NCBI GenBank assembly: GCA_029978705.1
Contig: JAPOIY010000001.1
Coordinates: 62,001-126,000 of the forward strand
DNA from: Actinomycetota bacterium
GTDB lineage: Bacteria > Actinomycetota > Actinomycetes > S36-B12 > GCA-2699445
Reading direction: 5' to 3'
DNA: 64,000 nt
Shown here: piece by piece, positions 1-64,000 of the stretch
How positions within the stretch are numbered: the first letter of the stretch is position 1
Layout of the letters: each line of letters starts with the position of its first letter
Made by a program: the position numbers and the translations under genes
The notes under the pieces: generated by a model
Seen by the model: only the letters and a program-made list of their open reading frames with translations
Told to the model about the DNA's origin: nothing
Database searches by the model: none

Positions 1-100
1 CCTGCGTACCCGGCCGACGGCCGCGAGCATCGCGCAGATCACGGAGTTCCCCCCGGACCTGGTCGGTTACGGACTGGTCGGGGCCGAGCCGGTGCGGTGA
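1..100 (+). CDS. C-terminal end of an unidentified protein (partial)
   Basis: An open frame enters from the left edge and stops at TGA 98-100, giving 32 residues ending ITEFPPDLVGYGLVGAEPVR. The tail reads like real protein, and its stop abuts the stop codon of the convergent gene at 101. Too little remains to name a family. The start lies outside the window. Confidence 0.5.
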   Translation, partial: LRTRPTAASIAQITEFPPDLVGYGLVGAEPVR

Positions 101-880
101 TCACCGCAGCCGGTTGCTGGCCAGGATGGCCAGCGCATGCCCCAGGGTCGACAGGGTGGCGAGCAGGAGCAGGGCGAGCAGCAGGACCCGCGTGACGATG
201 AGGTCGCCGGCGATGGCGTCCCCGACGGCTGCGACGAGGATGATGAGCGTCATTTCGACGGAGTGGTAGATGCGGTGGAACGGGACGTAGCGGGCCGCCG
301 ACCGCAGCGTGCCCAGCAGGCCACCCCGCGGCGCGGCGTTCGCCGCGGTGTCCTCGATCTTGGGTAACTGGGTGAGGTAGCGGGTCGACTCCGCCATGTC
401 GTTGAGGGCCTTGTTCCACGTGAGGATCAGGGCCAGGATCGCGCCGGCCAGGATCCAGCCGCTGTCCAGGCTGAAACCACCCGCCGCGCGCACGCCCAGG
501 GCCAGAGGGATCAGCCCCTCCGTCGTGTAGTGGCCGATCTTGTCCAGGAAGATGCCCGACGCCCCGCTGGTGCCCCGGACCCGGGCGACCTCACCGTCGG
601 ACGCGTCGACGAGCATCTGCACCTGCGCCAGGATGGCGGCCAGGACCGCCCCCGTCAGTCCCGGGATCAAGAGGGCGGCCGCCGCGGCCCAGCCGGTCAG
701 GATCATCAGCACGGTCACGCCGTTGGCGCTGATCCCGGTGGGCAGCAGGATCTTCGTCAGATAGGGGGAGAACCTGCGCAGGTACAACGACGCAGTCCAG
801 TGTTCGGCGCTGCGACGTCCGGTGATGGACGCGGGCTGTCCGATCTCGCGGATCTGCTCGATGGTGTACCGCTGCGCCAT
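101..880 (-). CDS. CDP-alcohol phosphatidyltransferase family membrane protein
   Basis: A 259-residue integral membrane protein of the CDP-alcohol phosphotransferase family, whose members transfer a phospho-alcohol group from a CDP-activated donor during phospholipid or inositol-lipid synthesis. The signature is visible at residues 92-117: D92-x2-D95-G96-x2-A99-R100-x8-G109-x3-D113-x3-H117. The last position is normally a fourth Asp but is His here. Hydrophobic helices lie on both sides. The ATG at 880 is preferred because an AGGA lies upstream; an ATG at 889 would add three residues and has no properly spaced ribosome site. The substrate cannot be told from sequence. It is convergent with the partial gene on its left and divergent from the EamA gene. 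Confidence 0.8.
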   Translation of the reverse strand: MAQRYTIEQIREIGQPASITGRRSAEHWTASLYLRRFSPYLTKILLPTGISANGVTVLMILTGWAAAAALLIPGLTGAVLAAILAQVQMLVDASDGEVARVRGTSGASGIFLDKIGHYTTEGLIPLALGVRAAGGFSLDSGWILAGAILALILTWNKALNDMAESTRYLTQLPKIEDTAANAAPRGGLLGTLRSAARYVPFHRIYHSVEMTLIILVAAVGDAIAGDLIVTRVLLLALLLLATLSTLGHALAILASNRLR

Positions 881-920
881 GGGGTGCATCCTGGCAGACC
901 GGCGCCGTCCGCTGCGGGAG

Positions 921-994
921 CAGGGCTGCCCCGCAGACGCACAACTGCCCCGTTCGGACCGCAGAGGTGCCCCGTACGGGGCAGGGCTGCGGTC
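921..994. repeat. Palindromic repeat element, family A, copy 1
   Basis: An intergenic palindrome with core TGCCCCGTACGGGGCA (968-983) is flanked by the outer arms GACCGCAG (957-964) and CTGCGGTC (987-994). It is preceded by a half unit AACTGCCCCG (943-952) and a variant GCTGCCCCGCAG near 925. It lies between two divergent genes, so it is not simply a terminator. The same modules recur at 1986-2062 and 63739-63900. Confidence 0.8.
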
Positions 995-1005
995 GGCCCA
1001 GGTCG

Positions 1006-1011
1006 TACAGT
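1006..1011 (+). promoter_or_regulatory. -10 element of the EamA gene
   Basis: TACAGT, followed by CGG, gives a predicted start near 1018 and a leader of about 30 bases. The identical TACAGTCGG string occurs at 24909 and 58829 in front of two other genes. No good -35 is visible. Confidence 0.45.
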
Positions 1012-1047
1012 CGGGGGGTCCGGCGCGGCGATCACGAGGAGGAGTGA

Positions 1048-2013
1048 GTGAGCCAGCGGTCCAGCGGCATGGTGTTCGCGCTGCTGTCCGCTGCGCTGTT
1101 CTCGACCTCCGGCATCCTCGTCAAACCCCTGCTCGATGCGGGGTGGTCCTCCGGGTCGGCCGTGCTGGCGCGGATCGCCGGCGCCGCCCTTCTCCTGCTG
1201 GTGCCGACCGTGCTGGCCGCGTGGGGCAGCGGCCGCGTCCTGCGGGCGAATTGGCGCTACCTGCTGGCCTACGGGCTGTTCCCCGTTGCCGGCGCCCAAC
1301 TGGGTTTCTACAGCGCGATCCAGACCCTGCCTGTCGGCATCGCGCTGCTGATCGAGTACCTGGCGCCCGTCTACGTGGTCGGCTGGCTGTGGCTGCGCCG
1401 TGGGCAGCGGCCCGGGCGGTTGACCGTGGCCGGAGCGGCCGCCGCGGTCATCGGGCTGATCCTCGTCCTCGACCCGTTCACCGGGCAGGGAGTGGACCCC
1501 GCCGGGGTTCTCTGGGCCTTCGGGTCGTCGTGCTGTGTGGTGGTGTACTTCCTGTTGTCGGCGAGTGTCTCCGACGACCTGCCGCCGGTGCTGGTCATCG
1601 GGGTGGGCATGGTCGTCGGCTGCTGTGCCTTGGCACTCGCCGGCCTGGTCGGGCTGCTCCCCATGGCGGCCACCGACACCTCTGCGGCCCTGGGCGGCGT
1701 GACGGCGCCGTGGTGGGGGTACGTGATCGCCATGGCCCTGGTGGGGACCGTACTGCCGTATGTCACAGGCATCATGGCCATCTCGCGCCTCGGCGCCCGC
1801 CTGGGGGCGTTCGTCGCGCTCGCCGAGGTCGTGTTCGCCGCCCTCCTGGCATGGCTGCTGCTCGGACAGACGGCCACCGCCGGGCAGGTGGCCGGCGGAA
1901 TCCTGATCATCAGCGGGGTCGTCCTCGTGCGCGCGGGGGAACCCCCGCCCGACCCGCTGAAGTCCGCCCCCGACCCCGAGGAAGAGACCGCAGACCTGCC
2001 CCGTACGGGGTAG
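1048..2013 (+). CDS. EamA/DMT-family transporter
   Basis: A 321-residue membrane protein of the drug/metabolite transporter superfamily with two EamA repeats (about residues 8-140 and 150-290), each a bundle of hydrophobic helices. Such proteins usually export amino acids or small metabolites; the substrate here is unknown. The GTG start at 1048 is preceded by a clear GAGGAGG six bases upstream. The end is unusual: the last codons (ADLPRTG, then TAG) lie inside a copy of palindromic repeat family A, and another copy lies upstream, so the gene is bracketed by the repeat. It is convergent with the aldehyde dehydrogenase gene at 2074. Confidence 0.88.
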   Translation: MSQRSSGMVFALLSAALFSTSGILVKPLLDAGWSSGSAVLARIAGAALLLLVPTVLAAWGSGRVLRANWRYLLAYGLFPVAGAQLGFYSAIQTLPVGIALLIEYLAPVYVVGWLWLRRGQRPGRLTVAGAAAAVIGLILVLDPFTGQGVDPAGVLWAFGSSCCVVVYFLLSASVSDDLPPVLVIGVGMVVGCCALALAGLVGLLPMAATDTSAALGGVTAPWWGYVIAMALVGTVLPYVTGIMAISRLGARLGAFVALAEVVFAALLAWLLLGQTATAGQVAGGILIISGVVLVRAGEPPPDPLKSAPDPEEETADLPRTG

Positions 2014-2062
2014 TTCTCGGCATCGGGTGGGGGAGTTTTGGCGGTTGCGGGCAGGTCTGCGG
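1986..2062. repeat. Palindromic repeat element, family A, copy 2
   Basis: The core palindrome CCCCGTACGGGG (1999-2010) is followed by a wider inverted repeat, CCGCAGACCTGCCC (1988-2001) with GGGCAGGTCTGCGG (2049-2062), 14 of 14 matched. It overlaps the 3' end and TAG stop of the EamA gene and fills the gap to the convergent dehydrogenase gene, where it could also act as a bidirectional terminator. It has no T-run. Confidence 0.8.
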
Positions 2063-2073
2063 CCCGGCTGCGG

Positions 2074-3516
2074 TCAGAGGTCGAGTCCGGTGAGCACGAG
2101 GACCTTGTCGTGGGTGAAGTCGGTCATGGCCGAACGCAGTCCCTCCCGCCCGAACCCTGACGCTTTCACCCCGCCGTAGGGCATCTGGTCGGCGCGGAAG
2201 GAGGGCACGTCGCCGATGATGATGCCGCCGACCTGGAGGTCGCGCTGGGCGCGGAACGCCGTCTTCAGGTCATGGGTGAAGATGCCGGTCTGCAGCCCGA
2301 AACGGGAGTCGTTCACCCGGGCGAATGCGTCGGCCGTACCGCTGACGCGGGAGACGACCATGACCGGCCCGAACACTTCCTCGCAGCTGACCGCGGCATC
2401 CGGTGGAGCGTCCGCCAGCACGGTGGGCGCGATCGTGGTGCCGTCGCGGCCGCCGCCGGCGAGCAGCGTCGCCCCCCCGGCCACCGCCTGCTCGACCCAC
2501 GACTCGATCCGGTCGGCCGCCGCCTCGTTGATCACGGGCCCGACGACCACGCCATCCGCCCACGGGGACCCGGTCGGGAGGGCCGTCACAGCTGCTGTCA
2601 GCAGAGGCAGGAAGCGGTCGTAGACCGAGTCGTCGACGAGGACCCGCTGCACGGACACACACGACTGGCCGGCCTGATAGTTGCCGAAGGTGGCGATGCG
2701 GCTGGCCGCCCACTCCAGGTCCTCGTCGGAGGACCAGTCGCCCAGCACCACGGCCGCCGCGTTGCCCCCCAACTCGAGGATGACGTGTTTGTCGGGCTGT
2801 CCGGACTGGATCGCGTACCCGACGGTCTCGGATCCCGTGAACGAGATCACCGGGAGACGGGGGTCGGTCACCAACTCGGCGGTCTCGGCGTTGCCCAGCG
2901 GCAGGACCGACCACATGCCCGCCGGCAGGTCGGTCTCGGCGAGAATCCCGCCGAGGAGCAGGGCGGTAAGGGGGGTGGCCGGCGCGGGTTTGACGACGAC
3001 CGGGGCTCCCACCGCCAGCGCCGGGGCCACCTTGTGGGCGACGAGATTGAGGGGGAAGTTGAAGGGAGCGATCGCGAGGATGGGGCCGTGGGGGAAACGG
3101 CGGATCACCGCCATGCGCCCCGCCGCCGGCGGCTCCGTGTCCAGGCGCTGCAGTTCGCCCGACCAGCGGCGGGCCTCCTCCGCCGCCCAGCGGAATGTCG
3201 AGACCGCCCGGTTCACCTCGATGCGGGACCACATCAGCGGCTTGCCGTTCTCTGACGTGATGAGGGCAGCCACCTCCTCGGACCGGTCGGACAACTGTTG
3301 TGAGACGTACATCAAGGCGTCGGCGCGCTGCGCCGCCGTGGTCGCGAGAGCCGCGGGCTGCACCGCGTCGGCAGCCGCGACGGCATCGGCCACGTCGGCG
3401 GGCCCCGGCACGCAGTAACTGCCCACCACCGAGCCGTCGTAGGGGCTGTGCACGGTCACGACCGTGTCACTGGTCCGTGGGCGCCCCGCGACCCAGAACG
3501 GCTGAGCGTCGGTCAT
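2074..3516 (-). CDS. gabD: Aldehyde dehydrogenase, probable succinate-semialdehyde dehydrogenase
   Basis: A 480-residue NAD(P)-dependent aldehyde dehydrogenase. Visible features are the cofactor-fold PFNFPLNL region, the general-base Glu in VILELGGN and the catalytic Cys in YQAGQSCVSVQRV. It would oxidise succinate semialdehyde to succinate, the last step of GABA breakdown. The assignment rests on context: its ATG overlaps the stop of the GABA aminotransferase gene (TGATG at 3514-3518), indicating translational coupling. The Cys motif resembles the broader lactaldehyde/SSADH group, so other semialdehydes are possible. An in-frame upstream start at 3546 would run into the gabT coding sequence and is not favoured. 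Confidence 0.8.
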   Translation of the reverse strand: MTDAQPFWVAGRPRTSDTVVTVHSPYDGSVVGSYCVPGPADVADAVAAADAVQPAALATTAAQRADALMYVSQQLSDRSEEVAALITSENGKPLMWSRIEVNRAVSTFRWAAEEARRWSGELQRLDTEPPAAGRMAVIRRFPHGPILAIAPFNFPLNLVAHKVAPALAVGAPVVVKPAPATPLTALLLGGILAETDLPAGMWSVLPLGNAETAELVTDPRLPVISFTGSETVGYAIQSGQPDKHVILELGGNAAAVVLGDWSSDEDLEWAASRIATFGNYQAGQSCVSVQRVLVDDSVYDRFLPLLTAAVTALPTGSPWADGVVVGPVINEAAADRIESWVEQAVAGGATLLAGGGRDGTTIAPTVLADAPPDAAVSCEEVFGPVMVVSRVSGTADAFARVNDSRFGLQTGIFTHDLKTAFRAQRDLQVGGIIIGDVPSFRADQMPYGGVKASGFGREGLRSAMTDFTHDKVLVLTGLDL

Positions 3517-4856
3517 CACCCCGCCTCCGCGAGGATGGCCTCGCACAGGATGTCCATGGCCTCGCCCAGGAGGTCATCGCCGATCACCAGCGGCGGCAGG
3601 AGCCGGATGACGTTGCCGTACGTGCCGGCGGTGAGGATCATGACGCCCTGCTGGGCGCACGCCGCCGCGACCGCCTTCGGGAGGTCCGTCTTGGGGGTGA
3701 GCGTGCCGGGCTCGGTGAACTCGATCGCCATCATGGCGCCACGGCCCCGGACCTCGGCGATGACGTCGGTCTTGCCCTGCAGATCGGCGAGCTTCTGCCC
3801 GATGATCTCGCCGATGCGCACGGCCCGGGCCGCCAGATCCTCGTCCTGCATCGTCTGGATAGCGCCGAGCGCCGCGGCGCAGGCGACCGGGTTGCCGCCA
3901 TACGTGCCCCCGAGACCTCCGACATGTACCGCATCCATGATGTCGGGGCGACCCGTGACCGCCGCCAGCGGGAATCCACCCGCGATGCCCTTGGCGGTGG
4001 TGATGACATCGGGCACCACGCCCTCATGCTCACAGGCGAACCACTTGCCGGTCCGGCCGAAACCTGTCTGGATCTCGTCGGCGACGAACACGACGCCGTT
4101 GGCCGTGCACCACTCCTGCAGAGCCGGGAGAAAACCGTCGGCCGGGACGATGAAGCCGCCCTCCCCTTTCACCGGCTCGATCATCAGGGCGGCGACGTTG
4201 TGGGCGCCCACCTCGAACTCGACCCGCTTCAGGGACCGCTCCGCGGCCTCCGCACCGGTGAGGCCGTCCCGCAGTGGATAGGAGGTGGGCACGCGGTAGA
4301 CCTCCGGCGCGAAGGGCCCGAAGGACTCCTTGTACGGCATGTTCTTCGCCGTCATGCCCATCGTCAGGTTCGTGCGCCCGTGGTAGGCGTGTTCGAAGAC
4401 GACGACGGCATGGCGCCCGGTGAACGCCCGCGCCACCTTGATCGCGTTCTCGACCGCCTCGGCGCCGGAGTTGAACAGCGCGGACCGTTTCTCGTGGTCC
4501 CCGGGGGTCAGTTCGTTGAGCTTCTCGCACACGGCGATGTACGGCTCGTAGCCGGCGACCATGAAGCAGGTGTGGGTGAGACGGTGCACCTGCTCGGTCA
4601 CCCTCTCGGCGACCAGGGGCGCGCAGTTTCCGACGTTCGTCACGGCGATGCCGGCTGCCATGTCGATGAAGGAGTTGCCGTCCACGTCGATGACGACGCC
4701 GCCACCGGCACGGTCGGCGTAGATCGGGACGGCAGCCCCGAGCGCCGCCGAGACGGCCGCTGCGCGCCGCTCGGCAAGGGCCCGGGACTTCGGGCCGGGG
4801 ATTTCGGTGACGACCTTGCGAACCTGGGGGAGGGCTGGGCCGAACGCTTCTTCCAT
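3516..4856 (-). CDS. gabT: 4-aminobutyrate aminotransferase
   Basis: A 446-residue class III PLP-dependent aminotransferase, the usual length for GabT. It moves the amino group of GABA to 2-oxoglutarate, forming succinate semialdehyde for the overlapping gabD product. Visible are VADEIQTGFGRTG and the PLP-lysine motif TTAKGIAGGFPLA. The ATG at 4856 follows CAGGAG; longer in-frame extensions read like frame-shadow sequence. A -10-like CAGTAT on the minus strand (4906-4901) would give a leader of about 38 bases. It is divergent from an APC permease, so the three genes plausibly form a GABA uptake and use unit and may complete the polyamine pathway encoded at 11.8-24 kb. Confidence 0.88.
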   Translation of the reverse strand: MEEAFGPALPQVRKVVTEIPGPKSRALAERRAAAVSAALGAAVPIYADRAGGGVVIDVDGNSFIDMAAGIAVTNVGNCAPLVAERVTEQVHRLTHTCFMVAGYEPYIAVCEKLNELTPGDHEKRSALFNSGAEAVENAIKVARAFTGRHAVVVFEHAYHGRTNLTMGMTAKNMPYKESFGPFAPEVYRVPTSYPLRDGLTGAEAAERSLKRVEFEVGAHNVAALMIEPVKGEGGFIVPADGFLPALQEWCTANGVVFVADEIQTGFGRTGKWFACEHEGVVPDVITTAKGIAGGFPLAAVTGRPDIMDAVHVGGLGGTYGGNPVACAAALGAIQTMQDEDLAARAVRIGEIIGQKLADLQGKTDVIAEVRGRGAMMAIEFTEPGTLTPKTDLPKAVAAACAQQGVMILTAGTYGNVIRLLPPLVIGDDLLGEAMDILCEAILAEAG

Positions 4857-5086
4857 CGGGTACTCCTGGTCTTGGCCGGGTGCTGGGATCCGATCTGCCC
4901 ATACTGCCGCCTGGAGGGCGTCGTCGCATCGGCGTCCGCGATGTCTCAGGAGCGGGGGTCCGCTCCCGGACGGGCCAGGCCTGTCCGCAGCCGGCCCGCA
5001 GAGGGCGGGTCGCGGGAGTCGCCGCCGGCGCGGAACGCCCCCGCGACGACATCGAACGCCGACCGTCGTCGGCTCCTCCTCGGCCA

Positions 5087-5092
5087 TAGGCT
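5087..5092 (+). promoter_or_regulatory. -10 element for a predicted leaderless mRNA (APC permease)
   Basis: TAGGCT ends six bases before the ATG at 5099, and no Shine-Dalgarno sequence is present. The same TAGGCT plus six-base arrangement precedes nth and tmk. Confidence 0.5.
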
Positions 5093-5098
5093 CGCCCC

Positions 5099-6619
5099 AT
5101 GGAAGAGGTGCTCGAGCCGCAGGTTGCTGACCTTGAGTCCAAGGGGCTGCGCAAGGACGCCGTCGGCCTGCTCGGCAGTGTGACGATCGGGCTCGCCTCG
5201 ACCGCTCCGGTGTTCTCACTCGCCGCCACCATCGGGTACCTGGTTCTGGTGGTCGGCGAGCAGTCCCCGGCAGCCATGATCATGGGTTTCATCCCCATGG
5301 CGCTGGTGGCGGTCGCCTACAAGGAGCTCAACAGGGTGATCCCCGACTGTGGGACGACCTTCACCTGGGCCGCCAAGGCCTTCGGACCCCGCGTCGGATG
5401 GATGGGGGGATGGGGAATCGCGGCGGCGGGCATCATCTTCGTGGCCAACGCCGCGGACGTCGCCGCCATCTACACGCTGCAGCTGTACGCCCAGTTCACG
5501 GGTGCTGAGGCCGCTGAGCTGGAAGCCAACAACGCTCTGGTGATTCCCCTCGCGATCGCCTTCATCGCCCTGCTGACGTGGATCACATACCGCGGTGTCG
5601 AGGGCAGCGCCCGCCTGCAGTACGTCCTGCTCGGCGTGCAGTACGCCGTCCTGGCTGCCATCGTCGTCACCGCCTTCTGGGCGGTGTCCCACGGAACTGC
5701 GCCGGAGGGCGCGCAGGTGCCGCAGCTCTCGTGGCTCAACCCCCTGGCGATGGGGGACTGGAACGCGTTCATCGAGGGAATGTTGCTGGCGGTCTTCATC
5801 TACTGGGGCTGGGATACGGTCCTGGCCATCAACGAGGAGACGGTGGACCGCGAGAAGACCCCGGGCCGGTCCGCCGTCCTGAGCACCGTGATCCTGCTGG
5901 CCACCTATGTGATCGTCACGATCGCAATGGAGGCGTACGTAGGGGTCGGGGACTCCGGGCTCGCGAATGAGGACACCGCCGACGACGTCTTCGCGCTGGT
6001 GGCCCAGCCCCTGCTCGGCAACTGGGGCGCCCCGATCCTGCTGATCGCCGTTCTCCTCAGCACCGCAGCGACGCTGCAGACGACGATCATGCCCACGGCC
6101 CGGGGCGCACTTGCGATGTCGGTGTACCAGGCCCTTCCCGCCCGCTTCTCGGCCATCCAGCCCAAGTACCTGACCCCCTCCTTCTCCACGATCATGATGG
6201 GCGTCGTGGGAGGCGCGTTCTATGTGACCTTCAAGATGCTCAGCGACAACCTGTTGCAGGACACGATCCTCTCCATCGGGCTGGCCATCGCCTTCTACTA
6301 CGGCATCACGGCGTTCACGGCGGCGTGGTACTTCCGCAAGGACGCGCTGCTGGGGGTGCGGGACTTCCTCATGCTCTTCCTGCTCCCCTTGCTGGGCGGC
6401 CTCATGCTGACGGGAATCTTCGTGCAGAGCGCGGTGGACATGTGGGCACCCGACTACGGTTACACGACCCTCTTCGGCATCGGTGGCACCTTCGTCATGG
6501 GGATCGGTGCACTGCTGGTGGGCGTCGTCCTCATGATCATCTGGAACCTCATCGCCCCCGCCTACTTCCGGGGCGAGACGCTGCACCGCGACACTCCCGT
6601 CCTGGTCCCGGAGGACTGA
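5099..6619 (+). CDS. APC-family amino acid/polyamine permease
   Basis: A 506-residue integral membrane permease of the amino acid-polyamine-organocation superfamily with about 12 hydrophobic helices. The N-terminal LGSVTIGLASTAPVFSLAATIG is the family's first-helix signature. Because it is divergent from gabT-gabD, GABA, putrescine or a related amine is the likely substrate, but the sequence does not settle this. The ATG at 5099 is preceded by TAGGCT at leaderless spacing rather than by a ribosome site. The 242 bases between it and gabT hold promoters for both directions and no other gene. Confidence 0.88.
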   Translation: MEEVLEPQVADLESKGLRKDAVGLLGSVTIGLASTAPVFSLAATIGYLVLVVGEQSPAAMIMGFIPMALVAVAYKELNRVIPDCGTTFTWAAKAFGPRVGWMGGWGIAAAGIIFVANAADVAAIYTLQLYAQFTGAEAAELEANNALVIPLAIAFIALLTWITYRGVEGSARLQYVLLGVQYAVLAAIVVTAFWAVSHGTAPEGAQVPQLSWLNPLAMGDWNAFIEGMLLAVFIYWGWDTVLAINEETVDREKTPGRSAVLSTVILLATYVIVTIAMEAYVGVGDSGLANEDTADDVFALVAQPLLGNWGAPILLIAVLLSTAATLQTTIMPTARGALAMSVYQALPARFSAIQPKYLTPSFSTIMMGVVGGAFYVTFKMLSDNLLQDTILSIGLAIAFYYGITAFTAAWYFRKDALLGVRDFLMLFLLPLLGGLMLTGIFVQSAVDMWAPDYGYTTLFGIGGTFVMGIGALLVGVVLMIIWNLIAPAYFRGETLHRDTPVLVPED

Positions 6620-6650
6620 GAAGGGCTCCCGTCGCCTACCGTGAGCGGTG

Positions 6651-7631
6651 ATGGACGAGGGCTGGAAAGGCGCCACCGCGCCCACTGAGCATGTCGAACT
6701 GCCGCCGGTGGGCCGGCGGCTGCCGCGCCCCGTCTTCGTGGGCGGCATGAGCCGCAGCGGGACGACGGTCATCGGGAAGGGCCTGCTGAACCGGCACCCG
6801 ACGATCTCGGTCACCCGGCCCGCAGAGATGTGGTTCATCACGAACACCGGTGGCCTGTGCGACATCGTCGACGCAGCCGAGTCGGGAGGATTCAGTGCCC
6901 GGCTGGCCCTGAACACGCTGCGCCGGGGCAAGGTGTCGCCGCTGACGGCCTTCCGGGAACGGATGGAAGGGTTCTGGTACGCCCGGGACTGGTGGAAGGA
7001 CGGCCGCAACATCGGCCTCGGGAAGGCCGTCTCCCGGGAACAGCTCGCGGAGGCGCTCGACCGCTTCGAGGGAGCCTTTCCCCAGGACCCGCGCGAGGCG
7101 GGCCGGCAACTGGCGGCGGATCTGATCGATCCGACGACCCGGCGGCGGGGCAAGGAGCGCTGGGTCGACACCACCCCCGACAACGCCTACCGGGCCGACG
7201 CCCTATACCGGATGTTCCCCGACCTGGTGGTCGTGAACATGATCCGCGACGGGCGCGATGTGGCCGCCTCCGTGGTCAGCCGGGGTTGGGGCACCGACGA
7301 CCACGGCAAGGCCTTGAAGCAGTGGGGCGAGCGCATGCTGGCGGCTCACCGCGCGTTGCAGTCCCTTCCGGCGCAGCAGGCGGTGACCATCCAACTGGAG
7401 CATCTGGTCGGCCCGGAGGGCGACGCCGACTATGACCGACTGCTGGCGACCGTGGGTATCGCGGATGTCCCCGCCATGCGGCGGTTCTTCGACGAGGAGA
7501 TGACTGCCGAGGCGAGTCACAGCGGCCGGTGGCGACGCGACCTGTCCCCCCGCGAGCAGGACCGCATCGACGCGCAGTACGCGAAGGTCTGCGCGCGGCT
7601 GGACGCGGAAGGTGTGACGACCCCCGCCTGA
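6651..7631 (+). CDS. Sulfotransferase-family protein
   Basis: A 326-residue protein of the PAPS-dependent sulfotransferase fold, which moves a sulfuryl group from PAPS to an alcohol or amine. The 5'-phosphosulfate loop is seen in PVFVGGMSRSGTTVIGKGL (about residues 24-42), and a 3'-phosphate-binding segment, MIRDGRDVAASVVSRGWG, follows in the second half. No signal peptide is seen, so it is probably cytosolic. The acceptor is unknown. It lies 31 bases after the APC permease gene but has its own TACCGT (6637-6642) 8 bases before the ATG; a GTG at 6648 is an alternative start. Confidence 0.8.
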   Translation: MDEGWKGATAPTEHVELPPVGRRLPRPVFVGGMSRSGTTVIGKGLLNRHPTISVTRPAEMWFITNTGGLCDIVDAAESGGFSARLALNTLRRGKVSPLTAFRERMEGFWYARDWWKDGRNIGLGKAVSREQLAEALDRFEGAFPQDPREAGRQLAADLIDPTTRRRGKERWVDTTPDNAYRADALYRMFPDLVVVNMIRDGRDVAASVVSRGWGTDDHGKALKQWGERMLAAHRALQSLPAQQAVTIQLEHLVGPEGDADYDRLLATVGIADVPAMRRFFDEEMTAEASHSGRWRRDLSPREQDRIDAQYAKVCARLDAEGVTTPA

Positions 7632-7686
7632 GAATTCCCTGCGGGGATCGCTCAAGGCGGGCCGTCCCCGGGGCGATCTTCTAGGG

Positions 7687-9765
7687 GTGACCCGGACTGT
7701 TCTCGTGCGCGCCGCGACCGCTGCTGTCGCTGTGGGCTTGGCGATGCCGGCTTCCCCTGCGGTCGGCGGCACTGCCGCGGGTGGTGCGCTCGGCACCAAC
7801 CTCGCGGCGGTCACGTACTACGACGGTGCCACGGTCTTCGCCAACATCGTGGAGCAAGCCGGGGACTGGGTGCCGCAGGACGACGGACGGCCGTGGGGTG
7901 AGGGGCCCCCTCTGGACCTGCGCGACGACGGGTGGCCGCGGCGCCTGGCCGGTGGCCAATTCGGGAGCCTGGTGCTCGCGGACAGCCACTACCCCTCCGG
8001 GCGCTACCCGGTGTCGTGGTCGGGGACGGGGCGCTTCGACATAGGAGGGACGGTGTTCCGCGGCACCGACGGCACCGGGGAGATCACCCTCGACGGCACC
8101 TCAACGGTCGTGCTGAATCTGCGGCAGACCGACCCTGACAACCCGGTCCACGGCATCCAGGTCCGGGTCCCCGGAGCCGATCCGACGGCCCGCTTCACCG
8201 ACGACTACCTGCGGCAACTCGCGCCGTACCGGGCGTTGCGTTTCATGGACTGGCAGCGCACCAACAGCACGCTCGCGGATCCGGAGCGTTCCTTCACGTG
8301 CGCGAACCGCACCCCCGGCTCCTACTACTCGCAGGGAACGTCACGCGGGGCGTCCGTCCCGGCGATGGTGGCGCTCGCGAACGCCACCGGCACGGACCCC
8401 TGGTTCACCATTCCGCACGAAGCCTCCCTGGACTGGGTGCGGTGCCACGCGCGAGTGGTCGCCGATACGCTCGCGCCCGGCCTCGTGCCGCGCTACGAGT
8501 TCAGCAATGAGACGTGGAACCCCGCCTTCCGCGCGTTCCACGACCTCAGCGACGAGGCCGCGCGCCTGGGGCTGGGAGGCGGGGACCGGTTCCTCGGGTT
8601 GCAGCAACTCGTCGGCCGACGGCATGTCGCGGTCATGGACGTGGTGGGCGAGGAGATGGGCGGGCGACCCTTCCTGCGGGTGCTGGCCGGGCAGGCGGCC
8701 AACCCGTGGGTCCTCGAACAGCGCCTCGCGGTGGCGGGGGACCGCACCGACGAGATCGCCATCGCGCCCTACCTGGGAGTGGGCGGTGACCCGTTCGATC
8801 CGGCCGAGGCGCGGCGGGTCGCCGCGTGGTCCTCCGACGAGCTCATGGCGCGGCTGCGCCAGCAGCAGGCCCGTGAAGTGGACGCGTGGGTCGGTGAGCA
8901 TGTGCAGCTTGCGGGCCGGTCCGGCAAGCGCCTGGTCGCCTACGAAGGGGGGCAGCACCTGGCCGGGGATCCCGACAACGCCTCCCTCACGGACCTGTTC
9001 ACCGCGGCCAACCGATCGTCTGCGATGGGGGACCTCTACCGGACCTACCTGACGCGGTGGGCCGACGCGACGGACGGTGCCCTGTTCATGCACTACACCG
9101 ATGTGGGACCGGCCAGCCGTTACGGCTCATGGGGGGCCCTGGAGGCCTCCGACCAGGACCCCGGGAGCAGCCCCAAGTACCGGGCGCTCGCGGACTTCGC
9201 GGGGGTCCCTCCGACGGCAACACCGGTCGCTCCCGCACCGGGGCGAGCGGGCATCAGCGTGGCTGGTGGTGACGTGTTCACCCGGCACCGTCGTGTCCTC
9301 GTGGCCATCGACTGGCCGGCGGCGGCCGAGTCGGTGCGCCTGAGCAACACCCGGCGCTTCCGGGCCGCGCGGGAGTATCCGCGCGGGGCTCGGGTGCGGT
9401 GGCGGCTGCCGGCATCCGGGCGGGTGGTGGTGCGGGCCCGCTTCCGGGGTCCGGGAGTCGACGCGGCCCGCACCGTCACCGACGCGATCACGGTGGACCG
9501 GGAGGCGCCCCGGCTACACCAGGTGGCTGTCTCCCGATCCAGCGGTGGGCCGCTGCGCCTCCGCAGCAGGGCCGCCGACCGGGTGAGCGGGGTGATGACG
9601 GTGACGGTGGCCGGCGACCGCGCGGGCACGGGGAGCGCCACGGTGGCGTACCGGCCCCGGGTGCGGGTCGCGCCCGCAGGCCGGCTGGGGGCGCGTGTGT
9701 TCGTGCGGGTCACCGACCGCGCCGGCAACGTCTCGGTCTGGCGCGCGGTGCCGGTCCGGAGGTGA
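7687..9765 (+). CDS. Secreted glycoside-hydrolase-like protein with C-terminal beta-sandwich domain
   Basis: A 692-residue exported protein. A signal peptide covers about residues 1-29. The central part looks like a TIM-barrel glycosidase of the clan GH-A type: the motif YEFSNETWN puts a candidate acid/base Glu at 275 after an Asn, and VAYEGGQHL offers a candidate nucleophile Glu at 420. Similar SNE(V/T)WN motifs occur in poorly characterised cellulose-binding-type proteins. From about residue 505 the sequence becomes beta-rich and Arg-rich, like an Ig or fibronectin-like module. The GTG start at 7687 is the one that yields the signal peptide. The substrate is unknown and the assignment is by motif only. 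Confidence 0.65.
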   Translation: MTRTVLVRAATAAVAVGLAMPASPAVGGTAAGGALGTNLAAVTYYDGATVFANIVEQAGDWVPQDDGRPWGEGPPLDLRDDGWPRRLAGGQFGSLVLADSHYPSGRYPVSWSGTGRFDIGGTVFRGTDGTGEITLDGTSTVVLNLRQTDPDNPVHGIQVRVPGADPTARFTDDYLRQLAPYRALRFMDWQRTNSTLADPERSFTCANRTPGSYYSQGTSRGASVPAMVALANATGTDPWFTIPHEASLDWVRCHARVVADTLAPGLVPRYEFSNETWNPAFRAFHDLSDEAARLGLGGGDRFLGLQQLVGRRHVAVMDVVGEEMGGRPFLRVLAGQAANPWVLEQRLAVAGDRTDEIAIAPYLGVGGDPFDPAEARRVAAWSSDELMARLRQQQAREVDAWVGEHVQLAGRSGKRLVAYEGGQHLAGDPDNASLTDLFTAANRSSAMGDLYRTYLTRWADATDGALFMHYTDVGPASRYGSWGALEASDQDPGSSPKYRALADFAGVPPTATPVAPAPGRAGISVAGGDVFTRHRRVLVAIDWPAAAESVRLSNTRRFRAAREYPRGARVRWRLPASGRVVVRARFRGPGVDAARTVTDAITVDREAPRLHQVAVSRSSGGPLRLRSRAADRVSGVMTVTVAGDRAGTGSATVAYRPRVRVAPAGRLGARVFVRVTDRAGNVSVWRAVPVRR

Positions 9766-9826
9766 CGGTCACGGGCGCTCGGCCTCCCGGCCGCACCGAG
9801 GGACGGAGCGGGAGTGGTGGCTGCCT

Positions 9827-9906
9827 CGCACAGAGGCGACCGTTGCAGTCAGGTGCGACTGTTTCAACGGTCGCCTCTGTGCGAAACAGTCGCATGCGAC
9901 TGTTTC
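9827..9906. repeat. Palindromic repeat element, family B
   Basis: A perfect 19-base inverted repeat, CGCACAGAGGCGACCGTTG (9827-9845) with CAACGGTCGCCTCTGTGCG (9865-9883), encloses a loop that itself pairs CAGTC with GACTG. It runs directly into a perfect 24-base palindrome (9883-9906; half-site GAAACAGTCGCA). The unit GCGACTGTTTC occurs three times, in both orientations. It sits in the 266-base gap between two secreted-protein genes on the same strand and may also stop transcription, although no T-run follows. Apart from this element and the start signals of the next gene, the gap contains nothing recognisable. Confidence 0.82.
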
Positions 9907-10018
9907 GGAGAGCCACGCAGCAGCGGGGATCGGCTCCAGGTCATCCACGTGGCCACCCCTGACCAACGCGATCCCGGATGGTCACCGCGCTACCGCTCTG
10001 GTAGGCATGCGGCAACAG

Positions 10019-10024
10019 AAGGAG
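10019..10024 (+). promoter_or_regulatory. Ribosome binding site fixing the S53 peptidase start
   Basis: AAGGAG lies seven bases before the ATG at 10032 and favours it over the in-frame ATG at 10047, which would start the same signal peptide five residues later. Confidence 0.6.
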
Positions 10025-10031
10025 CCTGCCC

Positions 10032-11813
10032 ATGGGCGCGACCGTCATGACCCGCACTCTTGCCTCATCCCTGGTGGTCGGCGCCGCCGCTGCCGTGGTG
10101 CTCGCCGGCATGACCGCCCCCGCGGCATCGGCGGTCCCTCTCGTGGCGGGGGCCCACCACGCCTTGCAGGGGATGGGTGCCCGTAGGCCCGCGCCCGGCA
10201 ATGCCGTCGTCTCCTTCACCGTGGGGCTCAAACGCTCCGACTCGGCCGCTGCGGACACCTTGGGGGAGGTCTCCGACCCGACGTCGTCGTACTACCGCCA
10301 CTTCCTCGCCCGGAACACGATCCGGAGCGATTTCGGCGCGACCAGCAACTCGCTGGGTGCGCTGCAGGACAGCGCCGGCAAGCACGGGCTCACCGTTTCC
10401 CTGGACCGCACCGGGGTGTTCGCGACCGTCACCGGGCGCGCCCGGGAGATGAGCGATTGGCTCGGCAAGCAGGTCACTGTGAGCCGCGGCGTTCCCGACG
10501 GCTTGGAGGCGACGCTGTACCAGGGCCGTAACAAACTGCCCCAGTCCATCCGCAACAAGGTGCGGGAGTTCGTGCCGATCGACCTGCAGGTCGACGGTGG
10601 GGTCGGGGCCTCGGCCCTACCTCCGTACGAGGGCACCAACGACGGCACTCCGGTCAGCTGCCTGAACTCCGAGGGCAACAAGTACGTCTACGCGTACAAC
10701 CAACTGCGCACCGCCTACGGGATCGACGACCTTCCGATGAGCAAGAAGGTGGGCTCCGCCACGCATGTGGTCATCATGGGGCTCGGGCAGGGCTTCAGTC
10801 GACAGGCGCTGGCGCAGTCCGCGGACTGCTTCGACGTTGCTCCCATGACACTCAGCCGCAAGCCCGTTCCCGGACTCAACACCGCCCTTCCCGCCGGTCT
10901 GGAGGGCCAGTTGGACCCACAGGTGGTGCAGTCGGTCCTGCCTCCCGGTAGTCACGTGGACGTGGTGGAGCAAGCCATCTTCGACGGCCGCTGGTACCTG
11001 GCGTGGGCCCGCGCCTTCCGCCTGCAGCGCCACCCGGATGCGCTCACGACCTCCTATGGCATGTGTGAGCAGGAGACGGGCAACCTCCTGGGCTTCTCCA
11101 AGTCGCTGACCGAGGCGGTCCTGGTGCGCCTGGGGCTCACCGGCGCCACGGCCTTCAGTGCCGCCGGTGACCAGGGTTCCAGCGACTGTGTGGAGAACAA
11201 CGGCACCGGTGAGGGCAACCGGAAGCTGGCGGTCGACTACCCGAGTAGCAGCCGGTACGTGACGGCGGTAGGTGGCACCCGTCTGATCGTCGACAAGGCC
11301 AACGGGCGGGTGGGGGAGTGGGTGTGGAACGCGACTGCGGCGGAACCGCCCGTGGGTCCGTCCCTGGCCGGCGGCGGTGGCGGGACGAGCCGCTGGTTCG
11401 ACCGGCCCTCGTGGCAGCCCCAGTCGATGTCCCACTCGAGCATGCGTACGCTGCCGGACCTGGCGGCGCACGCCGCCAACGGCCCGTTCTGGCCCCTCTT
11501 CACCGGGGAGAGTTCCTCTCCCTTCGAGCCCGTGGGCGGGACCAGCGCTGCCACTCCGATGACGGCGGCAGCGGTGGGCGTCATCGCCGCCCAGCAGCGG
11601 GTGAAGAGCAAGCCGGCCCTGGGGCTGATCCAACCACTGCTGTACCGCCTGCAGCAGAAACACCCCCAGTCGTTCTACGACGTGGTCGACGGCAACAACG
11701 ATGTCTACGGCCAGGGGTGCTGCAGCGCCAAGGCCGGCTACGACAAGGCGTCGGGACTGGGTTCCCCGAACTTCGGGGTCTGGCTCGACAAGCTGCCGGC
11801 TCCCGGCCGCTGA
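10032..11813 (+). CDS. Secreted S53 (sedolisin/kumamolisin) serine-carboxyl peptidase
   Basis: A 593-residue secreted protease precursor. A signal peptide covers about residues 1-34, then a pro-kumamolisin activation domain to about 180, then the catalytic domain. The sedolisin triad is intact: E291-x3-D295 (LEGQLD), oxyanion Asp380 in SAAGDQGSSD, and nucleophile Ser505 in VGGTSAATP. A calcium-site region lies near the C terminus. S53 enzymes act outside the cell, usually at acidic pH, and are freed by removal of the propeptide. With the neighbouring glycosidase-like protein it forms a small island of exported enzymes between the gabTD and polyamine blocks. It is convergent with mmsA. Confidence 0.9.
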   Translation: MGATVMTRTLASSLVVGAAAAVVLAGMTAPAASAVPLVAGAHHALQGMGARRPAPGNAVVSFTVGLKRSDSAAADTLGEVSDPTSSYYRHFLARNTIRSDFGATSNSLGALQDSAGKHGLTVSLDRTGVFATVTGRAREMSDWLGKQVTVSRGVPDGLEATLYQGRNKLPQSIRNKVREFVPIDLQVDGGVGASALPPYEGTNDGTPVSCLNSEGNKYVYAYNQLRTAYGIDDLPMSKKVGSATHVVIMGLGQGFSRQALAQSADCFDVAPMTLSRKPVPGLNTALPAGLEGQLDPQVVQSVLPPGSHVDVVEQAIFDGRWYLAWARAFRLQRHPDALTTSYGMCEQETGNLLGFSKSLTEAVLVRLGLTGATAFSAAGDQGSSDCVENNGTGEGNRKLAVDYPSSSRYVTAVGGTRLIVDKANGRVGEWVWNATAAEPPVGPSLAGGGGGTSRWFDRPSWQPQSMSHSSMRTLPDLAAHAANGPFWPLFTGESSSPFEPVGGTSAATPMTAAAVGVIAAQQRVKSKPALGLIQPLLYRLQQKHPQSFYDVVDGNNDVYGQGCCSAKAGYDKASGLGSPNFGVWLDKLPAPGR

Positions 11814-11846
11814 CGGCCCCCGGGGGAAATGGGGTGCCGCTGCCGC

Positions 11847-13346
11847 TCAGGTGGTGGTGGGGAACCCCAGGTTGATACCGCCGTGGGTCGGGTCGGGCCA
11901 GCGACTGGTGACGACCTTGCCGCGGGTGAAGAAGTGGAACCCCTCCACCCCGTGGGCGTGGGTGTCGCCGAACAGCGACGCCTTCCAGCCGCCGAACGAG
12001 TAGTACGCCATGGGGACCGGGATCGGCACGTTGATGCCGATCATGCCCACCTGGACCTCGTTCTGGAAGCGCCGCGCGGCCCCCCCGTCGCAGGTGAAGA
12101 TGGCCGTCCCGTTCCCGTACGGATGGTCGTTGACCAGCGCCAAGCCCGCCTCGTAGGTCGGGACGCGCACCACCGACAGCACCGGGCCGAAGATCTCATC
12201 GGTGTAGATGGACATGTCGGGGGTGACACGGTCGAACAGGGTGGGGCCGAGCCAGAAGCCCTCCGCGGCGCCGTCCGCTGCGACCTCGCGGCCGTCCACG
12301 ACCAGGTCCGCCCCCTCCGCCACCCCGGCGGCCACGTAGCCGGCGACCTTGTCCCGGTGCGCCGCCGTCACCAGCGGCCCCATGTCGCAGCCCTTGCGAC
12401 CGTCTCCCGTGCGCAGTCCCGCCATCCGGGACGCGATGGCCGCGATCAGGTCGTCGGCGACCGGCTCGACGGCGACGATGACCGAGATCGCCATGCAGCG
12501 TTCCCCCGCCGACCCGAAGCCGGCGTTCACCGCGGAGTCGGCGGTGAGGTCGAGGTCGGCGTCGGGCAGCACCAGCATGTGATTCTTCGCCCCCCCGAGC
12601 GCCTGCACCCGTTTGCCGTGAGCCGTGCCGGTCTCGTACACGTACCGCGCGATCGGGGTGGACCCCACGAACGACACCGATGCGACGTCCGGATGCGTCA
12701 GTAGGGCGTCGACGGCGACCTTGTCCCCGTGCACGACGTTGAACACTCCGTCGGGCAGTCCCGCCTGTCGCCACAGGTCCGCGATGTACATGCTCGCGCT
12801 CGGGTCCTTCTCCGACGGCTTGAGCACCACCGTGTTGCCCGCGGCGATGGCGATGGGGAAGAACCACATCGGCACCATCGCGGGGAAGTTGAACGGCGAG
12901 ATGATGCCGACGACTCCCAGCGGCTGCCGCAGCGAGTACACGTCCACCCCGGAGGCCACCTGCTCGGAGTAGGAGCCCTTGAGCAGTTGGGCGCTGCCGC
13001 ACGCGAAGTCGACCACCTCGAGTCCGCGGCTCACCTCGCCGAGGGCGTCGGACAGCACCTTGCCGTGCTCTTCGGTGATGAGGGCAGCCAGGTCCTCCTT
13101 GTGTGTGTCCACCAACTCCCGGAACCGGAACATCACCTGCATCCGCCGGGTGAGGGTGGACCGGCCCCACTCGCGCTCGAAGGCGTCCTTCGCCGACCGG
13201 ACCGCGCCGGCCACCTCCTCGGGGGTCGCGAAGTCGACCGCCTTGGTGATCTGGCCGGTGGCCGGGTCGAAGACATCGCCCTGCCTCTCGGCGGTGCCGT
13301 CCCACCTGCGACCGTCGATCCAGTGCGTGATGGTTTCGGTCGACAT
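11847..13346 (-). CDS. mmsA: CoA-acylating methylmalonate/malonate-semialdehyde dehydrogenase
   Basis: A 499-residue member of the MmsA/IolA branch of aldehyde dehydrogenases, which turns malonate or methylmalonate semialdehyde plus CoA and NAD into acetyl- or propionyl-CoA. The catalytic Cys284 is in GSAGERCMA, and the ISPFNFPAMVPMWFFP segment is typical of the branch. Start ATG 13346 follows AAGGAG. It is separated by 60 bases from the upstream oxidoreductase gene and is probably the last gene of the polyamine operon. There it could process the C3 semialdehyde derived from beta-alanine or diaminopropane, a spermidine product; that role is inferred. The alternative is valine or inositol catabolism. 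Confidence 0.9.
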   Translation of the reverse strand: MSTETITHWIDGRRWDGTAERQGDVFDPATGQITKAVDFATPEEVAGAVRSAKDAFEREWGRSTLTRRMQVMFRFRELVDTHKEDLAALITEEHGKVLSDALGEVSRGLEVVDFACGSAQLLKGSYSEQVASGVDVYSLRQPLGVVGIISPFNFPAMVPMWFFPIAIAAGNTVVLKPSEKDPSASMYIADLWRQAGLPDGVFNVVHGDKVAVDALLTHPDVASVSFVGSTPIARYVYETGTAHGKRVQALGGAKNHMLVLPDADLDLTADSAVNAGFGSAGERCMAISVIVAVEPVADDLIAAIASRMAGLRTGDGRKGCDMGPLVTAAHRDKVAGYVAAGVAEGADLVVDGREVAADGAAEGFWLGPTLFDRVTPDMSIYTDEIFGPVLSVVRVPTYEAGLALVNDHPYGNGTAIFTCDGGAARRFQNEVQVGMIGINVPIPVPMAYYSFGGWKASLFGDTHAHGVEGFHFFTRGKVVTSRWPDPTHGGINLGFPTTT

Positions 13347-13406
13347 TGCTATCTCTCCTTGCTCATCCGGACGGGAGGTCCGGTCGCGGTTCGGCTACCT
13401 CGTGTG

Positions 13407-14822
13407 TCAACTGTCGAACCCCAGGCCCATGCGGTCGAGGGTCTTCAGCCAGAGGTTCCGCCGTCCGTCCGCGGCGTCCGCGTCGGCCAGCGACCGGCGG
13501 GTGACGTCGATAACCACCTGGCGCACCGGCTCCGGGGGGAACGGCAGTGGCTTGGAGCGCACCATCCGCAGCCGGGTCCGTTCCGTGTCGAGGCCCCACA
13601 GTAGGTCGAGCATCGTGTCGGCACCGAAGCGCGACGCCCCCACCCCCAGCCCGGTGAAGCCGACGCAGTAGACCAGTTGGCCACCGAAGGCCGACCCCCA
13701 GAACGCACTGAACCGGGAGCAGGTGTCGATCGCGCCGGCCCACGCGAACTCGATGGGAACGTCGGCTGCCTGCGGGAAGGTGTCGTGCAGATGCTGCACC
13801 AGGCGCGCCGTCAGGAAGTCGTCCCGCTCCAGGCGCGATCCGGGACGCTCGCCCTTCTCGTATACCGCGTCGTATCCGCCCCACACGATCCGGTCGTCCG
13901 GGGTCAGGCGGTAGTAGTGGAACTGATTGCCGGAGTCGCTGATCCCCTCCCGACCCGACCAGCCGATCGCGGACCGAACGTCGGCCGGCAGCGGCGCGGT
14001 GGCGACCACATGGTCGAACACCGGGATCACGTACGCGGAGATGCGGCGCAGCAGGGGGGCGTGCGCGGCGGTGGCCAGGGCGACCCGCCGCGCGGTGACC
14101 GCGCCGGAGTACGTGCGCGCCCGAACGCCAGCGGCGGCGCGGGCGAGCTCCTGCACCGGGGAGTACTCGAAGATCCGCACCCCCAGGCCGGCAGCGGCGC
14201 GGGCCAGGCCCCAACACAGCCGGGCCGGGTCGACGAGACCGACGTGGGGGTCGCGCACGGCGCCCCGGTAGCTGGGGGAGCCCACCAGTGCCCGGGTCCG
14301 CTCGCCGTCGAGGAAGTCGAGGTCGACACCGTGGGCGTCGCCCTCCGCCACCTCGGCGCGCAGGTTCTCGACCTGATAGTCCTCCGTGGCGACCCACAGG
14401 TCACCGGGGCGCTCGTAGGAGCAGTCGATGCCGTAGCCCTGGAGGGTCTTCTCGATGTCGGCGAGATTGGCCAGCCCGAGGCGGTACAGCTCGCCGAACT
14501 GGTCGGGCCACCGCGCGATGCCGTTGCCGTAGCCGTGGGTGATCGAACTGGCCACGAACCCGCCGTTGCGGCCGCTGGCCGCGTTTCCGATGCGGTCGCC
14601 CTCCAGGAGCACCACGTCCGCGCCCGGGTCCCGCTCCTTGGCCCGCAGCGCCGTCCACAGGCCGGTCAGGCCGCCACCGACCACCACCAGGTCCGCCGAC
14701 AGGGACTCGGTCAGGACCGGTCGGGGCGCAGGGCGCGCCGCGTCGGCCAGCCACAACGGCTCATGGCGGACATCCCGGAGAGCGGCGTAGGCATGTTCAC
14801 CCGGGGAAGGGGCGAACGCCAT
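13407..14822 (-). CDS. FAD-dependent oxidoreductase, PuuB-like (gamma-glutamylputrescine oxidase type)
   Basis: A 471-residue flavoprotein of the D-amino-acid-oxidase fold. The dinucleotide-binding motif LVVVGGGLTGLWTAL is near residue 45 and is followed by an acidic strand end (VVLLEGD). Family members oxidise primary or secondary amines; PuuB oxidises gamma-glutamylputrescine. One base separates its ATG from the stop of the potC gene, placing it in the polyamine transport operon. The puuA (ligase) and puuD (hydrolase) partners of the Puu pathway are not in this window, so the enzyme may instead act directly on an amine such as spermidine. Confidence 0.8.
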   Translation of the reverse strand: MAFAPSPGEHAYAALRDVRHEPLWLADAARPAPRPVLTESLSADLVVVGGGLTGLWTALRAKERDPGADVVLLEGDRIGNAASGRNGGFVASSITHGYGNGIARWPDQFGELYRLGLANLADIEKTLQGYGIDCSYERPGDLWVATEDYQVENLRAEVAEGDAHGVDLDFLDGERTRALVGSPSYRGAVRDPHVGLVDPARLCWGLARAAAGLGVRIFEYSPVQELARAAAGVRARTYSGAVTARRVALATAAHAPLLRRISAYVIPVFDHVVATAPLPADVRSAIGWSGREGISDSGNQFHYYRLTPDDRIVWGGYDAVYEKGERPGSRLERDDFLTARLVQHLHDTFPQAADVPIEFAWAGAIDTCSRFSAFWGSAFGGQLVYCVGFTGLGVGASRFGADTMLDLLWGLDTERTRLRMVRSKPLPFPPEPVRQVVIDVTRRSLADADAADGRRNLWLKTLDRMGLGFDS

Positions 14823-14823
14823 G

Positions 14824-15657
14824 TCAGGCCTTGTTCCGTCTGCTGCCGGCGGTCTGGCCGATGATCACGATCACCAGCGCGATGAGGAACATGGCGGTCG
14901 CGATGACGTTGGCCTGTGGCGGGATGCCGCGGGTGGCCGACACGTACACGAACTTGGGGAAGGTGGTGAACTGGCCGGAGTTGAAGTTCGTGATGATGAA
15001 GTCGTCGAAGCTCAGGGAGAACGCCAGGAGCGCAGCCGCGGCGATCCCGGGAGCCACGAGGGGCAAGGTGATGCGCCGGAACGCACTCCACTCGGTCGCG
15101 TAGAGGTCCATCGCCGCCTGTTCCAGCCGGGGGTCGAGGCTGGCCAACCGGGCCTTCACCGTGACCACCACGAAACTGATGCAGAACATGATGTGCGCGA
15201 TCACGACGGTCCAGAAACCGAGGGGGATCAGGATGTTCAGGAACAGCGCCAGCAGCGAGGAGCCGAGGACGACCTCCGGCGTGGCCATCGGCAGGAAGAT
15301 CAGCAGGTTGGTGGTCGAGCGGCCGCGGAACCGGTGGCGCACCAGCGCGAATGCGATCAGGGTGCCCAGGAGGGTGGCCACGGCGGTCACCACCGCGGCC
15401 ACCACGATCGAGTTGACCAGGGAGCCGCACACCTCGGGAGCGCCGCACGGGTTCAGCCAGTTGTCCAGCGTGAAACCCTGCCAGACCAGGTTGGTGCGGC
15501 CAGCGTTGTTGAAGGAGAAGGCGAAGGTGTAGGCCACCGGCAGCAACAGGTAGATGAACGCGAACACCGCGTAGATGCGCAGCGCATTGCGTCCGAACCA
15601 CGCCGAGATCCGGCGACCCAGGGGCGGGGTCTGGGCGACGGTCGGGGAGGAGGTCAT
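14824..15657 (-). CDS. potC: Spermidine/putrescine ABC transporter permease
   Basis: A 277-residue inner-membrane permease with about six helices and the binding-protein-dependent transport signature EAA...G near the middle (ERVEQAAMDLYATEWSAFRRI region). It pairs with the product of the upstream potB gene to form the channel. Its ATG overlaps the potB stop (ATGA, 15654-15657), an arrangement that ensures coupled translation. Assignment as PotC follows from gene order and from the neighbouring PotA and PotD homologues. Confidence 0.9.
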   Translation of the reverse strand: MTSSPTVAQTPPLGRRISAWFGRNALRIYAVFAFIYLLLPVAYTFAFSFNNAGRTNLVWQGFTLDNWLNPCGAPEVCGSLVNSIVVAAVVTAVATLLGTLIAFALVRHRFRGRSTTNLLIFLPMATPEVVLGSSLLALFLNILIPLGFWTVVIAHIMFCISFVVVTVKARLASLDPRLEQAAMDLYATEWSAFRRITLPLVAPGIAAAALLAFSLSFDDFIITNFNSGQFTTFPKFVYVSATRGIPPQANVIATAMFLIALVIVIIGQTAGSRRNKA

Positions 15658-16574
15658 ACGAGGTCCTCCGTTCCCACGCGGCGGATGTAGACCAGGACCA
15701 TGACCAGGATCGTGGCCATGAGGATGAAGGAGAGCACGGCTGCGGTCGGATAGTCGTTGACGCTGAGGAATGTGTACTCGATGCGGTTGCCGATCATGGT
15801 GTTGCTGGGCCGGCCGAGCAGGGCGGCGTTCACGTAGTCACCCGCGGCCGGGATGAAGGTGAGCAGCGTTCCCGCCACCACGCCGGGCATCGACAGTGGG
15901 AACGTCACCTTGAAGAAGCCGGTCATGGGCTTGGCGTACAGGTCGCCCGCTGCCTCGACCAGCCGGGGATCCACCCGCTCCAGGCTGGCGTAGATGGGCA
16001 GCGTCATGAAGGGCAGGAAGTTGTACGTCAGACCCATGATGACGGCGAAAGCGGACGGGTAGATGCCGGCGGTGTCCCCCACCAGGCCCAGCGTGCGCAG
16101 GACGGCGACGACCGGGCCCTCGTCGGCGAGGATCTGGCGCCAGGCGATCGTGCGCAGGATGAAGGACACGAAGAACGGGGCGATCACCAGGATCAGCATC
16201 ACGTTGCGGTACTTCCCGCCCTTGAAGGCGATGGCGTAGGCCAGCGGGTACCCGATGAGCAGCGCGAGGATGGTTGCGATCGCGGAGTAGACGAAGGAGC
16301 GGATCAGCGGCACGTAGTACGTGTCGTCGGTCAGCGTCTCGACGTAGTTGCTGAACGAGAACGTCTGCTGGAACTGGCCGACCTCGCCGCCGGGCACCGG
16401 CGTCTGGAGGCTGGTCATGAACAGGAAGATCAGCGGCACGACGAAGAAGACGGCCAGCCACAGCATGCCCGGCAGCATCAGCAGGTAGGGAGTGGCCTTC
16501 CCGCGTTTGTCGGGCGGCGGCGGGGGTTTGGGCTCGTCCTCGATGGTGTCGCCGATGGCGGCTGCGATGGACAC
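15654..16574 (-). CDS. potB: Spermidine/putrescine ABC transporter permease
   Basis: A 306-residue permease with about six transmembrane helices, a Pro-rich cytoplasmic N terminus (residues about 13-25) and the EAA-loop segment LVEAAGDLYAKPMTGFFKVTFPLSMPG near residue 215, which docks on the ATPase. It starts with GTG immediately after the stop of the potA gene, with no spacer, and overlaps potC by four bases. It forms the membrane channel with PotC. Confidence 0.9.
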   Translation of the reverse strand: MSIAAAIGDTIEDEPKPPPPPDKRGKATPYLLMLPGMLWLAVFFVVPLIFLFMTSLQTPVPGGEVGQFQQTFSFSNYVETLTDDTYYVPLIRSFVYSAIATILALLIGYPLAYAIAFKGGKYRNVMLILVIAPFFVSFILRTIAWRQILADEGPVVAVLRTLGLVGDTAGIYPSAFAVIMGLTYNFLPFMTLPIYASLERVDPRLVEAAGDLYAKPMTGFFKVTFPLSMPGVVAGTLLTFIPAAGDYVNAALLGRPSNTMIGNRIEYTFLSVNDYPTAAVLSFILMATILVMVLVYIRRVGTEDLV

Positions 16575-17750
16575 TCAGCTCACCACTAGCGCGTCGGGGT
16601 CGATCTCGACTCCCGCGTCGATGTCCTGACTGCCGTCCAGGACGAAGCCGTGAACCGGCTTCCAGCTGAGCCTGACCCGGGCGGCCACCGGGATCACGCC
16701 GTGGGCGTCGAGGTTCTGCGCGAAGACCTGGATGATGTCGCCCCCGGGGGTCCGCACCTCGTACTGCGTGCTCACTCCCAGGAAACTCGTGTTCTCGACG
16801 ACGCCGTCCACGAAGTTGCCGTCGCCCGGTGGGGGCGCCGACTCGTCGAGGGGAGCGATCTGGATCTTCTCGGGGCGAACGCCGACGAGGACCTTGGCCC
16901 CGCGTTGGGTGGACACGTTCCTGCCCATCCGGCTCTTGGGCATCCGGAACGAGCCGTCCTTGTCCTCCAGTACGAGTTCGTCGCCGTCGCCCTCGACCAC
17001 CTTGGCCGGGAACAGGTTGGACTGCCCCAGGAAGTTGGCGACGAACGCGGTCTGCGGCGACTCGTAGAGCTGCGTCGGCGCGCCCATCTGTTCGATGATC
17101 CCGTTGTTCATGACCGCCACCGTGTCCGCCATGGTCATGGCTTCCTCCTGGTCGTGGGTCACGTGGATGAAGGTCAGGCCGACCTCGGTCTGGATGCGCT
17201 TGAGTTCCAGTTGCATCTGCCGGCGCAGCTTCAGGTCCAGGGCACCGAGGGGCTCGTCGAGGAGGAGCACGGCGGGCCGGTTGACGATCGCCCGGGCCAG
17301 GGCGACCCGCTGCTGCTGGCCGCCGGACAGTTGCGCGGGCTTGCGTTGCGCCACCTGCGACAACTGGATGAGGTCCAGGGCGTCGTCGACCTGCTTGTCG
17401 ACATCCTTGACGCCGCGCCGCTTCAGGCCGAAGGCGACGTTGTCGCGGATGGTCATGTGCGGGAAGAGAGCGTAGTTCTGGAACACCGTGTTGACGGGCC
17501 GCTTGTAGGGCTTCTGACCGGTGATGTCCGCGCTGCCGATGCGGATCTGGCCGGCCGTGGGGGCCTCCAGCCCGGACACCATGCGTAGCGTGGTGGTCTT
17601 GCCACACCCCGAGGGCCCGAGGAGGGCGAAGAAGGACCCTTGGGGCACCTGCAGGGACAGGTCATCGACGGCGACGAAGTCGCCGAACGACTTGGTCAGG
17701 TGGTCCAGATAGAGATCGCCCGATGCCTTGGTGATGTCGGTCTTGGCCAT
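16575..17750 (-). CDS. potA: Spermidine/putrescine ABC transporter ATP-binding protein
   Basis: A 391-residue ABC ATPase that powers the PotBC permease. Seen in order: Walker A LLGPSGCGKTT, a Q-loop, the signature LSGGQQQRVALARA, Walker B VLLLDEPLGALD, the H-loop HVTHDQEEAM, and a C-terminal TOBE-type regulatory region from about residue 260. The start at 17750 (MAKTDITK) follows GGGAG and lies 14 bases after the potD stop. The longer frame upstream is an antisense-like extension through potD and is not used. Confidence 0.92.
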   Translation of the reverse strand: MAKTDITKASGDLYLDHLTKSFGDFVAVDDLSLQVPQGSFFALLGPSGCGKTTTLRMVSGLEAPTAGQIRIGSADITGQKPYKRPVNTVFQNYALFPHMTIRDNVAFGLKRRGVKDVDKQVDDALDLIQLSQVAQRKPAQLSGGQQQRVALARAIVNRPAVLLLDEPLGALDLKLRRQMQLELKRIQTEVGLTFIHVTHDQEEAMTMADTVAVMNNGIIEQMGAPTQLYESPQTAFVANFLGQSNLFPAKVVEGDGDELVLEDKDGSFRMPKSRMGRNVSTQRGAKVLVGVRPEKIQIAPLDESAPPPGDGNFVDGVVENTSFLGVSTQYEVRTPGGDIIQVFAQNLDAHGVIPVAARVRLSWKPVHGFVLDGSQDIDAGVEIDPDALVVS

Positions 17751-17764
17751 GGTGCTCCCGCCGC

Positions 17765-18958
17765 TCAGCCCTGGATGACGCGTCCGAAGGACTCCGAGTA
17801 CTCCGCCTGCTCCTCCGGCGTCAGCGGCCGGAAGACGTAGGCGTTGTCCAAGGTGGCGTCGGTCGGGAAGATCCACTCGCTCGCCGCCAGCTTGGGGTCG
17901 ATCTTCTCCATCTCCTCCTTCGCGCCCTTCACGGGACACACGTAGTTGACGTAGGCGGCGACCTCGGCGGCGTTCTTCGGGTCGTAGTAGAAGTTCATCA
18001 ACTCTTCGGCACCCGTCTTGTTGGCCGCCGTCGATGGGATGAGGAGGTTGTCCGACCACAGAGTGCCGCCGGTCTCGGGAAGGGCGAATCCCCACTTGTC
18101 GCCGTTCTCGGCGTTGATCTGGAAGATGTCTCCCGACCAGCCGAAGGAGGCGTATGCCTGCTCGTTGATGAGATCCTCCTTGTAGGAGTTGCCCTTCACC
18201 TGCTTCACCTGGCCCGAGTCGACCTGCTGCTGGAGGACGTCCAGGGCGGCGTTGAACTGGTCGGACGTGAAGGGTTCGCTGATGTCCACCCCTTGGCTGA
18301 GCATGATCAGGCCGATGGTGTCGCGCATCTCCGAGAGCATGACCACCTTGCCCGCCAGTTCGGGCTTCCACAGGTCGTCCACGGTCTTCAGGCCGTTGGG
18401 CAGCTTCTCCTTGTTCCACACCAGTCCGGCGAACCCGGACTGCCAGGTCAACGAGTACTGCCGGCCGGGATCGAAGGGGACATCGGCGAGAGCGGGGAGG
18501 ATGTTCTTCTTGTTGGGGACGTTGGCGGCGTCGATCTCAGCCACGTAGCCCTTGCGGATCCACTCCGTGGCCAACCAGTCGGTCAGGGTCACCAGGTCGT
18601 AGCCGATGTTCTGGCCGTTGGCCAGTTGCGGGGCCACCTTGCCGTTGAACTGGGTGTTGTCCTCGATGTCCTCGCGGTACTCGACGGTGTACCCCGACTC
18701 CTTCTCGAAACGGGCCAGGGAGGGGTAGGTCTTGGACTCCTTGTCGTAGTCCAGGTACAGCGTCCAGTTGGCCCACGTGATCGTCTTGCTGTCCCCCGAC
18801 GAGGCCGGGGTGGAGCCACTGCCCGACGTGCTGCCGCCGGTCCCGCAGGCCGCCAGGCCGGCTGCGGCACCCGTGGCCCCCACGGCAGCCAGGAAGTTGC
18901 GGCGGGACATCGCTTGGCGCAGCGCCTCGATACGGGGGTCGGGGTGCTTCTCGGTCAT
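17765..18958 (-). CDS. potD: Polyamine ABC transporter substrate-binding lipoprotein
   Basis: A 397-residue extracellular binding protein of the PotD/PotF type. The N terminus carries a twin-arginine motif (SRRNFLAAVG, residues 18-27) and a lipobox ending LAAC with Cys38, so the mature protein is probably a Tat-exported lipoprotein. A Ser/Gly-rich linker follows, then the periplasmic-binding fold starting ITWANWTLYLDYD, whose Trp and Asp residues resemble those lining polyamine sites in PotD. ATG 18958 follows AGGGAG. It is the first transport gene of the operon, 36 bases after the aminobutyraldehyde dehydrogenase gene. Confidence 0.9.
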   Translation of the reverse strand: MTEKHPDPRIEALRQAMSRRNFLAAVGATGAAAGLAACGTGGSTSGSGSTPASSGDSKTITWANWTLYLDYDKESKTYPSLARFEKESGYTVEYREDIEDNTQFNGKVAPQLANGQNIGYDLVTLTDWLATEWIRKGYVAEIDAANVPNKKNILPALADVPFDPGRQYSLTWQSGFAGLVWNKEKLPNGLKTVDDLWKPELAGKVVMLSEMRDTIGLIMLSQGVDISEPFTSDQFNAALDVLQQQVDSGQVKQVKGNSYKEDLINEQAYASFGWSGDIFQINAENGDKWGFALPETGGTLWSDNLLIPSTAANKTGAEELMNFYYDPKNAAEVAAYVNYVCPVKGAKEEMEKIDPKLAASEWIFPTDATLDNAYVFRPLTPEEQAEYSESFGRVIQG

Positions 18959-18994
18959 GATGCGTCTCCCTGATCTCGTCTGATGCTGCTGACG

Positions 18995-20482
18995 TTACTG
19001 GTCCGGGCGGGGGTTGGAGTAGATAGTGCGATGCCATTCCTTATTGGCGACGCCCGTTATGTCCACGGACACGTGCTTCACCTGTGTGTACTCGTCGAAG
19101 GAGTACTGGCTCATGTCCTTGCCCATTCCGGACTGCTTGTAGCCGCCGTGCGGCATCTCCGACACGATCGGGATGTGGTCGTTGATCCACACGCAGCCCG
19201 CCTCGATCTCGCGGCTCGCGCGATGGGCGCGCCGGACGTCGCTCGTCCACGCCGATGCGGCCAGTCCGTAGCGGGTGTCGTTGGCCAGGCGGATCGCCTC
19301 GTCGTCACTTTCGAACGGCAACACCACCAGGACCGGCCCGAAGACCTCCTCCTGCACGATCTCGCTGTCCTGGCGGGCGCCCGTGAGCAGGGTCGGACGG
19401 TAGAAGCAGCCGGGCAGGTCCGGCGCGAACCCGCCGCAGGCGAGCGTCGCCCCGCCCGCGACTGCGCGCTCCACCATCGCCGTCACCTTCTCCCGCTGGG
19501 AGGGCGAGATGAGGGGGCCGAGGTCGGTGGCGGGGTCCGCCGGGTCGCCGAGGCGGACGCCGTCCATGACCCGCGCGACCCCGGAGACGAATTCGTCGAA
19601 CAGGGAGTGGTGGACGTAGGCGCGGGTCGCCGCCGTGCAGTCCTGGCCGGTGTTGATCAGAGCGCCGGCGACGGCGCCCTGCACGGCCGCGGCGAGATCC
19701 GCGTCGGGGAAGACGACGAAGGGTGCCTTGCCCCCCAGTTCCAGGTGGGCCCGCTTCAACTGTCCCGCGGCGATCTCCGCCACGCGGTGCCCCACGCGGG
19801 TGGAGCCGGTGAAGGACACCATGCGGACATCGGGATGCGCGACGATCGCCTCGCCCACGTCGGGCCCTGTCCCGGTGAGCACGTTGAACACCCCGTCGGG
19901 CAGGCCCGCGGCAGAGGCGTCCTCGGCCAGCATGAGGGTGGTCAGGGGTGTCAGTTCGCTCGGCTTCAGGACGACTGTGTTGCCGGCGGCGACGGCCGGC
20001 AGCATCTTCCACATCGCCATCTGCAACGGGTAGTTCCACGGGGCGATCGAGCCCACGACACCGATCGGTTCGCGGCGTACGGTCGAGGTGTGGTCGCCGT
20101 CCCACTCCGCGGCGGCCGTCCCCTGCAGGTGTCGGGCGGCACCGGCGAAGAAGAGCGTGTTGTCGACCGAGCCGGGAACGTCGAAGCCGGTGCTGAGGCG
20201 GATCGGTTTGCCCGTCTGGGCCGTCTCGACCCGGGCGTACTCGTCGGCGCGGTCCTTCATGCGTTCGGCCAGCGCGAGGAGGGCGTCGCTGCGGACCACC
20301 GGCGGCACCTGCGACCACTGCCGGAACGCGGCCCGCGCCGCCGCCACGGCGTCGGCGACATCGGCCCCGTTCGCGAGCGTCACGCTCTCGACCGTGGTGC
20401 CATCGGCCGGATTCGCCACCTCCAGCACGTGCCCGGAACCACCCTCCGCGGGCCGACCGTCGATCCACTGGCCCGGGAGCAT
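18995..20482 (-). CDS. patD: Gamma-aminobutyraldehyde dehydrogenase (PatD type)
   Basis: A 495-residue aldehyde dehydrogenase that would oxidise 4-aminobutanal, the product of putrescine deamination, to GABA. Key signs are the catalytic Cys in INTGQDCTAATR, the base Glu in AHLELGGKAP and the C-terminal KDMSQYSFDEYTQVKHV segment, characteristic of this subfamily. It starts one base after the stop of a second, similar dehydrogenase gene. The two are homologous along their whole length but clearly diverged, so they are tandem paralogues, perhaps with different chain-length preference. Confidence 0.87.
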   Translation of the reverse strand: MLPGQWIDGRPAEGGSGHVLEVANPADGTTVESVTLANGADVADAVAAARAAFRQWSQVPPVVRSDALLALAERMKDRADEYARVETAQTGKPIRLSTGFDVPGSVDNTLFFAGAARHLQGTAAAEWDGDHTSTVRREPIGVVGSIAPWNYPLQMAMWKMLPAVAAGNTVVLKPSELTPLTTLMLAEDASAAGLPDGVFNVLTGTGPDVGEAIVAHPDVRMVSFTGSTRVGHRVAEIAAGQLKRAHLELGGKAPFVVFPDADLAAAVQGAVAGALINTGQDCTAATRAYVHHSLFDEFVSGVARVMDGVRLGDPADPATDLGPLISPSQREKVTAMVERAVAGGATLACGGFAPDLPGCFYRPTLLTGARQDSEIVQEEVFGPVLVVLPFESDDEAIRLANDTRYGLAASAWTSDVRRAHRASREIEAGCVWINDHIPIVSEMPHGGYKQSGMGKDMSQYSFDEYTQVKHVSVDITGVANKEWHRTIYSNPRPDQ

Positions 20483-20483
20483 G

Positions 20484-21920
20484 TCAGTCCTCGATGGCCG
20501 ACATCACGTGCTTGATGCGCGTGTAGTCCTCCAGGCCGTACAGCGACAGGTCCTTGCCGTAGCCGGACTGCTTGAAGCCGCCGTGCGGCATCTCGGCCAC
20601 CAGGGGGATGTGGGTGTTGATCCACACGGTGCCGAAGTCCAGGGCCTTGGCCATCCGCAGGGCCCGGCCGTGGTTCTCGGTCCAGACGCTGGACGCCAGC
20701 CCGTACATCACGCCATTGGCCATGGCGACCGCCTCTTCGTCGGTCGAGAATCGCTGCACGGTGATGACGGGGCCGAAGATCTCGTTCTGGATGGCCTCAT
20801 CCTTCTGGTTCATGTCCACCACGACGGTCGGGTCGATGTAGAAGCCCCGGTCCCCCGGGCGGGTTCCCCCGGCGGCGATGGTGGCGTGCTCCGGCAGCCG
20901 CTCGATGAACCCCATCACCTTCTCCATCTGGGCCTGGTTGTTGAGCGGCGGCACCAGCGCGTCCTCGTCCTCAGCGCCACCGTCGAATGTCGTCTTGGTG
21001 CTGACCGCCTGCTCGGCCAGCGCGGCGACGAACTCGTCGTGGATGCCGTCCTGGGCGAGGATCCGGGTGGCGGCGGTGCAGTCCTGGCCGGCGTTGAAGT
21101 ACCCCGCAACGGCCAGCCACTCGGCCGCCTTCGCCGCGTCGGCGTCGTCGAAGACCACGACCGGGGCCTTGCCTCCCAGTTCCAGGTGCACCCGCTTGAC
21201 AGACTTGGCCGCTTCTTCGGCCACCTGCATGCCGGCCCGCACGGATCCCGTGATCGCCGCCATGTCGATGCCGTCGTGGGACACGAGGGTGCGGCCGGTG
21301 TCGCGGTCCCCGGTGATCACGTTCAGCACGCCTGGCGGCAGCAGTTCGGCCTCACTGATCATCTCGGCCAGGCGCACCGTGGACACCGGCGTCGTATCGG
21401 ACGGCTTCAACACGACCGCATTGCCGGCGGCGATGGCGGGAATGAACTTCCAGATCGCCATCATCAGGGGGTAGTTCCAGGGGGTGACCTGGGCGATGAC
21501 GCCGACGGGTTCGCGCCGGATCATGGATGTGAACCCACTCATGTACTCGCCAGCCGAACGGCCCTCGAGGATTCGCGCCGCACCGGCGAAGAACCGCACC
21601 TGGTCCACCATGGGAGGGATCTCCTCGGCGTGCGTGACCGGGATGGGTTTGCCAGTGTTCTGCGACTCGAGACGGACCAGTTCGTCGGCGTTGTCCTCGA
21701 TGAGGTTGGCAATCTTGAGAATGGCGGCCTGACGTTCGCCGGGAGTCGTGTTGCGCCAGGCGCCGAACGCCTCCCGGGCGGCCGCGACGGCCCGGTCGAC
21801 ATCGGCACCCGTGGCGACCGGAGCTCCGGCGAACACGGTGCCGCTGCTCGGATCGATCAGTTCCAGGTCCGGGCCACTCGCCGGGGACGCCTGGCCGTTG
21901 ATGACGCTGTTGACCTGCAT
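20484..21920 (-). CDS. Second aminobutyraldehyde-type aldehyde dehydrogenase
   Basis: A 478-residue aldehyde dehydrogenase and the first gene of the polyamine operon. It carries the catalytic Cys in FNAGQDCTAATR, the base Glu in VHLELGGKAP, and the KDLSLYGLEDYTRIKHV tail shared with the next gene, so it is also of the aminoaldehyde type. ATG 21920 is preceded by GGAGGAGAGG; a longer frame to 22001 has no ribosome site. A minus-strand TAGGAT at 21988-21983 is a candidate -10. It could act on 3-aminopropanal or 4-guanidinobutanal as well as 4-aminobutanal; the sequence cannot decide. Confidence 0.85.
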   Translation of the reverse strand: MQVNSVINGQASPASGPDLELIDPSSGTVFAGAPVATGADVDRAVAAAREAFGAWRNTTPGERQAAILKIANLIEDNADELVRLESQNTGKPIPVTHAEEIPPMVDQVRFFAGAARILEGRSAGEYMSGFTSMIRREPVGVIAQVTPWNYPLMMAIWKFIPAIAAGNAVVLKPSDTTPVSTVRLAEMISEAELLPPGVLNVITGDRDTGRTLVSHDGIDMAAITGSVRAGMQVAEEAAKSVKRVHLELGGKAPVVVFDDADAAKAAEWLAVAGYFNAGQDCTAATRILAQDGIHDEFVAALAEQAVSTKTTFDGGAEDEDALVPPLNNQAQMEKVMGFIERLPEHATIAAGGTRPGDRGFYIDPTVVVDMNQKDEAIQNEIFGPVITVQRFSTDEEAVAMANGVMYGLASSVWTENHGRALRMAKALDFGTVWINTHIPLVAEMPHGGFKQSGYGKDLSLYGLEDYTRIKHVMSAIED

Positions 21921-21982
21921 CAGGTTCCTCTCCTCCGACCGTCTGCGCGGCGGTCCGGCTGATGGTGGGCGATGTGCTGCGC

Positions 21983-21988
21983 ATCCTA
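21983..21988 (-). promoter_or_regulatory. Candidate -10 of the polyamine operon
   Basis: TAGGAT on the minus strand would give a 5' leader of about 56 bases before ATG 21920. It lies in the 145-base gap shared with the divergent lrp-type gene, the natural place for that regulator to bind. Confidence 0.35.
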
Positions 21989-22053
21989 CGGGATTCGTCA
22001 TGGCGATGGGTGGCGACCTACGGAAAGCGTTGCGTGGTGGTGGGACAGTAGGT

Positions 22054-22059
22054 CAGAAT
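22054..22059 (+). promoter_or_regulatory. Candidate -10 for a leaderless mRNA (Lrp/AsnC regulator)
   Basis: CAGAAT ends six bases before ATG 22066. The match to TAnnnT is imperfect at the first base, and no ribosome site is present. Confidence 0.3.
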
Positions 22060-22065
22060 CAGAAA

Positions 22066-22581
22066 ATGTCGCAGACCACCCCTCCGGGGCCGACGGCCGC
22101 CCCGCCGGCGCGCACCCACCGCAGCCCCGTGCTGCCTGTGGCGCTCGATGACGTCAACCGCGCCATCGTGAAGCTCCTGCAGGAGGACGGTCGCCGGTCG
22201 TTCGCCGACATCGCCAAGCGCGTCAGCCGCTCCGAGGCGTCGGTGCGCCAACGCGTGGCGCGCCTCATGCGCGCCGGCGTGATCCAGATCGTGGCCGTCA
22301 CCGACCAGTTGCAGATGGGCTACGCGCGCACCGCGATGATCGCCATCCGGGTGGACGGGGACGTCGACGCCGCGGCCGAGCAGATCGCCGAGATCGAGGA
22401 GGTGGACTACCTTGTGGCGACCGCGGGAGGAGTCGACCTGTTCGCCGAGGTGGTGGCCGTGGACGACGAGAACCTGTACCACGTGGTCACCCGCATCCGG
22501 GCAGTTCCCGGCGTGCGGCACGCAGAGAGCTACGTCTATTTCAAGTTGTACAAACAGACCTACGAGTGGGGAGCGCGATGA
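22066..22581 (+). CDS. Lrp/AsnC-family transcriptional regulator
   Basis: A 171-residue regulator with an N-terminal winged helix-turn-helix (FADIAKRVSRSEASVRQRVARLMRAGVI, in the first half) and a C-terminal RAM/AsnC effector domain (TAMIAIRV to YFKLYKQ). Such proteins bind DNA as multimers and sense amino acids or related amines. Its position, divergent from the polyamine import and oxidation operon and overlapping the aminotransferase gene, makes it the likely local regulator responding to a polyamine-derived amine; this is inference. ATG 22066 has no Shine-Dalgarno. Confidence 0.88.
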   Translation: MSQTTPPGPTAAPPARTHRSPVLPVALDDVNRAIVKLLQEDGRRSFADIAKRVSRSEASVRQRVARLMRAGVIQIVAVTDQLQMGYARTAMIAIRVDGDVDAAAEQIAEIEEVDYLVATAGGVDLFAEVVAVDDENLYHVVTRIRAVPGVRHAESYVYFKLYKQTYEWGAR

Positions 22582-23975
22582 CAAGCACGCCGCAGTATGT
22601 GACCGAGGGTGGCCCGGACGCCCTGGCCGAGGCCGCCCGGGACCACCTCTGGATGCACTTCACGCGCCAGTCCACCTATGAGCAGGGCGGCCATGTGCCC
22701 GTCATCGTCAAGGGGGAGGGCGCCTACGTCTACGACGACCAAGGGCGCCGGTACCTGGACGGACTGGCCGGGCTCTTCACCGTCCAGATGGGCCACGGCC
22801 GCCAGGAGCTGGCCGATGCTGCCGCGGCCCAGGCGAAGGAACTGGCGTTCTTCCCGATCTGGTCGTACGCGCACCCGCAGGCGATCAAGCTGGCCGAACG
22901 GCTGGCCGACCAGGCGCCCGGCGACCTGAACCGCGTGTTCTTCACGTCGGGTGGCGGAGAGGCCGTCGAGACGGCCTGGAAGCTGGCCAAGCAGTACTTC
23001 CGCCTCACCGGCAAGCCGGGGAAGTACAAGGTCATCAGTCGGGCTGTTGCCTACCACGGCACCCCACAGGGTGCGTTGGCCATCACCGGGATCCCGGCTG
23101 CCAAGGAGGCCTTCGAGCCCTTGGTCCCCGGCGCCTACAAGGTTCCCAACACCAACTTCTACCGGGCGCCGGAGCACGGCGACGACGAGAAGGTCTTCGG
23201 GCGGTGGGCCGCGGACCGGATCGCCGAGATGATCGAGATGGAGGGGGCCGACACCGTCGCGGCGGTCTTCATCGAGCCCGTGCAGAACTCCGGCGGCTGC
23301 TTCCCGCCGCCCCCCGGATACCTCGAGCGGGTCCGCGAGATCTGCGACGAGTACGACGTCCTCTTCGTGGCCGACGAGACGATCACGGCGTACGGCCGGA
23401 TCGGGGACATGTTCGCCATGAAACGTTTCGGGGTGCAACCCGACATGATCACGTCCGCCAAGGGGCTCACCAGCGGGTACTCGCCGCTGGGGGCGATGAT
23501 CGCCAGTGAACGCCTCTTCGAACCGTTCAAGCACGGCACCAACACGTTCCTGCACGGTTACACGTTCGGTGGCCACCCCGTGTCGGCGGCAGTCGCGATG
23601 GCCAACCTGGACCTCTTCGACAAGGAGAACATCTTCGAGCATGTGCGCTCCAACGAGGGGAACTTCCGCGCGACCCTGGACAAGCTCAGGGATCTCCCCA
23701 TCGTCGGGGACGTTCGGGGGGCGGGGTACTTCTACGGCATCGAGTTGGTCAAGGACAAGGCGACCAAGGAGACGTTCAACGAGGACGAGGCCGAGCGCCT
23801 GCTGCGGGGCTTCATGTCCAAGGCCCTCTTCGATGCCGGCCTGTACTGCCGCGCGGATGACCGCGGCGACCCGGTGATCCAGCTGGCTCCCCCGCTGATC
23901 ATCGGCCAGAAGGAGTTCGACGAGATTGAGGGAATCCTGCGCTCTGTGCTCAGTGAGGCGTGGGCGATCCTCTAA
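22578..23975 (+). CDS. Class III PLP aminotransferase, probable putrescine (or beta-alanine) aminotransferase
   Basis: A 465-residue omega-type aminotransferase. The PLP lysine is in ITSAKGLTSGYSPLGA, and the YGRIGDMFAMKRFGVQPDMI segment and GGHPVSAAVAMANL are typical of the diamine/beta-alanine subgroup. It would transfer the terminal amine of putrescine to pyruvate or oxoglutarate, giving 4-aminobutanal for the divergent dehydrogenases. A beta-alanine aminotransferase feeding MmsA is the alternative. ATG 22578 overlaps the regulator's stop (ATGA) and follows GGGAG; an in-frame start 12 bases earlier is less likely. Confidence 0.82.
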   Translation: MTSTPQYVTEGGPDALAEAARDHLWMHFTRQSTYEQGGHVPVIVKGEGAYVYDDQGRRYLDGLAGLFTVQMGHGRQELADAAAAQAKELAFFPIWSYAHPQAIKLAERLADQAPGDLNRVFFTSGGGEAVETAWKLAKQYFRLTGKPGKYKVISRAVAYHGTPQGALAITGIPAAKEAFEPLVPGAYKVPNTNFYRAPEHGDDEKVFGRWAADRIAEMIEMEGADTVAAVFIEPVQNSGGCFPPPPGYLERVREICDEYDVLFVADETITAYGRIGDMFAMKRFGVQPDMITSAKGLTSGYSPLGAMIASERLFEPFKHGTNTFLHGYTFGGHPVSAAVAMANLDLFDKENIFEHVRSNEGNFRATLDKLRDLPIVGDVRGAGYFYGIELVKDKATKETFNEDEAERLLRGFMSKALFDAGLYCRADDRGDPVIQLAPPLIIGQKEFDEIEGILRSVLSEAWAIL

Positions 23976-24050
23976 CTCGGGTGAGCCATTGCCTCCCGAA
24001 GCCACCTGAGGAGGCGCCCTTCCGTAAGGTGGTCCCGGTCGAAGGAGGCC

Positions 24051-24896
24051 GTGGTGGAGAGTTTCCCCATGTGGCTGGTGCTGGTCATGCTGGCCATCGC
24101 AGTCGTGATCGTGATCGTCCTGGGGCCACGCGTCCGGCGCGTCCTGGTCCGCAATCCCGACGACTCGACCGTGGGCGGCTACGGCTATCTGATCATGCCA
24201 GCGGTCACCCTCTCCTCGCTGTTGCTCTCTTTCACGCTGGTCGCGGTGTGGTCGTCGTACCAGAGCGCCGTCCAGCGGGCCTCCACTGAGGCTCTCGAGG
24301 TCGACCACGTGGCCGACTCCGCCGAGATGCTGCCCGCTGGCGCGGAGGCGCGCGCCATCGCCGCGGACATCGCCTGTTACGCACGCGCGATCGCCGGCCC
24401 CGAGTGGCAGGCCATGAACGCCGGGGAGACGACCGCGCCTGAGGTGGAGGTCTGGACCGACCGGCTCGAGCGGGACATCGCGACCCTCGCGCAGTCCACG
24501 TCCGGTCAGAGCGCCCTTACCCGCGAGATCCTCACCGCGGACCGGGCGCGCGCCGATGCCCGCAGTGCGCGGCTGGCTGAGGCGCGGGTGTCGATCCCCT
24601 GGCTCGTCATGCTTCTGCTGACCGTGCTGGTTGCGCTCGCTGTGGTGGGGATGGGCTTCGCCTTCATGCCGGGCACCGGACGGGCGCTGCAGATCGGTTC
24701 GCTGATCGTCGTCGCCGGGCTGTTCGCCGCGCTGCTGGCGACGATCATGGAGTTGGACTCGCCGTTCCACGGCCTCATCGACGTGGAGCCGATCGACATG
24801 ACCCGGGTGGCGGAGACCGAGGCGGTCGGGTTCTCCACCCACTTCCACGGCGCTTCGCTGCCCTGCGACGAGCAGGGACGCGAGTCGGCCCCCTGA
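24051..24896 (+). CDS. DUF4239-family membrane protein
   Basis: A 281-residue membrane protein with one N-terminal helix (about residues 6-25), a second near 46-68, a soluble middle region, then two C-terminal helices near 183-205 and 212-232, ending with the LDSPFHGLIDV motif typical of DUF4239 (bestrophin-like). The function is not known. GTG 24051 is preceded by GAAGGAGG. The short gap from the aminotransferase gene (75 bases) holds no clear terminator. Confidence 0.72.
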   Translation: MVESFPMWLVLVMLAIAVVIVIVLGPRVRRVLVRNPDDSTVGGYGYLIMPAVTLSSLLLSFTLVAVWSSYQSAVQRASTEALEVDHVADSAEMLPAGAEARAIAADIACYARAIAGPEWQAMNAGETTAPEVEVWTDRLERDIATLAQSTSGQSALTREILTADRARADARSARLAEARVSIPWLVMLLLTVLVALAVVGMGFAFMPGTGRALQIGSLIVVAGLFAALLATIMELDSPFHGLIDVEPIDMTRVAETEAVGFSTHFHGASLPCDEQGRESAP

Positions 24897-24908
24897 CAGC
24901 CGCCGGAC

Positions 24909-24914
24909 TACAGT
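24909..24914 (+). promoter_or_regulatory. -10 for a near-leaderless mRNA (DUF4177 operon)
   Basis: TACAGT lies 7 bases before ATG 24922, and no ribosome site is present. Confidence 0.5.
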
Positions 24915-24921
24915 CGGTCCC

Positions 24922-25077
24922 ATGACCAAGTGGGAATACGCGACCGCGCCCGTCCTCGTCCACGCCACCCAGCAGATCCTGAACAACTGGGGGCAGGACG
25001 GGTGGGAACTCGTGCAGATCGTGCCGGGGCCCAACCCGGAGAACGTGGTGGCCTACTTCAAGCGGCCTCTCGCGTGA
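24922..25077 (+). CDS. Small DUF4177-family protein
   Basis: A 51-residue protein starting MTKWEYATAPVLVHATQQ with the pattern NNWGQDGWELVQIVPGP, as in the small DUF4177 proteins found just upstream of RidA genes in many actinobacteria. Role unknown. Its stop overlaps the GTG of the RidA gene (GTGA, 25074-25077), so the two are translated together. It has a TACAGT -10 and no leader. Confidence 0.85.
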   Translation: MTKWEYATAPVLVHATQQILNNWGQDGWELVQIVPGPNPENVVAYFKRPLA

Positions 25078-25535
25078 GTTCCGCGAAGGGGCGCCTGGCG
25101 GAGTTGGGGCTGGCCCTGCCGCCGGTTCCACAGCCTTTGGCCGCCTACGTCCCGGCCGTGATGGTCGACGACTGGATCTACACGGCCGGCCAGCTCCCCC
25201 TCGTCGACGGGGAACTCCTGGCCGCCGGTCTCGTCGGGGAGGCGGTCGACGTCGCCACGGCGACGCAGTGCGCCCGGCAGTGCGCACTCAACGGTCTCGC
25301 CGCCATCGTGTCGGTGGCGGACGTCCTGGACCGGGTCCGGATCGTGAAGGTCACGGGATACGTCGCCAGCGCGCCCGGTTTCGACCAACAGCCGACCGTG
25401 CTCAACGGCGCCAGCGAGTTGCTCGGCACCGTCCTCATGGCCGACGGGGTGCATGCCCGGTCCGCTGTCGGGGTCGCGGCGCTGCCGCTGGGTGCGCCGG
25501 TGGAGGTCGAGATCGTGGCCCGACTCGTGGTGTGA
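25074..25535 (+). CDS. RidA/YjgF-family enamine/imine deaminase
   Basis: A 153-residue member of the RidA family, trimeric cytosolic proteins that hydrolyse reactive enamine/imine intermediates released by PLP enzymes. The family pattern is present (YTAGQLPLVDGELLAAG near the N terminus and VEVEIVARL at the end). It begins with GTG overlapping the DUF4177 stop. The Arg expected to bind the substrate carboxylate is not obvious in the C-terminal motif, as in the RidA-like subgroups of actinobacteria. Confidence 0.82.
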   Translation: MSSAKGRLAELGLALPPVPQPLAAYVPAVMVDDWIYTAGQLPLVDGELLAAGLVGEAVDVATATQCARQCALNGLAAIVSVADVLDRVRIVKVTGYVASAPGFDQQPTVLNGASELLGTVLMADGVHARSAVGVAALPLGAPVEVEIVARLVV

Positions 25536-25537
25536 CC

Positions 25538-26368
25538 ATGCAGCCGGAACGACCCAGCCTGACGATGCCCGCGGAACTGACCCGGCGGGCGCGCTCGGTG
25601 GCCGCGGGCGACCGGAGCAACTGGCAGATCCCCGAGGCCGTCGACGCGGCGACCGTCATCCTGGTGCGGGACACCCCCGCCGGCCCCGAGGTGTTCCTGC
25701 AGCGGCGGGTGAACCGCATGACCTTCGCCCCCGGCATGTACGTCTTCCCCGGCGGCCGCGTGGAGACGTCCGACCCCGACCTGCCGTGGGAGGGGCCCTC
25801 CGGACAGCCGTTCGCCCGCCCGGAGGCCGCTCGGCCCACCGCCTCCTTCCGCGCGGTGACGGCCGCCGGTGCCCGCGAGACCTGGGAGGAGGCCGGGACC
25901 GCTCTCGCGCACGGGCCTGCGGGACCCGTGGTCGAACGCCCCGCCCGCGCCGATGCCGACTTCGGGGAGTGGCTGGTCGAGCGCGGCTTCCGGGTCGCCG
26001 GATCGTCGCTGCTCGCGTGGAGCCACTGGGTCACCCCGGAGGTGGAGAGCCGGAGATTCGACACCCGCTTCCTCGTCACGCGCCTGCCGGCCGGACAGGG
26101 TGCCGTCGACCGCGGCAGGGAGAGCGACCATTCCTCGTGGTTCCGGCCCGCCGCGGCCATCGCCGCCGCCGGTGCCGGAGAGATGCCCATGCTGCCGCCC
26201 ACAGTGCACGCCCTGCAGGAACTCGCGGACTTCGACTCCACCGCTGCCATCCTGGCCGAGGCGGCCCATCGCGCCCCGCGCCCCCTGCTGCCGCGGCCGG
26301 TGCTCGTTGCCGACGAACTGCAGTGGCAGCTGGAGGACGCCTACACCGGTGAGCAGGTGGCCTGGTGA
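25538..26368 (+). CDS. NUDIX hydrolase (NUDT19-like)
   Basis: A 276-residue NUDIX protein. The fold starts DAATVILVRDTPAGPEVFLQRR (residues about 26-47), and the box is split: PGGRVETSD is separated from RETWEEAG by a long insertion, as in the NUDT19-like group that cleaves CoA or related nucleotide diphosphates. ATG 25538 is 2 bases after the RidA stop. It overlaps the next gene by 4 bases. Confidence 0.82.
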   Translation: MQPERPSLTMPAELTRRARSVAAGDRSNWQIPEAVDAATVILVRDTPAGPEVFLQRRVNRMTFAPGMYVFPGGRVETSDPDLPWEGPSGQPFARPEAARPTASFRAVTAAGARETWEEAGTALAHGPAGPVVERPARADADFGEWLVERGFRVAGSSLLAWSHWVTPEVESRRFDTRFLVTRLPAGQGAVDRGRESDHSSWFRPAAAIAAAGAGEMPMLPPTVHALQELADFDSTAAILAEAAHRAPRPLLPRPVLVADELQWQLEDAYTGEQVAW

Positions 26369-27189
26369 GCCGGATGGCCGCCGTGATCGGGTCGACCGAG
26401 CCGTGGCAGTCGGGGGAGGTGCTGCCCACCGCTGTGTGCGTGCTGGCGCCGAACCCGTCGGCGATGACGTTGGACGGGACCAACACCTGGCTGCTCGGGT
26501 CACCGGGACACGGCACTCTCGTGGTCGACCCGGGGCCGGCGGACGCCAAGCACCTGACCGCGGTCCAGCAGGCTCTGGCCGAGCGCGGGCAACACGCCGT
26601 CGCCGTTCTCCTGACCCACGGTCATGCGGACCACGCGGCGGGAGCCGCCCGGTTCGGGCGGGTGTTGGGGGTGCCGGTCCGGGCGCTGGACCCGGCCCAC
26701 CGGTTGGGCGACGAGGGATTGACCGCCGGTGACGTCATCACCGCCGGCCCGGTGGAGGTGCGGGTGGTCGCCACTCCCGGCCACAGCGCCGACTCGTTGT
26801 CGTTCCACCTCGTCGCGGAGCGGGCGGTTCTCACCGGAGACACGTTGCTGGGACGGGGGACGACGGTGGTGGCCTGGCCCGACGGATCCCTGCGCGACTA
26901 CCTGGGGTCGTTGCGGGTGCTGCGGCGACTGGCCGACGAACACGACCTGCGTCACGCCCTGCCTGGGCACGGGCCGGCGTGCCGCGCACCTGCCGAACTC
27001 CTCGACCAGTACCTGCAGCACCGGCGCGAACGCCTCGACCAGGTCCGTACCGCCATCGAGGCGGGCGCGGGGTCGGTGGCCGACGTCGTGGCCATGGTCT
27101 ACGAGCCGCTGCCGGAGGGGGTCTACCCCGCGGCGTATGCCAGCGCCGCGGCGCAGTGGGAGTACGTCACGGGGCGACCCGCGCACTGA
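26365..27189 (+). CDS. MBL-fold metallo-hydrolase (LACTB2-like)
   Basis: A 274-residue metallo-beta-lactamase-fold protein. Metal ligands are visible in LLTHGHADHAAG, TPGHSADSLSFH, VLTGDTLLG and ALPGHGPA, followed by a C-terminal helical region of the LACTB2 type. The reaction is unknown; relatives are nucleases or thioester hydrolases. It begins with GTG overlapping the NUDIX stop, completing a DUF4177-ridA-nudix-mbl operon. It is convergent with crp, 9 bases away. Confidence 0.85.
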   Translation: MSRMAAVIGSTEPWQSGEVLPTAVCVLAPNPSAMTLDGTNTWLLGSPGHGTLVVDPGPADAKHLTAVQQALAERGQHAVAVLLTHGHADHAAGAARFGRVLGVPVRALDPAHRLGDEGLTAGDVITAGPVEVRVVATPGHSADSLSFHLVAERAVLTGDTLLGRGTTVVAWPDGSLRDYLGSLRVLRRLADEHDLRHALPGHGPACRAPAELLDQYLQHRRERLDQVRTAIEAGAGSVADVVAMVYEPLPEGVYPAAYASAAAQWEYVTGRPAH

Positions 27190-27198
27190 CCGCGTTGG

Positions 27199-27873
27199 TC
27201 AGCGGGCGCGGCGCTGCAGCCGTTCGTGGTCGATGAGCACGACCGACCGGGACTCCAGCCGGATCCAGCCCCGGGAGGCGAAGTCGGCGAGGGCCTTGTT
27301 GACGGTCTCGCGAGAAGCCCCCACGAGTTGCGCCAACTCCTCCTGCGTCATGTCGTGGGTGACGCTGACGCCCCCCTCCACCGGCACGCCGAAACGTTCG
27401 CCCAGGTCGAGCAGGGCCTTGGCCACCCGCCCGGGGACATCGGAGAACACGAGGTCCGACATGGCCTCATTGGTGCGGCGCAGTCGCTGGGCGAGCGCGG
27501 TCAGCAGAGCCTCGGCCACCTCGGGGCGTCCCGCCAGCCAGGGGCGCAGGGCATCGTGACCCACCTCGCGGGCGACCACGTCGGTGAGGGCCGTGGCCGT
27601 GGCAGCCCGAGGCCCGGGGTCGAAGAGGGAGAGTTCGCCGATCATCTCGCCCGGGCCGATGATGGCCAGCAGGGCATCCCGGCCGTCGGCCGACGCGGTC
27701 CCGAGCTTGATCTTGCCTTCCTCGATCACGTACAGGCGGTCGCCCGGATCCCCCTCCCGGAACAGGATTCCGCCCTTCGCGAGGCGCACCACGTTCGTGG
27801 CGGCCCGCAGGGCGGCAGCGGCCTCCGGATCCAGCGCAGCGAAAAGAGGTGCCTGCATGAGCACGTCGTCCAC
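27199..27873 (-). CDS. crp: Crp/Fnr-family regulator (Crp/GlxR orthologue)
   Basis: A 224-residue global regulator. The cyclic-nucleotide-binding domain covers residues 1-120 with the phosphate-binding cassette GEMIGELSLFDPGPRAATATA, then a long C-helix and a winged helix-turn-helix (MTQEELAQLVGASRETVNKALADF, about residues 165-190). It is the actinobacterial cAMP-responsive Crp/GlxR type by sequence and by its position beside nth. GTG 27873 follows GAAAGGA. A palindromic Crp-like site lies 36 bases upstream and suggests autoregulation. Confidence 0.92.
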   Translation of the reverse strand: MDDVLMQAPLFAALDPEAAAALRAATNVVRLAKGGILFREGDPGDRLYVIEEGKIKLGTASADGRDALLAIIGPGEMIGELSLFDPGPRAATATALTDVVAREVGHDALRPWLAGRPEVAEALLTALAQRLRRTNEAMSDLVFSDVPGRVAKALLDLGERFGVPVEGGVSVTHDMTQEELAQLVGASRETVNKALADFASRGWIRLESRSVVLIDHERLQRRAR

Positions 27874-27908
27874 GTGGCGTCGTCCTTTCGTCGCAGCACC
27901 GCAGACAG

Positions 27909-27924
27909 TGTGGCGCAGATCGCA
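27909..27924. promoter_or_regulatory. Possible Crp/GlxR binding site upstream of crp
   Basis: TGTGG-N6-TCGCA matches the consensus TGTGA-N6-TCACA at 8 of 10 defined bases. It lies 36 bases before the crp start and overlaps a minus-strand CACTGT (27910-27905) that could be the -10. This placement would repress. Confidence 0.35.
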
Positions 27925-28010
27925 CCCGGATGCAGGGGCTCAGTCCCCGGAGATGGAGCAATGCAACGTTTTCGCTACCCGACGGCCACGGATTCCGTAG
28001 CCCAGGGGGG

Positions 28011-28559
28011 TCAACGACTGGGCAACCGCTCGTTCAGGGCAGTCAGGGCGAGGGCGGGTTGCTCCCGGTACCGCGCGATCAGCTCGCCCGTCACGTGGTC
28101 GATGCGGGCATGCAGTTCCCGGCGGTAGTCGCTGAGCCGGAGCTCGGCCTCGCGCAACTGCTCGACCAGGTGGACGCGGGCCGCCGGCTCGGCGGGGATC
28201 ATCTGCTGCCACAACTGCGCCAGGTCGGGCAGCGGGGGTAGCCCTTCGGCGGACGAGACACTCAGGGCGGCGATGCGTCGATGCGCCGAGCGCGAGTCCA
28301 CCAGTACCGCGGCGAGGCCCTCGTTGACCGATACCGCGTCGCCCTTGTCGATGAGGTCGATCCGCGCCTGGATGATGCGGCGCCAGTAGGAGACGCGGGA
28401 TTCCTCGTCGGACAGCCCGGCGCGGCGGTTGCGCAAGTCGGTCAGGTCGATGTCGTCGAAGCGGGGGTCGCGCTGCGGCGGCGGCTGCTTGCGGGCCGTG
28501 CGGCTGGCGCGCTGCGGCGGCAGCACCATCCGGTCCACGTCCATCTGACTCACTCCCAT
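28011..28559 (-). CDS. RsiG-like anti-sigma factor with c-di-GMP-binding motifs
   Basis: A 182-residue, largely helical, soluble protein. Residues 53-68 carry E53-x3-S57-x2-R60-x3-Q64-x3-D68, an exact match to the E(X)3S(X)2R(X)3Q(X)3D signature by which Streptomyces RsiG binds c-di-GMP. A second copy lies at 139-154 (E139, S143, R146, H150, D154) with His for Gln. The two copies sit in separate predicted helices, the RsiG arrangement. RsiG with c-di-GMP sequesters the sigma factor WhiG. The N-terminal 30 residues are basic and Pro/Gln-rich. No whiG or cyclase gene is in the window. The gene lies between crp and nth and is divergent from nth. Family assignment rests on the motifs. Confidence 0.75.
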   Translation of the reverse strand: MGVSQMDVDRMVLPPQRASRTARKQPPPQRDPRFDDIDLTDLRNRRAGLSDEESRVSYWRRIIQARIDLIDKGDAVSVNEGLAAVLVDSRSAHRRIAALSVSSAEGLPPLPDLAQLWQQMIPAEPAARVHLVEQLREAELRLSDYRRELHARIDHVTGELIARYREQPALALTALNERLPSR

Positions 28560-28643
28560 CCCGGATCACCGTGCGTGACCAAGAGAGGCATCGCCCCGGT
28601 CACGCTCTGTATTGAGGTCGTTAGCCCGAACGGGTGATGCCCG

Positions 28644-28649
28644 TAGGCT
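28644..28649 (+). promoter_or_regulatory. -10 for a leaderless mRNA (nth)
   Basis: TAGGCT ends exactly six bases before ATG 28656, with no ribosome site. Confidence 0.5.
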
Positions 28650-28655
28650 GGCACC

Positions 28656-29357
28656 ATGCCCGACGCCGCCCCGCCGGAGTCCGCGCTGGCCCAGAAGCGG
28701 CGCTGTCGCCGGATCATGCGCCGATTGGCGGACTTCTACCCGGACGCCCGCTGCGAACTCGACTTCACGACGCCGTTCCAGTTGCTGCAGGCAACGGTGC
28801 TCTCGGCGCAGTGCACGGACGTGCGGGTCAATCAGGTGACCCCACAGCTCTTCGCGCGCTGGCCCGAGCCGGCGGATCTTGCCGGAGTCGACCAGGCGGA
28901 GCTGGAGGAGGTGATCCGGCCGACGGGGTTCTTCCGGGCCAAGGCGTCCAGCCTGCTCGGGTTGTCCCAGGCCATCGTGACCGACCACGACGGCCAGGTG
29001 CCGGACCGGCTCGACGCACTCGTCACGTTACCCGGGGGGGGGCGCAAGACCGCCAACGTCGTGCTGGGGAACGCGTTCGGGGTGCCGGGAATCACCGTCG
29101 ACACGCATGTCGGACGGCTGAGCCGACGCCTGGGGTTCACGGACCAGGAGGACCCGGTGAAGGTCGAGGCCGACCTCATGCGGCTGTGGCCGCGCAGCGA
29201 GTGGACCCACTGGTCGCACGTCCTGATCTTCCACGGGCGGCGCTGCTGTCATTCCCGACGGCCGGCCTGCGGCGTCTGCCCGGTGCGGCAGTGGTGCCCC
29301 TCGGCCGGCCTGGGACCGTTGGACCCCGCGGTCGCGGAGCGGCTGCTGAAGGACTGA
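28656..29357 (+). CDS. nth: Endonuclease III
   Basis: A 233-residue base-excision repair glycosylase/AP lyase for oxidised pyrimidines. The helix-hairpin-helix is at about 125-132 (LPGGGRKT), with catalytic Lys131 and Asp149 (VDTHV) at the family's 18-residue spacing, and the C-terminal [4Fe-4S] ligands are C-x6-C-x2-C-x5-C (CHSRRPACGVCPVRQWC). The hairpin usually reads LPGVGRKTA; here a run of nine G bases (29034-29042) encodes three glycines. It is predicted leaderless. It stands beside crp, as in other actinobacteria. Confidence 0.94.
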   Translation: MPDAAPPESALAQKRRCRRIMRRLADFYPDARCELDFTTPFQLLQATVLSAQCTDVRVNQVTPQLFARWPEPADLAGVDQAELEEVIRPTGFFRAKASSLLGLSQAIVTDHDGQVPDRLDALVTLPGGGRKTANVVLGNAFGVPGITVDTHVGRLSRRLGFTDQEDPVKVEADLMRLWPRSEWTHWSHVLIFHGRRCCHSRRPACGVCPVRQWCPSAGLGPLDPAVAERLLKD

Positions 29358-29382
29358 TGTGCCCCCGGCCCCGCTCCTGGGG

Positions 29383-29388
29383 GATGCT
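29383..29388 (+). promoter_or_regulatory. -10-like element for the CoA-type NUDIX gene
   Basis: GATGCT ends six bases before ATG 29395; the first base departs from TAnnnT. Confidence 0.35.
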
Positions 29389-29394
29389 GGGGGC

Positions 29395-30057
29395 ATGGCA
29401 GCGACGGCATGGCTCGACGAGGCGGTACTCCCCGCGCTGCCGCGCTGGCTCGCTCCGGTCGTGGCGGCCGTGCGGTCCCTGACCCCGGAGGAGATGAGCC
29501 GCTTCCTGCCTCCACCGGAGGGAGGCCGTCCCGGAGCCGTGCTGATCCTGTTCGGGGACCACCCCGGTCACGGCCACGACCTGCTCATCATCGAGCGTTC
29601 CCACGACATGCGGTCCCACGCGGGTCAGCCGGCCTTCCCCGGCGGCGCGATCGACGCCGAGGACCGCGACCCGGTGGCGGCGGCGCTGCGCGAGGCGCAG
29701 GAGGAGACGGGGTTGGACCCGACCGGGGTCACCGTGTTCGGGACTCTCCCGGATCTGTGGCTGCCGCCGTCCGGGTTCGTGGTGACCCCGGTGCTGGGAT
29801 GGTGGTCGTCGCCGTCGCCGGTGCATGCCGCCGATCCCGGCGAGGTCGCCTCGGTACACCGCATCCCCATCGCGGAACTGCTCGACCCCGGCCGACGGGT
29901 CGAGGTGCGCCACCCCATCGGCTACGTGGGGCCGGGCTTCGAGGTCAACGACCTACTCGTGTGGGGGTTCACGGCGGGCCTGATCTCCCGGCTGTTCGAC
30001 GCCGCCGGCTGGACCCGGCCGTGGGAGCCCGCCCGGCAGGTGCAGATCGACGTGTAG
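29395..30057 (+). CDS. NUDIX hydrolase, CoA pyrophosphatase type
   Basis: A 220-residue NUDIX protein. The motif SHAGQPAFPGGAIDAEDRDPVAAALREAQEETGL combines the CoA-specific segment upstream of the box with an intact catalytic box (G-x5-E-x7-REAQEETGL), as in enzymes that split CoA into phosphopantetheine and 3',5'-ADP. ATG 29395 has a -10-like element at leaderless spacing. A GTG at 29359 overlapping the nth stop is possible but would add an unconserved-looking stretch. It ends directly against the stop of the convergent hydrolase gene. Confidence 0.85.
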   Translation: MAATAWLDEAVLPALPRWLAPVVAAVRSLTPEEMSRFLPPPEGGRPGAVLILFGDHPGHGHDLLIIERSHDMRSHAGQPAFPGGAIDAEDRDPVAAALREAQEETGLDPTGVTVFGTLPDLWLPPSGFVVTPVLGWWSSPSPVHAADPGEVASVHRIPIAELLDPGRRVEVRHPIGYVGPGFEVNDLLVWGFTAGLISRLFDAAGWTRPWEPARQVQIDV

Positions 30058-31008
30058 TCAGCGCACCCGCGGTGCACCGGCCGGCAGCGTGGCCAGCCAC
30101 TCCAGGAGGACGTCGGCGAAGGTGTCCGGGGCCTCCTCGTGCGGGAAGTGGCCGACGCCGGGCAGGTCGACCCGGGTGTAGGGCCCGCGTACGTAGTCCT
30201 CGCTGCCGTCCGACGTGCGGGGCAGGAGGGTGTCGTCCTCTGCGCCCAGCACATGCAGTACCGGCTGCCGGACGGGGAAGGCCATCCGCTGCTGGAACCG
30301 GCGGCCGTCGGGGCGCGGGATCGACCGGATCGCCCAGCGGTGGTACTCCAAGGCACAGTGCGCGGTCGAACTGAACTGGATCGCCGACCGGTACATCGCC
30401 GCAGCCGTCGGGTCGGGCCAGCCCGGCGTGGCCGACCAGTCCCGCAGGATCTCGACCACGCGGGCGCCGTTGTGCCGGGTCAGGGCCCGTTCCGGGGCGA
30501 ACGGCCACTGGTAGCCGAACGTGTACCGGGACCGTTTGCGCTGTTCGCCGTCGGACACCATGCCGCGCCGCAGGCGCACCGGGTGGGGCATCGCGACGGG
30601 AGCGATCGCGCGCACGGCCGACAGGCGCATCACGGCCGCGGCCCATGCGACCATGGCGCCCCAGCCGTGGCCCACCATGACGGCGTGCGACTCGCCCAGC
30701 GACCGGACCACGCCCGCGGCGTCAGCGGACAGGGTGTGGGGGTCGTAGCCGTGCGGGGTGTGGTCCGACCCGCCGTATCCGCGCAGGTCCATCGCGACAG
30801 CCCGGTACCCGGCGTCCGCGAGGCGCGGCAGGAGTCGGTGCCACGCCCACCAGTACTCCGGGAATCCGTGCATGAGCAGCACCATGGGGCCTTCGCCCAT
30901 CTGCACGGTGTGGAACCGGGCGCCGTTGGCGGCGACGTCGCGGTGTTCCCAGGGGCCGGTGGCCCAGATGGCTTCTTCGGGGGTGACCGCGAGTTCGGGG
31001 TCGGTCAC
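30058..31008 (-). CDS. EphE-like alpha/beta hydrolase lacking the nucleophile
   Basis: A 316-residue alpha/beta-hydrolase resembling epoxide hydrolases: oxyanion motif HGFPE at 47-51, cap region with Trp/Tyr, late Asp (LGAEDDTLL) and His287 (GVGHFPHEEAP). The nucleophile elbow, normally GHDWGA, reads GHGWGA with Gly115 where the catalytic Asp should be; one A-to-G change would explain it. So it is either inactive or works differently. GTG 31008 overlaps the stop of the holin-like gene (GTGA). Its place after a holin-like gene near nth and acs matches the ephE locus of mycobacteria. Confidence 0.8.
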   Translation of the reverse strand: MTDPELAVTPEEAIWATGPWEHRDVAANGARFHTVQMGEGPMVLLMHGFPEYWWAWHRLLPRLADAGYRAVAMDLRGYGGSDHTPHGYDPHTLSADAAGVVRSLGESHAVMVGHGWGAMVAWAAAVMRLSAVRAIAPVAMPHPVRLRRGMVSDGEQRKRSRYTFGYQWPFAPERALTRHNGARVVEILRDWSATPGWPDPTAAAMYRSAIQFSSTAHCALEYHRWAIRSIPRPDGRRFQQRMAFPVRQPVLHVLGAEDDTLLPRTSDGSEDYVRGPYTRVDLPGVGHFPHEEAPDTFADVLLEWLATLPAGAPRVR

Positions 31009-31448
31009 CGCGTCGGCGCGGCGACGGAGTCCGAGGTGCGGGGGACGGGCAGGTTCTCCGGCTGCTTCCCGGAGAGCATCTGGGTGGTGCGCTGCCACTC
31101 GACCTTGGCCAGTTGCACGCCTTGGACCTCCTTGGCGCGTTTGCGTCCGACGGCCCCGAGGATCGCGGCCACGATGAGCAGGATCAGGGTCACGATGCCG
31201 AATCCGGCCCACACGGGGAGCCCCAGCGCGACGAGGACGTAGGCGATCGTCACGAGCAGGAAGATCGCGCCGATCGCGCCGGCGACGGCGGCGCCAATGA
31301 GCAGTCCGGCAGTCTTGCTGACGCCCTTCTCGGTCTGCTTGACCTCGGTCTGCAACAGCTCCATCTGTGCCTTCATGAGCTGCTGGGTGTCCGTACTGAC
31401 GGACTTGACCAGCTCGCGGATGGTGGTCTGGTTGGCGCTGTTGCTCAC
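31005..31448 (-). CDS. Phage-holin-like (Actinobacterial holin-X type) membrane protein
   Basis: A 147-residue protein with an amphipathic N-terminal segment (about residues 8-45) and two close hydrophobic helices (about 50-75 and 80-105), the layout of the Actinobacterial Phage holin family, seen here as a chromosomal gene coupled to the EphE-like gene. The function is unknown and it need not be phage-derived. GTG 31448 follows CAGGAG. A minus-strand TAGTCT at 31480-31475 is a likely -10 with a leader of about 20 bases. Confidence 0.75.
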   Translation of the reverse strand: MSNSANQTTIRELVKSVSTDTQQLMKAQMELLQTEVKQTEKGVSKTAGLLIGAAVAGAIGAIFLLVTIAYVLVALGLPVWAGFGIVTLILLIVAAILGAVGRKRAKEVQGVQLAKVEWQRTTQMLSGKQPENLPVPRTSDSVAAPTR

Positions 31449-31518
31449 GGGACGCTCCTGTCTGTCGCCGCACCAGACTAGTGCGCCGCGGCCCGGCGGC
31501 GCCCCCCGGTACCGCCCG

Positions 31519-32814
31519 TCACCCTGCGTCCCCGTGGCCCTGGTAGACGTCCGGCACGCCGTCCCCGTCGTCGTCCTGCTCCTCCTCACTCTGCAGTTGG
31601 GCGTAGTACCGGTTGCGGGTGAGCAGGGCGATGCCGGCCACGACGGCCGAGATGAGGGACGCGAGCAGGACGGACAGTTTGGCGCTGTTGAGCAGGAACG
31701 CGTCGGTCGGGAAGGCCAGTTCGGAGATCAGCAGGGAGACGGTGAAGCCGATTCCGGCGAGCAGGCCGACGGTCAGGACGTCGCGCCACCGGATGGACGA
31801 GCTGAGGCTCGCCCGGGTGAAGCGGGCCATCAGCCACGCCGTCCCGATGACCCCGATGGGTTTGCCCAGGACGAGGCCGAGGATCACGCCGATGGCGATC
31901 GGCGTCGTCGCCGTCGCCACGACGTCGGTGCCGCGCAGATCGACGCCCGCGGCGAAGAACGCGAACGCCGGGACGGCGAAGCCGGCGCTGATGGGCCGCA
32001 CCACGTGTTCGGCCCGCTCGCCGGGGGACTCCTCCTCGCCCGGGTCGGGAACCACCCGCGTCAGCAGGCCGACGGCGACTCCCGCGACGGTGGCGTGGAT
32101 ACCGCTGGCGTGCATGAACCCCCACGCCGTCACGGCGATGACGAGGTACAGGGGCCAGCCCTTCACGCGCAGCCACTGCAGCAGTCCGTAGAGACAGATG
32201 AGGCCGACGGAGATCGCGAAGGCCGTCGCGTTGAACCCGTGCGAGTAGAAGATGGCGATCACGAGGATCGCGCCGAGGTCGTCGACCACCGCCAAGGAGA
32301 GCAGGAATGCCCGCAGGGCGATGGGCAGGGACCGGCCGACGACGGCGAGCACCGCCAGCGCGAAGGCGATGTCCGTCGCCATCGGAATACCCCAGCCGAT
32401 GGGTTCGCCGGCGGGCTGGGTGGTGTTGACGATCGCGTAGATGATCGCGGGTACCGCCATGCCGCCGATGGCGGCGGCGATCGGGACGGCGGCCTTGCGG
32501 GGATTGGCCAACGTGCCGCGTTGGAACTCGTAGCGCAGTTCGATGCCCGCGACGAAGAAGAAGATCGCCAGCAGGCCGTCCGCCGCCCACTGCGACAAGG
32601 TCAGGTTCAGATGCCACGGCGCGTAGCCCACGACCGTGTCGGAGATCGTCTGGTAGACATCGCCCCAGGAACTGTTGGCCCAGATCAGCGCGATAGCCGC
32701 CGAGATGAGTAGCAGGATGCCGCCCACGGTCTCGTCCCGGAGGGTCTCCAGCAGCCACTTCCGTTCCGGTAGGGACACCCGGCCGAAGAGGCCGCCACCG
32801 TCGGATGCCGCCAT
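31519..32814 (-). CDS. nhaA: Na+/H+ antiporter NhaA
   Basis: A 431-residue membrane antiporter with about 12 helices, exchanging internal Na+ or Li+ for external H+ in pH and salt homeostasis. The paired aspartates of the transport site are seen in SLAVVDDLGAILVIAIFY. The start GLFGRVSLPERKWLLETLRDETVGG is typical. ATG 32814 has TACTGT at six-base spacing and no ribosome site. The C-terminal tail is acidic (EEEQDDDGDG). It is divergent from the thioesterase gene. Confidence 0.93.
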   Translation of the reverse strand: MAASDGGGLFGRVSLPERKWLLETLRDETVGGILLLISAAIALIWANSSWGDVYQTISDTVVGYAPWHLNLTLSQWAADGLLAIFFFVAGIELRYEFQRGTLANPRKAAVPIAAAIGGMAVPAIIYAIVNTTQPAGEPIGWGIPMATDIAFALAVLAVVGRSLPIALRAFLLSLAVVDDLGAILVIAIFYSHGFNATAFAISVGLICLYGLLQWLRVKGWPLYLVIAVTAWGFMHASGIHATVAGVAVGLLTRVVPDPGEEESPGERAEHVVRPISAGFAVPAFAFFAAGVDLRGTDVVATATTPIAIGVILGLVLGKPIGVIGTAWLMARFTRASLSSSIRWRDVLTVGLLAGIGFTVSLLISELAFPTDAFLLNSAKLSVLLASLISAVVAGIALLTRNRYYAQLQSEEEQDDDGDGVPDVYQGHGDAG

Positions 32815-32820
32815 GCCGCC

Positions 32821-32826
32821 ACAGTA
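32821..32826 (-). promoter_or_regulatory. -10 for a leaderless mRNA (nhaA)
   Basis: TACTGT on the minus strand ends six bases before the ATG (32814-32812). Confidence 0.5.
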
Positions 32827-32863
32827 GTGGCCGGGTCCGGGGGAGGACACCGCCTGCCGGTGG

Positions 32864-32869
32864 CACGAT
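32864..32869 (+). promoter_or_regulatory. -10-like element for the hotdog thioesterase gene
   Basis: CACGAT ends six bases before GTG 32876, matching the leaderless arrangement of the divergent nhaA gene. Confidence 0.38.
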
Positions 32870-32875
32870 GGGACC

Positions 32876-33325
32876 GTGAGCGCCGTCCCCACTCCCGCCG
32901 AGGCGACCGCCCTGATGCACCAGGCGATCCCCTTCCTGCAACGCATGGGTCTGGAGGTGGTCGCCATCGACACCGGATACGTGGAGTTGCGGGCCCCGTT
33001 CGCCGGCAACGGCAACCATGTGGGGACGATGTACGCCGGAGCGCTGTTCTCGACCGCCGAGGTCCCCGGGGGGCTGCTGGGCCTCCTGCTGTTCGACCCC
33101 ACACGGTTCTTCCCCGTCATCCGGTCGATGAGCGTGACCTATCTACGGCCCGCGACCACCGATGTCACCGTCGTGGCCCGGATCCCGACGGACGAGGCCG
33201 ACCGGGTCCGCGCGGGCGCCGAGCGCGACGGAAAAGCCGACTTCGTGCTCGATCTGGAGGTTCGGGACGCCGCCGGCGTGGTCGTCATGACCAGCGAGGG
33301 TCACTACCAGTTGCGTTCCCGCTGA
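32876..33325 (+). CDS. Hotdog-fold protein (DUF4442/PaaI-like thioesterase)
   Basis: A 149-residue single-domain hotdog protein. The central helix NHVGTMYAGALFSTAEVPGG is the characteristic hotdog helix, with the DUF4442/YiiD-C-like pattern, and is followed by the SMSVTYLRPATTDVTVVARI strands. Acyl-CoA thioesterase activity is typical of relatives, but the substrate is not known. It is convergent with acs, five bases apart. Confidence 0.75.
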   Translation: MSAVPTPAEATALMHQAIPFLQRMGLEVVAIDTGYVELRAPFAGNGNHVGTMYAGALFSTAEVPGGLLGLLLFDPTRFFPVIRSMSVTYLRPATTDVTVVARIPTDEADRVRAGAERDGKADFVLDLEVRDAAGVVVMTSEGHYQLRSR

Positions 33326-33330
33326 CCGCG

Positions 33331-35289
<1,959 letters not shown>

Positions 35290-35340
35290 GGGGCCTCCAG
35301 ATGATCCAGCTCGTACGCGACCCTATGCGACCCGGCACGC

Positions 35341-35346
35341 TAGTTT
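35341..35346 (+). promoter_or_regulatory. -10 for a leaderless mRNA (Fic-like gene)
   Basis: TAGTTT ends six bases before GTG 35353. Confidence 0.5.
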
Positions 35347-35352
35347 CATCTG

Positions 35353-36150
35353 GTGGCGGACCCGATCGCTGAGCTGGCGGCCCTACCCGACGTGGCGGCG
35401 GAACTGACCGCGGGGCGGACCGCCGTCGACCAGTTGCTGTGGAACCGGACTGCCCGTGGCCGCGGCCGCGGACTGGCTGCCGAGTCCGCCCTCCTGGGCG
35501 CCTGGGCCGACGCCGCCTTCGAGGGCGCCGAGGTGCCGCAGGACTCCCTGCGCGCGGGCGTGTTGGAGGATTCGCCGGTGGGCCGGACCGCGGTCCGGAC
35601 CCTGGCGATGTATGCCGAGATCCCGGGGGCCGCGGAGGTGCTGACGTCCGCCCCGATGCAGGCGCTGGCGCGGCTGCACGCCGTGGTCTCGGTCGACGCC
35701 CCGGGGGAGCCCGGCCGACCCCGCCGCGCGGACGAGGTGGTGGACCCGCTGCGCCTGCGGACGGCCGTTCCGGCCGGTGCCGCGGCGGACCGGCTGGCGT
35801 CCCTGGGTCCGCTGCTGACCGGTGGTACGGAAGCGCCGGCGCTGGCGCTGGCGGCCGTCGTTCACGCCGAGGTGGCCGTCGTCCAGCCGTTCGACTCGGG
35901 ATCGGGGCTGGTGGCCCGCGCCCTGACCCGGACGGTCCTGCGCGCCCTGGGGGTGGACCCGGACGGCTGGAGCATGCCCGAGGCGGGTTTCCGGATGCTG
36001 GGACGCCCCCAGTACGTCACCGCCCTGCGGGGCTACGCGTCGGGGGACGTCGCCGGCGTGACCGGGTGGCTCGTCACGCACGCTCGCGCGGTCGCCGCCG
36101 GCGCCCAGGCTGCGGCGGAACGAGCCGAGGAACTGCCGCCGGATGAGTGA
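35353..36150 (+). CDS. Fic-fold protein with a destroyed catalytic motif
   Basis: A 265-residue helical protein. Residues 178-189 read QPFDSGSGLVAR at the place where Fic AMP-transferases have HPFx(D/E)GNGRxxR: the catalytic His is Gln, the metal-binding acid is Ser, Asn is Ser and the first Arg is Leu, while the PF, two Gly and last Arg remain. Upstream, DAAFEGAEVP (53-62) resembles the SxxxEG inhibitory motif of Fic proteins. It is therefore probably a non-catalytic Fic homologue. It is often annotated only as oxidoreductase beside acs in actinobacteria. GTG 35353 is leaderless by spacing. Confidence 0.65.
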   Translation: MADPIAELAALPDVAAELTAGRTAVDQLLWNRTARGRGRGLAAESALLGAWADAAFEGAEVPQDSLRAGVLEDSPVGRTAVRTLAMYAEIPGAAEVLTSAPMQALARLHAVVSVDAPGEPGRPRRADEVVDPLRLRTAVPAGAAADRLASLGPLLTGGTEAPALALAAVVHAEVAVVQPFDSGSGLVARALTRTVLRALGVDPDGWSMPEAGFRMLGRPQYVTALRGYASGDVAGVTGWLVTHARAVAAGAQAAAERAEELPPDE

Positions 36151-36163
36151 GGGCGCCCCTCAC
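36147..36163. terminator. Small hairpin over two convergent stop codons
   Basis: GTGAGG-GCGCC-CCTCAC spans the stop of the Fic-like gene and that of the convergent protease gene. It could end transcription from both sides but has no T-run. Confidence 0.3.
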
Positions 36164-36945
36164 GGGGTGCACGGCATCGCCATGAGAGCTGCCAGGCCGG
36201 CGCGGTCGCCCGCTGCCAGGGTGAGCCGGTCCTCGCTGAGCGTCCCGTTCATGATCGAGTCGCCGGTGGTCACGTGGCCCAGGCCGAGTGCGTGGCCCGA
36301 CTCGTGCTGGTACAGCGCCTGACGCATGCCGTCGGCCGGAAGGCGGGCGGCGTCGTCGGCGTCGATCATGACGAATCCGCGGTCCCCCACCAGCATGCCG
36401 CCGGGCACGCTCGGGTCGCTGGTCACCTGCAGGCCCCCGTTGCCCGCGGTCCGGCCCTCGACCGCCGTCGCGCGGTAGGCAGGGTCACCTACGCCGTCGT
36501 GAACATACGTGACGCCGATCGTGCCGGGGGCGACGGCCGCCAGGTCGATCTGCCCGGCGTCGTCCGTGTGCAGTTGCTGTTGGCCCGCGTAGACGAACTG
36601 GTAGTGCCCGCCGGAGGCCTCGGTCCAGCGCTGCATGACGGTCGCCCAGCGCGCGGCTTCCTGCCCCGGGTCCAGGCCGGCCGCCCCCGCCAGGGTGAGG
36701 TCCAGCGTGTAGCGGATGGTCCCCCCGCACCAGCGGCCGGGATAGCGGCTGTCATCGGAGCGCAACAGGAACGAGTAGCCCTTGGTGCGGGCGTCCGCCC
36801 GCCGCTGCAGGGCATCGTCGGACATCTGCTGGGTGGCATCCGCCATGGGCGCTCTCGGCCACTGGGGGCCGACGGCCACCAAAGCGACGGCGGCCACTGC
36901 GGTGACCGCCGCGACTCCGCGCAGGGCATTGTCGATCGTGGCCAT
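36160..36945 (-). CDS. Membrane-anchored or secreted zinc metalloprotease (matrixin-like)
   Basis: A 261-residue protein with an N-terminal hydrophobic segment (about residues 8-25) and a C-terminal catalytic site QHESGHALGLGHV, the HExxHxxGxxH zinc motif of metzincins, followed by a Met-turn (DSIMNGTLS). The preceding region (RYTLDLTLAG, ARWATVMQRWTEASG) fits a matrixin/peptidase-M10-like fold. Substrate unknown. ATG 36945 is taken; an ATG at 36957 adds MSCG. It is unusual here, because this slot between the Fic-like gene and the HAD gene is often empty in related loci. Confidence 0.72.
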   Translation of the reverse strand: MATIDNALRGVAAVTAVAAVALVAVGPQWPRAPMADATQQMSDDALQRRADARTKGYSFLLRSDDSRYPGRWCGGTIRYTLDLTLAGAAGLDPGQEAARWATVMQRWTEASGGHYQFVYAGQQQLHTDDAGQIDLAAVAPGTIGVTYVHDGVGDPAYRATAVEGRTAGNGGLQVTSDPSVPGGMLVGDRGFVMIDADDAARLPADGMRQALYQHESGHALGLGHVTTGDSIMNGTLSEDRLTLAAGDRAGLAALMAMPCTP

Positions 36946-37049
36946 ACCGCATGACATCGGTCCCACCGTCGGGATCGCCGATTCCCGTGCGCCGCCGTCA
37001 CCCGTTCGGTGCAGGCAAGTGCGGCGAATCGGGTCGAGGGGGACCGCGG

Positions 37050-37862
37050 TCAGGCGCTGCCGCCGGTGGCGGAGCGGCGCCCGGCGTACCACGCCAGACC
37101 CAGGGCCACCGCACTCCCGATCGCCACGGCAGCCGCCCGGCGGGCGTCCTTGCTCTCCAGCGGCGAGCGCATGGCCACGGGCTTGGAGAAGTCGAGGATC
37201 TCCCAGTCGCGCTCCTGCGCGATCCGCCGCAGCTCGTGGTCCGGGTTCGTCGCCACGGGATGGCCCACGACGTCGAGCATGGGTAGGTCGGTGTGCGAGT
37301 CGGTGTAGGCGTATGACAGGTCCAAGGCGTAGTTCCGCTCCGCGGCCAGGTCGCGCATCGCGTCGGCCTTCCCCTCGCCGTACGCGTAGAAGAGGATCTC
37401 GCCGGTGTAGTGGCCGTCCGTCACCGCCAGCTGGGTCCCGATGGCGAGGTCTGCCCCCAGCCGGTCGCCGATGGGTTCCACGACCTCGGTGCCCGAGGAC
37501 GAGATGATGATCACGTCGCGGCCGGCCGCCTGATGCCACGCCATCAGGTCGAGGGCCTCCTCGTAGACGATCGGGTCGACGATGTCGTCGATCGTCTCGG
37601 CGACGATCTCCTGCACCTGCGCCACGTCCCATCCCCGGACCAGGTCGGAGAGGTACTCCCGCATCTGTTCCATCTGGTCGTGGTTGGCGCCTGACACCAG
37701 GTAGACGAACTGGGCGTAGGCGGCCTTGATCGCGTCGGGGCGCCGGATGAGACCGCCCTCGTAGAACTTGCGGGTGAAGGCCAACGTGCTCGACTTCGCC
37801 AGGATGGTCTTGTCCAGATCGAAGAAGGCCGCGGCCCGCGGTGTCCCTGCGCCGTCATTCAC
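37050..37862 (-). CDS. HAD-IB family phosphatase (SerB-like)
   Basis: A 270-residue HAD hydrolase. Motif I is FFDLDKTI (nucleophile and acid Asp), motif II the Ser in IIISSSGTEV, and motif III/IV lies in GEGKADAM and YAYTDSHTDLPML. A C-terminal hydrophobic stretch (AAAVAIGSAVALGLAWYAG) is probably a membrane anchor. Such proteins flank the tad locus in many actinobacteria. Phosphoserine-like or lipid-phosphate substrates are possible. The GTG start at 37862 has TAGGAT at six-base leaderless spacing. Confidence 0.87.
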   Translation of the reverse strand: MNDGAGTPRAAAFFDLDKTILAKSSTLAFTRKFYEGGLIRRPDAIKAAYAQFVYLVSGANHDQMEQMREYLSDLVRGWDVAQVQEIVAETIDDIVDPIVYEEALDLMAWHQAAGRDVIIISSSGTEVVEPIGDRLGADLAIGTQLAVTDGHYTGEILFYAYGEGKADAMRDLAAERNYALDLSYAYTDSHTDLPMLDVVGHPVATNPDHELRRIAQERDWEILDFSKPVAMRSPLESKDARRAAAVAIGSAVALGLAWYAGRRSATGGSA

Positions 37863-37868
37863 GATCGA

Positions 37869-37874
37869 ATCCTA
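37869..37874 (-). promoter_or_regulatory. -10 for a leaderless mRNA (HAD gene)
   Basis: TAGGAT on the minus strand ends six bases before the GTG (37862-37860). Confidence 0.5.
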
Positions 37875-37971
37875 GGCCGGGATCCCCAGTCCAGGGGGGC
37901 AACCGCCGTCCCCAGGTCGCCGCGGGGCCCGCGCAGCTGTCGGGGGACCGGGAGGCTGGCGTCACCCAACC

Positions 37972-38970
37972 GTGAGGATCCAGGTGCCCGATATCGCCGT
38001 GCAGGTCGCGGACCGCGAGCTGGCGCAGATCGTGCGGGAACTGGTGGCCCGCGCCCGGTTGAGTGCCTCCAGCACCGTGACCTCGGACGTCGACCTGCTC
38101 GTGACCGATCACACCCCGCCTGCCGGGTCTTCCCTTCCGACGGTCCTGGTGGCCCGGGGGGCCGACGCCGAGGTGTGGCGCGGGGCGGCGGGAACCGGGG
38201 TCGAGCAGGTCGTGGTCCTGCCCGACGGCGCTCCGCTGCTGCTGAAGCGGCTCCGGAGCCGCCGACCCCGGCCACCCGGGATCCTCATCCGGGTGATCGG
38301 GTGCCGCGGGGGGTGCGGGGCCACGACGGTGAGCGTGGGTCTGGCGGTCGCGCTCTCCGCGACGGTGCCGACCACCCTGATCGACGCCGACCCGGCCGGG
38401 GGTGGGCTGGATGTGGCGGTGGGAGTCGACGGTGAGCGGGGCCTGCGCTGGCCTGAGCTGAGTGGGCTGCGGGGGATGGTGCCGGTGGGGTCCCTGGTGT
38501 CGCGCCTACCGCGGGCGGCGGAGGTGCCGATTCTGTCCCACGGGCGTGACGTCGCCGAGATGGCCGATGCGTGGGCGGCCGTCACCGGGTCCCTGCTGTC
38601 CGGCGGCGGGGTGGTGGTGGCTGACGTCCCGCGGTACCAGGTGACGTCGCTGGCGTGTCCGGGCGACGGAATCGACATCCTCGTCGTCCCGCCGGACGTG
38701 GTGGCGATCGCGACGGCCCGCCGCCTCATCGCCGCGGGACACGTGGCCAGCCGTCCGGTTCTGGCGCTCCGGCGGACCCGCGGGACCGTCCCCCCGGCGG
38801 TGGTGGCCGAGGAACTGCCGGGTCGCGCCACCGTGCTGGTGCCCGACGCCGCCGGCGTCCGCGCAGCCGCCGACTTCGGGGACCTGGCCGAGGCCGTGAC
38901 GGCCCGGGGATTCCGCGGCGCCTGCCGTCGCCTGGCGACCGTGGCCGTGGGCGGGGGGTCCGATGACTGA
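37972..38970 (+). CDS. ssdA: SsdA/CpaE-like protein of the tad locus
   Basis: A 332-residue MinD/ParA-fold protein heading the tad operon. The deviant Walker A is degraded: RGGCGATTVS at 112-121, with Arg for the signature Lys and Ala for the P-loop Lys. TLIDADPAGGGLDVAVG keeps the following acidic motif. TadZ/CpaE and actinobacterial Ssd proteins share such atypical loops; they localise the pilus machine or act on septum placement. An N-terminal receiver-like domain covers about residues 1-95. GTG 37972 has GGGAGG about 20 bases upstream. It overlaps tadA by 8 bases. Confidence 0.82.
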   Translation: MRIQVPDIAVQVADRELAQIVRELVARARLSASSTVTSDVDLLVTDHTPPAGSSLPTVLVARGADAEVWRGAAGTGVEQVVVLPDGAPLLLKRLRSRRPRPPGILIRVIGCRGGCGATTVSVGLAVALSATVPTTLIDADPAGGGLDVAVGVDGERGLRWPELSGLRGMVPVGSLVSRLPRAAEVPILSHGRDVAEMADAWAAVTGSLLSGGGVVVADVPRYQVTSLACPGDGIDILVVPPDVVAIATARRLIAAGHVASRPVLALRRTRGTVPPAVVAEELPGRATVLVPDAAGVRAAADFGDLAEAVTARGFRGACRRLATVAVGGGSDD

Positions 38971-40105
38971 TCTGCTGGACCGCGTGCGCACGTGGTTGGT
39001 GGCGGCCGAGACCGACCCGAGTGGCGCGGCCATCCGGCATGCTCTCGACGATCTCGGCGTGGTGGCCGACGGGACCGAGGTGGCTCGGCTCACGCGGACG
39101 CTGCGCGCCGACCTGGTCGGCGCGGGCCGACTCCAGCCCCTGTTGGAGATTCCGGGGGTCACCGATGTCCTGGTCAACGGACCCGACCAGGTGTGGGTGG
39201 ACAGCGGTGCCGGGTTGCGCCGTTCCGACTGCGGGTTCGCCGGGGACCAGGAGGTCCGCCAGTTGGCGCAACGGCTCGCAGCCCAGGCGGGTCGCCGGCT
39301 GGACGACGCCTGTCCGTTCGTGGATGCCCGGCTACCCGGCGGGGTGCGCCTGCATGCGGCGCTGCCCCCCCTGTCGTGGCCCGGCACCCTCATCAGTCTG
39401 CGGATCCCGGCGCAACGGTCGCTGGACCTCGCGGCACTGATCGAGGCCGGGACCGTGAGCCGGGCGGGGGCAGCCTGGCTGGCGGCCCTCGTCGCCAGCC
39501 GTTGCGGCTACCTGGTCACGGGCGCCACCGGGTCGGGCAAGACGACGGTGCTGCGCAGCCTGCTGGAACTCGTGCCCGCCGATGAGCGCATCGTCGCCCT
39601 CGAGGAGTCCGCCGAACTGCAGCCCCGCCATCCCCATTTCGTGCGCCTGGAGGCGCGGGCCGCCAATGCCGAGGACCGGGGAGCGGTGCCGCTGGTGCAC
39701 CTCATGCGGCAGGCGATGCGGATGCGGCCTGACCGCATCGTCGTCGGGGAGGTCCGGGGGCCCGAGGTCACCGCCCTGCTCAACGCCATGAACACCGGGC
39801 ATGAGGGCAGTTGCGGCACGGTCCACGCGAACGCACCCCGGGCGGTGCCCGCCCGCCTGGAGGCGCTGAGCCTGGCGGCGGGGATGGACCGGGCGGCGGT
39901 GCACTCGCAGCTGGCCGCGGGGCTCGACGCGGTCCTGCATGTCGCCCGGGAACGCGGGGGTCGCCGCGTCATCACCGAACTGGGCGTGTGTGCGGGCGCC
40001 GACCCGGTGCACGTCGTGCCCCTGCTCACGTTCGGCACCGGCCGGCCGCGCCTGCACCTGCCGCACCATCCGGTCGCGCGCCGTCTGATGGCGGTCCTGC
40101 CGTGA
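38963..40105 (+). CDS. tadA: TadA/CpaF secretion ATPase
   Basis: A 380-residue hexameric ATPase of the type II/IV secretion superfamily that powers assembly of Tad (Flp) pili. Walker A is G187-ATGSGKTT, followed by the Asp-box region (VALEESAEL), the Walker B region (RPDRIVVGEVRGPE), and the His-box. ATG 38963 lies within the end of the ssdA gene (8-base overlap), and its stop overlaps tadB. Confidence 0.92.
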   Translation: MTDLLDRVRTWLVAAETDPSGAAIRHALDDLGVVADGTEVARLTRTLRADLVGAGRLQPLLEIPGVTDVLVNGPDQVWVDSGAGLRRSDCGFAGDQEVRQLAQRLAAQAGRRLDDACPFVDARLPGGVRLHAALPPLSWPGTLISLRIPAQRSLDLAALIEAGTVSRAGAAWLAALVASRCGYLVTGATGSGKTTVLRSLLELVPADERIVALEESAELQPRHPHFVRLEARAANAEDRGAVPLVHLMRQAMRMRPDRIVVGEVRGPEVTALLNAMNTGHEGSCGTVHANAPRAVPARLEALSLAAGMDRAAVHSQLAAGLDAVLHVARERGGRRVITELGVCAGADPVHVVPLLTFGTGRPRLHLPHHPVARRLMAVLP

Positions 40106-40728
40106 CCTGGTGGTGGGTCGGGGCGGCACTGGTCCTGGTGCCATCCCCCCGCGCCGCGACGCGCGGGGGCGCGGGCCGGCGGCTGCCGCACCGAATCGGT
40201 CGGGCCGCGACGGCGGACGCCACCATCGCGTGGACCCTGGCTCTGGTGGGAGAACTGCGCGCGGGGGCGGATGTCCAGGGAGCCCTGTCGCGTTGCAGTT
40301 CCCTGCACGGCGTGGGCGGTCGCGCGGCGCGGGCGGCTCGGATCGGCGGGGACATTCCCGCGGCGCTGCGCCAGGACGCCCACGGGTCGGCGTTGCTGGC
40401 GTCGGTGGCCGCGGCCTGGACCCTGGCGGGGCAGTCGGGATCCGGGCTGGCTGACGTCCTGGAGAACCTGGCGGACGGGTACCGGCGCAGCGTGGCCGTC
40501 AAGGCAGCTCTCGCCGTCGAGATGGCGGGCCCGCGGGCGACCGCGCGGTTGATGAGCCTGCTGCCCGCGGTCGGGGTCGGTTTGGCCATGCTCCTGGGCG
40601 CGGACCCGGTGCGGTGGTTCGTGTCGTCGGTGCCCGGGCTGCTGTGCCTCACCGCGGGGGTCCTGCTCAATGTCGCCGGCTACTCGTGGATCGGGGGGAT
40701 CGTGCGCGGTGTCGAGGCGGATCTGTGA
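40102..40728 (+). CDS. tadB: TadB-like pilus platform protein
   Basis: A 208-residue inner-membrane protein with the T2SSF domain: helices at the start, a cytoplasmic four-helix region containing AAWTLAGQSGSGLADVLENLADGYR, and two C-terminal helices. With TadC it forms the platform for pilin polymerisation. It is short compared with TadB of Gram-negative bacteria, as usual in actinobacteria. GTG 40102 overlaps the tadA stop (GTGA). Confidence 0.87.
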   Translation: MTWWWVGAALVLVPSPRAATRGGAGRRLPHRIGRAATADATIAWTLALVGELRAGADVQGALSRCSSLHGVGGRAARAARIGGDIPAALRQDAHGSALLASVAAAWTLAGQSGSGLADVLENLADGYRRSVAVKAALAVEMAGPRATARLMSLLPAVGVGLAMLLGADPVRWFVSSVPGLLCLTAGVLLNVAGYSWIGGIVRGVEADL

Positions 40729-41411
40729 GCTGGTGGCTGCTGACCGCGGCGCTGCTGCTCCTGCCCCGCCGCCCCCCGCGGGCCGCTCGCCGGATCGCCC
40801 GCTCCCGACGGGGGCCGCTGCCGTTGAACGGCGTGGGGGCCCTCATCGGGATGCTGGCCTCGGTGATCCTCATGCCTCTCCCCTGGTCCGCGCTCGCCGC
40901 CGTCGTCGTGGGTGGGGCGGGCTGGCGGTGGCTGCCGAGGTCCTTCAGCTCCGATCAGGACCGGGCCGAACTCGCGCTCGCGCGGGCCCTCCCGGATGCC
41001 GTGGACCTGCTCGGGGCGGTGCTGCGCGTGGGGTTGTCCGACGGGGAGGCCCTGCTGCTGGTCGCGGGGGCGATCGACGGGCCCCTGCGCCACCACTTGA
41101 CGGTGGTGGGTCGACACCGGGCGCTGGGAGCCGCGCCGGAACGGGCCTGGCGGGCGGTCGCCGACGTCCCCGCCCTCGCCGAGTTGGCGCGAGCCATGAC
41201 ACGTCACGCGGCGACGGGATCCCCGGTGGCGGCGGTACTGGACCGGGTCGCGGCCGACGCCCGGCGGGACTACCACTCCCGCGCCCAGATGGCCGCCCGT
41301 TCGGCCGCCGTGCGCGCCGTCATCCCGCTGGCGGTCTGTTTCCTGCCCGCGTTCGTCCTGCTCGGTGTCGTCCCGATCGTGGCGTCCCTGGTGTCCGATC
41401 TGTCGTTCTGA
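40725..41411 (+). CDS. tadC: TadC-like pilus platform protein
   Basis: A 228-residue membrane protein with a T2SSF domain (LARALPDAVDLLGAVLRVGLSDGEALLLV and AELARAMTRHAATGSPVAAVLDRVA) and two C-terminal helices. It is the TadB partner in the platform. GTG 40725 overlaps the tadB stop (GTGA). It is followed by 124 bases with no gene before the pilin gene. Confidence 0.87.
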   Translation: MSWWLLTAALLLLPRRPPRAARRIARSRRGPLPLNGVGALIGMLASVILMPLPWSALAAVVVGGAGWRWLPRSFSSDQDRAELALARALPDAVDLLGAVLRVGLSDGEALLLVAGAIDGPLRHHLTVVGRHRALGAAPERAWRAVADVPALAELARAMTRHAATGSPVAAVLDRVAADARRDYHSRAQMAARSAAVRAVIPLAVCFLPAFVLLGVVPIVASLVSDLSF

Positions 41412-41535
41412 CGGCGGTCCCCAGGCTCCATCCCTCCCGCTTGTCCCCACTGGCGCCGATCCCGGCTTCCGTCCCTTCCACCGTGGCGAGGGTGAACCCA
41501 ATACAACAAGCCCACAGGGGCGGAAGGGATGGGAG

Positions 41536-41718
41536 ATGACGAAGATGCTGGCCCGCGTGATGCGGGAGGAGGACGGGCTGTCGACGGCCGAATACGCGGT
41601 CGGGACGGTCGCCGTCGCCGGACTCGGCGGGGTTCTCGTGAAACTGCTGAGCAGTGACTGGGCATTCGAGTTGATCAAGAGGGTCATCGAGTGGGCGTTC
41701 AGTTTCCTGTTCAACTGA
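41536..41718 (+). CDS. Flp-type pilin (DUF4244)
   Basis: A 60-residue protein. The leader MTKMLARVMREEDG ends in Gly, followed by LSTAEYAVGTVAVAG, which has the Glu5-Tyr6 pair of Flp pilins after the predicted prepilin-peptidase cut, then one hydrophobic helix. This is the major Tad pilin candidate. ATG 41536 follows a GGGATGGGAG ribosome site; strong translation would suit a structural subunit. No prepilin peptidase gene is in the window. Confidence 0.88.
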   Translation: MTKMLARVMREEDGLSTAEYAVGTVAVAGLGGVLVKLLSSDWAFELIKRVIEWAFSFLFN

Positions 41719-41720
41719 GG

Positions 41721-42104
41721 GTGGACCGGGGGCGCCGGTCCAGCGGCCGCGCCCCCGGCCATCGCGATGCGGGGATGGTCACCATCGAGATCGCCCTCGC
41801 CATCCCGATGGTTCTGCTCGTCACGGTCGCGGCTGCGGTCCTCCTGGCCGCAGGCCACATGCAGGCCCGCACGACCGACGCCGCCCGCGCTGCGGCCCGG
41901 GAACTCGCGCGCGGCGAGTCCCCTGCGGCGGCGGTGGCCGCCGCACACCGCGTCGTACCCGACGGTGAGGTCCGGGTCGTGCGCGATGAGGACGTCATCG
42001 AGGTGCGGGTCACCCGGGAGGTGCGGGGCCCCGGACCACTGCTGGGGCAGGTGCGCCGCACGGTGTCCGGGACGGCGGTCACCCGCCGGGAGGGTCTGCC
42101 GTGA
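41721..42104 (+). CDS. TadE-like pseudopilin
   Basis: A 127-residue protein with a short basic leader and the class III pseudopilin motif: cleavage expected after Gly18, then MVTIEIALAIPMVLLVTVAAAVLLAAG with Glu at +5. The soluble part is Arg-rich. GTG 41721 begins 2 bases after the pilin stop, with GAGG immediately before it. It probably forms a minor pilus component. Confidence 0.8.
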   Translation: MDRGRRSSGRAPGHRDAGMVTIEIALAIPMVLLVTVAAAVLLAAGHMQARTTDAARAAARELARGESPAAAVAAAHRVVPDGEVRVVRDEDVIEVRVTREVRGPGPLLGQVRRTVSGTAVTRREGLP

Positions 42105-42457
42105 TGGCCGATCGCGGCACCGCGGGACTGCTGGCGCTGATCGGGGCTCTCGCGGCCTTCGGGCTGGCGGCCGTGTCCGGGCTGCTGGTGGCCGGGACGG
42201 TCGCACATACCCGCGCCGATGCTGCGGCGGACCTCGTCGCCGTCGGCACGGCCGGGCAACTGCTGTCGGACCCCGCCCCCTGCGACACCGCGGCCGCGTT
42301 GGCGGCCGCAAACGGGGTCACCTTGGCCGACTGCCGGGTGACGGGTCTCACCGTCGGCGTCGCCGTGGCTGCGCCGCCCCCGCCCGGGCTGGCCCTGATG
42401 GGGAAGGCGGTCCACGCGACCGCGCGGGCGGAACTGCAGGTGGCGGAGGGGCCGTGA
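42101..42457 (+). CDS. TadE-like protein of the helicase/secretion neighbourhood (Rv3654c type)
   Basis: A 118-residue protein: MMADRGTAGLLALIGALAAFGLAAVSGLLVAG gives an N-terminal helix after a short leader with Gly, then an Ala-rich region with two Cys (PAPCDTAA and ADCRVTG). It is the last gene of the tad operon. GTG 42101 (GTGA overlap) or ATG 42104 (TGATG) could start it. Its stop is 4 bases from that of terC on the other strand, so no dedicated terminator fits between. Confidence 0.75.
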   Translation: MMADRGTAGLLALIGALAAFGLAAVSGLLVAGTVAHTRADAAADLVAVGTAGQLLSDPAPCDTAAALAAANGVTLADCRVTGLTVGVAVAAPPPPGLALMGKAVHATARAELQVAEGP

Positions 42458-42461
42458 CAGG

Positions 42462-43463
42462 TCAGGGCTGTTCCGGGGGCGCCTCGTGGCTTCGGACCGT
42501 CCCGGCATGGGCGGTGCGGCTGGGGTCGCGGCGCACGGCGATGATGCTGGCGACCGTCGTGATCACCAGGACCACGAGGATCACCACCAGGGACGCCGTC
42601 GTCGGCACCTCCGGCACTGCCGGCCAGATGCCGTGCGCCCAGTGGAGGGCCAGCTTGAGGCCGATGAACACGAGGATCAGCGCGAGCCCGGTGGAGAGAT
42701 AGACCAGACGGTCCAGCAGCCCCTGGACGAGGAAGAAGAGGGCGCGCAGGCCCAGCAGCGCGAAGGCGTTGGCCATGAACACGATGTAGGGCTCGGCGGT
42801 CACCCCGAAGACGGCCGGGATCGAGTCGAGGGCGAACAGCACGTCCGTCGTGCCGATGGCGATGAGGGCGATGAACATCGGAGTCGCCACGCGGCGACCG
42901 TCCGTGTGCGTGAAGAACTTGCCCCCGTCGTACTCGTCGGTCGTTGGGATGATCTTGCGAGCGCCGACGACGAGGAAGTTGTCGCTGACGTCGGGATCCT
43001 GGTCCCGGTGGCGGTACAGCGCGATGCCGGTCCAGATCAGCGCAAGGCCGAAGATCAGGAACATGAAGGAGAAGTAGGCCAGGAGCGTGGCGCCCACGGC
43101 GATGAAGATGGCCCGCAGCACCAGGGCCAGCGCGATCCCGATGATCAGGAGCTTCTGCTGGTACACGGCCGGCACGGCGAACGCAGCCATGATGATCACG
43201 AAGACGAAGAGGTTGTCGACCGACAGGGTCTTCTCCACGATGTAGCCCGCGAAGTACTGGGCGCCGTAGTCGCCACCCGCCCACAGGCCGAAGACGACAC
43301 CGAACAAGAGGGCGACACCGATGTAGAAGACCGACCAGAGTGCGGCCTCCCGGAACCCCACGGCGTGGGGCTTGGCGAGCGCCAGCCCGAGGTCGAGGGC
43401 GAACAGCCCGATCACGATGGCGAGGGTGACGGCCCAGACCGTCCCCGTGATCTCCAGGCTCAC
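42462..43463 (-). CDS. TerC-family integral membrane protein
   Basis: A 333-residue membrane protein of the TerC/Alx family with about nine helices. Conserved acidic residues are seen in YIVEKTLSVDNLFVFVIIM and DVLFALDSIPAVFG. Family members are linked to tellurite resistance and manganese export. The GTG start at 43463 has TAGTAT at six-base leaderless spacing. Confidence 0.9.
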   Translation of the reverse strand: MSLEITGTVWAVTLAIVIGLFALDLGLALAKPHAVGFREAALWSVFYIGVALLFGVVFGLWAGGDYGAQYFAGYIVEKTLSVDNLFVFVIIMAAFAVPAVYQQKLLIIGIALALVLRAIFIAVGATLLAYFSFMFLIFGLALIWTGIALYRHRDQDPDVSDNFLVVGARKIIPTTDEYDGGKFFTHTDGRRVATPMFIALIAIGTTDVLFALDSIPAVFGVTAEPYIVFMANAFALLGLRALFFLVQGLLDRLVYLSTGLALILVFIGLKLALHWAHGIWPAVPEVPTTASLVVILVVLVITTVASIIAVRRDPSRTAHAGTVRSHEAPPEQP

Positions 43464-43469
43464 CCCGGA

Positions 43470-43475
43470 ATACTA
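43470..43475 (-). promoter_or_regulatory. -10 for a leaderless mRNA (terC)
   Basis: TAGTAT on the minus strand ends six bases before the GTG (43463-43461). Confidence 0.5.
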
Positions 43476-43518
43476 AGCCCTGGCTCGGATCCGCCAGTGA
43501 CCGCCCGAGCAGGGGGAG

Positions 43519-45807
43519 TCAGCCGATGAGACCCGAGAGCATCCGGACGGCACCCCCCTTGTCGAGGGGCTCGTTGCCGTTGCCGCACTTGGGCGACTGC
43601 ACGCAGCCGGGACAACCGCCGCCGCAGGCGCAGGTCGCGACGACCTGATGGGTGGCGGCGAGCCACTCCTCCGCGGCGTCGTAGCCCCGCCGCGCGAAAC
43701 CGGCACCTCCCGGGTAACCGTCGTAGACGAACACTGTCGCCACGCCCGTGTCCGCGTGCCGGGCCGTGGAGAGGCCCCCGATGTCCCAGCGGTCACACGT
43801 CGCCAGGGCGGGGAGCACCCCGATCGCGGCGTGTTCGGCGGCGTGCGCGGCGCCGGGGAGATCGCGGGCGAGTCCCAGGTCCACGATCGCCGCGTCGGGC
43901 AGCTGCCACCACACGGCAGTGGTCCGCAGGTCACCGGGTGGGAGGTCGAGGGGTTCGCGGCCCACCACCTGTCCGGTGCGGGCGTCCCGCTTGAGGAACC
44001 CGGTGACCTGCGTGGTCACCGTCACCGTCCCCAACTGCAGGGTGCCGACCCCCAGGGATCGCTGCGCGGTTGTCCCGAGGACGTTCAGTTGCGACACAGA
44101 CTGAGCCACCGTGGTGTAGCCGGGTTGGTCCCGGCGCACCACGGCCACGCCGTCCGCCAGGTCGAGGTCCAGCACCACGTGCGTCTCCCCGAGGTGGGTG
44201 TAGACGGCGCCGGAGTGCAACTGGGCCGGTGCGGCTGCCCCATCGACGGTGCCGATGACGCGGCCCGTATCGGCGTCCACGATGGAGGTGTGCGACAACC
44301 CGCCGCGCAGGTCGGCCAGTTGGTCGGGACGTTGCCGGTCCACCCAGAACCACCGGTCGCCGCGCAGCCGGATCAGTCCGTTGCGACGCAGCGCCTCGAG
44401 AACGGGCGCCGCGCCCGCCCCGAATATCGCCTCGGCCTCCGCCGTCGTCAGGGGCCCCTCGTCGATCGCGCAGGCCACATGGCCCAGCAGAACGTGCGGG
44501 TTGTCGCGGTCCAGGACGCAGGACTCCAGGGAGGCCCCGAAGATCCGCTCCGGATGGTTCACATAGAAGCGGTCCAGCGGGTTCTCCTGGGCGCTCAACA
44601 GCGCCACCGCATGCTCGCCAGATCGGCCGGCGCGGCCGATCTGCTGCAGGAACGACAGTCGCGTGCCGGGCCAGCCGCACAATGCCACCGCATCCAGCCC
44701 CGCGATGTCGACGCCCAGTTCCAGTGCGTTCGTGGCGGCGACGCACGGCACCTCCCCGGAGCGCAGCCCGCGCTCGATGGTGCGTCGTTCCTCCGGCAGG
44801 AGGCCGCCGCGGTACGCCGTGACCGCGGCGCCGCCACTGCGGCGCCGGACCGTGTCGGCCAGGGCCTCGGCTCCCGCTCGGGAGCGCACGAAGCCCACGG
44901 ACCGCACGCCCGCGGCCGTCCACGCCGTGAGCGCCGCCGCCGTCTCCGTGAATGCCCGCGGCGGGGACGGGGACTCCGCGGCACCGCGCCCGGGGTCGTG
45001 CAGGATCACCGTCCGCGCGCCGCGACTGCTCGTGTCCTCGGTCACGGCGGTGACGGTGTCCGGCGGGACACCGAGCAGGCGCGCGGCCGATTGGCGGGCG
45101 TCGCCGTACGTCGCGGAACAGATCACGAACGCCGGGTCCGCGCCCGCCGCCCGGGCCACGCGGACCAGCCGGCTGACGACGGCCGCGACGTGGGCGCCGA
45201 AGATGCCGCGGTACATGTGCCCCTCATCCAGGACCACGTAGCGCAGCCGCGACAGGAAGGTCCGCCACTGGGAGTGCTGCGGGAGGACCGAGCGGTGCAC
45301 CATGTCCGGGTTGGTCAGGACGAAGCGGCTGGTGCGCCGGATGGCGGGGCGCAGGGCCCGGTCCGTGTCGCCGTCGTAGCAGGCGGCGCCGACCTCGGGC
45401 AGACCCAGCTCGGTGAGGCGGGCCCACTGATCGTGGGCCAGTGCCTTGGTCGGCGTGCAGTACAAGGTCGTGGCGCGCTCGGACACCGCCGCGGACAGGG
45501 CCGGCAGCCAGTAGCCGAGGGACTTCCCACTCGCGGTCCCGCTGGCGATCACCACGTGCCGCCCGGCCCAGGCCGCTTCGGCAGCCCGCACCTGGTGGGC
45601 CCACAGGTCCGTGACTCCCGCCCCACCCAACGCCTCCCGCACCCCGGGGGCCACCCACGTGGGCCACGCCTCCGTGACCCCGGGACGCGCCGGGGTCTCC
45701 AGCACCGCGGCCGGCGGGCAGGCGAGTGCGGCCAGCGTGGCCTTGACCAGATCGGCTGCGGTCCGCGGGGTGGGAGCGAGTGCCGGGGGCTCGCGGCGCG
45801 TGGCCAT
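43519..45807 (-). CDS. DEAD/DEAH-box helicase with C-terminal DUF1998 zinc domain
   Basis: A 762-residue superfamily 2 helicase. Walker A is ASGTASGKS near residue 95, Walker B/DEGH is in VLDEGHMYRG, and motif VI is in QQIGRAGRSG. The C terminus has the Cys-rich CACGGGCPGCVQSPKCG of DUF1998, probably zinc-binding. Related MrfA-like helicases act in DNA repair. It flanks tad loci in most actinobacteria without known pilus function. ATG 45807 follows GGGAGGA. Confidence 0.88.
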   Translation of the reverse strand: MATRREPPALAPTPRTAADLVKATLAALACPPAAVLETPARPGVTEAWPTWVAPGVREALGGAGVTDLWAHQVRAAEAAWAGRHVVIASGTASGKSLGYWLPALSAAVSERATTLYCTPTKALAHDQWARLTELGLPEVGAACYDGDTDRALRPAIRRTSRFVLTNPDMVHRSVLPQHSQWRTFLSRLRYVVLDEGHMYRGIFGAHVAAVVSRLVRVARAAGADPAFVICSATYGDARQSAARLLGVPPDTVTAVTEDTSSRGARTVILHDPGRGAAESPSPPRAFTETAAALTAWTAAGVRSVGFVRSRAGAEALADTVRRRSGGAAVTAYRGGLLPEERRTIERGLRSGEVPCVAATNALELGVDIAGLDAVALCGWPGTRLSFLQQIGRAGRSGEHAVALLSAQENPLDRFYVNHPERIFGASLESCVLDRDNPHVLLGHVACAIDEGPLTTAEAEAIFGAGAAPVLEALRRNGLIRLRGDRWFWVDRQRPDQLADLRGGLSHTSIVDADTGRVIGTVDGAAAPAQLHSGAVYTHLGETHVVLDLDLADGVAVVRRDQPGYTTVAQSVSQLNVLGTTAQRSLGVGTLQLGTVTVTTQVTGFLKRDARTGQVVGREPLDLPPGDLRTTAVWWQLPDAAIVDLGLARDLPGAAHAAEHAAIGVLPALATCDRWDIGGLSTARHADTGVATVFVYDGYPGGAGFARRGYDAAEEWLAATHQVVATCACGGGCPGCVQSPKCGNGNEPLDKGGAVRMLSGLIG

Positions 45808-45890
45808 ACGTCCTCCCTCACTGGACCCGGTCGTCATCGGGCGATGGCCCTCAGTGTGCCCCGCAGCCCCGACAGTTCGGCGCCGGGCCA

Positions 45891-45896
45891 TATCGT
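45891..45896 (+). promoter_or_regulatory. -10 for a leaderless mRNA (TAP-like hydrolase)
   Basis: TATCGT ends six bases before GTG 45903. Confidence 0.5.
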
Positions 45897-45902
45897 GGGC
45901 CC

Positions 45903-47303
45903 GTGAAGACGTGGGTCCGGGCAGCGGCCGCGATCGCGGCGACCCTGGTGATCCTGCCGGCGACCACCGGGCGGGCGCAGCCGGTCGGCGGCCGCTCGGT
46001 CTCCTGGCACCGGTGCGCGGACGACCACGCGGCCCGCTGCGGACGGCTCACCGTCCCTCGTGACTGGCGGCACCCCGACCGGGCCACCTACCGGATCGCG
46101 GTGCGCCGCCTCCCGGCCACCGGACCGGCGCTCGGGCCGCTCGTGGTCAACCTCGGGGGTCCGGGTCTCGGCGGCGCCGATGCCCTGGCGGCGCTGGCCG
46201 GCAACCGCTCCCTACGCCGCCACTTCGACCTCATCTCGTTCGACCCTCGTGGGGTGGGGGCCTCGCAGCCCCACCTGCGATCGTGTCCTGCGGTGGTGGC
46301 CGGTGGCTACGAGCCGGAGACCGGCCCCTTCACGTGGCGGGCCGTCGCACGCCAGGCAGTGCGGCAGCGCAGTGTCGCCGGACGCCGGTGTCATGCCCGC
46401 AACCGTGCCGTCGGGGCGACCCTCGGCACATGGCAGGTGGCCCACGACATGGACGCCCTGCGATCCGCGGTGGGGTCGCGCCGCCTCACCTACGCCGGCT
46501 ACAGCTACGGCACGACCCTGGGCCGGGTCTACGCCCAGGTGTTCCCGCGTCGGCTGCGCGCGATGGTGCTCGACGGGGTCACCTCCCCGGTGCCCACGTT
46601 CGCCAACCTGCTGGTGTCGAGCCGGCATGGCGGCGTGGCCGCCTGGCGCTGGGTCCGGCAGCGATTGTCGGCCGCGGCGGTGACCGCCTACCACCGGGTC
46701 TCCGCCACGCTCCAGCAGCGCACGGCGGGTGACGGCCAGGACCGGTGGGCCTTCTGGGGCGGCCTCGACCAGCAACTGGGGCAGGGGGCGAGCGCGCCGG
46801 CGACGGTCACGGCGGACATCTGTGGCTATGCCGCCGCTCTGACCGTGCCGTGCGCCGGCAGTTCTGCCACGGCCATCTCCGGCTCCCCGATCGTGACCCT
46901 TGTGGACTGCGTGGACCGGTCCGGCCGGCCGGGCTCCCAGGCCATCGGCCGGGCCCTGCGGGGCGTCGGTCCCGTCGCCGCGCAGAACGTACTGCGTTTC
47001 GCCACGCTGTGTTCCGGAGTGCCGGAACCACGTCGACCCCTGCGCGTCGCCCATGACATCCGGCTGCGGACGCCGCCCCTACTCGTCAACGGGGTCGGCG
47101 ACCAGAACACGCCGCTGTACTCGGCCCGCCGAACGGCTGCGGCGTTCCCCGGGTCCCGGCTGGTGCGGGTCGACACCACGACCCACGGCATCTTCGGGCT
47201 CGCCGGCAGTCGATGCGTCGACACCGTCGCCACCCGCTACCTGGTGCACCGTAGGCTGCCGCAGCCGGGCAAGATGTGTCCGACGCCGGGAGGTGCGCCG
47301 TGA
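45903..47303 (+). CDS. Secreted TAP-like alpha/beta-hydrolase
   Basis: A 466-residue exported alpha/beta-hydrolase of the tripeptidyl-aminopeptidase group. A signal peptide covers about residues 1-25; the oxyanion motif is NLGGPGLGG; the nucleophile Ser is in AGYSYGTTLG; the acid Asp in GVGDQNTPLY and the His in TTHGIFG are in the TAP-like C-terminal domain. It could release N-terminal peptides or act as an esterase. It has GTGA coupling to the DUF3152 gene, so the two exported enzymes form an operon. A paralogue lies at 58857. Confidence 0.85.
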   Translation: MKTWVRAAAAIAATLVILPATTGRAQPVGGRSVSWHRCADDHAARCGRLTVPRDWRHPDRATYRIAVRRLPATGPALGPLVVNLGGPGLGGADALAALAGNRSLRRHFDLISFDPRGVGASQPHLRSCPAVVAGGYEPETGPFTWRAVARQAVRQRSVAGRRCHARNRAVGATLGTWQVAHDMDALRSAVGSRRLTYAGYSYGTTLGRVYAQVFPRRLRAMVLDGVTSPVPTFANLLVSSRHGGVAAWRWVRQRLSAAAVTAYHRVSATLQQRTAGDGQDRWAFWGGLDQQLGQGASAPATVTADICGYAAALTVPCAGSSATAISGSPIVTLVDCVDRSGRPGSQAIGRALRGVGPVAAQNVLRFATLCSGVPEPRRPLRVAHDIRLRTPPLLVNGVGDQNTPLYSARRTAAAFPGSRLVRVDTTTHGIFGLAGSRCVDTVATRYLVHRRLPQPGKMCPTPGGAP

Positions 47304-48244
47304 GTCGGGTAATCGCGTTCGTCGTCGCCGCCGTCGTCGTTCTCGCTGCTCCGCTGACCGCAGCTCATCCCACGACCACGGAGCGCAGTTGGCCCGCGGA
47401 CGGGGACACGACGCTGATCCTGGCCCCCCAGACCGGAGCCGTGGTGAGCGACGGGACGGTCGTCCGGGCGGACTTCGTGGAGCCTGTCGTCGCTGTCGTG
47501 GCGTGGTGGAGCCGCCCCGGCGACGAGGCCGTGGCGCTGCCGGTGACCGTCGCGGCGGACGGTCTGAGCGCCACGCTGACGCTGCCCGGCCCCCTCAAGC
47601 CCGCCCTCCGGCATCGGCTGAGTGTGCGCGGCACCACCGCGGCGGGGGTCGCCATGCGTCAGGTGGTCGACTACTACGGGCGGGTGGGGCAGCGCACCTG
47701 GCGGGGGGGTCCCCCGACGCAGGTGATGACCGGCGCCTCCCCCGTCATCGGGAAGCGGGGCCGCCTGTTCACCTTCACGATCGAAGCGCAGACTTCCCTC
47801 GGATCGCATCTGCAGGGGCTCGCCCAGGGAGCGCTGCGGGCCCTCTTCGACGAACAACGGGGCTGGACCGCCCGGGGCCGCTACCGGATCCAGAGGGTGG
47901 CCGACCCGCGCCGCGCCGACATCCGGGTCCTGCTGGCGCGCCCGCCGCTGGTCGATGCGCTATGCCGTCAGGTCGGCCTGAACACGGGCGGCATCGTCTC
48001 CTGCTGGAACGACCAGTTCGCCGCACTGAACTCCGACCGGTGGCTCACGGGGGCCCTGATCGACAAGTTCGCCTCGTTGCAGCAGTACCAGACGTATCTG
48101 AGCAACCACGAGTTCGGCCACGGCCTCGGACTGCACCATGCCGAGTGTCCCTACCGGGGCGCGCTGGCCCCGATCATGCAGCAGCAGACGGGTGGGGTGG
48201 CCGGGTGCCGTCCCAACGGCTGGCCGTACCCGCACGGTCGCTGA
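47300..48244 (+). CDS. DUF3152 secreted metalloprotease-like protein
   Basis: A 314-residue exported protein. A signal peptide lies at about 1-22, a beta-rich CopC-like region at about 30-125, then the DUF3152 domain with zinc motif SNHEFGHGLGLHH (HExxHxxGxxH) and a Met-turn-like PIMQQQT. Four Cys lie in the domain. It starts GTG 47300 after GGGAGG and overlaps the hydrolase stop. The activity of DUF3152 has not been established to my knowledge; the motif argues for a zinc protease. Confidence 0.82.
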   Translation: MSRVIAFVVAAVVVLAAPLTAAHPTTTERSWPADGDTTLILAPQTGAVVSDGTVVRADFVEPVVAVVAWWSRPGDEAVALPVTVAADGLSATLTLPGPLKPALRHRLSVRGTTAAGVAMRQVVDYYGRVGQRTWRGGPPTQVMTGASPVIGKRGRLFTFTIEAQTSLGSHLQGLAQGALRALFDEQRGWTARGRYRIQRVADPRRADIRVLLARPPLVDALCRQVGLNTGGIVSCWNDQFAALNSDRWLTGALIDKFASLQQYQTYLSNHEFGHGLGLHHAECPYRGALAPIMQQQTGGVAGCRPNGWPYPHGR

Positions 48245-48281
48245 GCGAGCCGCCGTCCTGCGGTGATCGCGGTCGTGGCAC

Positions 48282-48287
48282 TATCGT
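48282..48287 (+). promoter_or_regulatory. -10 of the anti-anti-sigma operon
   Basis: TATCGT gives a predicted start near 48294 and a 22-base leader containing a GAAGGGA ribosome site. Confidence 0.4.
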
Positions 48288-48315
48288 GAGCCTGCCAGGC
48301 AGCGAAGGGACTCCC

Positions 48316-48633
48316 GTGGACATCACCACCACTGCATCGCCCGCCGGGACCGTGGTCGCCGTCACCGGCGAGCTCGACGTGTTCACGGCGCCCGCGCTCG
48401 AGCAGGAACTGCAGAGTTGCATCGACGCCGGGAAGACCGACCTCGTCGTCGACCTGTCCGGCGTCGACTTCCTCGACAGCACCGGCCTCGGCGTGATGGT
48501 GAAGGCCCTCAAATGGGCGCGGGAGGCCGGTGGTGGCCTGCGCGTCGTGGCGACGGAGGAACGCATAACCAAGGTGTTCACGATCACGGGCCTCGCCGAC
48601 GCCATGCAACTGTCCGGATCGGTCGACGGCTGA
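48316..48633 (+). CDS. STAS-domain anti-anti-sigma factor
   Basis: A 105-residue single STAS domain, SpoIIAA/RsbV type. The phosphorylatable Ser is in VDFLDSTGLGVMV. It would bind and neutralise an anti-sigma kinase when unphosphorylated. Its stop overlaps the next gene (TGATG), which encodes the presumed partner. No sigma factor gene is adjacent. Confidence 0.92.
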   Translation: MDITTTASPAGTVVAVTGELDVFTAPALEQELQSCIDAGKTDLVVDLSGVDFLDSTGLGVMVKALKWAREAGGGLRVVATEERITKVFTITGLADAMQLSGSVDG

Positions 48634-49019
48634 TGGCGACGGCCACGCTCACGGTCCCGGCCACTCCCGAGCAGGCCCGTACCGCCCGCCTCGTGGTGGG
48701 GGCCGCGGCGCGGCGGGCGGGAGTCGACCCGGACGTCCTGGACGACGTGCGGTTGGCGGTCGCAGAGGCGGTCGCGCGAGCAGTGCTGCGGGCGCTGGCG
48801 GCCGGCGTCGCCGTCCCGGTGGCGGTCGCCATGACCGACGACGGGACGTCCTTCCGGGTCGACGTGACCGACGGCTCACCGCCGTCGGTCACGGACGGCG
48901 AGGACGAGATGGAGGAGCGGCTGGCCGTTGCCGTCATCCAGTCCCTCGCCCCCGGGAGCACGCTCACCGACACCCCCGACGGCGGCCGCACGGTCTCGCT
49001 GGTGTGGCCCACCGCCTGA
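48633..49019 (+). CDS. Degenerate RsbW-like anti-sigma factor (HATPase fold)
   Basis: A 128-residue protein with the beginning of the RsbW/SpoIIAB fold: LDDVRLAVAEAVARAVLRAL aligns with the N-box helix, but the Mg-coordinating Asn is Arg49 (EAVARAV where EAVANAV is usual). The following glycine boxes are also poor: VTDGSPP replaces the DxGxG type and EERLAVAVI lacks the G2 glycines. It may therefore bind the STAS partner without kinase activity. It is coupled to that gene by TGATG. Confidence 0.75.
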   Translation: MATATLTVPATPEQARTARLVVGAAARRAGVDPDVLDDVRLAVAEAVARAVLRALAAGVAVPVAVAMTDDGTSFRVDVTDGSPPSVTDGEDEMEERLAVAVIQSLAPGSTLTDTPDGGRTVSLVWPTA

Positions 49020-49130
49020 CTCCCGCCGATTCCGTCGGCAGAGCGGCGCCGTAGTCACGGAATCCACCTCTCCCCGGTGGGGACACGCGGTCCCGCGCAG
49101 CCCCGTGACAGAAGCCCCGTTCGGGTCGCG

Positions 49131-49136
49131 TAAACT
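49131..49136 (+). promoter_or_regulatory. hppA: Candidate -10 of hppA
   Basis: TAAACT lies in the 215-base gap before hppA, giving a leader of about 92 bases. A GTGACA at 49105 is 20 bases upstream, too far for an ideal -35. Confidence 0.35.
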
Positions 49137-49234
49137 TCAGCGGTCAGCGGAATCCGCCCGTCCGCGGGTGGGGGGTCGCCGCTGGCTGTCCGGGTCGAGC
49201 GCTGTGCCGACCGATGTACCAACCTGGAGAGTCA

Positions 49235-51565
49235 ATGAGTGCCGTCGATCTGACTGGCAGCAACCTGGTCACCGTGGGTGTGGTGGCGATCATCGCCCTG
49301 CTCGCGTTGGGTGTGGCCGCGGTGCTGGTCCGCCAAGTCCTCGCTGCCGATGAGGGCACGACCAAGATGAAGGACATCGCCGGAGCTGTGCAGGAGGGCG
49401 CCTCGGCGTACCTCAACCGCCAGTTCCGCACGTTGGCCATCTTCGCCGTCGTGGTCTTCTTCGTCCTGTGGCTGCTTCCGGCAGAGACCACCAGTGAGCG
49501 GATCGGCCGGTCGATCTTCTTCCTCGTCGGAGCCCTCTTCTCGGCCATCACCGGCTACATGGGGATGTGGCTCGCGGTGCGCGGCAACGTCCGCGTGGCG
49601 GCAGCTGCCCGCGAGGAGAACGAGCAGGGAGCCATGAAGATCGCCTTCCGCACCGGTGGTGTGGCGGGCATGTTCACCGTGGGCCTCGGGCTGTTCGGTG
49701 CCGCCCTCGTTGTGCTCGTCTACAAGGGCGAGGCGCCGAAGGTCCTCGAGGGCTTCGGCTTCGGGGCTGCGCTGCTCGCCATGTTCATGCGTGTCGGCGG
49801 CGGCATCTTCACCAAGGCGGCCGACGTCGGCGCCGACCTGGTCGGCAAGGTCGAGCAGGGCATCCCCGAGGACGACCCCCGCAACGCCGCGACCATCGCG
49901 GACAACGTGGGCGACAACGTCGGCGACTGCGCCGGCATGGCGGCTGACCTCTTCGAGTCCTACGCGGTGACCCTGGTGGCCGCGCTGATCCTCGGCAAGA
50001 CCGCCTTCGGCGACCTCGGCCTGGTCTTCCCGCTCGTGGTTCCGGCCATCGGCGTCATCACGGCGGTCATCGGCATCTTCGTGGTGTCGCCGCGCGCGTC
50101 GGACCGCTCCGGCATGCAAGCGATCAACCGCGGATTCTTCGTCTCCGCCGCCATCTCGGCCATCCTCGTCGTCATCGCGACCTTCGTGTTCCTGCCCGAC
50201 CGGCTGATCAACATGAAGGGCATCGAGGTGGGCAACTTCGACGTGATCGCCGTCGAGTCCTTCAATCCCCGGGTGTTCGCCATCTGGGCGGTCTTCGTCG
50301 GCATCATCCTCGCGGTCGTCATCCAGCAGCTGACCGCGTACTTCACCGAGACCAACCGGCGCCCCGTCGACGACGTCGCCAAGACCTCGCTGACCGGTCC
50401 CGCGACCGTGATCCTGTCCGGAATCTCCGTCGGTCTCGAGTCGGCCGTGTACTCCGCGCTGCTGATCGGCGCGGCCGTCTACATCGCCGCGCTCGCCGGC
50501 GGCGGCTCGGTGATCCTGTCGCTGTTCGCCGTCGCGCTGGCCGGCACCGGTCTGCTGACGACGGTGGGCGTCATCGTGTCGATGGACACCTTCGGCCCCG
50601 TCTCGGACAACGCTCAGGGCATCGCCGAGATGTCCGGGGACGTCGACGGTGAGGGTGCCAAGATCCTCACCAGCCTCGACGCCGTCGGCAACTCGACGAA
50701 GGCGATCACCAAGGGCATCGCCATCGCCACCGCGGTCCTGGCCGCGACGGCGCTGTTCGGCTCCTTCCGCGACGCCATCGCCCAGGCCACGGCTGCCGTG
50801 GTGAGCAACGGGGATGCGCTCGTGCAGCAGGTCGGCGCGACGGAGGCCGTGCAGTACCTCGGGGTCCTGAATGTCGCCACCCCGAGCAACCTCGTGGGTC
50901 TGCTCATCGGTGCGGCGGTCGTGTTCCTGTTCTCGGGGCTGGCGATCAACGCCGTGTCCCGTGCGGCCGGCGCGGTCATCTTCGAGGTGCGGCGCCAGTT
51001 CCGGGACGACCCGGGAATCATGGAAGGCACCAGCAAGCCCGAGTACGGCAAGGTGGTGGACATCGTCACCCGCGACTCCCTGCGGGAGCTGATCACCCCG
51101 GGCCTGCTCGCGGTCCTGGCCCCGATCGCCGTGGGCTTCGGCCTCGGGGTGGGAGCCCTCGGCTCCTACCTGGCGGGCACCATCGCCACCGGCACCCTGA
51201 TGGCGGTGTTCCTGGCCAACTCCGGTGGCGCCTGGGACAACGCCAAGAAGTTCGTCGAGGACGGCAACTACGGCGGCAAGGGCTCCGAGGCCCACGAGGC
51301 CACCGTCATCGGCGATACCGTCGGCGACCCCTTCAAGGACACCGCCGGCCCGGCCATCAACCCGCTGATCAAGGTGATGAACCTGGTCGCCCTGCTGATC
51401 GCACCGGCTGTCGTCACGATGTGGCTGAACAACCAGACGGCGCTGCGCTGGGGGATCGCCCTGGTCGCCCTGTTGGTGATCATCGGCGCCATCGTGGTCA
51501 GCAAGTCGAAGCCCATCGCCGTGGGCGACGCAGATGTCAAGGACGGGGAGAAGGCCAGCGCCTGA
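49235..51565 (+). CDS. hppA: K+-independent proton-pumping membrane pyrophosphatase
   Basis: A 776-residue membrane pyrophosphatase with about 16 helices that couples PPi hydrolysis to H+ export. The substrate site is in DVGADLVGKVE and DNVGDNVGDCAGMAADLFESY. The segment GNSTKAITKG has Lys where K+-dependent enzymes have Ala, indicating the K+-independent H+-pumping type. ATG 49235 follows CTGGAGAG. It is transcribed alone and ended by a strong hairpin. Confidence 0.95.
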   Translation: MSAVDLTGSNLVTVGVVAIIALLALGVAAVLVRQVLAADEGTTKMKDIAGAVQEGASAYLNRQFRTLAIFAVVVFFVLWLLPAETTSERIGRSIFFLVGALFSAITGYMGMWLAVRGNVRVAAAAREENEQGAMKIAFRTGGVAGMFTVGLGLFGAALVVLVYKGEAPKVLEGFGFGAALLAMFMRVGGGIFTKAADVGADLVGKVEQGIPEDDPRNAATIADNVGDNVGDCAGMAADLFESYAVTLVAALILGKTAFGDLGLVFPLVVPAIGVITAVIGIFVVSPRASDRSGMQAINRGFFVSAAISAILVVIATFVFLPDRLINMKGIEVGNFDVIAVESFNPRVFAIWAVFVGIILAVVIQQLTAYFTETNRRPVDDVAKTSLTGPATVILSGISVGLESAVYSALLIGAAVYIAALAGGGSVILSLFAVALAGTGLLTTVGVIVSMDTFGPVSDNAQGIAEMSGDVDGEGAKILTSLDAVGNSTKAITKGIAIATAVLAATALFGSFRDAIAQATAAVVSNGDALVQQVGATEAVQYLGVLNVATPSNLVGLLIGAAVVFLFSGLAINAVSRAAGAVIFEVRRQFRDDPGIMEGTSKPEYGKVVDIVTRDSLRELITPGLLAVLAPIAVGFGLGVGALGSYLAGTIATGTLMAVFLANSGGAWDNAKKFVEDGNYGGKGSEAHEATVIGDTVGDPFKDTAGPAINPLIKVMNLVALLIAPAVVTMWLNNQTALRWGIALVALLVIIGAIVVSKSKPIAVGDADVKDGEKASA

Positions 51566-51578
51566 TCCCTCTCCCGCC

Positions 51579-51615
51579 AGGACCCCCGGTCACCCGACCG
51601 GGGGTCCTCGCTTTT
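51579..51615 (+). terminator. Rho-independent terminator of hppA
   Basis: A 13-base perfect stem, AGGACCCCCGGTC (51579-51591) with GACCGGGGGTCCT (51596-51608), with a four-base loop, is followed by CGCTTTT. It is the clearest intrinsic terminator in the window. Confidence 0.9.
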
Positions 51616-51659
51616 CCGCTCTTCGTCGGTTGCCTCACATCCGCTCGGGAGGGGCTGAC

Positions 51660-51684
51660 TTGACAGACACGGCCCAGGTAGCCT
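51660..51684 (+). promoter_or_regulatory. Candidate topA promoter
   Basis: A perfect -35 TTGACA (51660-51665) is followed by TAGCCT (51679-51684) only 13 bases on; the overlapping CACACT (51685-51690) at 19 bases is an alternative -10. The exact -10 is unsure. Confidence 0.4.
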
Positions 51685-51738
51685 CACACTCACTGTCGGC
51701 AAGGCTGCAGCACCCGCCGACCCCCGGAAGGAATCCCA

Positions 51739-54438
51739 GTGTCCACCCCACGTCGCCTCGTGATCGTCGAATCCCCGGCGAAGGCCCGCATCATCCAGGG
51801 CTACCTCGGTCCGGGGTACGAGGTGAAGTCGTCGGTCGGCCACATCCGGGACCTGCCCCACAACGCCGGCGACGTCCCGGACAAGTACCGCGGGACCGCG
51901 TGGGCGAAGACCGGTGTCGACGTCGACAACGAGTTCGCCCCCATGTATGTGGTGGCGTCCGCCAAGAAGCCCCTGGTCCGGGAACTGAAGAAGGCCCTCT
52001 CCGGGGCGGACGAACTCCTCCTCGCCACTGACGAGGACCGCGAAGGGGAGGCCATCGCCTGGCATCTCGTCCAGGTCCTCCAGCCCAAGATCCCCTACCG
52101 CCGGATGGTCTTCCACGAGATCACCAAGGACGCGATCCAGGAGGCTGCGCAGACCACGCGCGAACTCAACACCGACCTCGTGGACGCCCAGGAGACGCGG
52201 CGCATCGTCGACCGGCTGTTCGGCTACGAGATCTCGCCCGTGTTGTGGCGGCGCGTCGCCCCCAAACTGTCGGCGGGCCGGGTGCAGTCCGTAGCCCTCC
52301 GACTCATCGTCGAGCGGGAGCGGGAGCGTATCGCCTTCCGCTCGGCCTCGTACTGCGACGTCCGCGGCTCCTTCACTCCGGGCCCCTTCACGGCGCGCCT
52401 CACGAAGGTCGACGGACGGCGCATCGCCGGCGGCAAGGACTTCGACGACACCGGGACGCTCACGAGCGCCGACGTCCTGCTGCTCGACGAGGTGGCCGCC
52501 GCATCCCTCACCGACGCCCTCGCCGGGCGGCCGTTCACCGTCGCCGCGGTCGAGCAGCGGCCCAGCCCCCGCCGCCCCGCCGCGCCCTTCATGACCTCGA
52601 CCCTGCAGCAGGAGGCGGGGCGCCGGCTGCGGTGGACCGCCAAGCGCGTGATGGACGTGGCCCAGCGGCTGTACGAGACCGGCTACATCACCTATATGCG
52701 CACGGACTCCACGACGCTGTCGGCCCAGGCCCTCACCGCCGCCCGCGACCAGGCCCGTTCCCTCTACGGCGCCGACCACGTGCCGAACACCCCCCGCCGC
52801 TACGACCGCAAGGTGAAGAACGCCCAGGAGGCGCACGAGGCGATCCGCCCGGCCGGCCACCAGTTCCGCACCCCCGGCCAGGTCTCCGGACAGTTGAGCC
52901 GCGACGAGTTCCTGCTGTACGAGTTGGTCTGGAAGCGCACGCTCGCCTCCCAGATGGCGGACGCGAAGGTCGCCACCACGACATTGCGGCTGCAGGCCAC
53001 CACGGCGGACGACCGGGCCGCGGAGTTCTCCGCGTCCGGCACGGTCGTCGTCTTCCCGGGCTTCCTGGCCGCCTACGCCGACGTGACCGACGACTCCGCC
53101 AAGGACTCCGACTCCAAGTTGCCGGCGCTCAAGGAGGGCGAGGCGGTGACGGCGACCGAACTGCTCGCCGAGCCGCACGCCACCAACCCCCCGCCCCGGT
53201 ACACCGAGGGCACGCTGACGAAGAAGTTGGAGGACATGGGCATCGGCCGCCCGTCGACCTTCGCCACCATCGCCAACACCCTCATCGACCGCGAGTACGT
53301 GTGGCGGCGGGGCAGCGCCCTCATCCCCGCGTTCCTGGGTATGACCGTGGTCCGCCTGCTCGAGGACCACTTCACCGCCCTCGTCGACTACTCCTTCACC
53401 GCCCAGATGGAGGAAGTCCTCGACGCGATCGCCAGCGGGGACGACTCCCGGCTGCAGGCCCTGGACCGCTTCTACCGCGGCGATGGGGGCTTCGAAGGGC
53501 TGCGCACCCTGATCGACAAGGGCGGGGACAACATCGACGCCCGGGCGCTGTCGACCTTCCCGATCGCGGACTCCGAAGCCGTGGTCCGCGTCGGCAAGTA
53601 CGGCCCCTACCTGCAGCAGGGGGAGGACGACCGCATCAACTTCCCGCCCGACCTGGCGCCGGACGAACTGACGGGCGAGAAGGTCGCCGAGTTGTACGCC
53701 GCTCCCCGCGGGGACCGCGAACTGGGCCCCGACCCCGACAGCGGCCACCTGATCGTGGTCAAGAACGGCCGCTTCGGCCCCTACGTGACCGAGGTGCTGC
53801 CCGAGGAGGAGGGGAAGAGCCGCGGCAAGGCCAAACCCCGCACCGCCTCCCTGTTCAAGGACATGGACCCCACGACTGTCGAGTTGGCCGACGCTTTGAA
53901 GCTGCTCTCGCTGCCCCGCGAGATCGGCCCCGACCCCGCCGACGGCGAACCGATCTACGCCCTCAACGGCCGCTACGGCCCCTACATCAAGAAGGGCTCC
54001 GAGAGTCGATCGCTGGCGGACGAGGCCCAGCTGTTCACCGTGACGGTGACCGAGGCGCTGAAACTGCTGGCCGAGCCGGCGCGGCGCCGCGGCCAACGGG
54101 CTCCCGCGGGCCCGCTGCGGGAACTGGGCAACGACCCCGTCTCCGGAAACCCGATCGTCGTCAAGGACGGCCGCTTCGGGCCGTACGTCACCGACGGGGA
54201 GTACAACGCCACCATTCCGCGCGCCGAGAAGGCGGAGGAGATCAGCCTGGAGCGGGCGTCCGACCTCCTCGTCGAGCGGCGGGCCAAGGGGCCGGCCAAG
54301 AAGTCGCGCAAGAGCCCGGCGAAGAAGTCGGGCACCCGCAAGAGCACGGCCAAGAAGACCGCCAAGAGCACTTCCAAGAAAACCGCCGCCAAGAAGACCG
54401 CCGCCAAGAAGGTCACCGCCGCCACAGGAGCGCCATGA
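51739..54438 (+). CDS. topA: DNA topoisomerase I
   Basis: An 899-residue type IA topoisomerase that relaxes negative supercoils. The Toprim domain starts [17 protein letters not shown], and the catalytic Tyr319 is in [12 protein letters not shown]. The C-terminal half has repeated topo_C_Rpt units ([35 protein letters not shown]) in place of zinc fingers, then a Lys/Ala tail (from about 856) as in other actinobacterial TopA. GTG 51739 follows GGAAGGA. The stop overlaps cysK (ATGA). Confidence 0.96.
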
Positions 54439-55367
54439 GGATCGCAGACGACATCACCCAACTGGTCGGAGGCACCCCGCTGGTGCGCCTGCGCGGGGTC
54501 AGTGAGGAGACCGGTGCCGACGTTGTCGCCAAACTGGAGTTCTTCAACCCGGCCCACTCGGTGAAGGACCGGATCGGTGTGGCCATGATCGACGCGGCCG
54601 AGCAGGCCGGCGTGCTCGCTCCCGGCGGCACGGTCATCGAACCCACCTCCGGCAACACGGGGATCGCCCTGGCCATGGTCTGCGCCGCCCGCGGCTATCA
54701 CCTGGTGATCACCATGCCGGAGACGATGAGCAAGGAGCGGCGAGCTCTCCTGCGGGCCTACGGCGCCGAACTGATCCTCACCCCCGGACCGGACGGCATG
54801 GGCGGCGCGATCGGCAAGGCCACGGACCTGGTCGCCGAGCATCCCGACTGGGTGCTGCTGCAGCAGTTCGCCAACCCCGCCAACCCGGCGATCCACCGGG
54901 CCACGACCGCCGAGGAGATCTGGACCGACACCGACGGTGAGGTCGACATCCTGATCTCCGGCGTCGGCACCGGAGGGACAGTCACCGGAGTCGGCCAGGT
55001 GCTCAAGGAGCGCAAACCCGGCGTGCAGGTCGTTGCGGTGGAGCCCGAGGCGTCGCCCGTGTTGTCGGGCGGCCAGAAGGGACCTCACCCGATCCAGGGC
55101 ATCGGGGCGGGATTCGTGCCCGACATCCTCGACACCGGCGTGTACGACGAGGTGGTGCAGGTGCCGGCGGAAGAGGCCATGTCCACGGCCCGCGCGATCG
55201 CCCGGGATGAGGGACTGCTCGTCGGGATCTCCTCCGGTGCCGCGATCTACGCCGCGCGGCAGGTCGCCGGGCGTCCCGAGAATGCCGGCAAGCTGATCGT
55301 CGTCATCATCCCCTCGTTCGGCGAGCGCTACCTCAGCACGGCGCTGTTCGCCGACGTGATGGACTGA
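54435..55367 (+). CDS. cysK: Cysteine synthase A (O-acetylserine sulfhydrylase)
   Basis: A 310-residue PLP enzyme making cysteine from O-acetylserine and sulfide. The PLP Lys44 is in [11 protein letters not shown], the Asn loop in TSGNTG, the phosphate-binding loop in GVGTGGT, and GAGFVP and GISSGAA are typical of CysK. ATG 54435 overlaps the topA stop and follows AGGAG; its own stop overlaps cysE (TGATG). Placement inside a topA-tmk-holB locus is unusual. Confidence 0.95.
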
Positions 55368-56068
55368 TGTCCCGTTGGGGGGAGGACCTCACCACGGTCC
55401 TCGAGCGGGATCCCGCCACTCGGACCAGGACTGAGGCGTTCCTGGCCAGCCCCGGGCTGCATGCGCTGTGGAGCCATCGCATCGCCAGCTGGATCTGGCG
55501 GCACCGCATGCGTACCTTCGCGCGCTGGTGGGCGCAGATGGCGCGGTTCTTCACCGGTGTGGAGATCCACCCCGCGGCCACGATCGGCCGACGCGTCTTC
55601 ATCGACCACGGCATGGGAGTCGTCATCGGCGAGACCGCGGTGGTGGGTGACTGCTGCACGATCTACCAGGGAGTCACCCTGGGTGGCACGAGCCTGAAGA
55701 AGGAGAAGCGGCACCCCACCCTGCAAGACAATGTGGTGGTGGGCGCCGGGGCCAAGGTGCTCGGCAACATCACCGTGGGCGCCAACGCCCGGGTCGGGGC
55801 CAACGCCGTGGTCCTGCACGACGTTCCGCCCGGCACCGTCGTCGTGGGGGTCCCCGGGCAGGTCGTCAGCCGACGCGACCCCGACGCCCTGCCCGTGTCC
55901 GAGCGGGAGAATGACGTCCCCGACGCGCTCGGTGCCGCCGTGGTGTCCCTCCTCACCCGCGTGGAGGTGCTGGAGCGGTCCTCCGGCCACGTGGGGCAGG
56001 GTCCGCACGCCCCGGAGCACGGGGTCTGGCGCGGCGAGGACTTCGACGTCGCGGACTACGTCATCTGA
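55367..56068 (+). CDS. cysE: Serine O-acetyltransferase
   Basis: A 233-residue left-handed beta-helix (hexapeptide-repeat) acetyltransferase forming O-acetylserine for CysK. Catalytic-type His/Asp are in [12 protein letters not shown], and the repeats run from [13 protein letters not shown] to GVPGQVV. The C-terminal tail extends past the helix and ends VADYVI; a terminal Ile is how CysE tails dock in CysK. ATG 55367 overlaps the cysK stop, so the two enzymes are made together. Confidence 0.94.
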
Positions 56069-56108
56069 TCGGTGCGTCCGTCGTCCCCGGCCCGTCAGAG
56101 GCGTGTCA

Positions 56109-56114
56109 TAGGCT
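56109..56114 (+). promoter_or_regulatory. -10 for a leaderless mRNA (tmk)
   Basis: TAGGCT ends six bases before GTG 56121. Confidence 0.5.
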
Positions 56115-56120
56115 CACGAT

Positions 56121-56747
56121 GTGGCTGACGGACGGTTCATCGTGTTCGAGGGCGGCGAGGGTGGCGGCAAGTCCACCCAACAACGTCTCCTCGCGGACCG
56201 TCTGCGGGGCCTCGGCCGAGAGGTCGTGGTGACGCGGGAGCCGGGCGGCTCGCCACGCGCCGAGCAGATCCGGCGCCTCCTGCTCGCCGCCGATTCCGGC
56301 GACCTGGATCCGCGGTGTGAGGCGCTCCTGTTCGCCGCCGCCCGCGCTGATCACGCCACCCACGTGATCCGGCCGGCCCTGGCGCGGGGCGCCGTGGTGG
56401 TGTCCGACCGGTACCTCGACTCGTCCGTGGCCTACCAGGGGGTCGCCCGCGGGTTGGGAGCCGAGCGGATCCGCGAACTGAGCGAATGGGCCACCGACGG
56501 TCTGCAGCCGGATCTCACGCTGGTTCTGGACATCGACCCGCGGGTGGGACTGGCACGGGCGCAGGACACGAACCGCCTCGAAGCGGAGAGCCTGGCCTTC
56601 CACGATGCCGTACGCGCCGCGTTCCTCGGGTTCGCCGCGGCTGACCCGCACCGGGTCCGGGTGGTGGCGGCCGACCGGCCCGTCCCTGCCGTCGCCGCCG
56701 ACGTGATGGCAGCGGTCACCGCCGTGCTCGGGGAGGGGGGGCCGTGA
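56121..56747 (+). CDS. tmk: Thymidylate kinase
   Basis: A 208-residue P-loop kinase phosphorylating dTMP to dTDP. The P-loop is FEGGEGGGKSTQ, the DR(Y/F) motif VVSDRYLDSSVAYQG and the LID region LARAQDTNRLEAE. The GTG start has a leaderless-type -10. It overlaps holB by four bases (GTGA). Confidence 0.94.
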   Translation: MADGRFIVFEGGEGGGKSTQQRLLADRLRGLGREVVVTREPGGSPRAEQIRRLLLAADSGDLDPRCEALLFAAARADHATHVIRPALARGAVVVSDRYLDSSVAYQGVARGLGAERIRELSEWATDGLQPDLTLVLDIDPRVGLARAQDTNRLEAESLAFHDAVRAAFLGFAAADPHRVRVVAADRPVPAVAADVMAAVTAVLGEGGP

Positions 56748-57928
56748 GCGTCTGGCTCGACGTCGTGGGTCAGCCGGCCGCGGTTGCGCAATTCGAGGCG
56801 GCTGCGGCGGCAGCCCACGGCCACGGACCTGCCCTCGGGATGACCCACGCGTGGCTGGTCACCGGTCCGCCCGGCTCGGGTCGTTCGACCGCGGCCGTCG
56901 CCTTCGCCGCCGCCCTCGTCTGCCCGCAGGAGGGCTGCGCGGAGTGCACTGCCTGCCGGTCGGTGCGCGCCGGCAGCCACCCGGACGTCACCGTGGTCCG
57001 GTCCACCACGCTGTCCCACGGCAAGGAGCAGACGAAGGCCCTCGTCCTGGCGGCGTCGGGCAACCCCGTGACCGCGCCCTGGCGGGTCATGGTGATCGAG
57101 GACGCCGACCGGCTGACGGAAGCGGCGGCCAACACGCTGCTGAAGGCGATCGAGGAACCGGCGCCGGCGACGGTGTGGGTCCTCTGTGCGCCGAGCACCG
57201 AGGATCTGCTGCCGACCATCCGGTCCCGGACCCGGCATGTGGCCCTGCGGGTGCCACCCCCCGCGGCTGTGGCCGCCCTGCTGGAGCGGGAGGGGGTCGA
57301 TTCGGCCATGGCCTCCTTCGCCGCGCACGCCTCCCAGGGCCATATCGGCCGGGCGCGCGCCCTGGCCACCGACGAGGAGACGCGGTCCCGGCGGGCCCAG
57401 ATCCTCAAGATCCCCCGGCTCATGACGGGCATCACCGACGCCTACGGCATGGCGCACGACCTGCGCAAGGTGGCGGAGGAGGACGCCAAGGGCCGGACCC
57501 GGCAACTGGACGAGACCGAGAACGCCGAGATGCTCGCGGCCTACGGTCAGGGTGCGGAGGGGATCTCGGCGGGCCGGGTGAAGGCCCTGGCCGGACGGTC
57601 GCTGTCCGAACTCGCCAAGACCCAGACCCAACGGGCCGCCCGGTCGGTCCGCGACGAACTGGACCGGTATTTCGTGGACTTCCTGGGGTTCTACCGGGAC
57701 GTGCTGACCGTCCAGTTGGGCGTCGACCAGCCTCTGATCAACATTGACGTCCGACCCGCGGTCGAGCAGGCGGCGCAGGCCGGCGACAGCGGCGACACGA
57801 TGAAACGGATCGACGCGATCACCGCGGCCCGGGCACAGCTGGCGGGCAACGTGCCACCGGCCCTGGTGTGCGAGTCCCTGATGGTGCAGTTGCTGCACCC
57901 GGTGAGCGGGTCAGGCGTAGTGCGCTGA
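56744..57928 (+). CDS. holB: DNA polymerase III delta-prime subunit
   Basis: A 394-residue clamp-loader subunit of the AAA+ fold. Walker A-like GPPGSGRST, the zinc-binding region CPQEGCAECTAC, Walker B in VIEDADRLTEAAANTLLKAIEEP, and the SRT sensor region (RSRTRH) are present. It overlaps tmk at its start, and its last 18 bases overlap the end of the convergent gene at 57911. Confidence 0.93.
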   Translation: MSVWLDVVGQPAAVAQFEAAAAAAHGHGPALGMTHAWLVTGPPGSGRSTAAVAFAAALVCPQEGCAECTACRSVRAGSHPDVTVVRSTTLSHGKEQTKALVLAASGNPVTAPWRVMVIEDADRLTEAAANTLLKAIEEPAPATVWVLCAPSTEDLLPTIRSRTRHVALRVPPPAAVAALLEREGVDSAMASFAAHASQGHIGRARALATDEETRSRRAQILKIPRLMTGITDAYGMAHDLRKVAEEDAKGRTRQLDETENAEMLAAYGQGAEGISAGRVKALAGRSLSELAKTQTQRAARSVRDELDRYFVDFLGFYRDVLTVQLGVDQPLINIDVRPAVEQAAQAGDSGDTMKRIDAITAARAQLAGNVPPALVCESLMVQLLHPVSGSGVVR

Positions 57929-58768
57929 GGCGGCGGCGACGTGCAGCCCCTCGGTGTAGGCCGCCAGTTCCCGCACCGTGATGTCCAGCCGGTAGGACGG
58001 GGCGGCTGCCGGGTCCGGCGCTGACAGCATCTGCAGCGCCGCGTTCAGAAGCTCCTCGTACATGCCGACACCTTGTGCCAGGCGGATCCGGATCTCCTCT
58101 GCCGACGCCGCGGCGGTGGCGGCCGCCGGGGTCCCGAACATCTCGCCCTGGACGCGCGCGAGGACCGCCAGCCGCTCCACCAGCGCGGCGAGGGCGGGGG
58201 CGGCTTCGAAGTCGGTCCGCCGGATCTCGACCGCCGCCTCGCGGTGCAGCCCCTCGATCGTGGGGATCAGTTGGGCCAGTTGCACCCGGACCCGGTGCAG
58301 GTGCGCGGACTCGGCGGCACCCACGACGCCCGTTGGCAGGGGCCGGGGCGGCGGCGGGGGAGCGGTCGGGGGTAGGGGCTGGGCCATCTCTTCGGCCTTG
58401 CGCCGCGAGGTGCGGGCCGTGACCCCGGCGATGACCGCAGCCGGCGCCCCCAGCCAGAACCACGCATCCAGGCTGCCGCCGCCGACGGAGCCGACCAGAT
58501 CCGCGGCGGCCACCGCTCCGGCGGCGATCGCGGTGGCGGTGGCGTAGCCGGCGCGGTTGCGCAGCCGGGTGACCCGGCTCTGGTAGCGCTGCGTCGCGCG
58601 GGCGTACTCCCGCTGCTGCCGCTCGTGCTCCAGGGCCATACGGTCGTGGGGGTTGCGGGGCTGCGGCGGACTGCGCCAGCCGTCCCGGAACGCGACGGCG
58701 TGAGCGGTCGCCTCAGCGATCCCGGAGGCGATCCGGGAGGTGAGGTCGGTCCGGTCGTTCCGCGCCAT
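57911..58768 (-). CDS. Conserved actinobacterial hypothetical protein with two membrane helices
   Basis: A 285-residue protein not recognised as a named family. Residues 1-73 are charged and helical (a coiled-coil-like EHERQQREYARATQRYQSRVTRLRN), residues about 75-115 form two hydrophobic helices, 130-150 is a Pro-rich linker, and 155-285 is helical. ATG 58768 has TACCGT at six-base spacing on the minus strand. It is tail-to-tail with holB, overlapping by 18 bases. No function can be assigned. Confidence 0.7.
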   Translation of the reverse strand: MARNDRTDLTSRIASGIAEATAHAVAFRDGWRSPPQPRNPHDRMALEHERQQREYARATQRYQSRVTRLRNRAGYATATAIAAGAVAAADLVGSVGGGSLDAWFWLGAPAAVIAGVTARTSRRKAEEMAQPLPPTAPPPPPRPLPTGVVGAAESAHLHRVRVQLAQLIPTIEGLHREAAVEIRRTDFEAAPALAALVERLAVLARVQGEMFGTPAAATAAASAEEIRIRLAQGVGMYEELLNAALQMLSAPDPAAAPSYRLDITVRELAAYTEGLHVAAASAHYA

Positions 58769-58774
58769 TCTTCT

Positions 58775-58780
58775 ACGGTA
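58775..58780 (-). promoter_or_regulatory. -10 for a leaderless mRNA (hypothetical gene 57911-58768)
   Basis: TACCGT on the minus strand ends six bases before the ATG. Confidence 0.5.
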
Positions 58781-58828
58781 AGCGACGGGCCCACCCTTGG
58801 CGAGTCACTTGCCGTCGCTCCGGCCGCG

Positions 58829-58834
58829 TACAGT
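58829..58834 (+). promoter_or_regulatory. -10 of the TAP-like lipoprotein gene
   Basis: TACAGT gives a leader of about 16 bases with a CCGGAGGG ribosome site at 58843-58850. Confidence 0.42.
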
Positions 58835-58856
58835 CGGGGCAACCGGAGGGACGGGG

Positions 58857-60380
58857 ATGGGTGCAGCGACAACATGGCGCCGGGTCGGCCCGGTGGTGCT
58901 CGTCGTAGCCCTGGCGGGATGCGCCGGCACCACCCCCTCTCCGCCACCCGCCGCGACGGAGCCGGTCCCGACGCAACAGGGCCTGGCGGCCTACTACGGG
59001 CAGCAGTTGCAGTGGCGGGAATGCGAAGGCTCGTTCGAGTGCGCCGATCTGACCGTGCCCCTGGACTACGCCGACCCGGCGGCGGGGGACACCAGCGTTG
59101 CCGTGCTGCGCAGCCCGGGGGAGAAACCCCTCGGCCCCCTCGTGATCAACCCCGGAGGTCCCGGCGGGAGCGGCGTCGACTGGGCCCAGGCGGCCCAACA
59201 GGTCCTGCCGGGAGACGTCACCGACGCCTACCAGGTGGTGGGCTTCGACCCGCGCGGGGTCGGGCGCAGTCACCCCGTGGACTGCGTCACCGACCGCCAG
59301 CTCGACCGGTGGATCGCCCAGGACGGCGACCCCACCACCACCGCCGAGGAGGACCAGTTCCTGCGGGTGGCCGCCCGCTTCGCGAAGCGGTGCGCCCGGG
59401 GGTCGGGAGAGATACTGGGTCACGTCGGCACCGACTCGGTCGTGTCCGACCTCGACATCCTGCGCAGCGCCCTGGGCACTGACCGCCTCAACTACCTCGG
59501 CTTCTCCTACGGGACCACGATCGGGGCCCGGTACGCCGACCAGTTCGGTCCGACGACGGGGCGCATGGTGCTCGACGGGGCCCTCCCGCCCCAACTGACC
59601 AGTGCCGAGGTCGGACTCGGCCAGGCCAAGGGGTTCGAGGACGCCCTGCGCCGGTACGTGGCCGACTGCCAGCGCAGCGACGACTGTCCCGTGGCGGGGG
59701 CCGACGTCGACGCCGGTGTGGCCCGCATCCAGCAGTTCCTCGCCGACGTGTCCGAGAATCCCCTGCCCACCGACTCCGGACGGGGCCTGAACGAGTCGCT
59801 GGCGCTGGGCGCCATCCTCTACCACCTGTACTTCCCGTTCCTGGGGGACTGGCAGTCGCTCTCCGACGAGCTGAAGGACGCATTCGCCGGCGACGGCACC
59901 GCGCTCCTGGACTTCTACGAGTCGCGCCTCGAACGCGACCCCGACGGGCGCTACCGCAACAACTCCCAGGAGGCGTTCTTCGCCGTCAACTGCCTCGACA
60001 CCGACGAACGTCCGACGGTTGCCGATCTACGCGCCCGCGCCGAGGACTGGGCTCAAGAGGCCCCCACGTTCGGCCGATATCTAGCGTGGTCGGAAGCAGC
60101 ATGCTCGCGCTGGCCCGTCGCGGCCGAGGGGGGACCGCGTCAGGTCACGGCGTCCGAGGCCGGGCCCATCCTGGTCATCGGCAACACCCATGACCCGGCG
60201 ACGCCGTTGCCGTGGGCACAGCTGGTGACCGATCACATGGCAGACGCACACCTCGTGATCTGGGATTCGGATGGACATACGGCGTACGGGAACGGCTCGG
60301 ACTGCGTCGACGACGCGGTCGGGGCCTACCTGCTCGACGGCGCTCTCCCGGCGGACAACCCGCTGCTGTGTCCCGCCTAG
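58857..60380 (+). CDS. TAP-like alpha/beta-hydrolase lipoprotein
   Basis: A 507-residue exported hydrolase with a lipobox ALAGC at the end of its signal peptide, so it is probably membrane-anchored. The oxyanion loop INPGGPGGSG, nucleophile Ser in LGFSYGTTIG, Asp in GNTHDPATPL and His in DSDGHTAYG are intact, with a C-terminal TAP-like domain. ATG 58857 follows CCGGAGGG; an in-frame start 60 bases upstream would spoil the signal peptide. It is a paralogue of the secreted protein at 45903. Confidence 0.88.
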   Translation: MGAATTWRRVGPVVLVVALAGCAGTTPSPPPAATEPVPTQQGLAAYYGQQLQWRECEGSFECADLTVPLDYADPAAGDTSVAVLRSPGEKPLGPLVINPGGPGGSGVDWAQAAQQVLPGDVTDAYQVVGFDPRGVGRSHPVDCVTDRQLDRWIAQDGDPTTTAEEDQFLRVAARFAKRCARGSGEILGHVGTDSVVSDLDILRSALGTDRLNYLGFSYGTTIGARYADQFGPTTGRMVLDGALPPQLTSAEVGLGQAKGFEDALRRYVADCQRSDDCPVAGADVDAGVARIQQFLADVSENPLPTDSGRGLNESLALGAILYHLYFPFLGDWQSLSDELKDAFAGDGTALLDFYESRLERDPDGRYRNNSQEAFFAVNCLDTDERPTVADLRARAEDWAQEAPTFGRYLAWSEAACSRWPVAAEGGPRQVTASEAGPILVIGNTHDPATPLPWAQLVTDHMADAHLVIWDSDGHTAYGNGSDCVDDAVGAYLLDGALPADNPLLCPA

Positions 60381-60473
60381 TCGCGGCGTGTCGCATCAGA
60401 GTCACGTCAACTTCGCGGTAATTTCCCAAGCACCCCCGCGCCGTCCAGTGAACGCGCCTAACATGGGGGCGCA

Positions 60474-62282
60474 ATGACGAGCTATTCGCGCACGCTGGTG
60501 GGCGCCCTTCTCCTGGCTCTGTCGTCAACAGCGGTGACGACGGCCGCGTCCGCCGCGCCACTTCCCGCCGCGGACCCGTCCGCCAGCCCCAGCGCGGACC
60601 CCCTGGCCGCCCAGATCGCCGAGACCACCGGGCAGCTGCAGACCGACCTGACCGACATGCGCGCTCAGCAGGACGCTGCCGAGGCCCGCTACGAGGCGGC
60701 CCGCGCCAAGGCGCTGCGGCTGCAACAGCTCGTCGAGGAGAACCAGGCCGCGGCCGACGATGCCCGGCTGGTGGTCGGTCAGTACGCCCGGTCCATCTAC
60801 ATGAACGGGTCCACCGATCTCAGCGTGCTGGCGTCCATGATCGACACCCAGAACCCCAGCGACCTGATGAGCCGCGCCGACGAGGCCCTCCGCGTCGGCG
60901 ACCGCAAGGACGATCAGTTCGATGACGCGGTGCGCGTCCTGAAACGCAACCAGGAGATCTCGGAACAGGCCGAGTCCGCGCGGGTCGCCGCCGAGGCGAG
61001 CCTCGAGTCGATCGAGAACCAGGTCGTGGGGCTGCAACGGCAACTGGCCGATGTCGCCACGAAGTGGGCCGACCACCTGGCCGGCGGCGGCGGGTTCCTG
61101 GACGCCGACCAGGCCAAGGCCAACAGTGCCGCCGCGGCCCAATGGGCCGAGTACCTGGGCCGGCTGGCGGACCTGCGCGCTCCCACGGCCTCCGTCGCAG
61201 AGGTGCTCAGCGGCAAACTGCCCGACGGGCTGTCGGCGAGTAAGGCCAACCCCGGGATCGCGACCTTCCGAGCGGACGGCAAGTCCCTGACGGTGCTGCC
61301 CGACCGCGTCATGGCCGCGGTGACGTACGCGGTGTCGACGCTGGGCACGCCGTACAAGTGGCACAGCAACTCCGGGTCCGAGATGGACTGCTCCTCGCTG
61401 GTGGACCGCGCCTGGAACATGCCATCCATCCCCAAGGGCGACCGCACCGACGAGCGGGACCTGGTCTCCGGCGGGGTCGCGGGGCTGGCGGCCAATATCC
61501 AGTTGATCCCCACCAAGCGGATGTCGGTGGGCGACGTCGTGTTCGTCACCGACGCGGGCCGCGGCGTGCATCATGCCGGGATCGTCCTGGACGACGACAC
61601 CATGATCGCGGGCGACGCGAAGACCGGCGCCGTCAACGCGGTGCCGATCCCCGAGGACCGCATCTGGCAGGTGGGACGGCTGTCGCTCAAGGAGCCCAAG
61701 CGCGGGAACTTCGTGCCGAAGGCGAGCAAGAAGCCGTTCCAGTGCGGTGCCGACCCCGCCGCGTTCATCATGATGCCGGACGGCAAGGTCCTCGCCGACA
61801 CCTCACTCTGCCCGCCCAAGCCCGAGGTCTTCGGCGAGGCGCACATGCAGCCCGCGGCCATCGTCGGGGGCCGCTGTGCGGCGACGCTGTGGCCGGCCAT
61901 CCAGATCATCGGCGGCTGGCGCCCCAGCGACCCCTACCCCGATCACCCCTCGGGCCGGGCGACCGACATCATGATGCCGGAAGGGTGCGCGACCAGTGCC
62001 TCCAACCTGGCGCTGGGCACGTCCATTGCCGAGTTCTTCATGAGGAACCACACGAAGTTCCACGTGCAGTACATCATCTGGCAGCAGCGCATCTGGAACG
62101 CCGAGATCGAGGAGCCCAAGCCCGCCGGCGAGTGGCGGGGGATGTCGGACCGCGGCAGCTGCACCGCGAACCACCAGGACCACGTTCACGTGTCCTTCAT
62201 CGGGCCCAACGTGGCCCCCGATGTCCCGGCGGCCCCAGCCCCGGCTCCCACCACCGACAGTTCCTCGTCCCGGAAGAACTGA
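60474..62282 (+). CDS. Two-domain secreted cell-wall hydrolase: coiled coil, NlpC/P60, M15-like domain
   Basis: A 602-residue exported protein. A signal peptide covers 1-28; a coiled coil runs over about 40-245 (RipA-like); an NlpC/P60 peptidase domain spans about 280-400 with Cys306 ([11 protein letters not shown]) and His366 or His367 (VHHAGIV); and a C-terminal domain at about 440-585 has [30 protein letters not shown] and DHVHVSF, the pattern of a zinc D-Ala-D-Ala peptidase-like (M15/ARB-07466-type) domain. It thus could cut two peptidoglycan bonds. ATG 60474 has TAACAT nine bases upstream and no ribosome site. Confidence 0.87.
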
Positions 62283-62315
62283 GACCCCCGCCGTCGGGTC
62301 CGCCGGCGCGCCGGG

Positions 62316-62321
62316 TAGGTT
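62316..62321 (+). promoter_or_regulatory. Candidate -10 of the TrpB2 gene
   Basis: TAGGTT gives a predicted leader of about 28 bases with a GAGGG ribosome site. Confidence 0.35.
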
Positions 62322-62355
62322 GCCGGGGACGTTACCGACATCAGTGAGGGTGGTC

Positions 62356-63732
62356 ATGGACGACGAGGTGCGCCGGCACAAGTACACGCTCGATGAGGAC
62401 CAGATGCCGACGGCCTGGTACAACATCATCCCCGATCTGCCGGCGCCTCCGCCGCCACCGCTGCACCCCGGGACGATGGAACCGGTCGGCCCCGAGGACC
62501 TCGCCCCCCTGTTCCCCATGGCGCTGATCGAGCAGGAAGTCTCCGGGGAGCGCTACATCGACATCCCCGGCGGTGTCCTCGACGTCTACCGGCAGTGGCG
62601 CCCCACGCCGCTGTTCCGGGCCCACCGTCTCGAGCAGGCGCTCGGCACCCCCGCCCGCATCTACTACAAGTACGAGGGCGTGTCCCCGGCCGGCTCCCAC
62701 AAGCCGAACACGGCGGTGCCACAGGCCTACTACAACAAGGCCGAGGGCGTGAAGAAACTGACCACCGAGACCGGCGCCGGGCAGTGGGGCACGGCGCTGG
62801 CCTTCGCCACCGCGCTCTACGACATGGAGTGCGAGGTATGGCAGGTCGGCGCCTCGTACGACGCCAAGCCCTACCGCCGGCTCATGATCGAGGCCTTCGG
62901 CGGCCAGGTGCACCGCTCCCCCAGCGATCTGACCGAGGTCGGGCGGATGTTGGGCGCCAACCCGGCCAACGAGTCCGGCTCGCTGGGCATCGCCATCTCC
63001 GAGGCCGTCGAGGTGGCCGCGCAGAACCCCGACGTGCGCTACGCCCTCGGGTCGGTGCTGAACCACGTGCTGCTGCACCAGACCGTCATCGGCGAAGAGG
63101 CGCTCTTGCAGCTGGAGCAGGCCGGGGACACCCCGACCCTGATCGTGGGCTGTACCGGCGGCGGGTCGAACTTCGCGGGCCTGTCGTTCCCGTTCCTGCG
63201 CGAGAAGATGGCGGGCAGGATCTCGCCATGGATCCTGGCCGCCGAGCCGGCGTCGTGCCCGTCGCTGACGCATGGCACCTACGCCTACGACTTCGGCGAC
63301 ACCGCCGGCATGACGCCGCTGATGAAGATGCACACGCTGGGCCACGACTTCGTGCCCGACCCGATCCACGCCGGCGGACTGCGGTACCACGGCATGGCGC
63401 CGCTGATCTCCCATGTCTACGAGTTGGGACTCATGGACGCGGAGTCGGTGCCGCAGACCGAGTGCTTCGCCGCGGCCGTGCAGTTCGCGCGGACCGAGGG
63501 GATCGTCCCCGCGCCCGAGCCGACGCATGCGATCGCGCTGGCCATCCGGGAGGCGCTGAAGGCCAAGGAGACCGGGGAGGAGACGGTGATCCTGACCGCC
63601 CTGTGCGGTCACGGCCACTTCGACCTCGCGGCCTACGATGACTACCTCAACGGGCGGATGGTCGACGAAGCAGTGTCCGACGAGCGGTTCGCCGCCGCGC
63701 TGGCGACCCTGCCCGAGGTCCCCGTCGGCTGA
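62356..63732 (+). CDS. TrpB2-type tryptophan synthase beta chain
   Basis: A 458-residue PLP enzyme of the TrpB2 branch, longer than TrpB1 and typically acting without TrpA. The PLP Lys116 is in GSHKPNTA, the substrate loop is [13 protein letters not shown], and the phosphate-binding loop is [11 protein letters not shown]. It would make tryptophan from serine and indole. ATG 62356 follows GAGGG. The stop lies six bases before the palindromic array at 63739, which may end its transcript. Confidence 0.9.
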
Positions 63733-63738
63733 AGCCAG

Positions 63739-63900
63739 AGACCGCAGACCTGCCCCGTGCGGGGCGGGTCTGCGGTCTGAGGGGGGCAGCACTGGCCTTT
63801 CGGGGCAGTTCTGTCCCGGCCGTCCGACGTAGAACTGCCCCGTAGACGAAGAACGGCCCCGTACGAAGCCCATAACGGCCACGTACGGGGCAGTTCTACG
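63739..63900. repeat. Palindromic repeat element, family A, nested array (copy 3)
   Basis: A hairpin AGACCGCAGACC (63739-63750) with GGTCTGCGGTCT (63767-63778) has inner stem GCCCC/GGGGC. Then come an inverted unit CGGGGCAGTTCT (63801-63812), AGAACTGCCCCG (63831-63842), related units near 63852 and 63874, and its perfect 17-base partner: CGTAGAACTGCCCCGTA (63828-63844) with TACGGGGCAGTTCTACG (63884-63900). It fills the gap between two convergent genes and may act as a bidirectional terminator. The first hairpin is the longest stem. Confidence 0.85.
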
Positions 63901-63901
63901 G

Positions 63902-64000
63902 TCAGGCGCAGGACCAGGGGCCCCAGCCGGAGCGCTGGTGCAGCTTCCACGCGATGTGGTCCTGGGCGAACTTGGGCGCCCGGTTGGCCGCAGAGGCGTA
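63902..64000 (-). CDS. C-terminal end of an unidentified protein, possibly a secreted cell-wall protein (partial)
   Basis: A minus-strand frame open to the right edge stops at TGA (63904-63902); its last 32 residues include FAQDHIAWKLHQRSGWGPWSCA. The aromatic W-x-W-x-C ending is reminiscent of secreted transglycosylase or Rpf-like wall proteins, but too little remains to be sure. It is convergent with the TrpB2 gene across the palindromic array. Confidence 0.5.
   Translation of the reverse strand, partial: YASAANRAPKFAQDHIAWKLHQRSGWGPWSCA

What the first reader, a model, noticed from the sequence alone, without database searches (positions are those of the whole stretch)
28011..28559. RsiG-like protein carries an exact c-di-GMP-binding signature and a second, modified copy
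Residues 53-68 match E(X)3S(X)2R(X)3Q(X)3D exactly; residues 139-154 match with Gln replaced by His. Streptomyces RsiG uses two such helices to bind a c-di-GMP dimer and hold the sigma factor WhiG. An orthologue beside crp would bring c-di-GMP control into this genome, and a Tad pilus locus lies 9 kb away; in Rubrobacter the same switch has been linked to type IV pilus genes. The His variant could alter ligand stoichiometry.
Basis: partly seen in the sequence, partly recalled or inferred. Interest (0 to 1): 0.72.

Follow-up and report, generated by a model that had tools for sequence, protein, structure and literature searches.

The report
Second RsiG anti-sigma tied to pili
The gene encodes a conserved sister version of RsiG, a protein that uses the messenger c-di-GMP to switch off a sigma factor; in relatives it sits beside that kind of sigma factor or inside type IV pilus gene clusters and carries the sigma's own type of promoter, which points to a self-limiting pilus switch that has not been described.

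Summary
The 182-aa minus-strand ORF matches Pfam RsiG and carries E53/S57/R60/Q64/D68 and E139/S143/R146/H150/D154 on two long predicted helices. The interpretation needs changing in three ways. (1) It is not the RsiG orthologue: the same genome has a canonical RsiG (RsiG1) on another contig. The window gene belongs to a separate paralogue group, here called RsiG2 (RsiG1/RsiG2 split 100/100). (2) His150 is not a modification: His, or Phe, is the rule at that place in RsiG2, and a published His-type RsiG binds c-di-GMP. (3) The likely target is the true type IV pilus cluster, not the Tad locus 9 kb away. RsiG2 sits between crp and nth in 63 of 80 named loci, inside pilT-rsiG2-pilB clusters in 11, and beside a FliA/WhiG-type sigma gene in 4. 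In one third of named loci rsiG2 is preceded by a sigma-28-type promoter (TCAA-N16-GNCGAT), at essentially one spacing and never at that spacing before neighbouring genes. The same element precedes pilT in the order. Best reading: RsiG2 is a second c-di-GMP-armed anti-sigma of WhiG/FliA, made under that sigma's own control, limiting type IV pilus transcription. No binding was measured.

The parts
28011..28559 (-). rsiG2: twin-motif RsiG-family protein, 182 aa (start possibly at 28544, 177 aa)
   Evidence: AlphaFold2 model pLDDT 85, helices 39-72 and 125-166
28356..28403 (-). codons of c-di-GMP signature 1 (residues 53-68, E/S/R/Q/D, helix 39-72)
   Evidence: sequence; conservation
28098..28145 (-). 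codons of c-di-GMP signature 2 (residues 139-154, E/S/R/H/D, helix 125-166)
   Evidence: sequence; His in 47/57 and Phe in 10/57 relatives
28588..28615 (-). sigma-28/WhiG-type promoter-like element TCAAT-N15-GGCGAT(GC) before rsiG2, two mismatches to TCAAG-N15-GCCGAT
   Evidence: P 0.017 alone; position and sequence class shared with relatives
27199..27873 (-). crp-family regulator, downstream of and co-oriented with rsiG2 (137 bp gap)
   Evidence: Pfam cNMP_binding + HTH_Crp_2; neighbour conserved
28656..29357 (+). nth (endonuclease III), divergent from rsiG2; conserved neighbour, probably not part of the mechanism
   Evidence: Pfam HhH-GPD; synteny

Best explanation
The gene is rsiG2, a conserved paralogue of the c-di-GMP-dependent anti-sigma factor RsiG. 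The protein folds on itself as an antiparallel coiled coil of helices 39-72 and 125-166. It should hold a c-di-GMP dimer with its two signatures, and only in that state bind a WhiG/FliA-type sigma factor through its loop and C-terminal tail, which are specific to RsiG2. In this genome the partner is most likely the single WhiG on contig C57, shared with RsiG1. WhiG appears to drive type IV pilus genes (pilT and following) and rsiG2 itself. High c-di-GMP would then arm RsiG2 and shut off WhiG, pili and rsiG2: a self-limiting loop. Shown here: family membership, paralogy, motif conservation, gene neighbourhoods, promoter elements. Inferred: c-di-GMP binding, sigma binding, direction of control.
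For: Pfam RsiG 60 bits. RsiG proteins fill the top four places of the PDB fold search, probability 0.96-1.00 but E 0.03-0.2. Separate paralogue group. RsiG2 inside pilT-rsiG2-pilB clusters in 11 named Nocardioides/Aeromicrobium/Sporichthya loci, with a FliA-type sigma 4-8 kb from the same cluster in four Sporichthya-type genomes. RsiG2 immediately before a FliA-type sigma in 4 named loci and G474, divergent beside it in G284, with a 4-bp overlap in Nocardioides caldifontis. The WhiG residues that contact c-di-GMP (K57, G61, R62 in S. venezuelae) are kept as K(Y/F)V(A/V)GR in own WhiG and in all RsiG2-linked sigmas examined, whereas the FliA of RsiG-less genome G072 reads RYVVSR. RsiG-positive genomes have a WhiG/FliA over cut-off in 57 of 60, RsiG-less order members in 2 of 11. 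Promoter element before rsiG2 in 26/79 loci at spacing 16, 0 at that spacing before eight control genes. pilT 9/19 at spacing 16 and 0 at ten others; 13 exact sites in 125 kb of Nocardioides/Aeromicrobium pilus loci against 0-1 at other spacings. The only TAAA-N14-16-GCCGATNA in the 2.9-Mb genome lies between pilB and pilT.
Against: No binding or expression data. Own rsiG2 promoter element has two mismatches and would be weak evidence alone (P 0.017). About two thirds of named RsiG2 loci lack the strict element, including the close relatives L141 and L142. The genome-wide count of the relaxed element does not separate WhiG-bearing from WhiG-less genomes. The crp-nth location says nothing about pili. 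The Asp of signature 2 is lost in 11 of 57 relatives. No structure of a complex could be modelled, and the fold match is weak by E-value.
Confidence: 0.72

Rival explanations
1. RsiG2 is an anti-sigma for a different sigma factor (for example the SigF/SigB-like sigma on contig C154), and the WhiG-type promoter only shows that WhiG controls its production.
For: The loop and tail that would meet the sigma differ from RsiG1 (invariant R95, W117, R163, P168). The own genome already has RsiG1 for WhiG. Other sigma-70 family genes are present.
Against: Every sigma found beside RsiG2 is FliA/WhiG type (213-237 bits to TIGR02479). In genomes with RsiG2 only, that sigma is the candidate partner. K-x3-G-R is kept in those sigmas.
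Confidence: 0.12
2. RsiG2 is a c-di-GMP-binding coiled-coil adaptor that no longer binds sigma and acts on the pilus motors (PilT/PilB) or on Crp directly.
For: Lies between pilT and pilB genes in 11 named loci and beside crp in most others. The c-di-GMP signatures are more conserved than the loop.
Against: Operon-like pairing with FliA-type sigma genes, including a 4-bp overlap. WhiG-type promoters on the pilus genes. Co-occurrence with WhiG/FliA.
Confidence: 0.1
3. RsiG2 is a functional duplicate of RsiG1 with no distinct role.
For: Same signatures and predicted coiled coil; both present in many genomes.
Against: Long separate branch of 1.53 changes per site, 100/100. Conserved own location over many families. 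WhiG-type promoter before rsiG2 and not before rsiG1 (0/39 strict). Genomes with only one or the other.
Confidence: 0.06

Closest known systems
RsiG of Streptomyces venezuelae (PDB 6pfj, 6pfv; PMC8325347)
   Same: Twin E/S/R/Q/D signatures on two helices of an intramolecular antiparallel coiled coil; a WhiG partner in the genome; Pfam PF22802
   Different: RsiG2 is a paralogue, not the orthologue; about 30% identity to RsiG1 of the same genome; His/Phe at the stacking position of signature 2; different loop and tail; crp-nth, pilus or sigma location; WhiG-type promoter in front
Single-motif RsiG of Rubrobacter radiotolerans (PDB 7lq2-7lq4), proposed switch for type IV pili (PMC8325347)
   Same: Link to type IV pilus transcription through sigma-28/WhiG-type promoters; a GGDEF gene near the pilus genes
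   Different: Rubrobacter RsiG is a small homodimer with one motif; RsiG2 has two motifs and lies physically inside pilus clusters of some relatives; feedback through an own WhiG-type promoter was not reported for it in the sections read
FlgM, anti-sigma of flagellar FliA (from general knowledge)
   Same: Works like it: an anti-sigma of a sigma-28 factor that is itself transcribed under that sigma
   Different: Different fold and signal: RsiG2 carries c-di-GMP signatures, FlgM is relieved by export. No membership is claimed
Second RsiG copy of Acidothermus cellulolyticus (mentioned in PMC8325347)
   Same: Probably a member of RsiG2: an Acidothermus MAG (L158) has RsiG2 at crp-nth
   Different: Published only as one second copy among 134 genomes; no group, location, promoter or role was described in the text read

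Membership tests
RsiG family (PF22802) | Profile match over the curated cut-off | tested here: met
   60 bits against 27, two stretches
[quoted passage not shown]
   Residues 53-68 and 139-154 on predicted helices 39-72 and 125-166
RsiG family (PF22802) | RsiG fold | tested here: inconclusive
   The four best PDB fold matches are all RsiG, probability 0.96-1.00, but E 0.03-0.2 and TM 0.33-0.53
RsiG family (PF22802) | Binds a c-di-GMP dimer | not testable with these tools
   Residues conserved; binding not measured
RsiG family (PF22802) | Binds a WhiG-type sigma present in the genome | not testable with these tools
   WhiG present with the K-x3-G-R contact residues; binding not measured
Orthologue of Streptomyces RsiG (RsiG1) | The closest RsiG of the genome and within the RsiG1 group | tested here: not met
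   RsiG1 on contig C88 matches PF22802 better (72 bits against 41); the window protein is in the other group at 100/100
Type IV pilus switch as in Rubrobacter | WhiG-type promoters before type IV pilus genes | tested here: met
   pilB-pilT gap in the own genome and 9 of 19 pilT upstream regions at one spacing
Type IV pilus switch as in Rubrobacter | Single motif, homodimer | tested here: not met
   Two motifs in one chain

The most novel reading that the evidence does not exclude
RsiG2 is a dedicated, autoregulated c-di-GMP-armed anti-sigma of type IV pili: WhiG/FliA makes its own c-di-GMP-dependent inhibitor, and genomes such as this one run two RsiG proteins on one WhiG, giving two c-di-GMP thresholds. 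In the crp-nth lineage rsiG2 may also be transcribed with crp, coupling c-di-GMP to cyclic-nucleotide control.
Probability: 0.4. Interest if true: 0.75.

Novelty: new variant of a known kind. Interest (0 to 1): 0.64.

Why it matters
The RsiG-WhiG pair was described as the only sigma/anti-sigma complex targeted by c-di-GMP, with one RsiG per genome in all but one of 134 cases. Here a second, separate branch is found over many mostly uncultured actinobacterial families. In cultured Nocardioides and in Aeromicrobium it lies within the pilus operons that the sigma would drive. That makes the proposed pilus role of this switch testable in strains that can be grown, and adds a feedback loop not known for RsiG.

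Tried and rejected
Orthology to Streptomyces RsiG: rejected. His150 as an altered ligand site: rejected as special (and PMC8325347). Control of the Tad locus: no WhiG-type element upstream at up to two mismatches. The exact element at window 60053 lies inside an ORF (58797-60380) and was set aside. Genome-wide counts of the promoter element: uninformative, because the relaxed pattern is about as common in WhiG-less genomes; only position upstream of particular genes, with spacing and neighbour-gene controls, was used. WhiG's own upstream region (0/30) and rsiG1 upstream (0/39) lack the strict element. pilT2 upstream: 0/8 in a strict scan, although three genome hits lie 20-220 bp before pilT2, so not claimed. 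The first genome-contig scan with the single protein found nothing. Consensus of actinobacterial FliA promoters in open papers: not found in the three papers looked up.

Full report
WHAT IS THERE. The ORF at 28011-28559 lies on the minus strand and encodes 182 aa. Pfam identifies it as RsiG (PF22802, 60 bits, two stretches). S. venezuelae RsiG is the best solved relative by sequence (6pfj, E 5.7e-5). An AlphaFold2 model from 57 relatives (pLDDT 85) puts them on two long helices, 39-72 and 125-166. The four best PDB fold matches are RsiG chains, though with weak E-values.

IT IS A PARALOGUE. The genome (2.91 Mb, 156 contigs, complete by estimate) has a second RsiG on contig C88 with a better profile score. 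Members of the same family of genomes carry orthologues of the window protein at 52-54% identity, and in several the C88-type protein too, at about 30% to the query. In a tree of 80 proteins the two groups are separated by one branch with support 100/100 and length 1.53. I call them RsiG1 (canonical, includes Streptomyces) and RsiG2 (window). The tree is unrooted. The published survey found a second copy in only one of 134 genomes, Acidothermus cellulolyticus (PMC8325347). Here an Acidothermus MAG has RsiG2 at the crp-nth locus (L158).

SIGNATURES. In 57 RsiG2 sequences, signature 1 is E 57, S 56, R 57, Q 50/H 6, D 57. Signature 2 is E 51, S 51/T 6, R 57, H 47/F 10, D 46. His150 is therefore the normal state. 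In 20 RsiG1 sequences the position in signature 2 is Q 16/H 4. The published text places the common Gln-to-His change in the first motif; in my sample it is mainly in the second. A His-type RsiG from Conexibacter woesei binds c-di-GMP (Kd 25 uM, 1.7 uM with WhiG; PMC8325347).

PLACES. Among 80 named RsiG2 loci, 65 have crp or nth beside it (63 both), 4 have a FliA/WhiG-type sigma gene beside it, and 11 have pilT-rsiG2-pilB. The order RidA-NUDIX-MBL-crp-rsiG2-nth-NUDIX is kept across many families, with rsiG2 upstream of and co-oriented with crp. In Nocardioides sp. GY 10113 the Pfam matches are PilM, T2SSE, RsiG, MshEN-T2SSE (PilB), T2SSE and T2SSF (PilC) in this order, with rsiG2 overlapping the preceding ORF by 4 bp. 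In Nocardioides caldifontis rsiG2 (L217 7893-8459) overlaps the sigma gene (8456-9184) by 4 bp (sigma regions 2, 3 and 4 by Pfam). In four Sporichthya-type genomes the sigma gene is 4-8 kb from rsiG2, near the same pilus cluster.

PARTNER. Own WhiG is at G000:C57:71832-72509, 280 bits to TIGR02479. Of 60 genomes with RsiG, 57 have a WhiG/FliA over cut-off, against 2 of 11 without RsiG in the same order. The three WhiG residues reported to touch c-di-GMP (K57, G61, R62) are kept in own WhiG and in every RsiG2-linked sigma examined (KYVAGR or KFVVGR), but read RYVVSR in the FliA of RsiG-less G072.

PROMOTERS. The published WhiG consensus is TAAA / GCCGATAA (PMC8325347). The only TAAA-N14-16-GCCGATNA in the whole genome lies in the gap between pilB and pilT on contig C81, in front of pilT. 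The corresponding region of relatives shows TCAAG-N15-GCCGAT with at most one mismatch in 17 of 19 (windows of 650 nt, one with spacing 14). A strict form (TCAA-N16-G[ACG]CGAT) occurs before 9 of 19 pilT genes and at none of ten other spacings. The same strict element precedes rsiG2 in 26 of 79 named loci at spacing 16 (5 at spacing 15; single cases at 14 and 17) and occurs at spacing 16 before none of crp, nth, MBL, NUDIX1, NUDIX2, RidA, NhaA or Acs in the same loci. Pilus loci of Nocardioides/Aeromicrobium hold 13 exact sites in 125 kb, against 0-1 at other spacings. Several lie directly before pilM, pilB or pilT. The own rsiG2 has TCAAT-N15-GGCGAT 56 nt before the annotated start (two mismatches, P 0.017 in shuffles). 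These sites are not independent across related genomes, but the spacing and neighbour-gene controls share that relatedness.

MECHANISM. From established knowledge of RsiG, c-di-GMP-loaded RsiG holds WhiG inactive. With the evidence above the most likely circuit is: WhiG/FliA drives pilus genes and rsiG2; c-di-GMP arms RsiG2; RsiG2 then holds WhiG. PilB carries an MshEN domain, and a PAS-GGDEF gene lies about 2 kb beyond pilC on C81, so c-di-GMP may act on the pilus at two levels. Ligand binding, sigma binding and the sign of the control are inferred.

LIMITS. The MAG-based sample is uneven. Two thirds of RsiG2 loci lack the strict element. Genome-wide counts of the element are not informative. 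No complex could be modelled. Literature searches found no description of this paralogue group or of RsiG in Nocardioides pilus clusters, but only open-licence papers are held.

Noticed in passing
L048 (G016:C92) and L118 (G189:C1, single-contig genome): RsiG2 at the crp-nth locus with broken signatures (for example EETRVAYWTRIIRQRLD in L048): possible natural versions that no longer need c-di-GMP.
   Followed up: partly
L099 (G017:C184), L100 (G018:C7), also G015:C9: Extra, strongly diverged RsiG2-like copies away from crp-nth in genomes that already have RsiG1 and RsiG2.
   Followed up: no
G000:C81 (L273 8298-10109, L274 2478-4142): PAS-GGDEF protein near pilB-pilT-pilC, and PilB with an MshEN domain: further c-di-GMP inputs to the pilus.
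   Followed up: partly
G000:C154 (L135, L275): SigF-like sigma gene, two GGDEF matches and a second pilT gene on one contig; one-mismatch WhiG-type element just before that pilT (L275 5142, minus).
   Followed up: partly
window 28544-28559: A second ATG (codon 6) has a better ribosome-binding site (GGGAG) than the first; the start may be misplaced by five codons.
   Followed up: partly
L178, L188, L193, L199: Record titles (Mycobacterium sp., Bifidobacterium breve, Acidobacteria bacterium) do not fit the gene content; probably misnamed MAGs.
   Followed up: no
A1 and A2 alignments, signature positions: The Gln-to-His exchange is mainly in the second signature here, while PMC8325347 places it in the first.
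   Followed up: partly
window 37972-41411: Tad-type secretion/pilus locus (TadA by PF00437, likely CpaE/TadB/TadC neighbours).
   Followed up: partly

What the first reader, a model, noticed from the sequence alone, without database searches (positions are those of the whole stretch)
35353..36150. Fic-fold protein that has lost its catalytic His, acid, Asn and Arg
QPFDSGSGLVAR replaces HPFx(D/E)GNGRxxR, while an SxxxEG-like inhibitory segment remnant remains. A conserved but inactive Fic homologue next to acs could have become a binding or scaffolding protein, or use another chemistry. Acs is regulated by lysine acylation, so a link to acs is tempting but unproven.
Basis: partly seen in the sequence, partly recalled or inferred. 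Interest (0 to 1): 0.52.

Follow-up and report, generated by a model that had tools for sequence, protein, structure and literature searches.

The report
Widespread catalytically dead Fic-fold protein
Many actinobacteria keep, under selection, a Fic-fold protein whose enzyme site has been erased, and more distant relatives keep the same gene directly behind a phosphatase gene, which points to a binding or regulatory protein rather than an enzyme.

Summary
The 265-aa protein (35353-36150, +) is a confident Fic fold: AlphaFold pLDDT 95.8, Z about 26 to M. marinum Fic and SoFic over about 250 residues. Its active site is gone. In 75 distinct relatives gathered without using the motif, the catalytic His never occurs (Arg 58, Ala 7, Gln 4, Gly 4, Leu 1, Glu 1), the first motif Arg never occurs and the acid almost never. 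The second motif Arg (73 of 75) and the inhibitory-type helix ending in Gly (73 of 75) are kept. The gene is not decaying (median dN/dS 0.15) and forms one clade in its class. In other classes of the phylum a sister clade shows an intermediate state: acid lost in all 38 rows, Arg kept in all, His kept in 16. There the gene sits directly behind a HAD-IB phosphatase gene on the same strand in 35 of 36 genomes that could be judged. acs, ssd and tadA are neighbours only in the window's class. Most likely it is a Fic pseudoenzyme that binds and regulates a partner. The HAD-IB phosphatase is the best candidate, ahead of Acs, but about two fifths of checked carriers in the class lack it. No binding was tested.

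The parts
35353..36150 (+). ficL: Fic-fold pseudoenzyme, 265 aa, GTG start; no C-terminal winged helix
35509..35526 (+). inhibitory-type segment DAAFEG (residues 53-58), equivalent to (S/T)xxxE(G/N) of class II Fic proteins
35884..35919 (+). erased Fic motif QPFDSGSGLVAR (residues 178-189); only P179, F180, G183, G185 and R189 remain
35290..35352 (.). 63-bp gap between the divergent acs and ficL start codons
33331..35289 (-). acs, acetate--CoA ligase; neighbour in the class, not in the sister clade
36160..36990 (-). matrixin-like metalloprotease ORF (start uncertain), lineage-specific insertion between ficL and HAD-IB
37050..37862 (-). HAD-IB phosphatase (TIGR01490), intact catalytic residues; only neighbour shared with the sister clade
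37972..38970 (+). ssd / CpaE-like septum site-determining protein
38963..40105 (+). tadA-like ATPase (TIGR03819)

Best explanation
ficL is a Fic-fold pseudoenzyme. SHOWN: it is related along its whole length to two-part Fic proteins of the SoFic type, lacks their C-terminal winged helix and the catalytic His, acid and first motif Arg, and is kept under purifying selection. INFERRED: it no longer transfers a nucleotide. The retained inhibitory-type helix and R189 hold the fold in the closed, inhibited form, and the protein acts by binding a partner. The likeliest partner is the HAD-IB phosphatase encoded beside it, whose activity or placement it would tune, as BepC uses a Fic domain without catalysis to bind GEF-H1. 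My probabilities: non-catalytic as a nucleotide transferase about 0.85; HAD-IB as the direct partner about 0.4.
For: Fold: pLDDT 95.8; Z 26.6 to 7cb8, rmsd 2.6 over 248; Z 26.4 to SoFic 3zcn, 2.7 over 253. Loss: His 0 of 75, first Arg 0 of 75, acid 2 of 75. Positive control from actinobacterial genomes: canonical Fic proteins keep His in 33 of 34, acid in 33 of 34, first Arg in 34 of 34. Constraint: median dN/dS 0.146 over 1235 usable pairs; R189 73 of 75, G58 73 of 75. Tree built without the motif columns: ficL one clade (SH-aLRT 100), ficL plus sister clade 99 (repeated on 66 rows). Sister clade: HAD-IB directly upstream on the same strand in 35 of 39 genomes, 3 of the other 4 being cut by the contig end; HAD and Fic are the only genuine gene families that I recognised near all or nearly all of 11 loci (10 and 11). 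HAD catalytic residues invariant in 34 of 34. BepC precedent: PMC7842960 (passages, abstract among them).
Against: No interaction was tested. In the class the HAD subfamily is present in only 12 of 21 ficL genomes checked, and in 14 of 54 genomes without ficL, a choice of genomes not made at random (Fisher p 0.015 ignoring kinship). ssd is more strongly associated (18 of 21 against 19 of 54). In 14 of 40 diverse class loci no HAD lies near, and where it does the genes are convergent, not an operon. Residue 178 is Arg in 58 of 75, more constant than relaxed drift would suggest, so a function of that Arg is possible.
Confidence: 0.5

Rival explanations
1. The pocket has gained other chemistry or a ligand-sensing role, with R178, R189 and R193 making a new anion or nucleotide site, as in the Fic-fold protein AvrB, which lacks the motif but binds ADP.
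For: R178 in 58 of 75; R193, four residues after R189, is R in 34 of 35 ficL and 38 of 38 sister rows but His or Thr in most canonical Fic proteins. AvrB is among the structural matches (Z 11) and binds ADP without the motif (PMC2686095, passages).
Against: R178 is Ala, Gly, Gln, Leu or Glu in 17 of 75; position 182 is among the most variable columns (rank 231 of 265); no coordinates were on hand to examine a pocket.
Confidence: 0.2
2. A regulator of Acs, with which it shares a 63-bp divergent promoter gap in the window.
For: acs near in 24 of 40 diverse class loci, directly divergent in 13 of 40; gap of 63 bp.
Against: acs is absent from all 11 sister-clade loci examined with about 6 kb flanks where the contig allows; in Mycobacterium-like loci L179 and L180 acs is about 7 kb away.
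Confidence: 0.1
3. An accessory of the Ssd/Tad secretion or pilus cluster.
For: tadA near in 30 and ssd in 22 of 40 diverse class loci; ssd in 18 of 21 ficL genomes against 19 of 54 without.
Against: No ssd or tadA found in the 11 sister-clade loci; 19 of 54 checked genomes without ficL have ssd.
Confidence: 0.12
4. A Fic/Doc-type toxin.
For: TASmania predicted the presumed M. tuberculosis orthologue Rv3662c as a toxin from InterPro alone (PMC6504116, passages and section 10).
Against: Expressed in M. smegmatis it was not among the six of eleven that affected growth; the catalytic His is absent. That Rv3662c is the orthologue rests on gene order and recall. I made no search for a small antitoxin gene.
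Confidence: 0.03
5. A decaying gene.
For: Variable acid position and several states at 178.
Against: Open frames without inner stops in nearly all listed orthologues, median dN/dS 0.146, invariant F180, D202 and Y221 in 152 of 152.
Confidence: 0.02

Closest known systems
SoFic and class II Fic AMP transferases (PDB 3zcn, 3eqx); M. marinum Fic (7cb8)
   Same: Same fold over about 250 residues, same helical N-terminal part with the (S/T)xxxEG-type inhibitory segment, same second motif Arg
   Different: Catalytic His, acid and first Arg gone; no C-terminal winged-helix domain; R193 and D202 fixed
BepC of Bartonella (HxFxKGNGRxxR)
   Same: Fic domain working by binding; quadruple active-site mutant still functional (PMC7842960, passages)
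   Different: BepC keeps His, Asn and both Arg, has OB and BID domains and acts in host cells
AvrB
   Same: Fic fold that lacks the motif (PMC2686095, passages)
   Different: Plant-targeted effector with an inserted upper lobe; structural match much weaker (Z 11 against 26)
Doc clade D2 (Qx[F/Y]x[D/E][G/V]NKR) of Khater and Mohanty 2015
   Same: His replaced by Gln
   Different: Keeps acid, Asn and NKR; usually single-domain Doc proteins (PMC4454073, section 6)

Membership tests
Fic fold (Fido superfamily) | Fic core fold | tested here: met
   AlphaFold pLDDT 95.8; Z 26.6 to 7cb8, rmsd 2.6 over 248
Fic fold (Fido superfamily) | Sequence kinship to Fic proteins | tested here: met
   Profile E 1.1e-16 to 7cb8 and 1.7e-6 to SoFic; but the Pfam score of the window protein, 20.7, is under the cut-off of 24
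Active Fic AMP transferase | Catalytic His of HPFx(D/E)GNGRxxR | tested here: not met
   0 of 75
Active Fic AMP transferase | Metal-binding acid of the motif | tested here: not met
   S182 in the window; D or E in 2 of 75
Active Fic AMP transferase | First motif Arg (GNGR) | tested here: not met
   0 of 75
Active Fic AMP transferase | Nucleotide transfer to a protein | not testable with these tools
   needs purified protein
Class II Fic architecture | N-terminal inhibitory helix (S/T)xxxE(G/N) | tested here: inconclusive
   Position kept and G58 in 73 of 75, but residue 57 is E in 38 and D in 29 of 75, and the window has D53 in place of S/T
Class II Fic architecture | Second motif Arg | tested here: met
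   R189, 73 of 75
FicTA / Doc toxin-antitoxin | Toxicity on expression and a paired antitoxin gene | not tested
   Only literature on the presumed orthologue Rv3662c: not among those that affected growth (PMC6504116)
Non-catalytic Fic adaptor (BepC-like) | Function through binding, independent of catalysis | not testable with these tools
   inferred from motif loss plus constraint

The most novel reading that the evidence does not exclude
A phylum-wide HAD-IB/Fic two-gene system caught in the act of losing catalysis. In other classes the Fic partner, with HPF(D/E)(A/S)ANGR and an acid one residue before the usual place, would still carry out an unusual transfer that the phosphatase removes or balances. 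In the window's class the Fic partner would have lost the chemistry in steps (acid, then His, then first Arg) and become a pure regulator of the phosphatase or of a shared target.
Probability: 0.15. Interest if true: 0.8.

Novelty: new variant of a known kind. Interest (0 to 1): 0.6.

Why it matters
Fic proteins are known chiefly as enzymes, with few non-catalytic cases (BepC, AvrB). This would be a chromosomal Fic pseudoenzyme family kept in many actinobacteria, including streptomycetes and Mycobacterium-like genomes, with living intermediates that suggest the order in which the motif was lost. The conserved pairing with a HAD-IB phosphatase gives it a concrete, cheap test and could assign a role to two little-studied genes at once.

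Tried and rejected
Decay was rejected (dN/dS, fold, clade). A direct acs partnership was demoted when the sister clade proved to lack acs nearby. A strict HAD dependence was also rejected: 9 of 21 ficL genomes lack the HAD subfamily. A membrane anchor on the HAD protein was considered and not claimed: a hydrophobic tail window passed my threshold in 18 of 26 class loci but 2 of 44 sister loci, some genomes being counted twice. Rfam gave no hit in the window at its gathering scores. Ten paper searches listed no study that I recognised as one of this family's function; that covers only the open-licence library, and mostly I saw the search listings alone. The careful tree did not finish, so the quick tree's supports are quoted; one search also warns that two long branches meet between canonical rows and the rest. 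The pocket could not be examined because no model coordinates were on hand.

Biases: loci L089-L168 were found with a pattern that demands Arg at 178, so the motif counts quoted rest on L001-L088 plus the window. The 75-genome set was picked by hand to be rich in genomes without ficL. In the tree 72 of 107 aligned rows were used, and 66 after six rows (long, odd or near-identical) were dropped; L276 was too short for the alignment and two canonical loci (L191, L192) were left out of it. L115-type partial HAD matches: G115 has a HAD match cut by a contig end (178 bits) and was counted as lacking it.

Full report
THE OBSERVATION. The ORF at 35353-36150 encodes 265 residues from a GTG. Its motif QPFDSGSGLVAR (residues 178-189) is in register with HPFx(D/E)GNGRxxR. 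His, acid, Asn and first Arg are replaced; Pro, Phe, two Gly and the second Arg (R189) remain. Pfam sees Fic only below its cut-off. A profile of 47 orthologues (A1) finds M. marinum Fic 7cb8 at E 1.1e-16 and SoFic along the whole core (profile 4-262 on chain 21-277) at 1.7e-6. AlphaFold, with 48 relatives, gives pLDDT 95.8 and pTM 0.93. Structural comparison gives Z 26.6 to 7cb8 and 26.4 to SoFic 3zcn. The protein is the Fic two-part core without the C-terminal part: it ends near where canonical relatives in actinobacterial genomes go on for about 100 residues; that this part is a winged helix in SoFic-type proteins is recalled.

CONSERVATION. 53 of 60 relatives and 201 of 246 genomes of the class have a match; these counts include some genomes with only canonical Fic paralogues. 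The gene is widespread but not universal: several families lack it. In 75 distinct sequences not chosen by motif, residue 178 is R 58, A 7, Q 4, G 4, L 1, E 1; residue 186 is never R; residue 182 is D or E in 2; residue 184 is N in 12; residue 189 is R in 73; residue 58 is G in 73; residue 57 is E in 38 and D in 29. By entropy rank among 265 positions the former catalytic positions are ordinary or variable (178: 65; 182: 231; 184: 119; 186: 105), while R189 (12), R193 (8) and F180 (3) are fixed. Median dN/dS is 0.146 over 1235 usable pairs, not independent of each other. As a control, 34 canonical Fic proteins from actinobacterial genomes keep His in 33, acid in 33 and first Arg in 34.

A SISTER CLADE SHOWS THE ROUTE. 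A phylum search with the profile found relatives in other classes; a second search with their own alignment A4 (396 genomes) extended them. In 38 aligned rows the acid is Ala or Ser in all, first Arg kept in 38, second Arg in 38, and residue 178 is Q 17, H 16, R 4, M 1. The residue before the acid position is D or E in 36 of 38. On a tree without the motif columns ficL is one clade (SH-aLRT 100) and ficL plus these rows another (99). Rows of this wider clade share R193 (34 of 35 and 38 of 38), where canonical Fic proteins have mostly His or Thr. This suggests the order acid, then His, then first Arg, though the tree does not by itself fix the root or the number of His losses.

NEIGHBOURS. In the window the order is acs, ficL, metalloprotease ORF, HAD-IB, ssd, tadA. 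Across 40 diverse class loci, acs lies near in 24, HAD in 26, ssd in 22, tadA in 30. In the sister clade a HAD-IB gene lies directly upstream on the same strand in 35 of 39 genomes, 126-255 nt from the matched part of the Fic gene; 3 of the other 4 loci are cut at that side, and 1 (G317) shows none. No acs, ssd or tadA was found in 11 loci fetched with flanks up to about 6 kb. In a crude clustering of open frames of those 11 loci, Fic was in 11 and HAD in 10; a third cluster in 10 loci was an opposite-strand frame of arginine- and glycine-rich letters that I took for a shadow frame, without a test; other clusters were in 7 or fewer. None of 16 loci of canonical Fic proteins from other classes has the HAD. 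The HAD protein (TIGR01490, 199.8 bits) keeps its catalytic residues in 34 of 34; their roles are recalled. Against a strict partnership, 9 of 21 class genomes with ficL lack this HAD subfamily, and ssd is more strongly associated within the class.

LITERATURE. The presumed M. tuberculosis orthologue Rv3662c (256 aa, beside dppD) was predicted as a toxin by TASmania and, expressed in M. smegmatis, was not among the six of eleven that affected growth (PMC6504116, passages and section 10). Its transcript rose 5.8-fold when whiB1 was underexpressed (PMC5741622, passage) and may be regulated by HigA1 (PMC3968373, passage). That it is the orthologue is inferred from gene order (a permease gene of the Dpp/Opp kind upstream of ficL in L180) and recall. 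BepC is a precedent for a Fic domain acting without catalysis (PMC7842960, passages). The motif classes of Khater and Mohanty do not include this one (PMC4454073, section 6).

CONCLUSION. The best-supported reading is a binding protein with a frozen Fic fold, and the best candidate partner is the HAD-IB phosphatase rather than Acs. The binding step is inferred.

Noticed in passing
window 36160-36990 (-): Matrixin-like metalloprotease ORF (Pfam M10 26.3 bits, HExxHxxGxxH) sits between ficL and HAD-IB; a similar ORF was found in 2 of 40 diverse class loci and none of 80 others.
   Followed up: partly
L211-L251, L268-L276: Sister-clade Fic proteins carry HPF(D/E)(A/S)ANGR or a Q/R/M form of it: the metal-binding acid is gone but a D or E stands one residue earlier in 36 of 38 rows. 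Whether this site is active is unknown.
   Followed up: partly
L186 (G073): A canonical-clade Fic paralogue with QPFDNGNGRVAR and an altered inhibitory segment (SSRIAG): a separate, milder case of motif loss.
   Followed up: no
window 37863-37971: Short gap between HAD-IB and ssd; papers on mycobacterial small RNAs mention Rv3661 (search listing only) and I recall a small RNA there, but Rfam finds none in the window.
   Followed up: partly
window 49617-49715 (+): tRNA-Thr (GGT), the only tRNA found in the window.
   Followed up: no
window 31519-33325: nhaA ORF (-) and a thioesterase-like ORF (+, DUF4442/YiiD_C) overlap as listed; the nhaA start is probably further downstream than the first ATG.
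   Followed up: no
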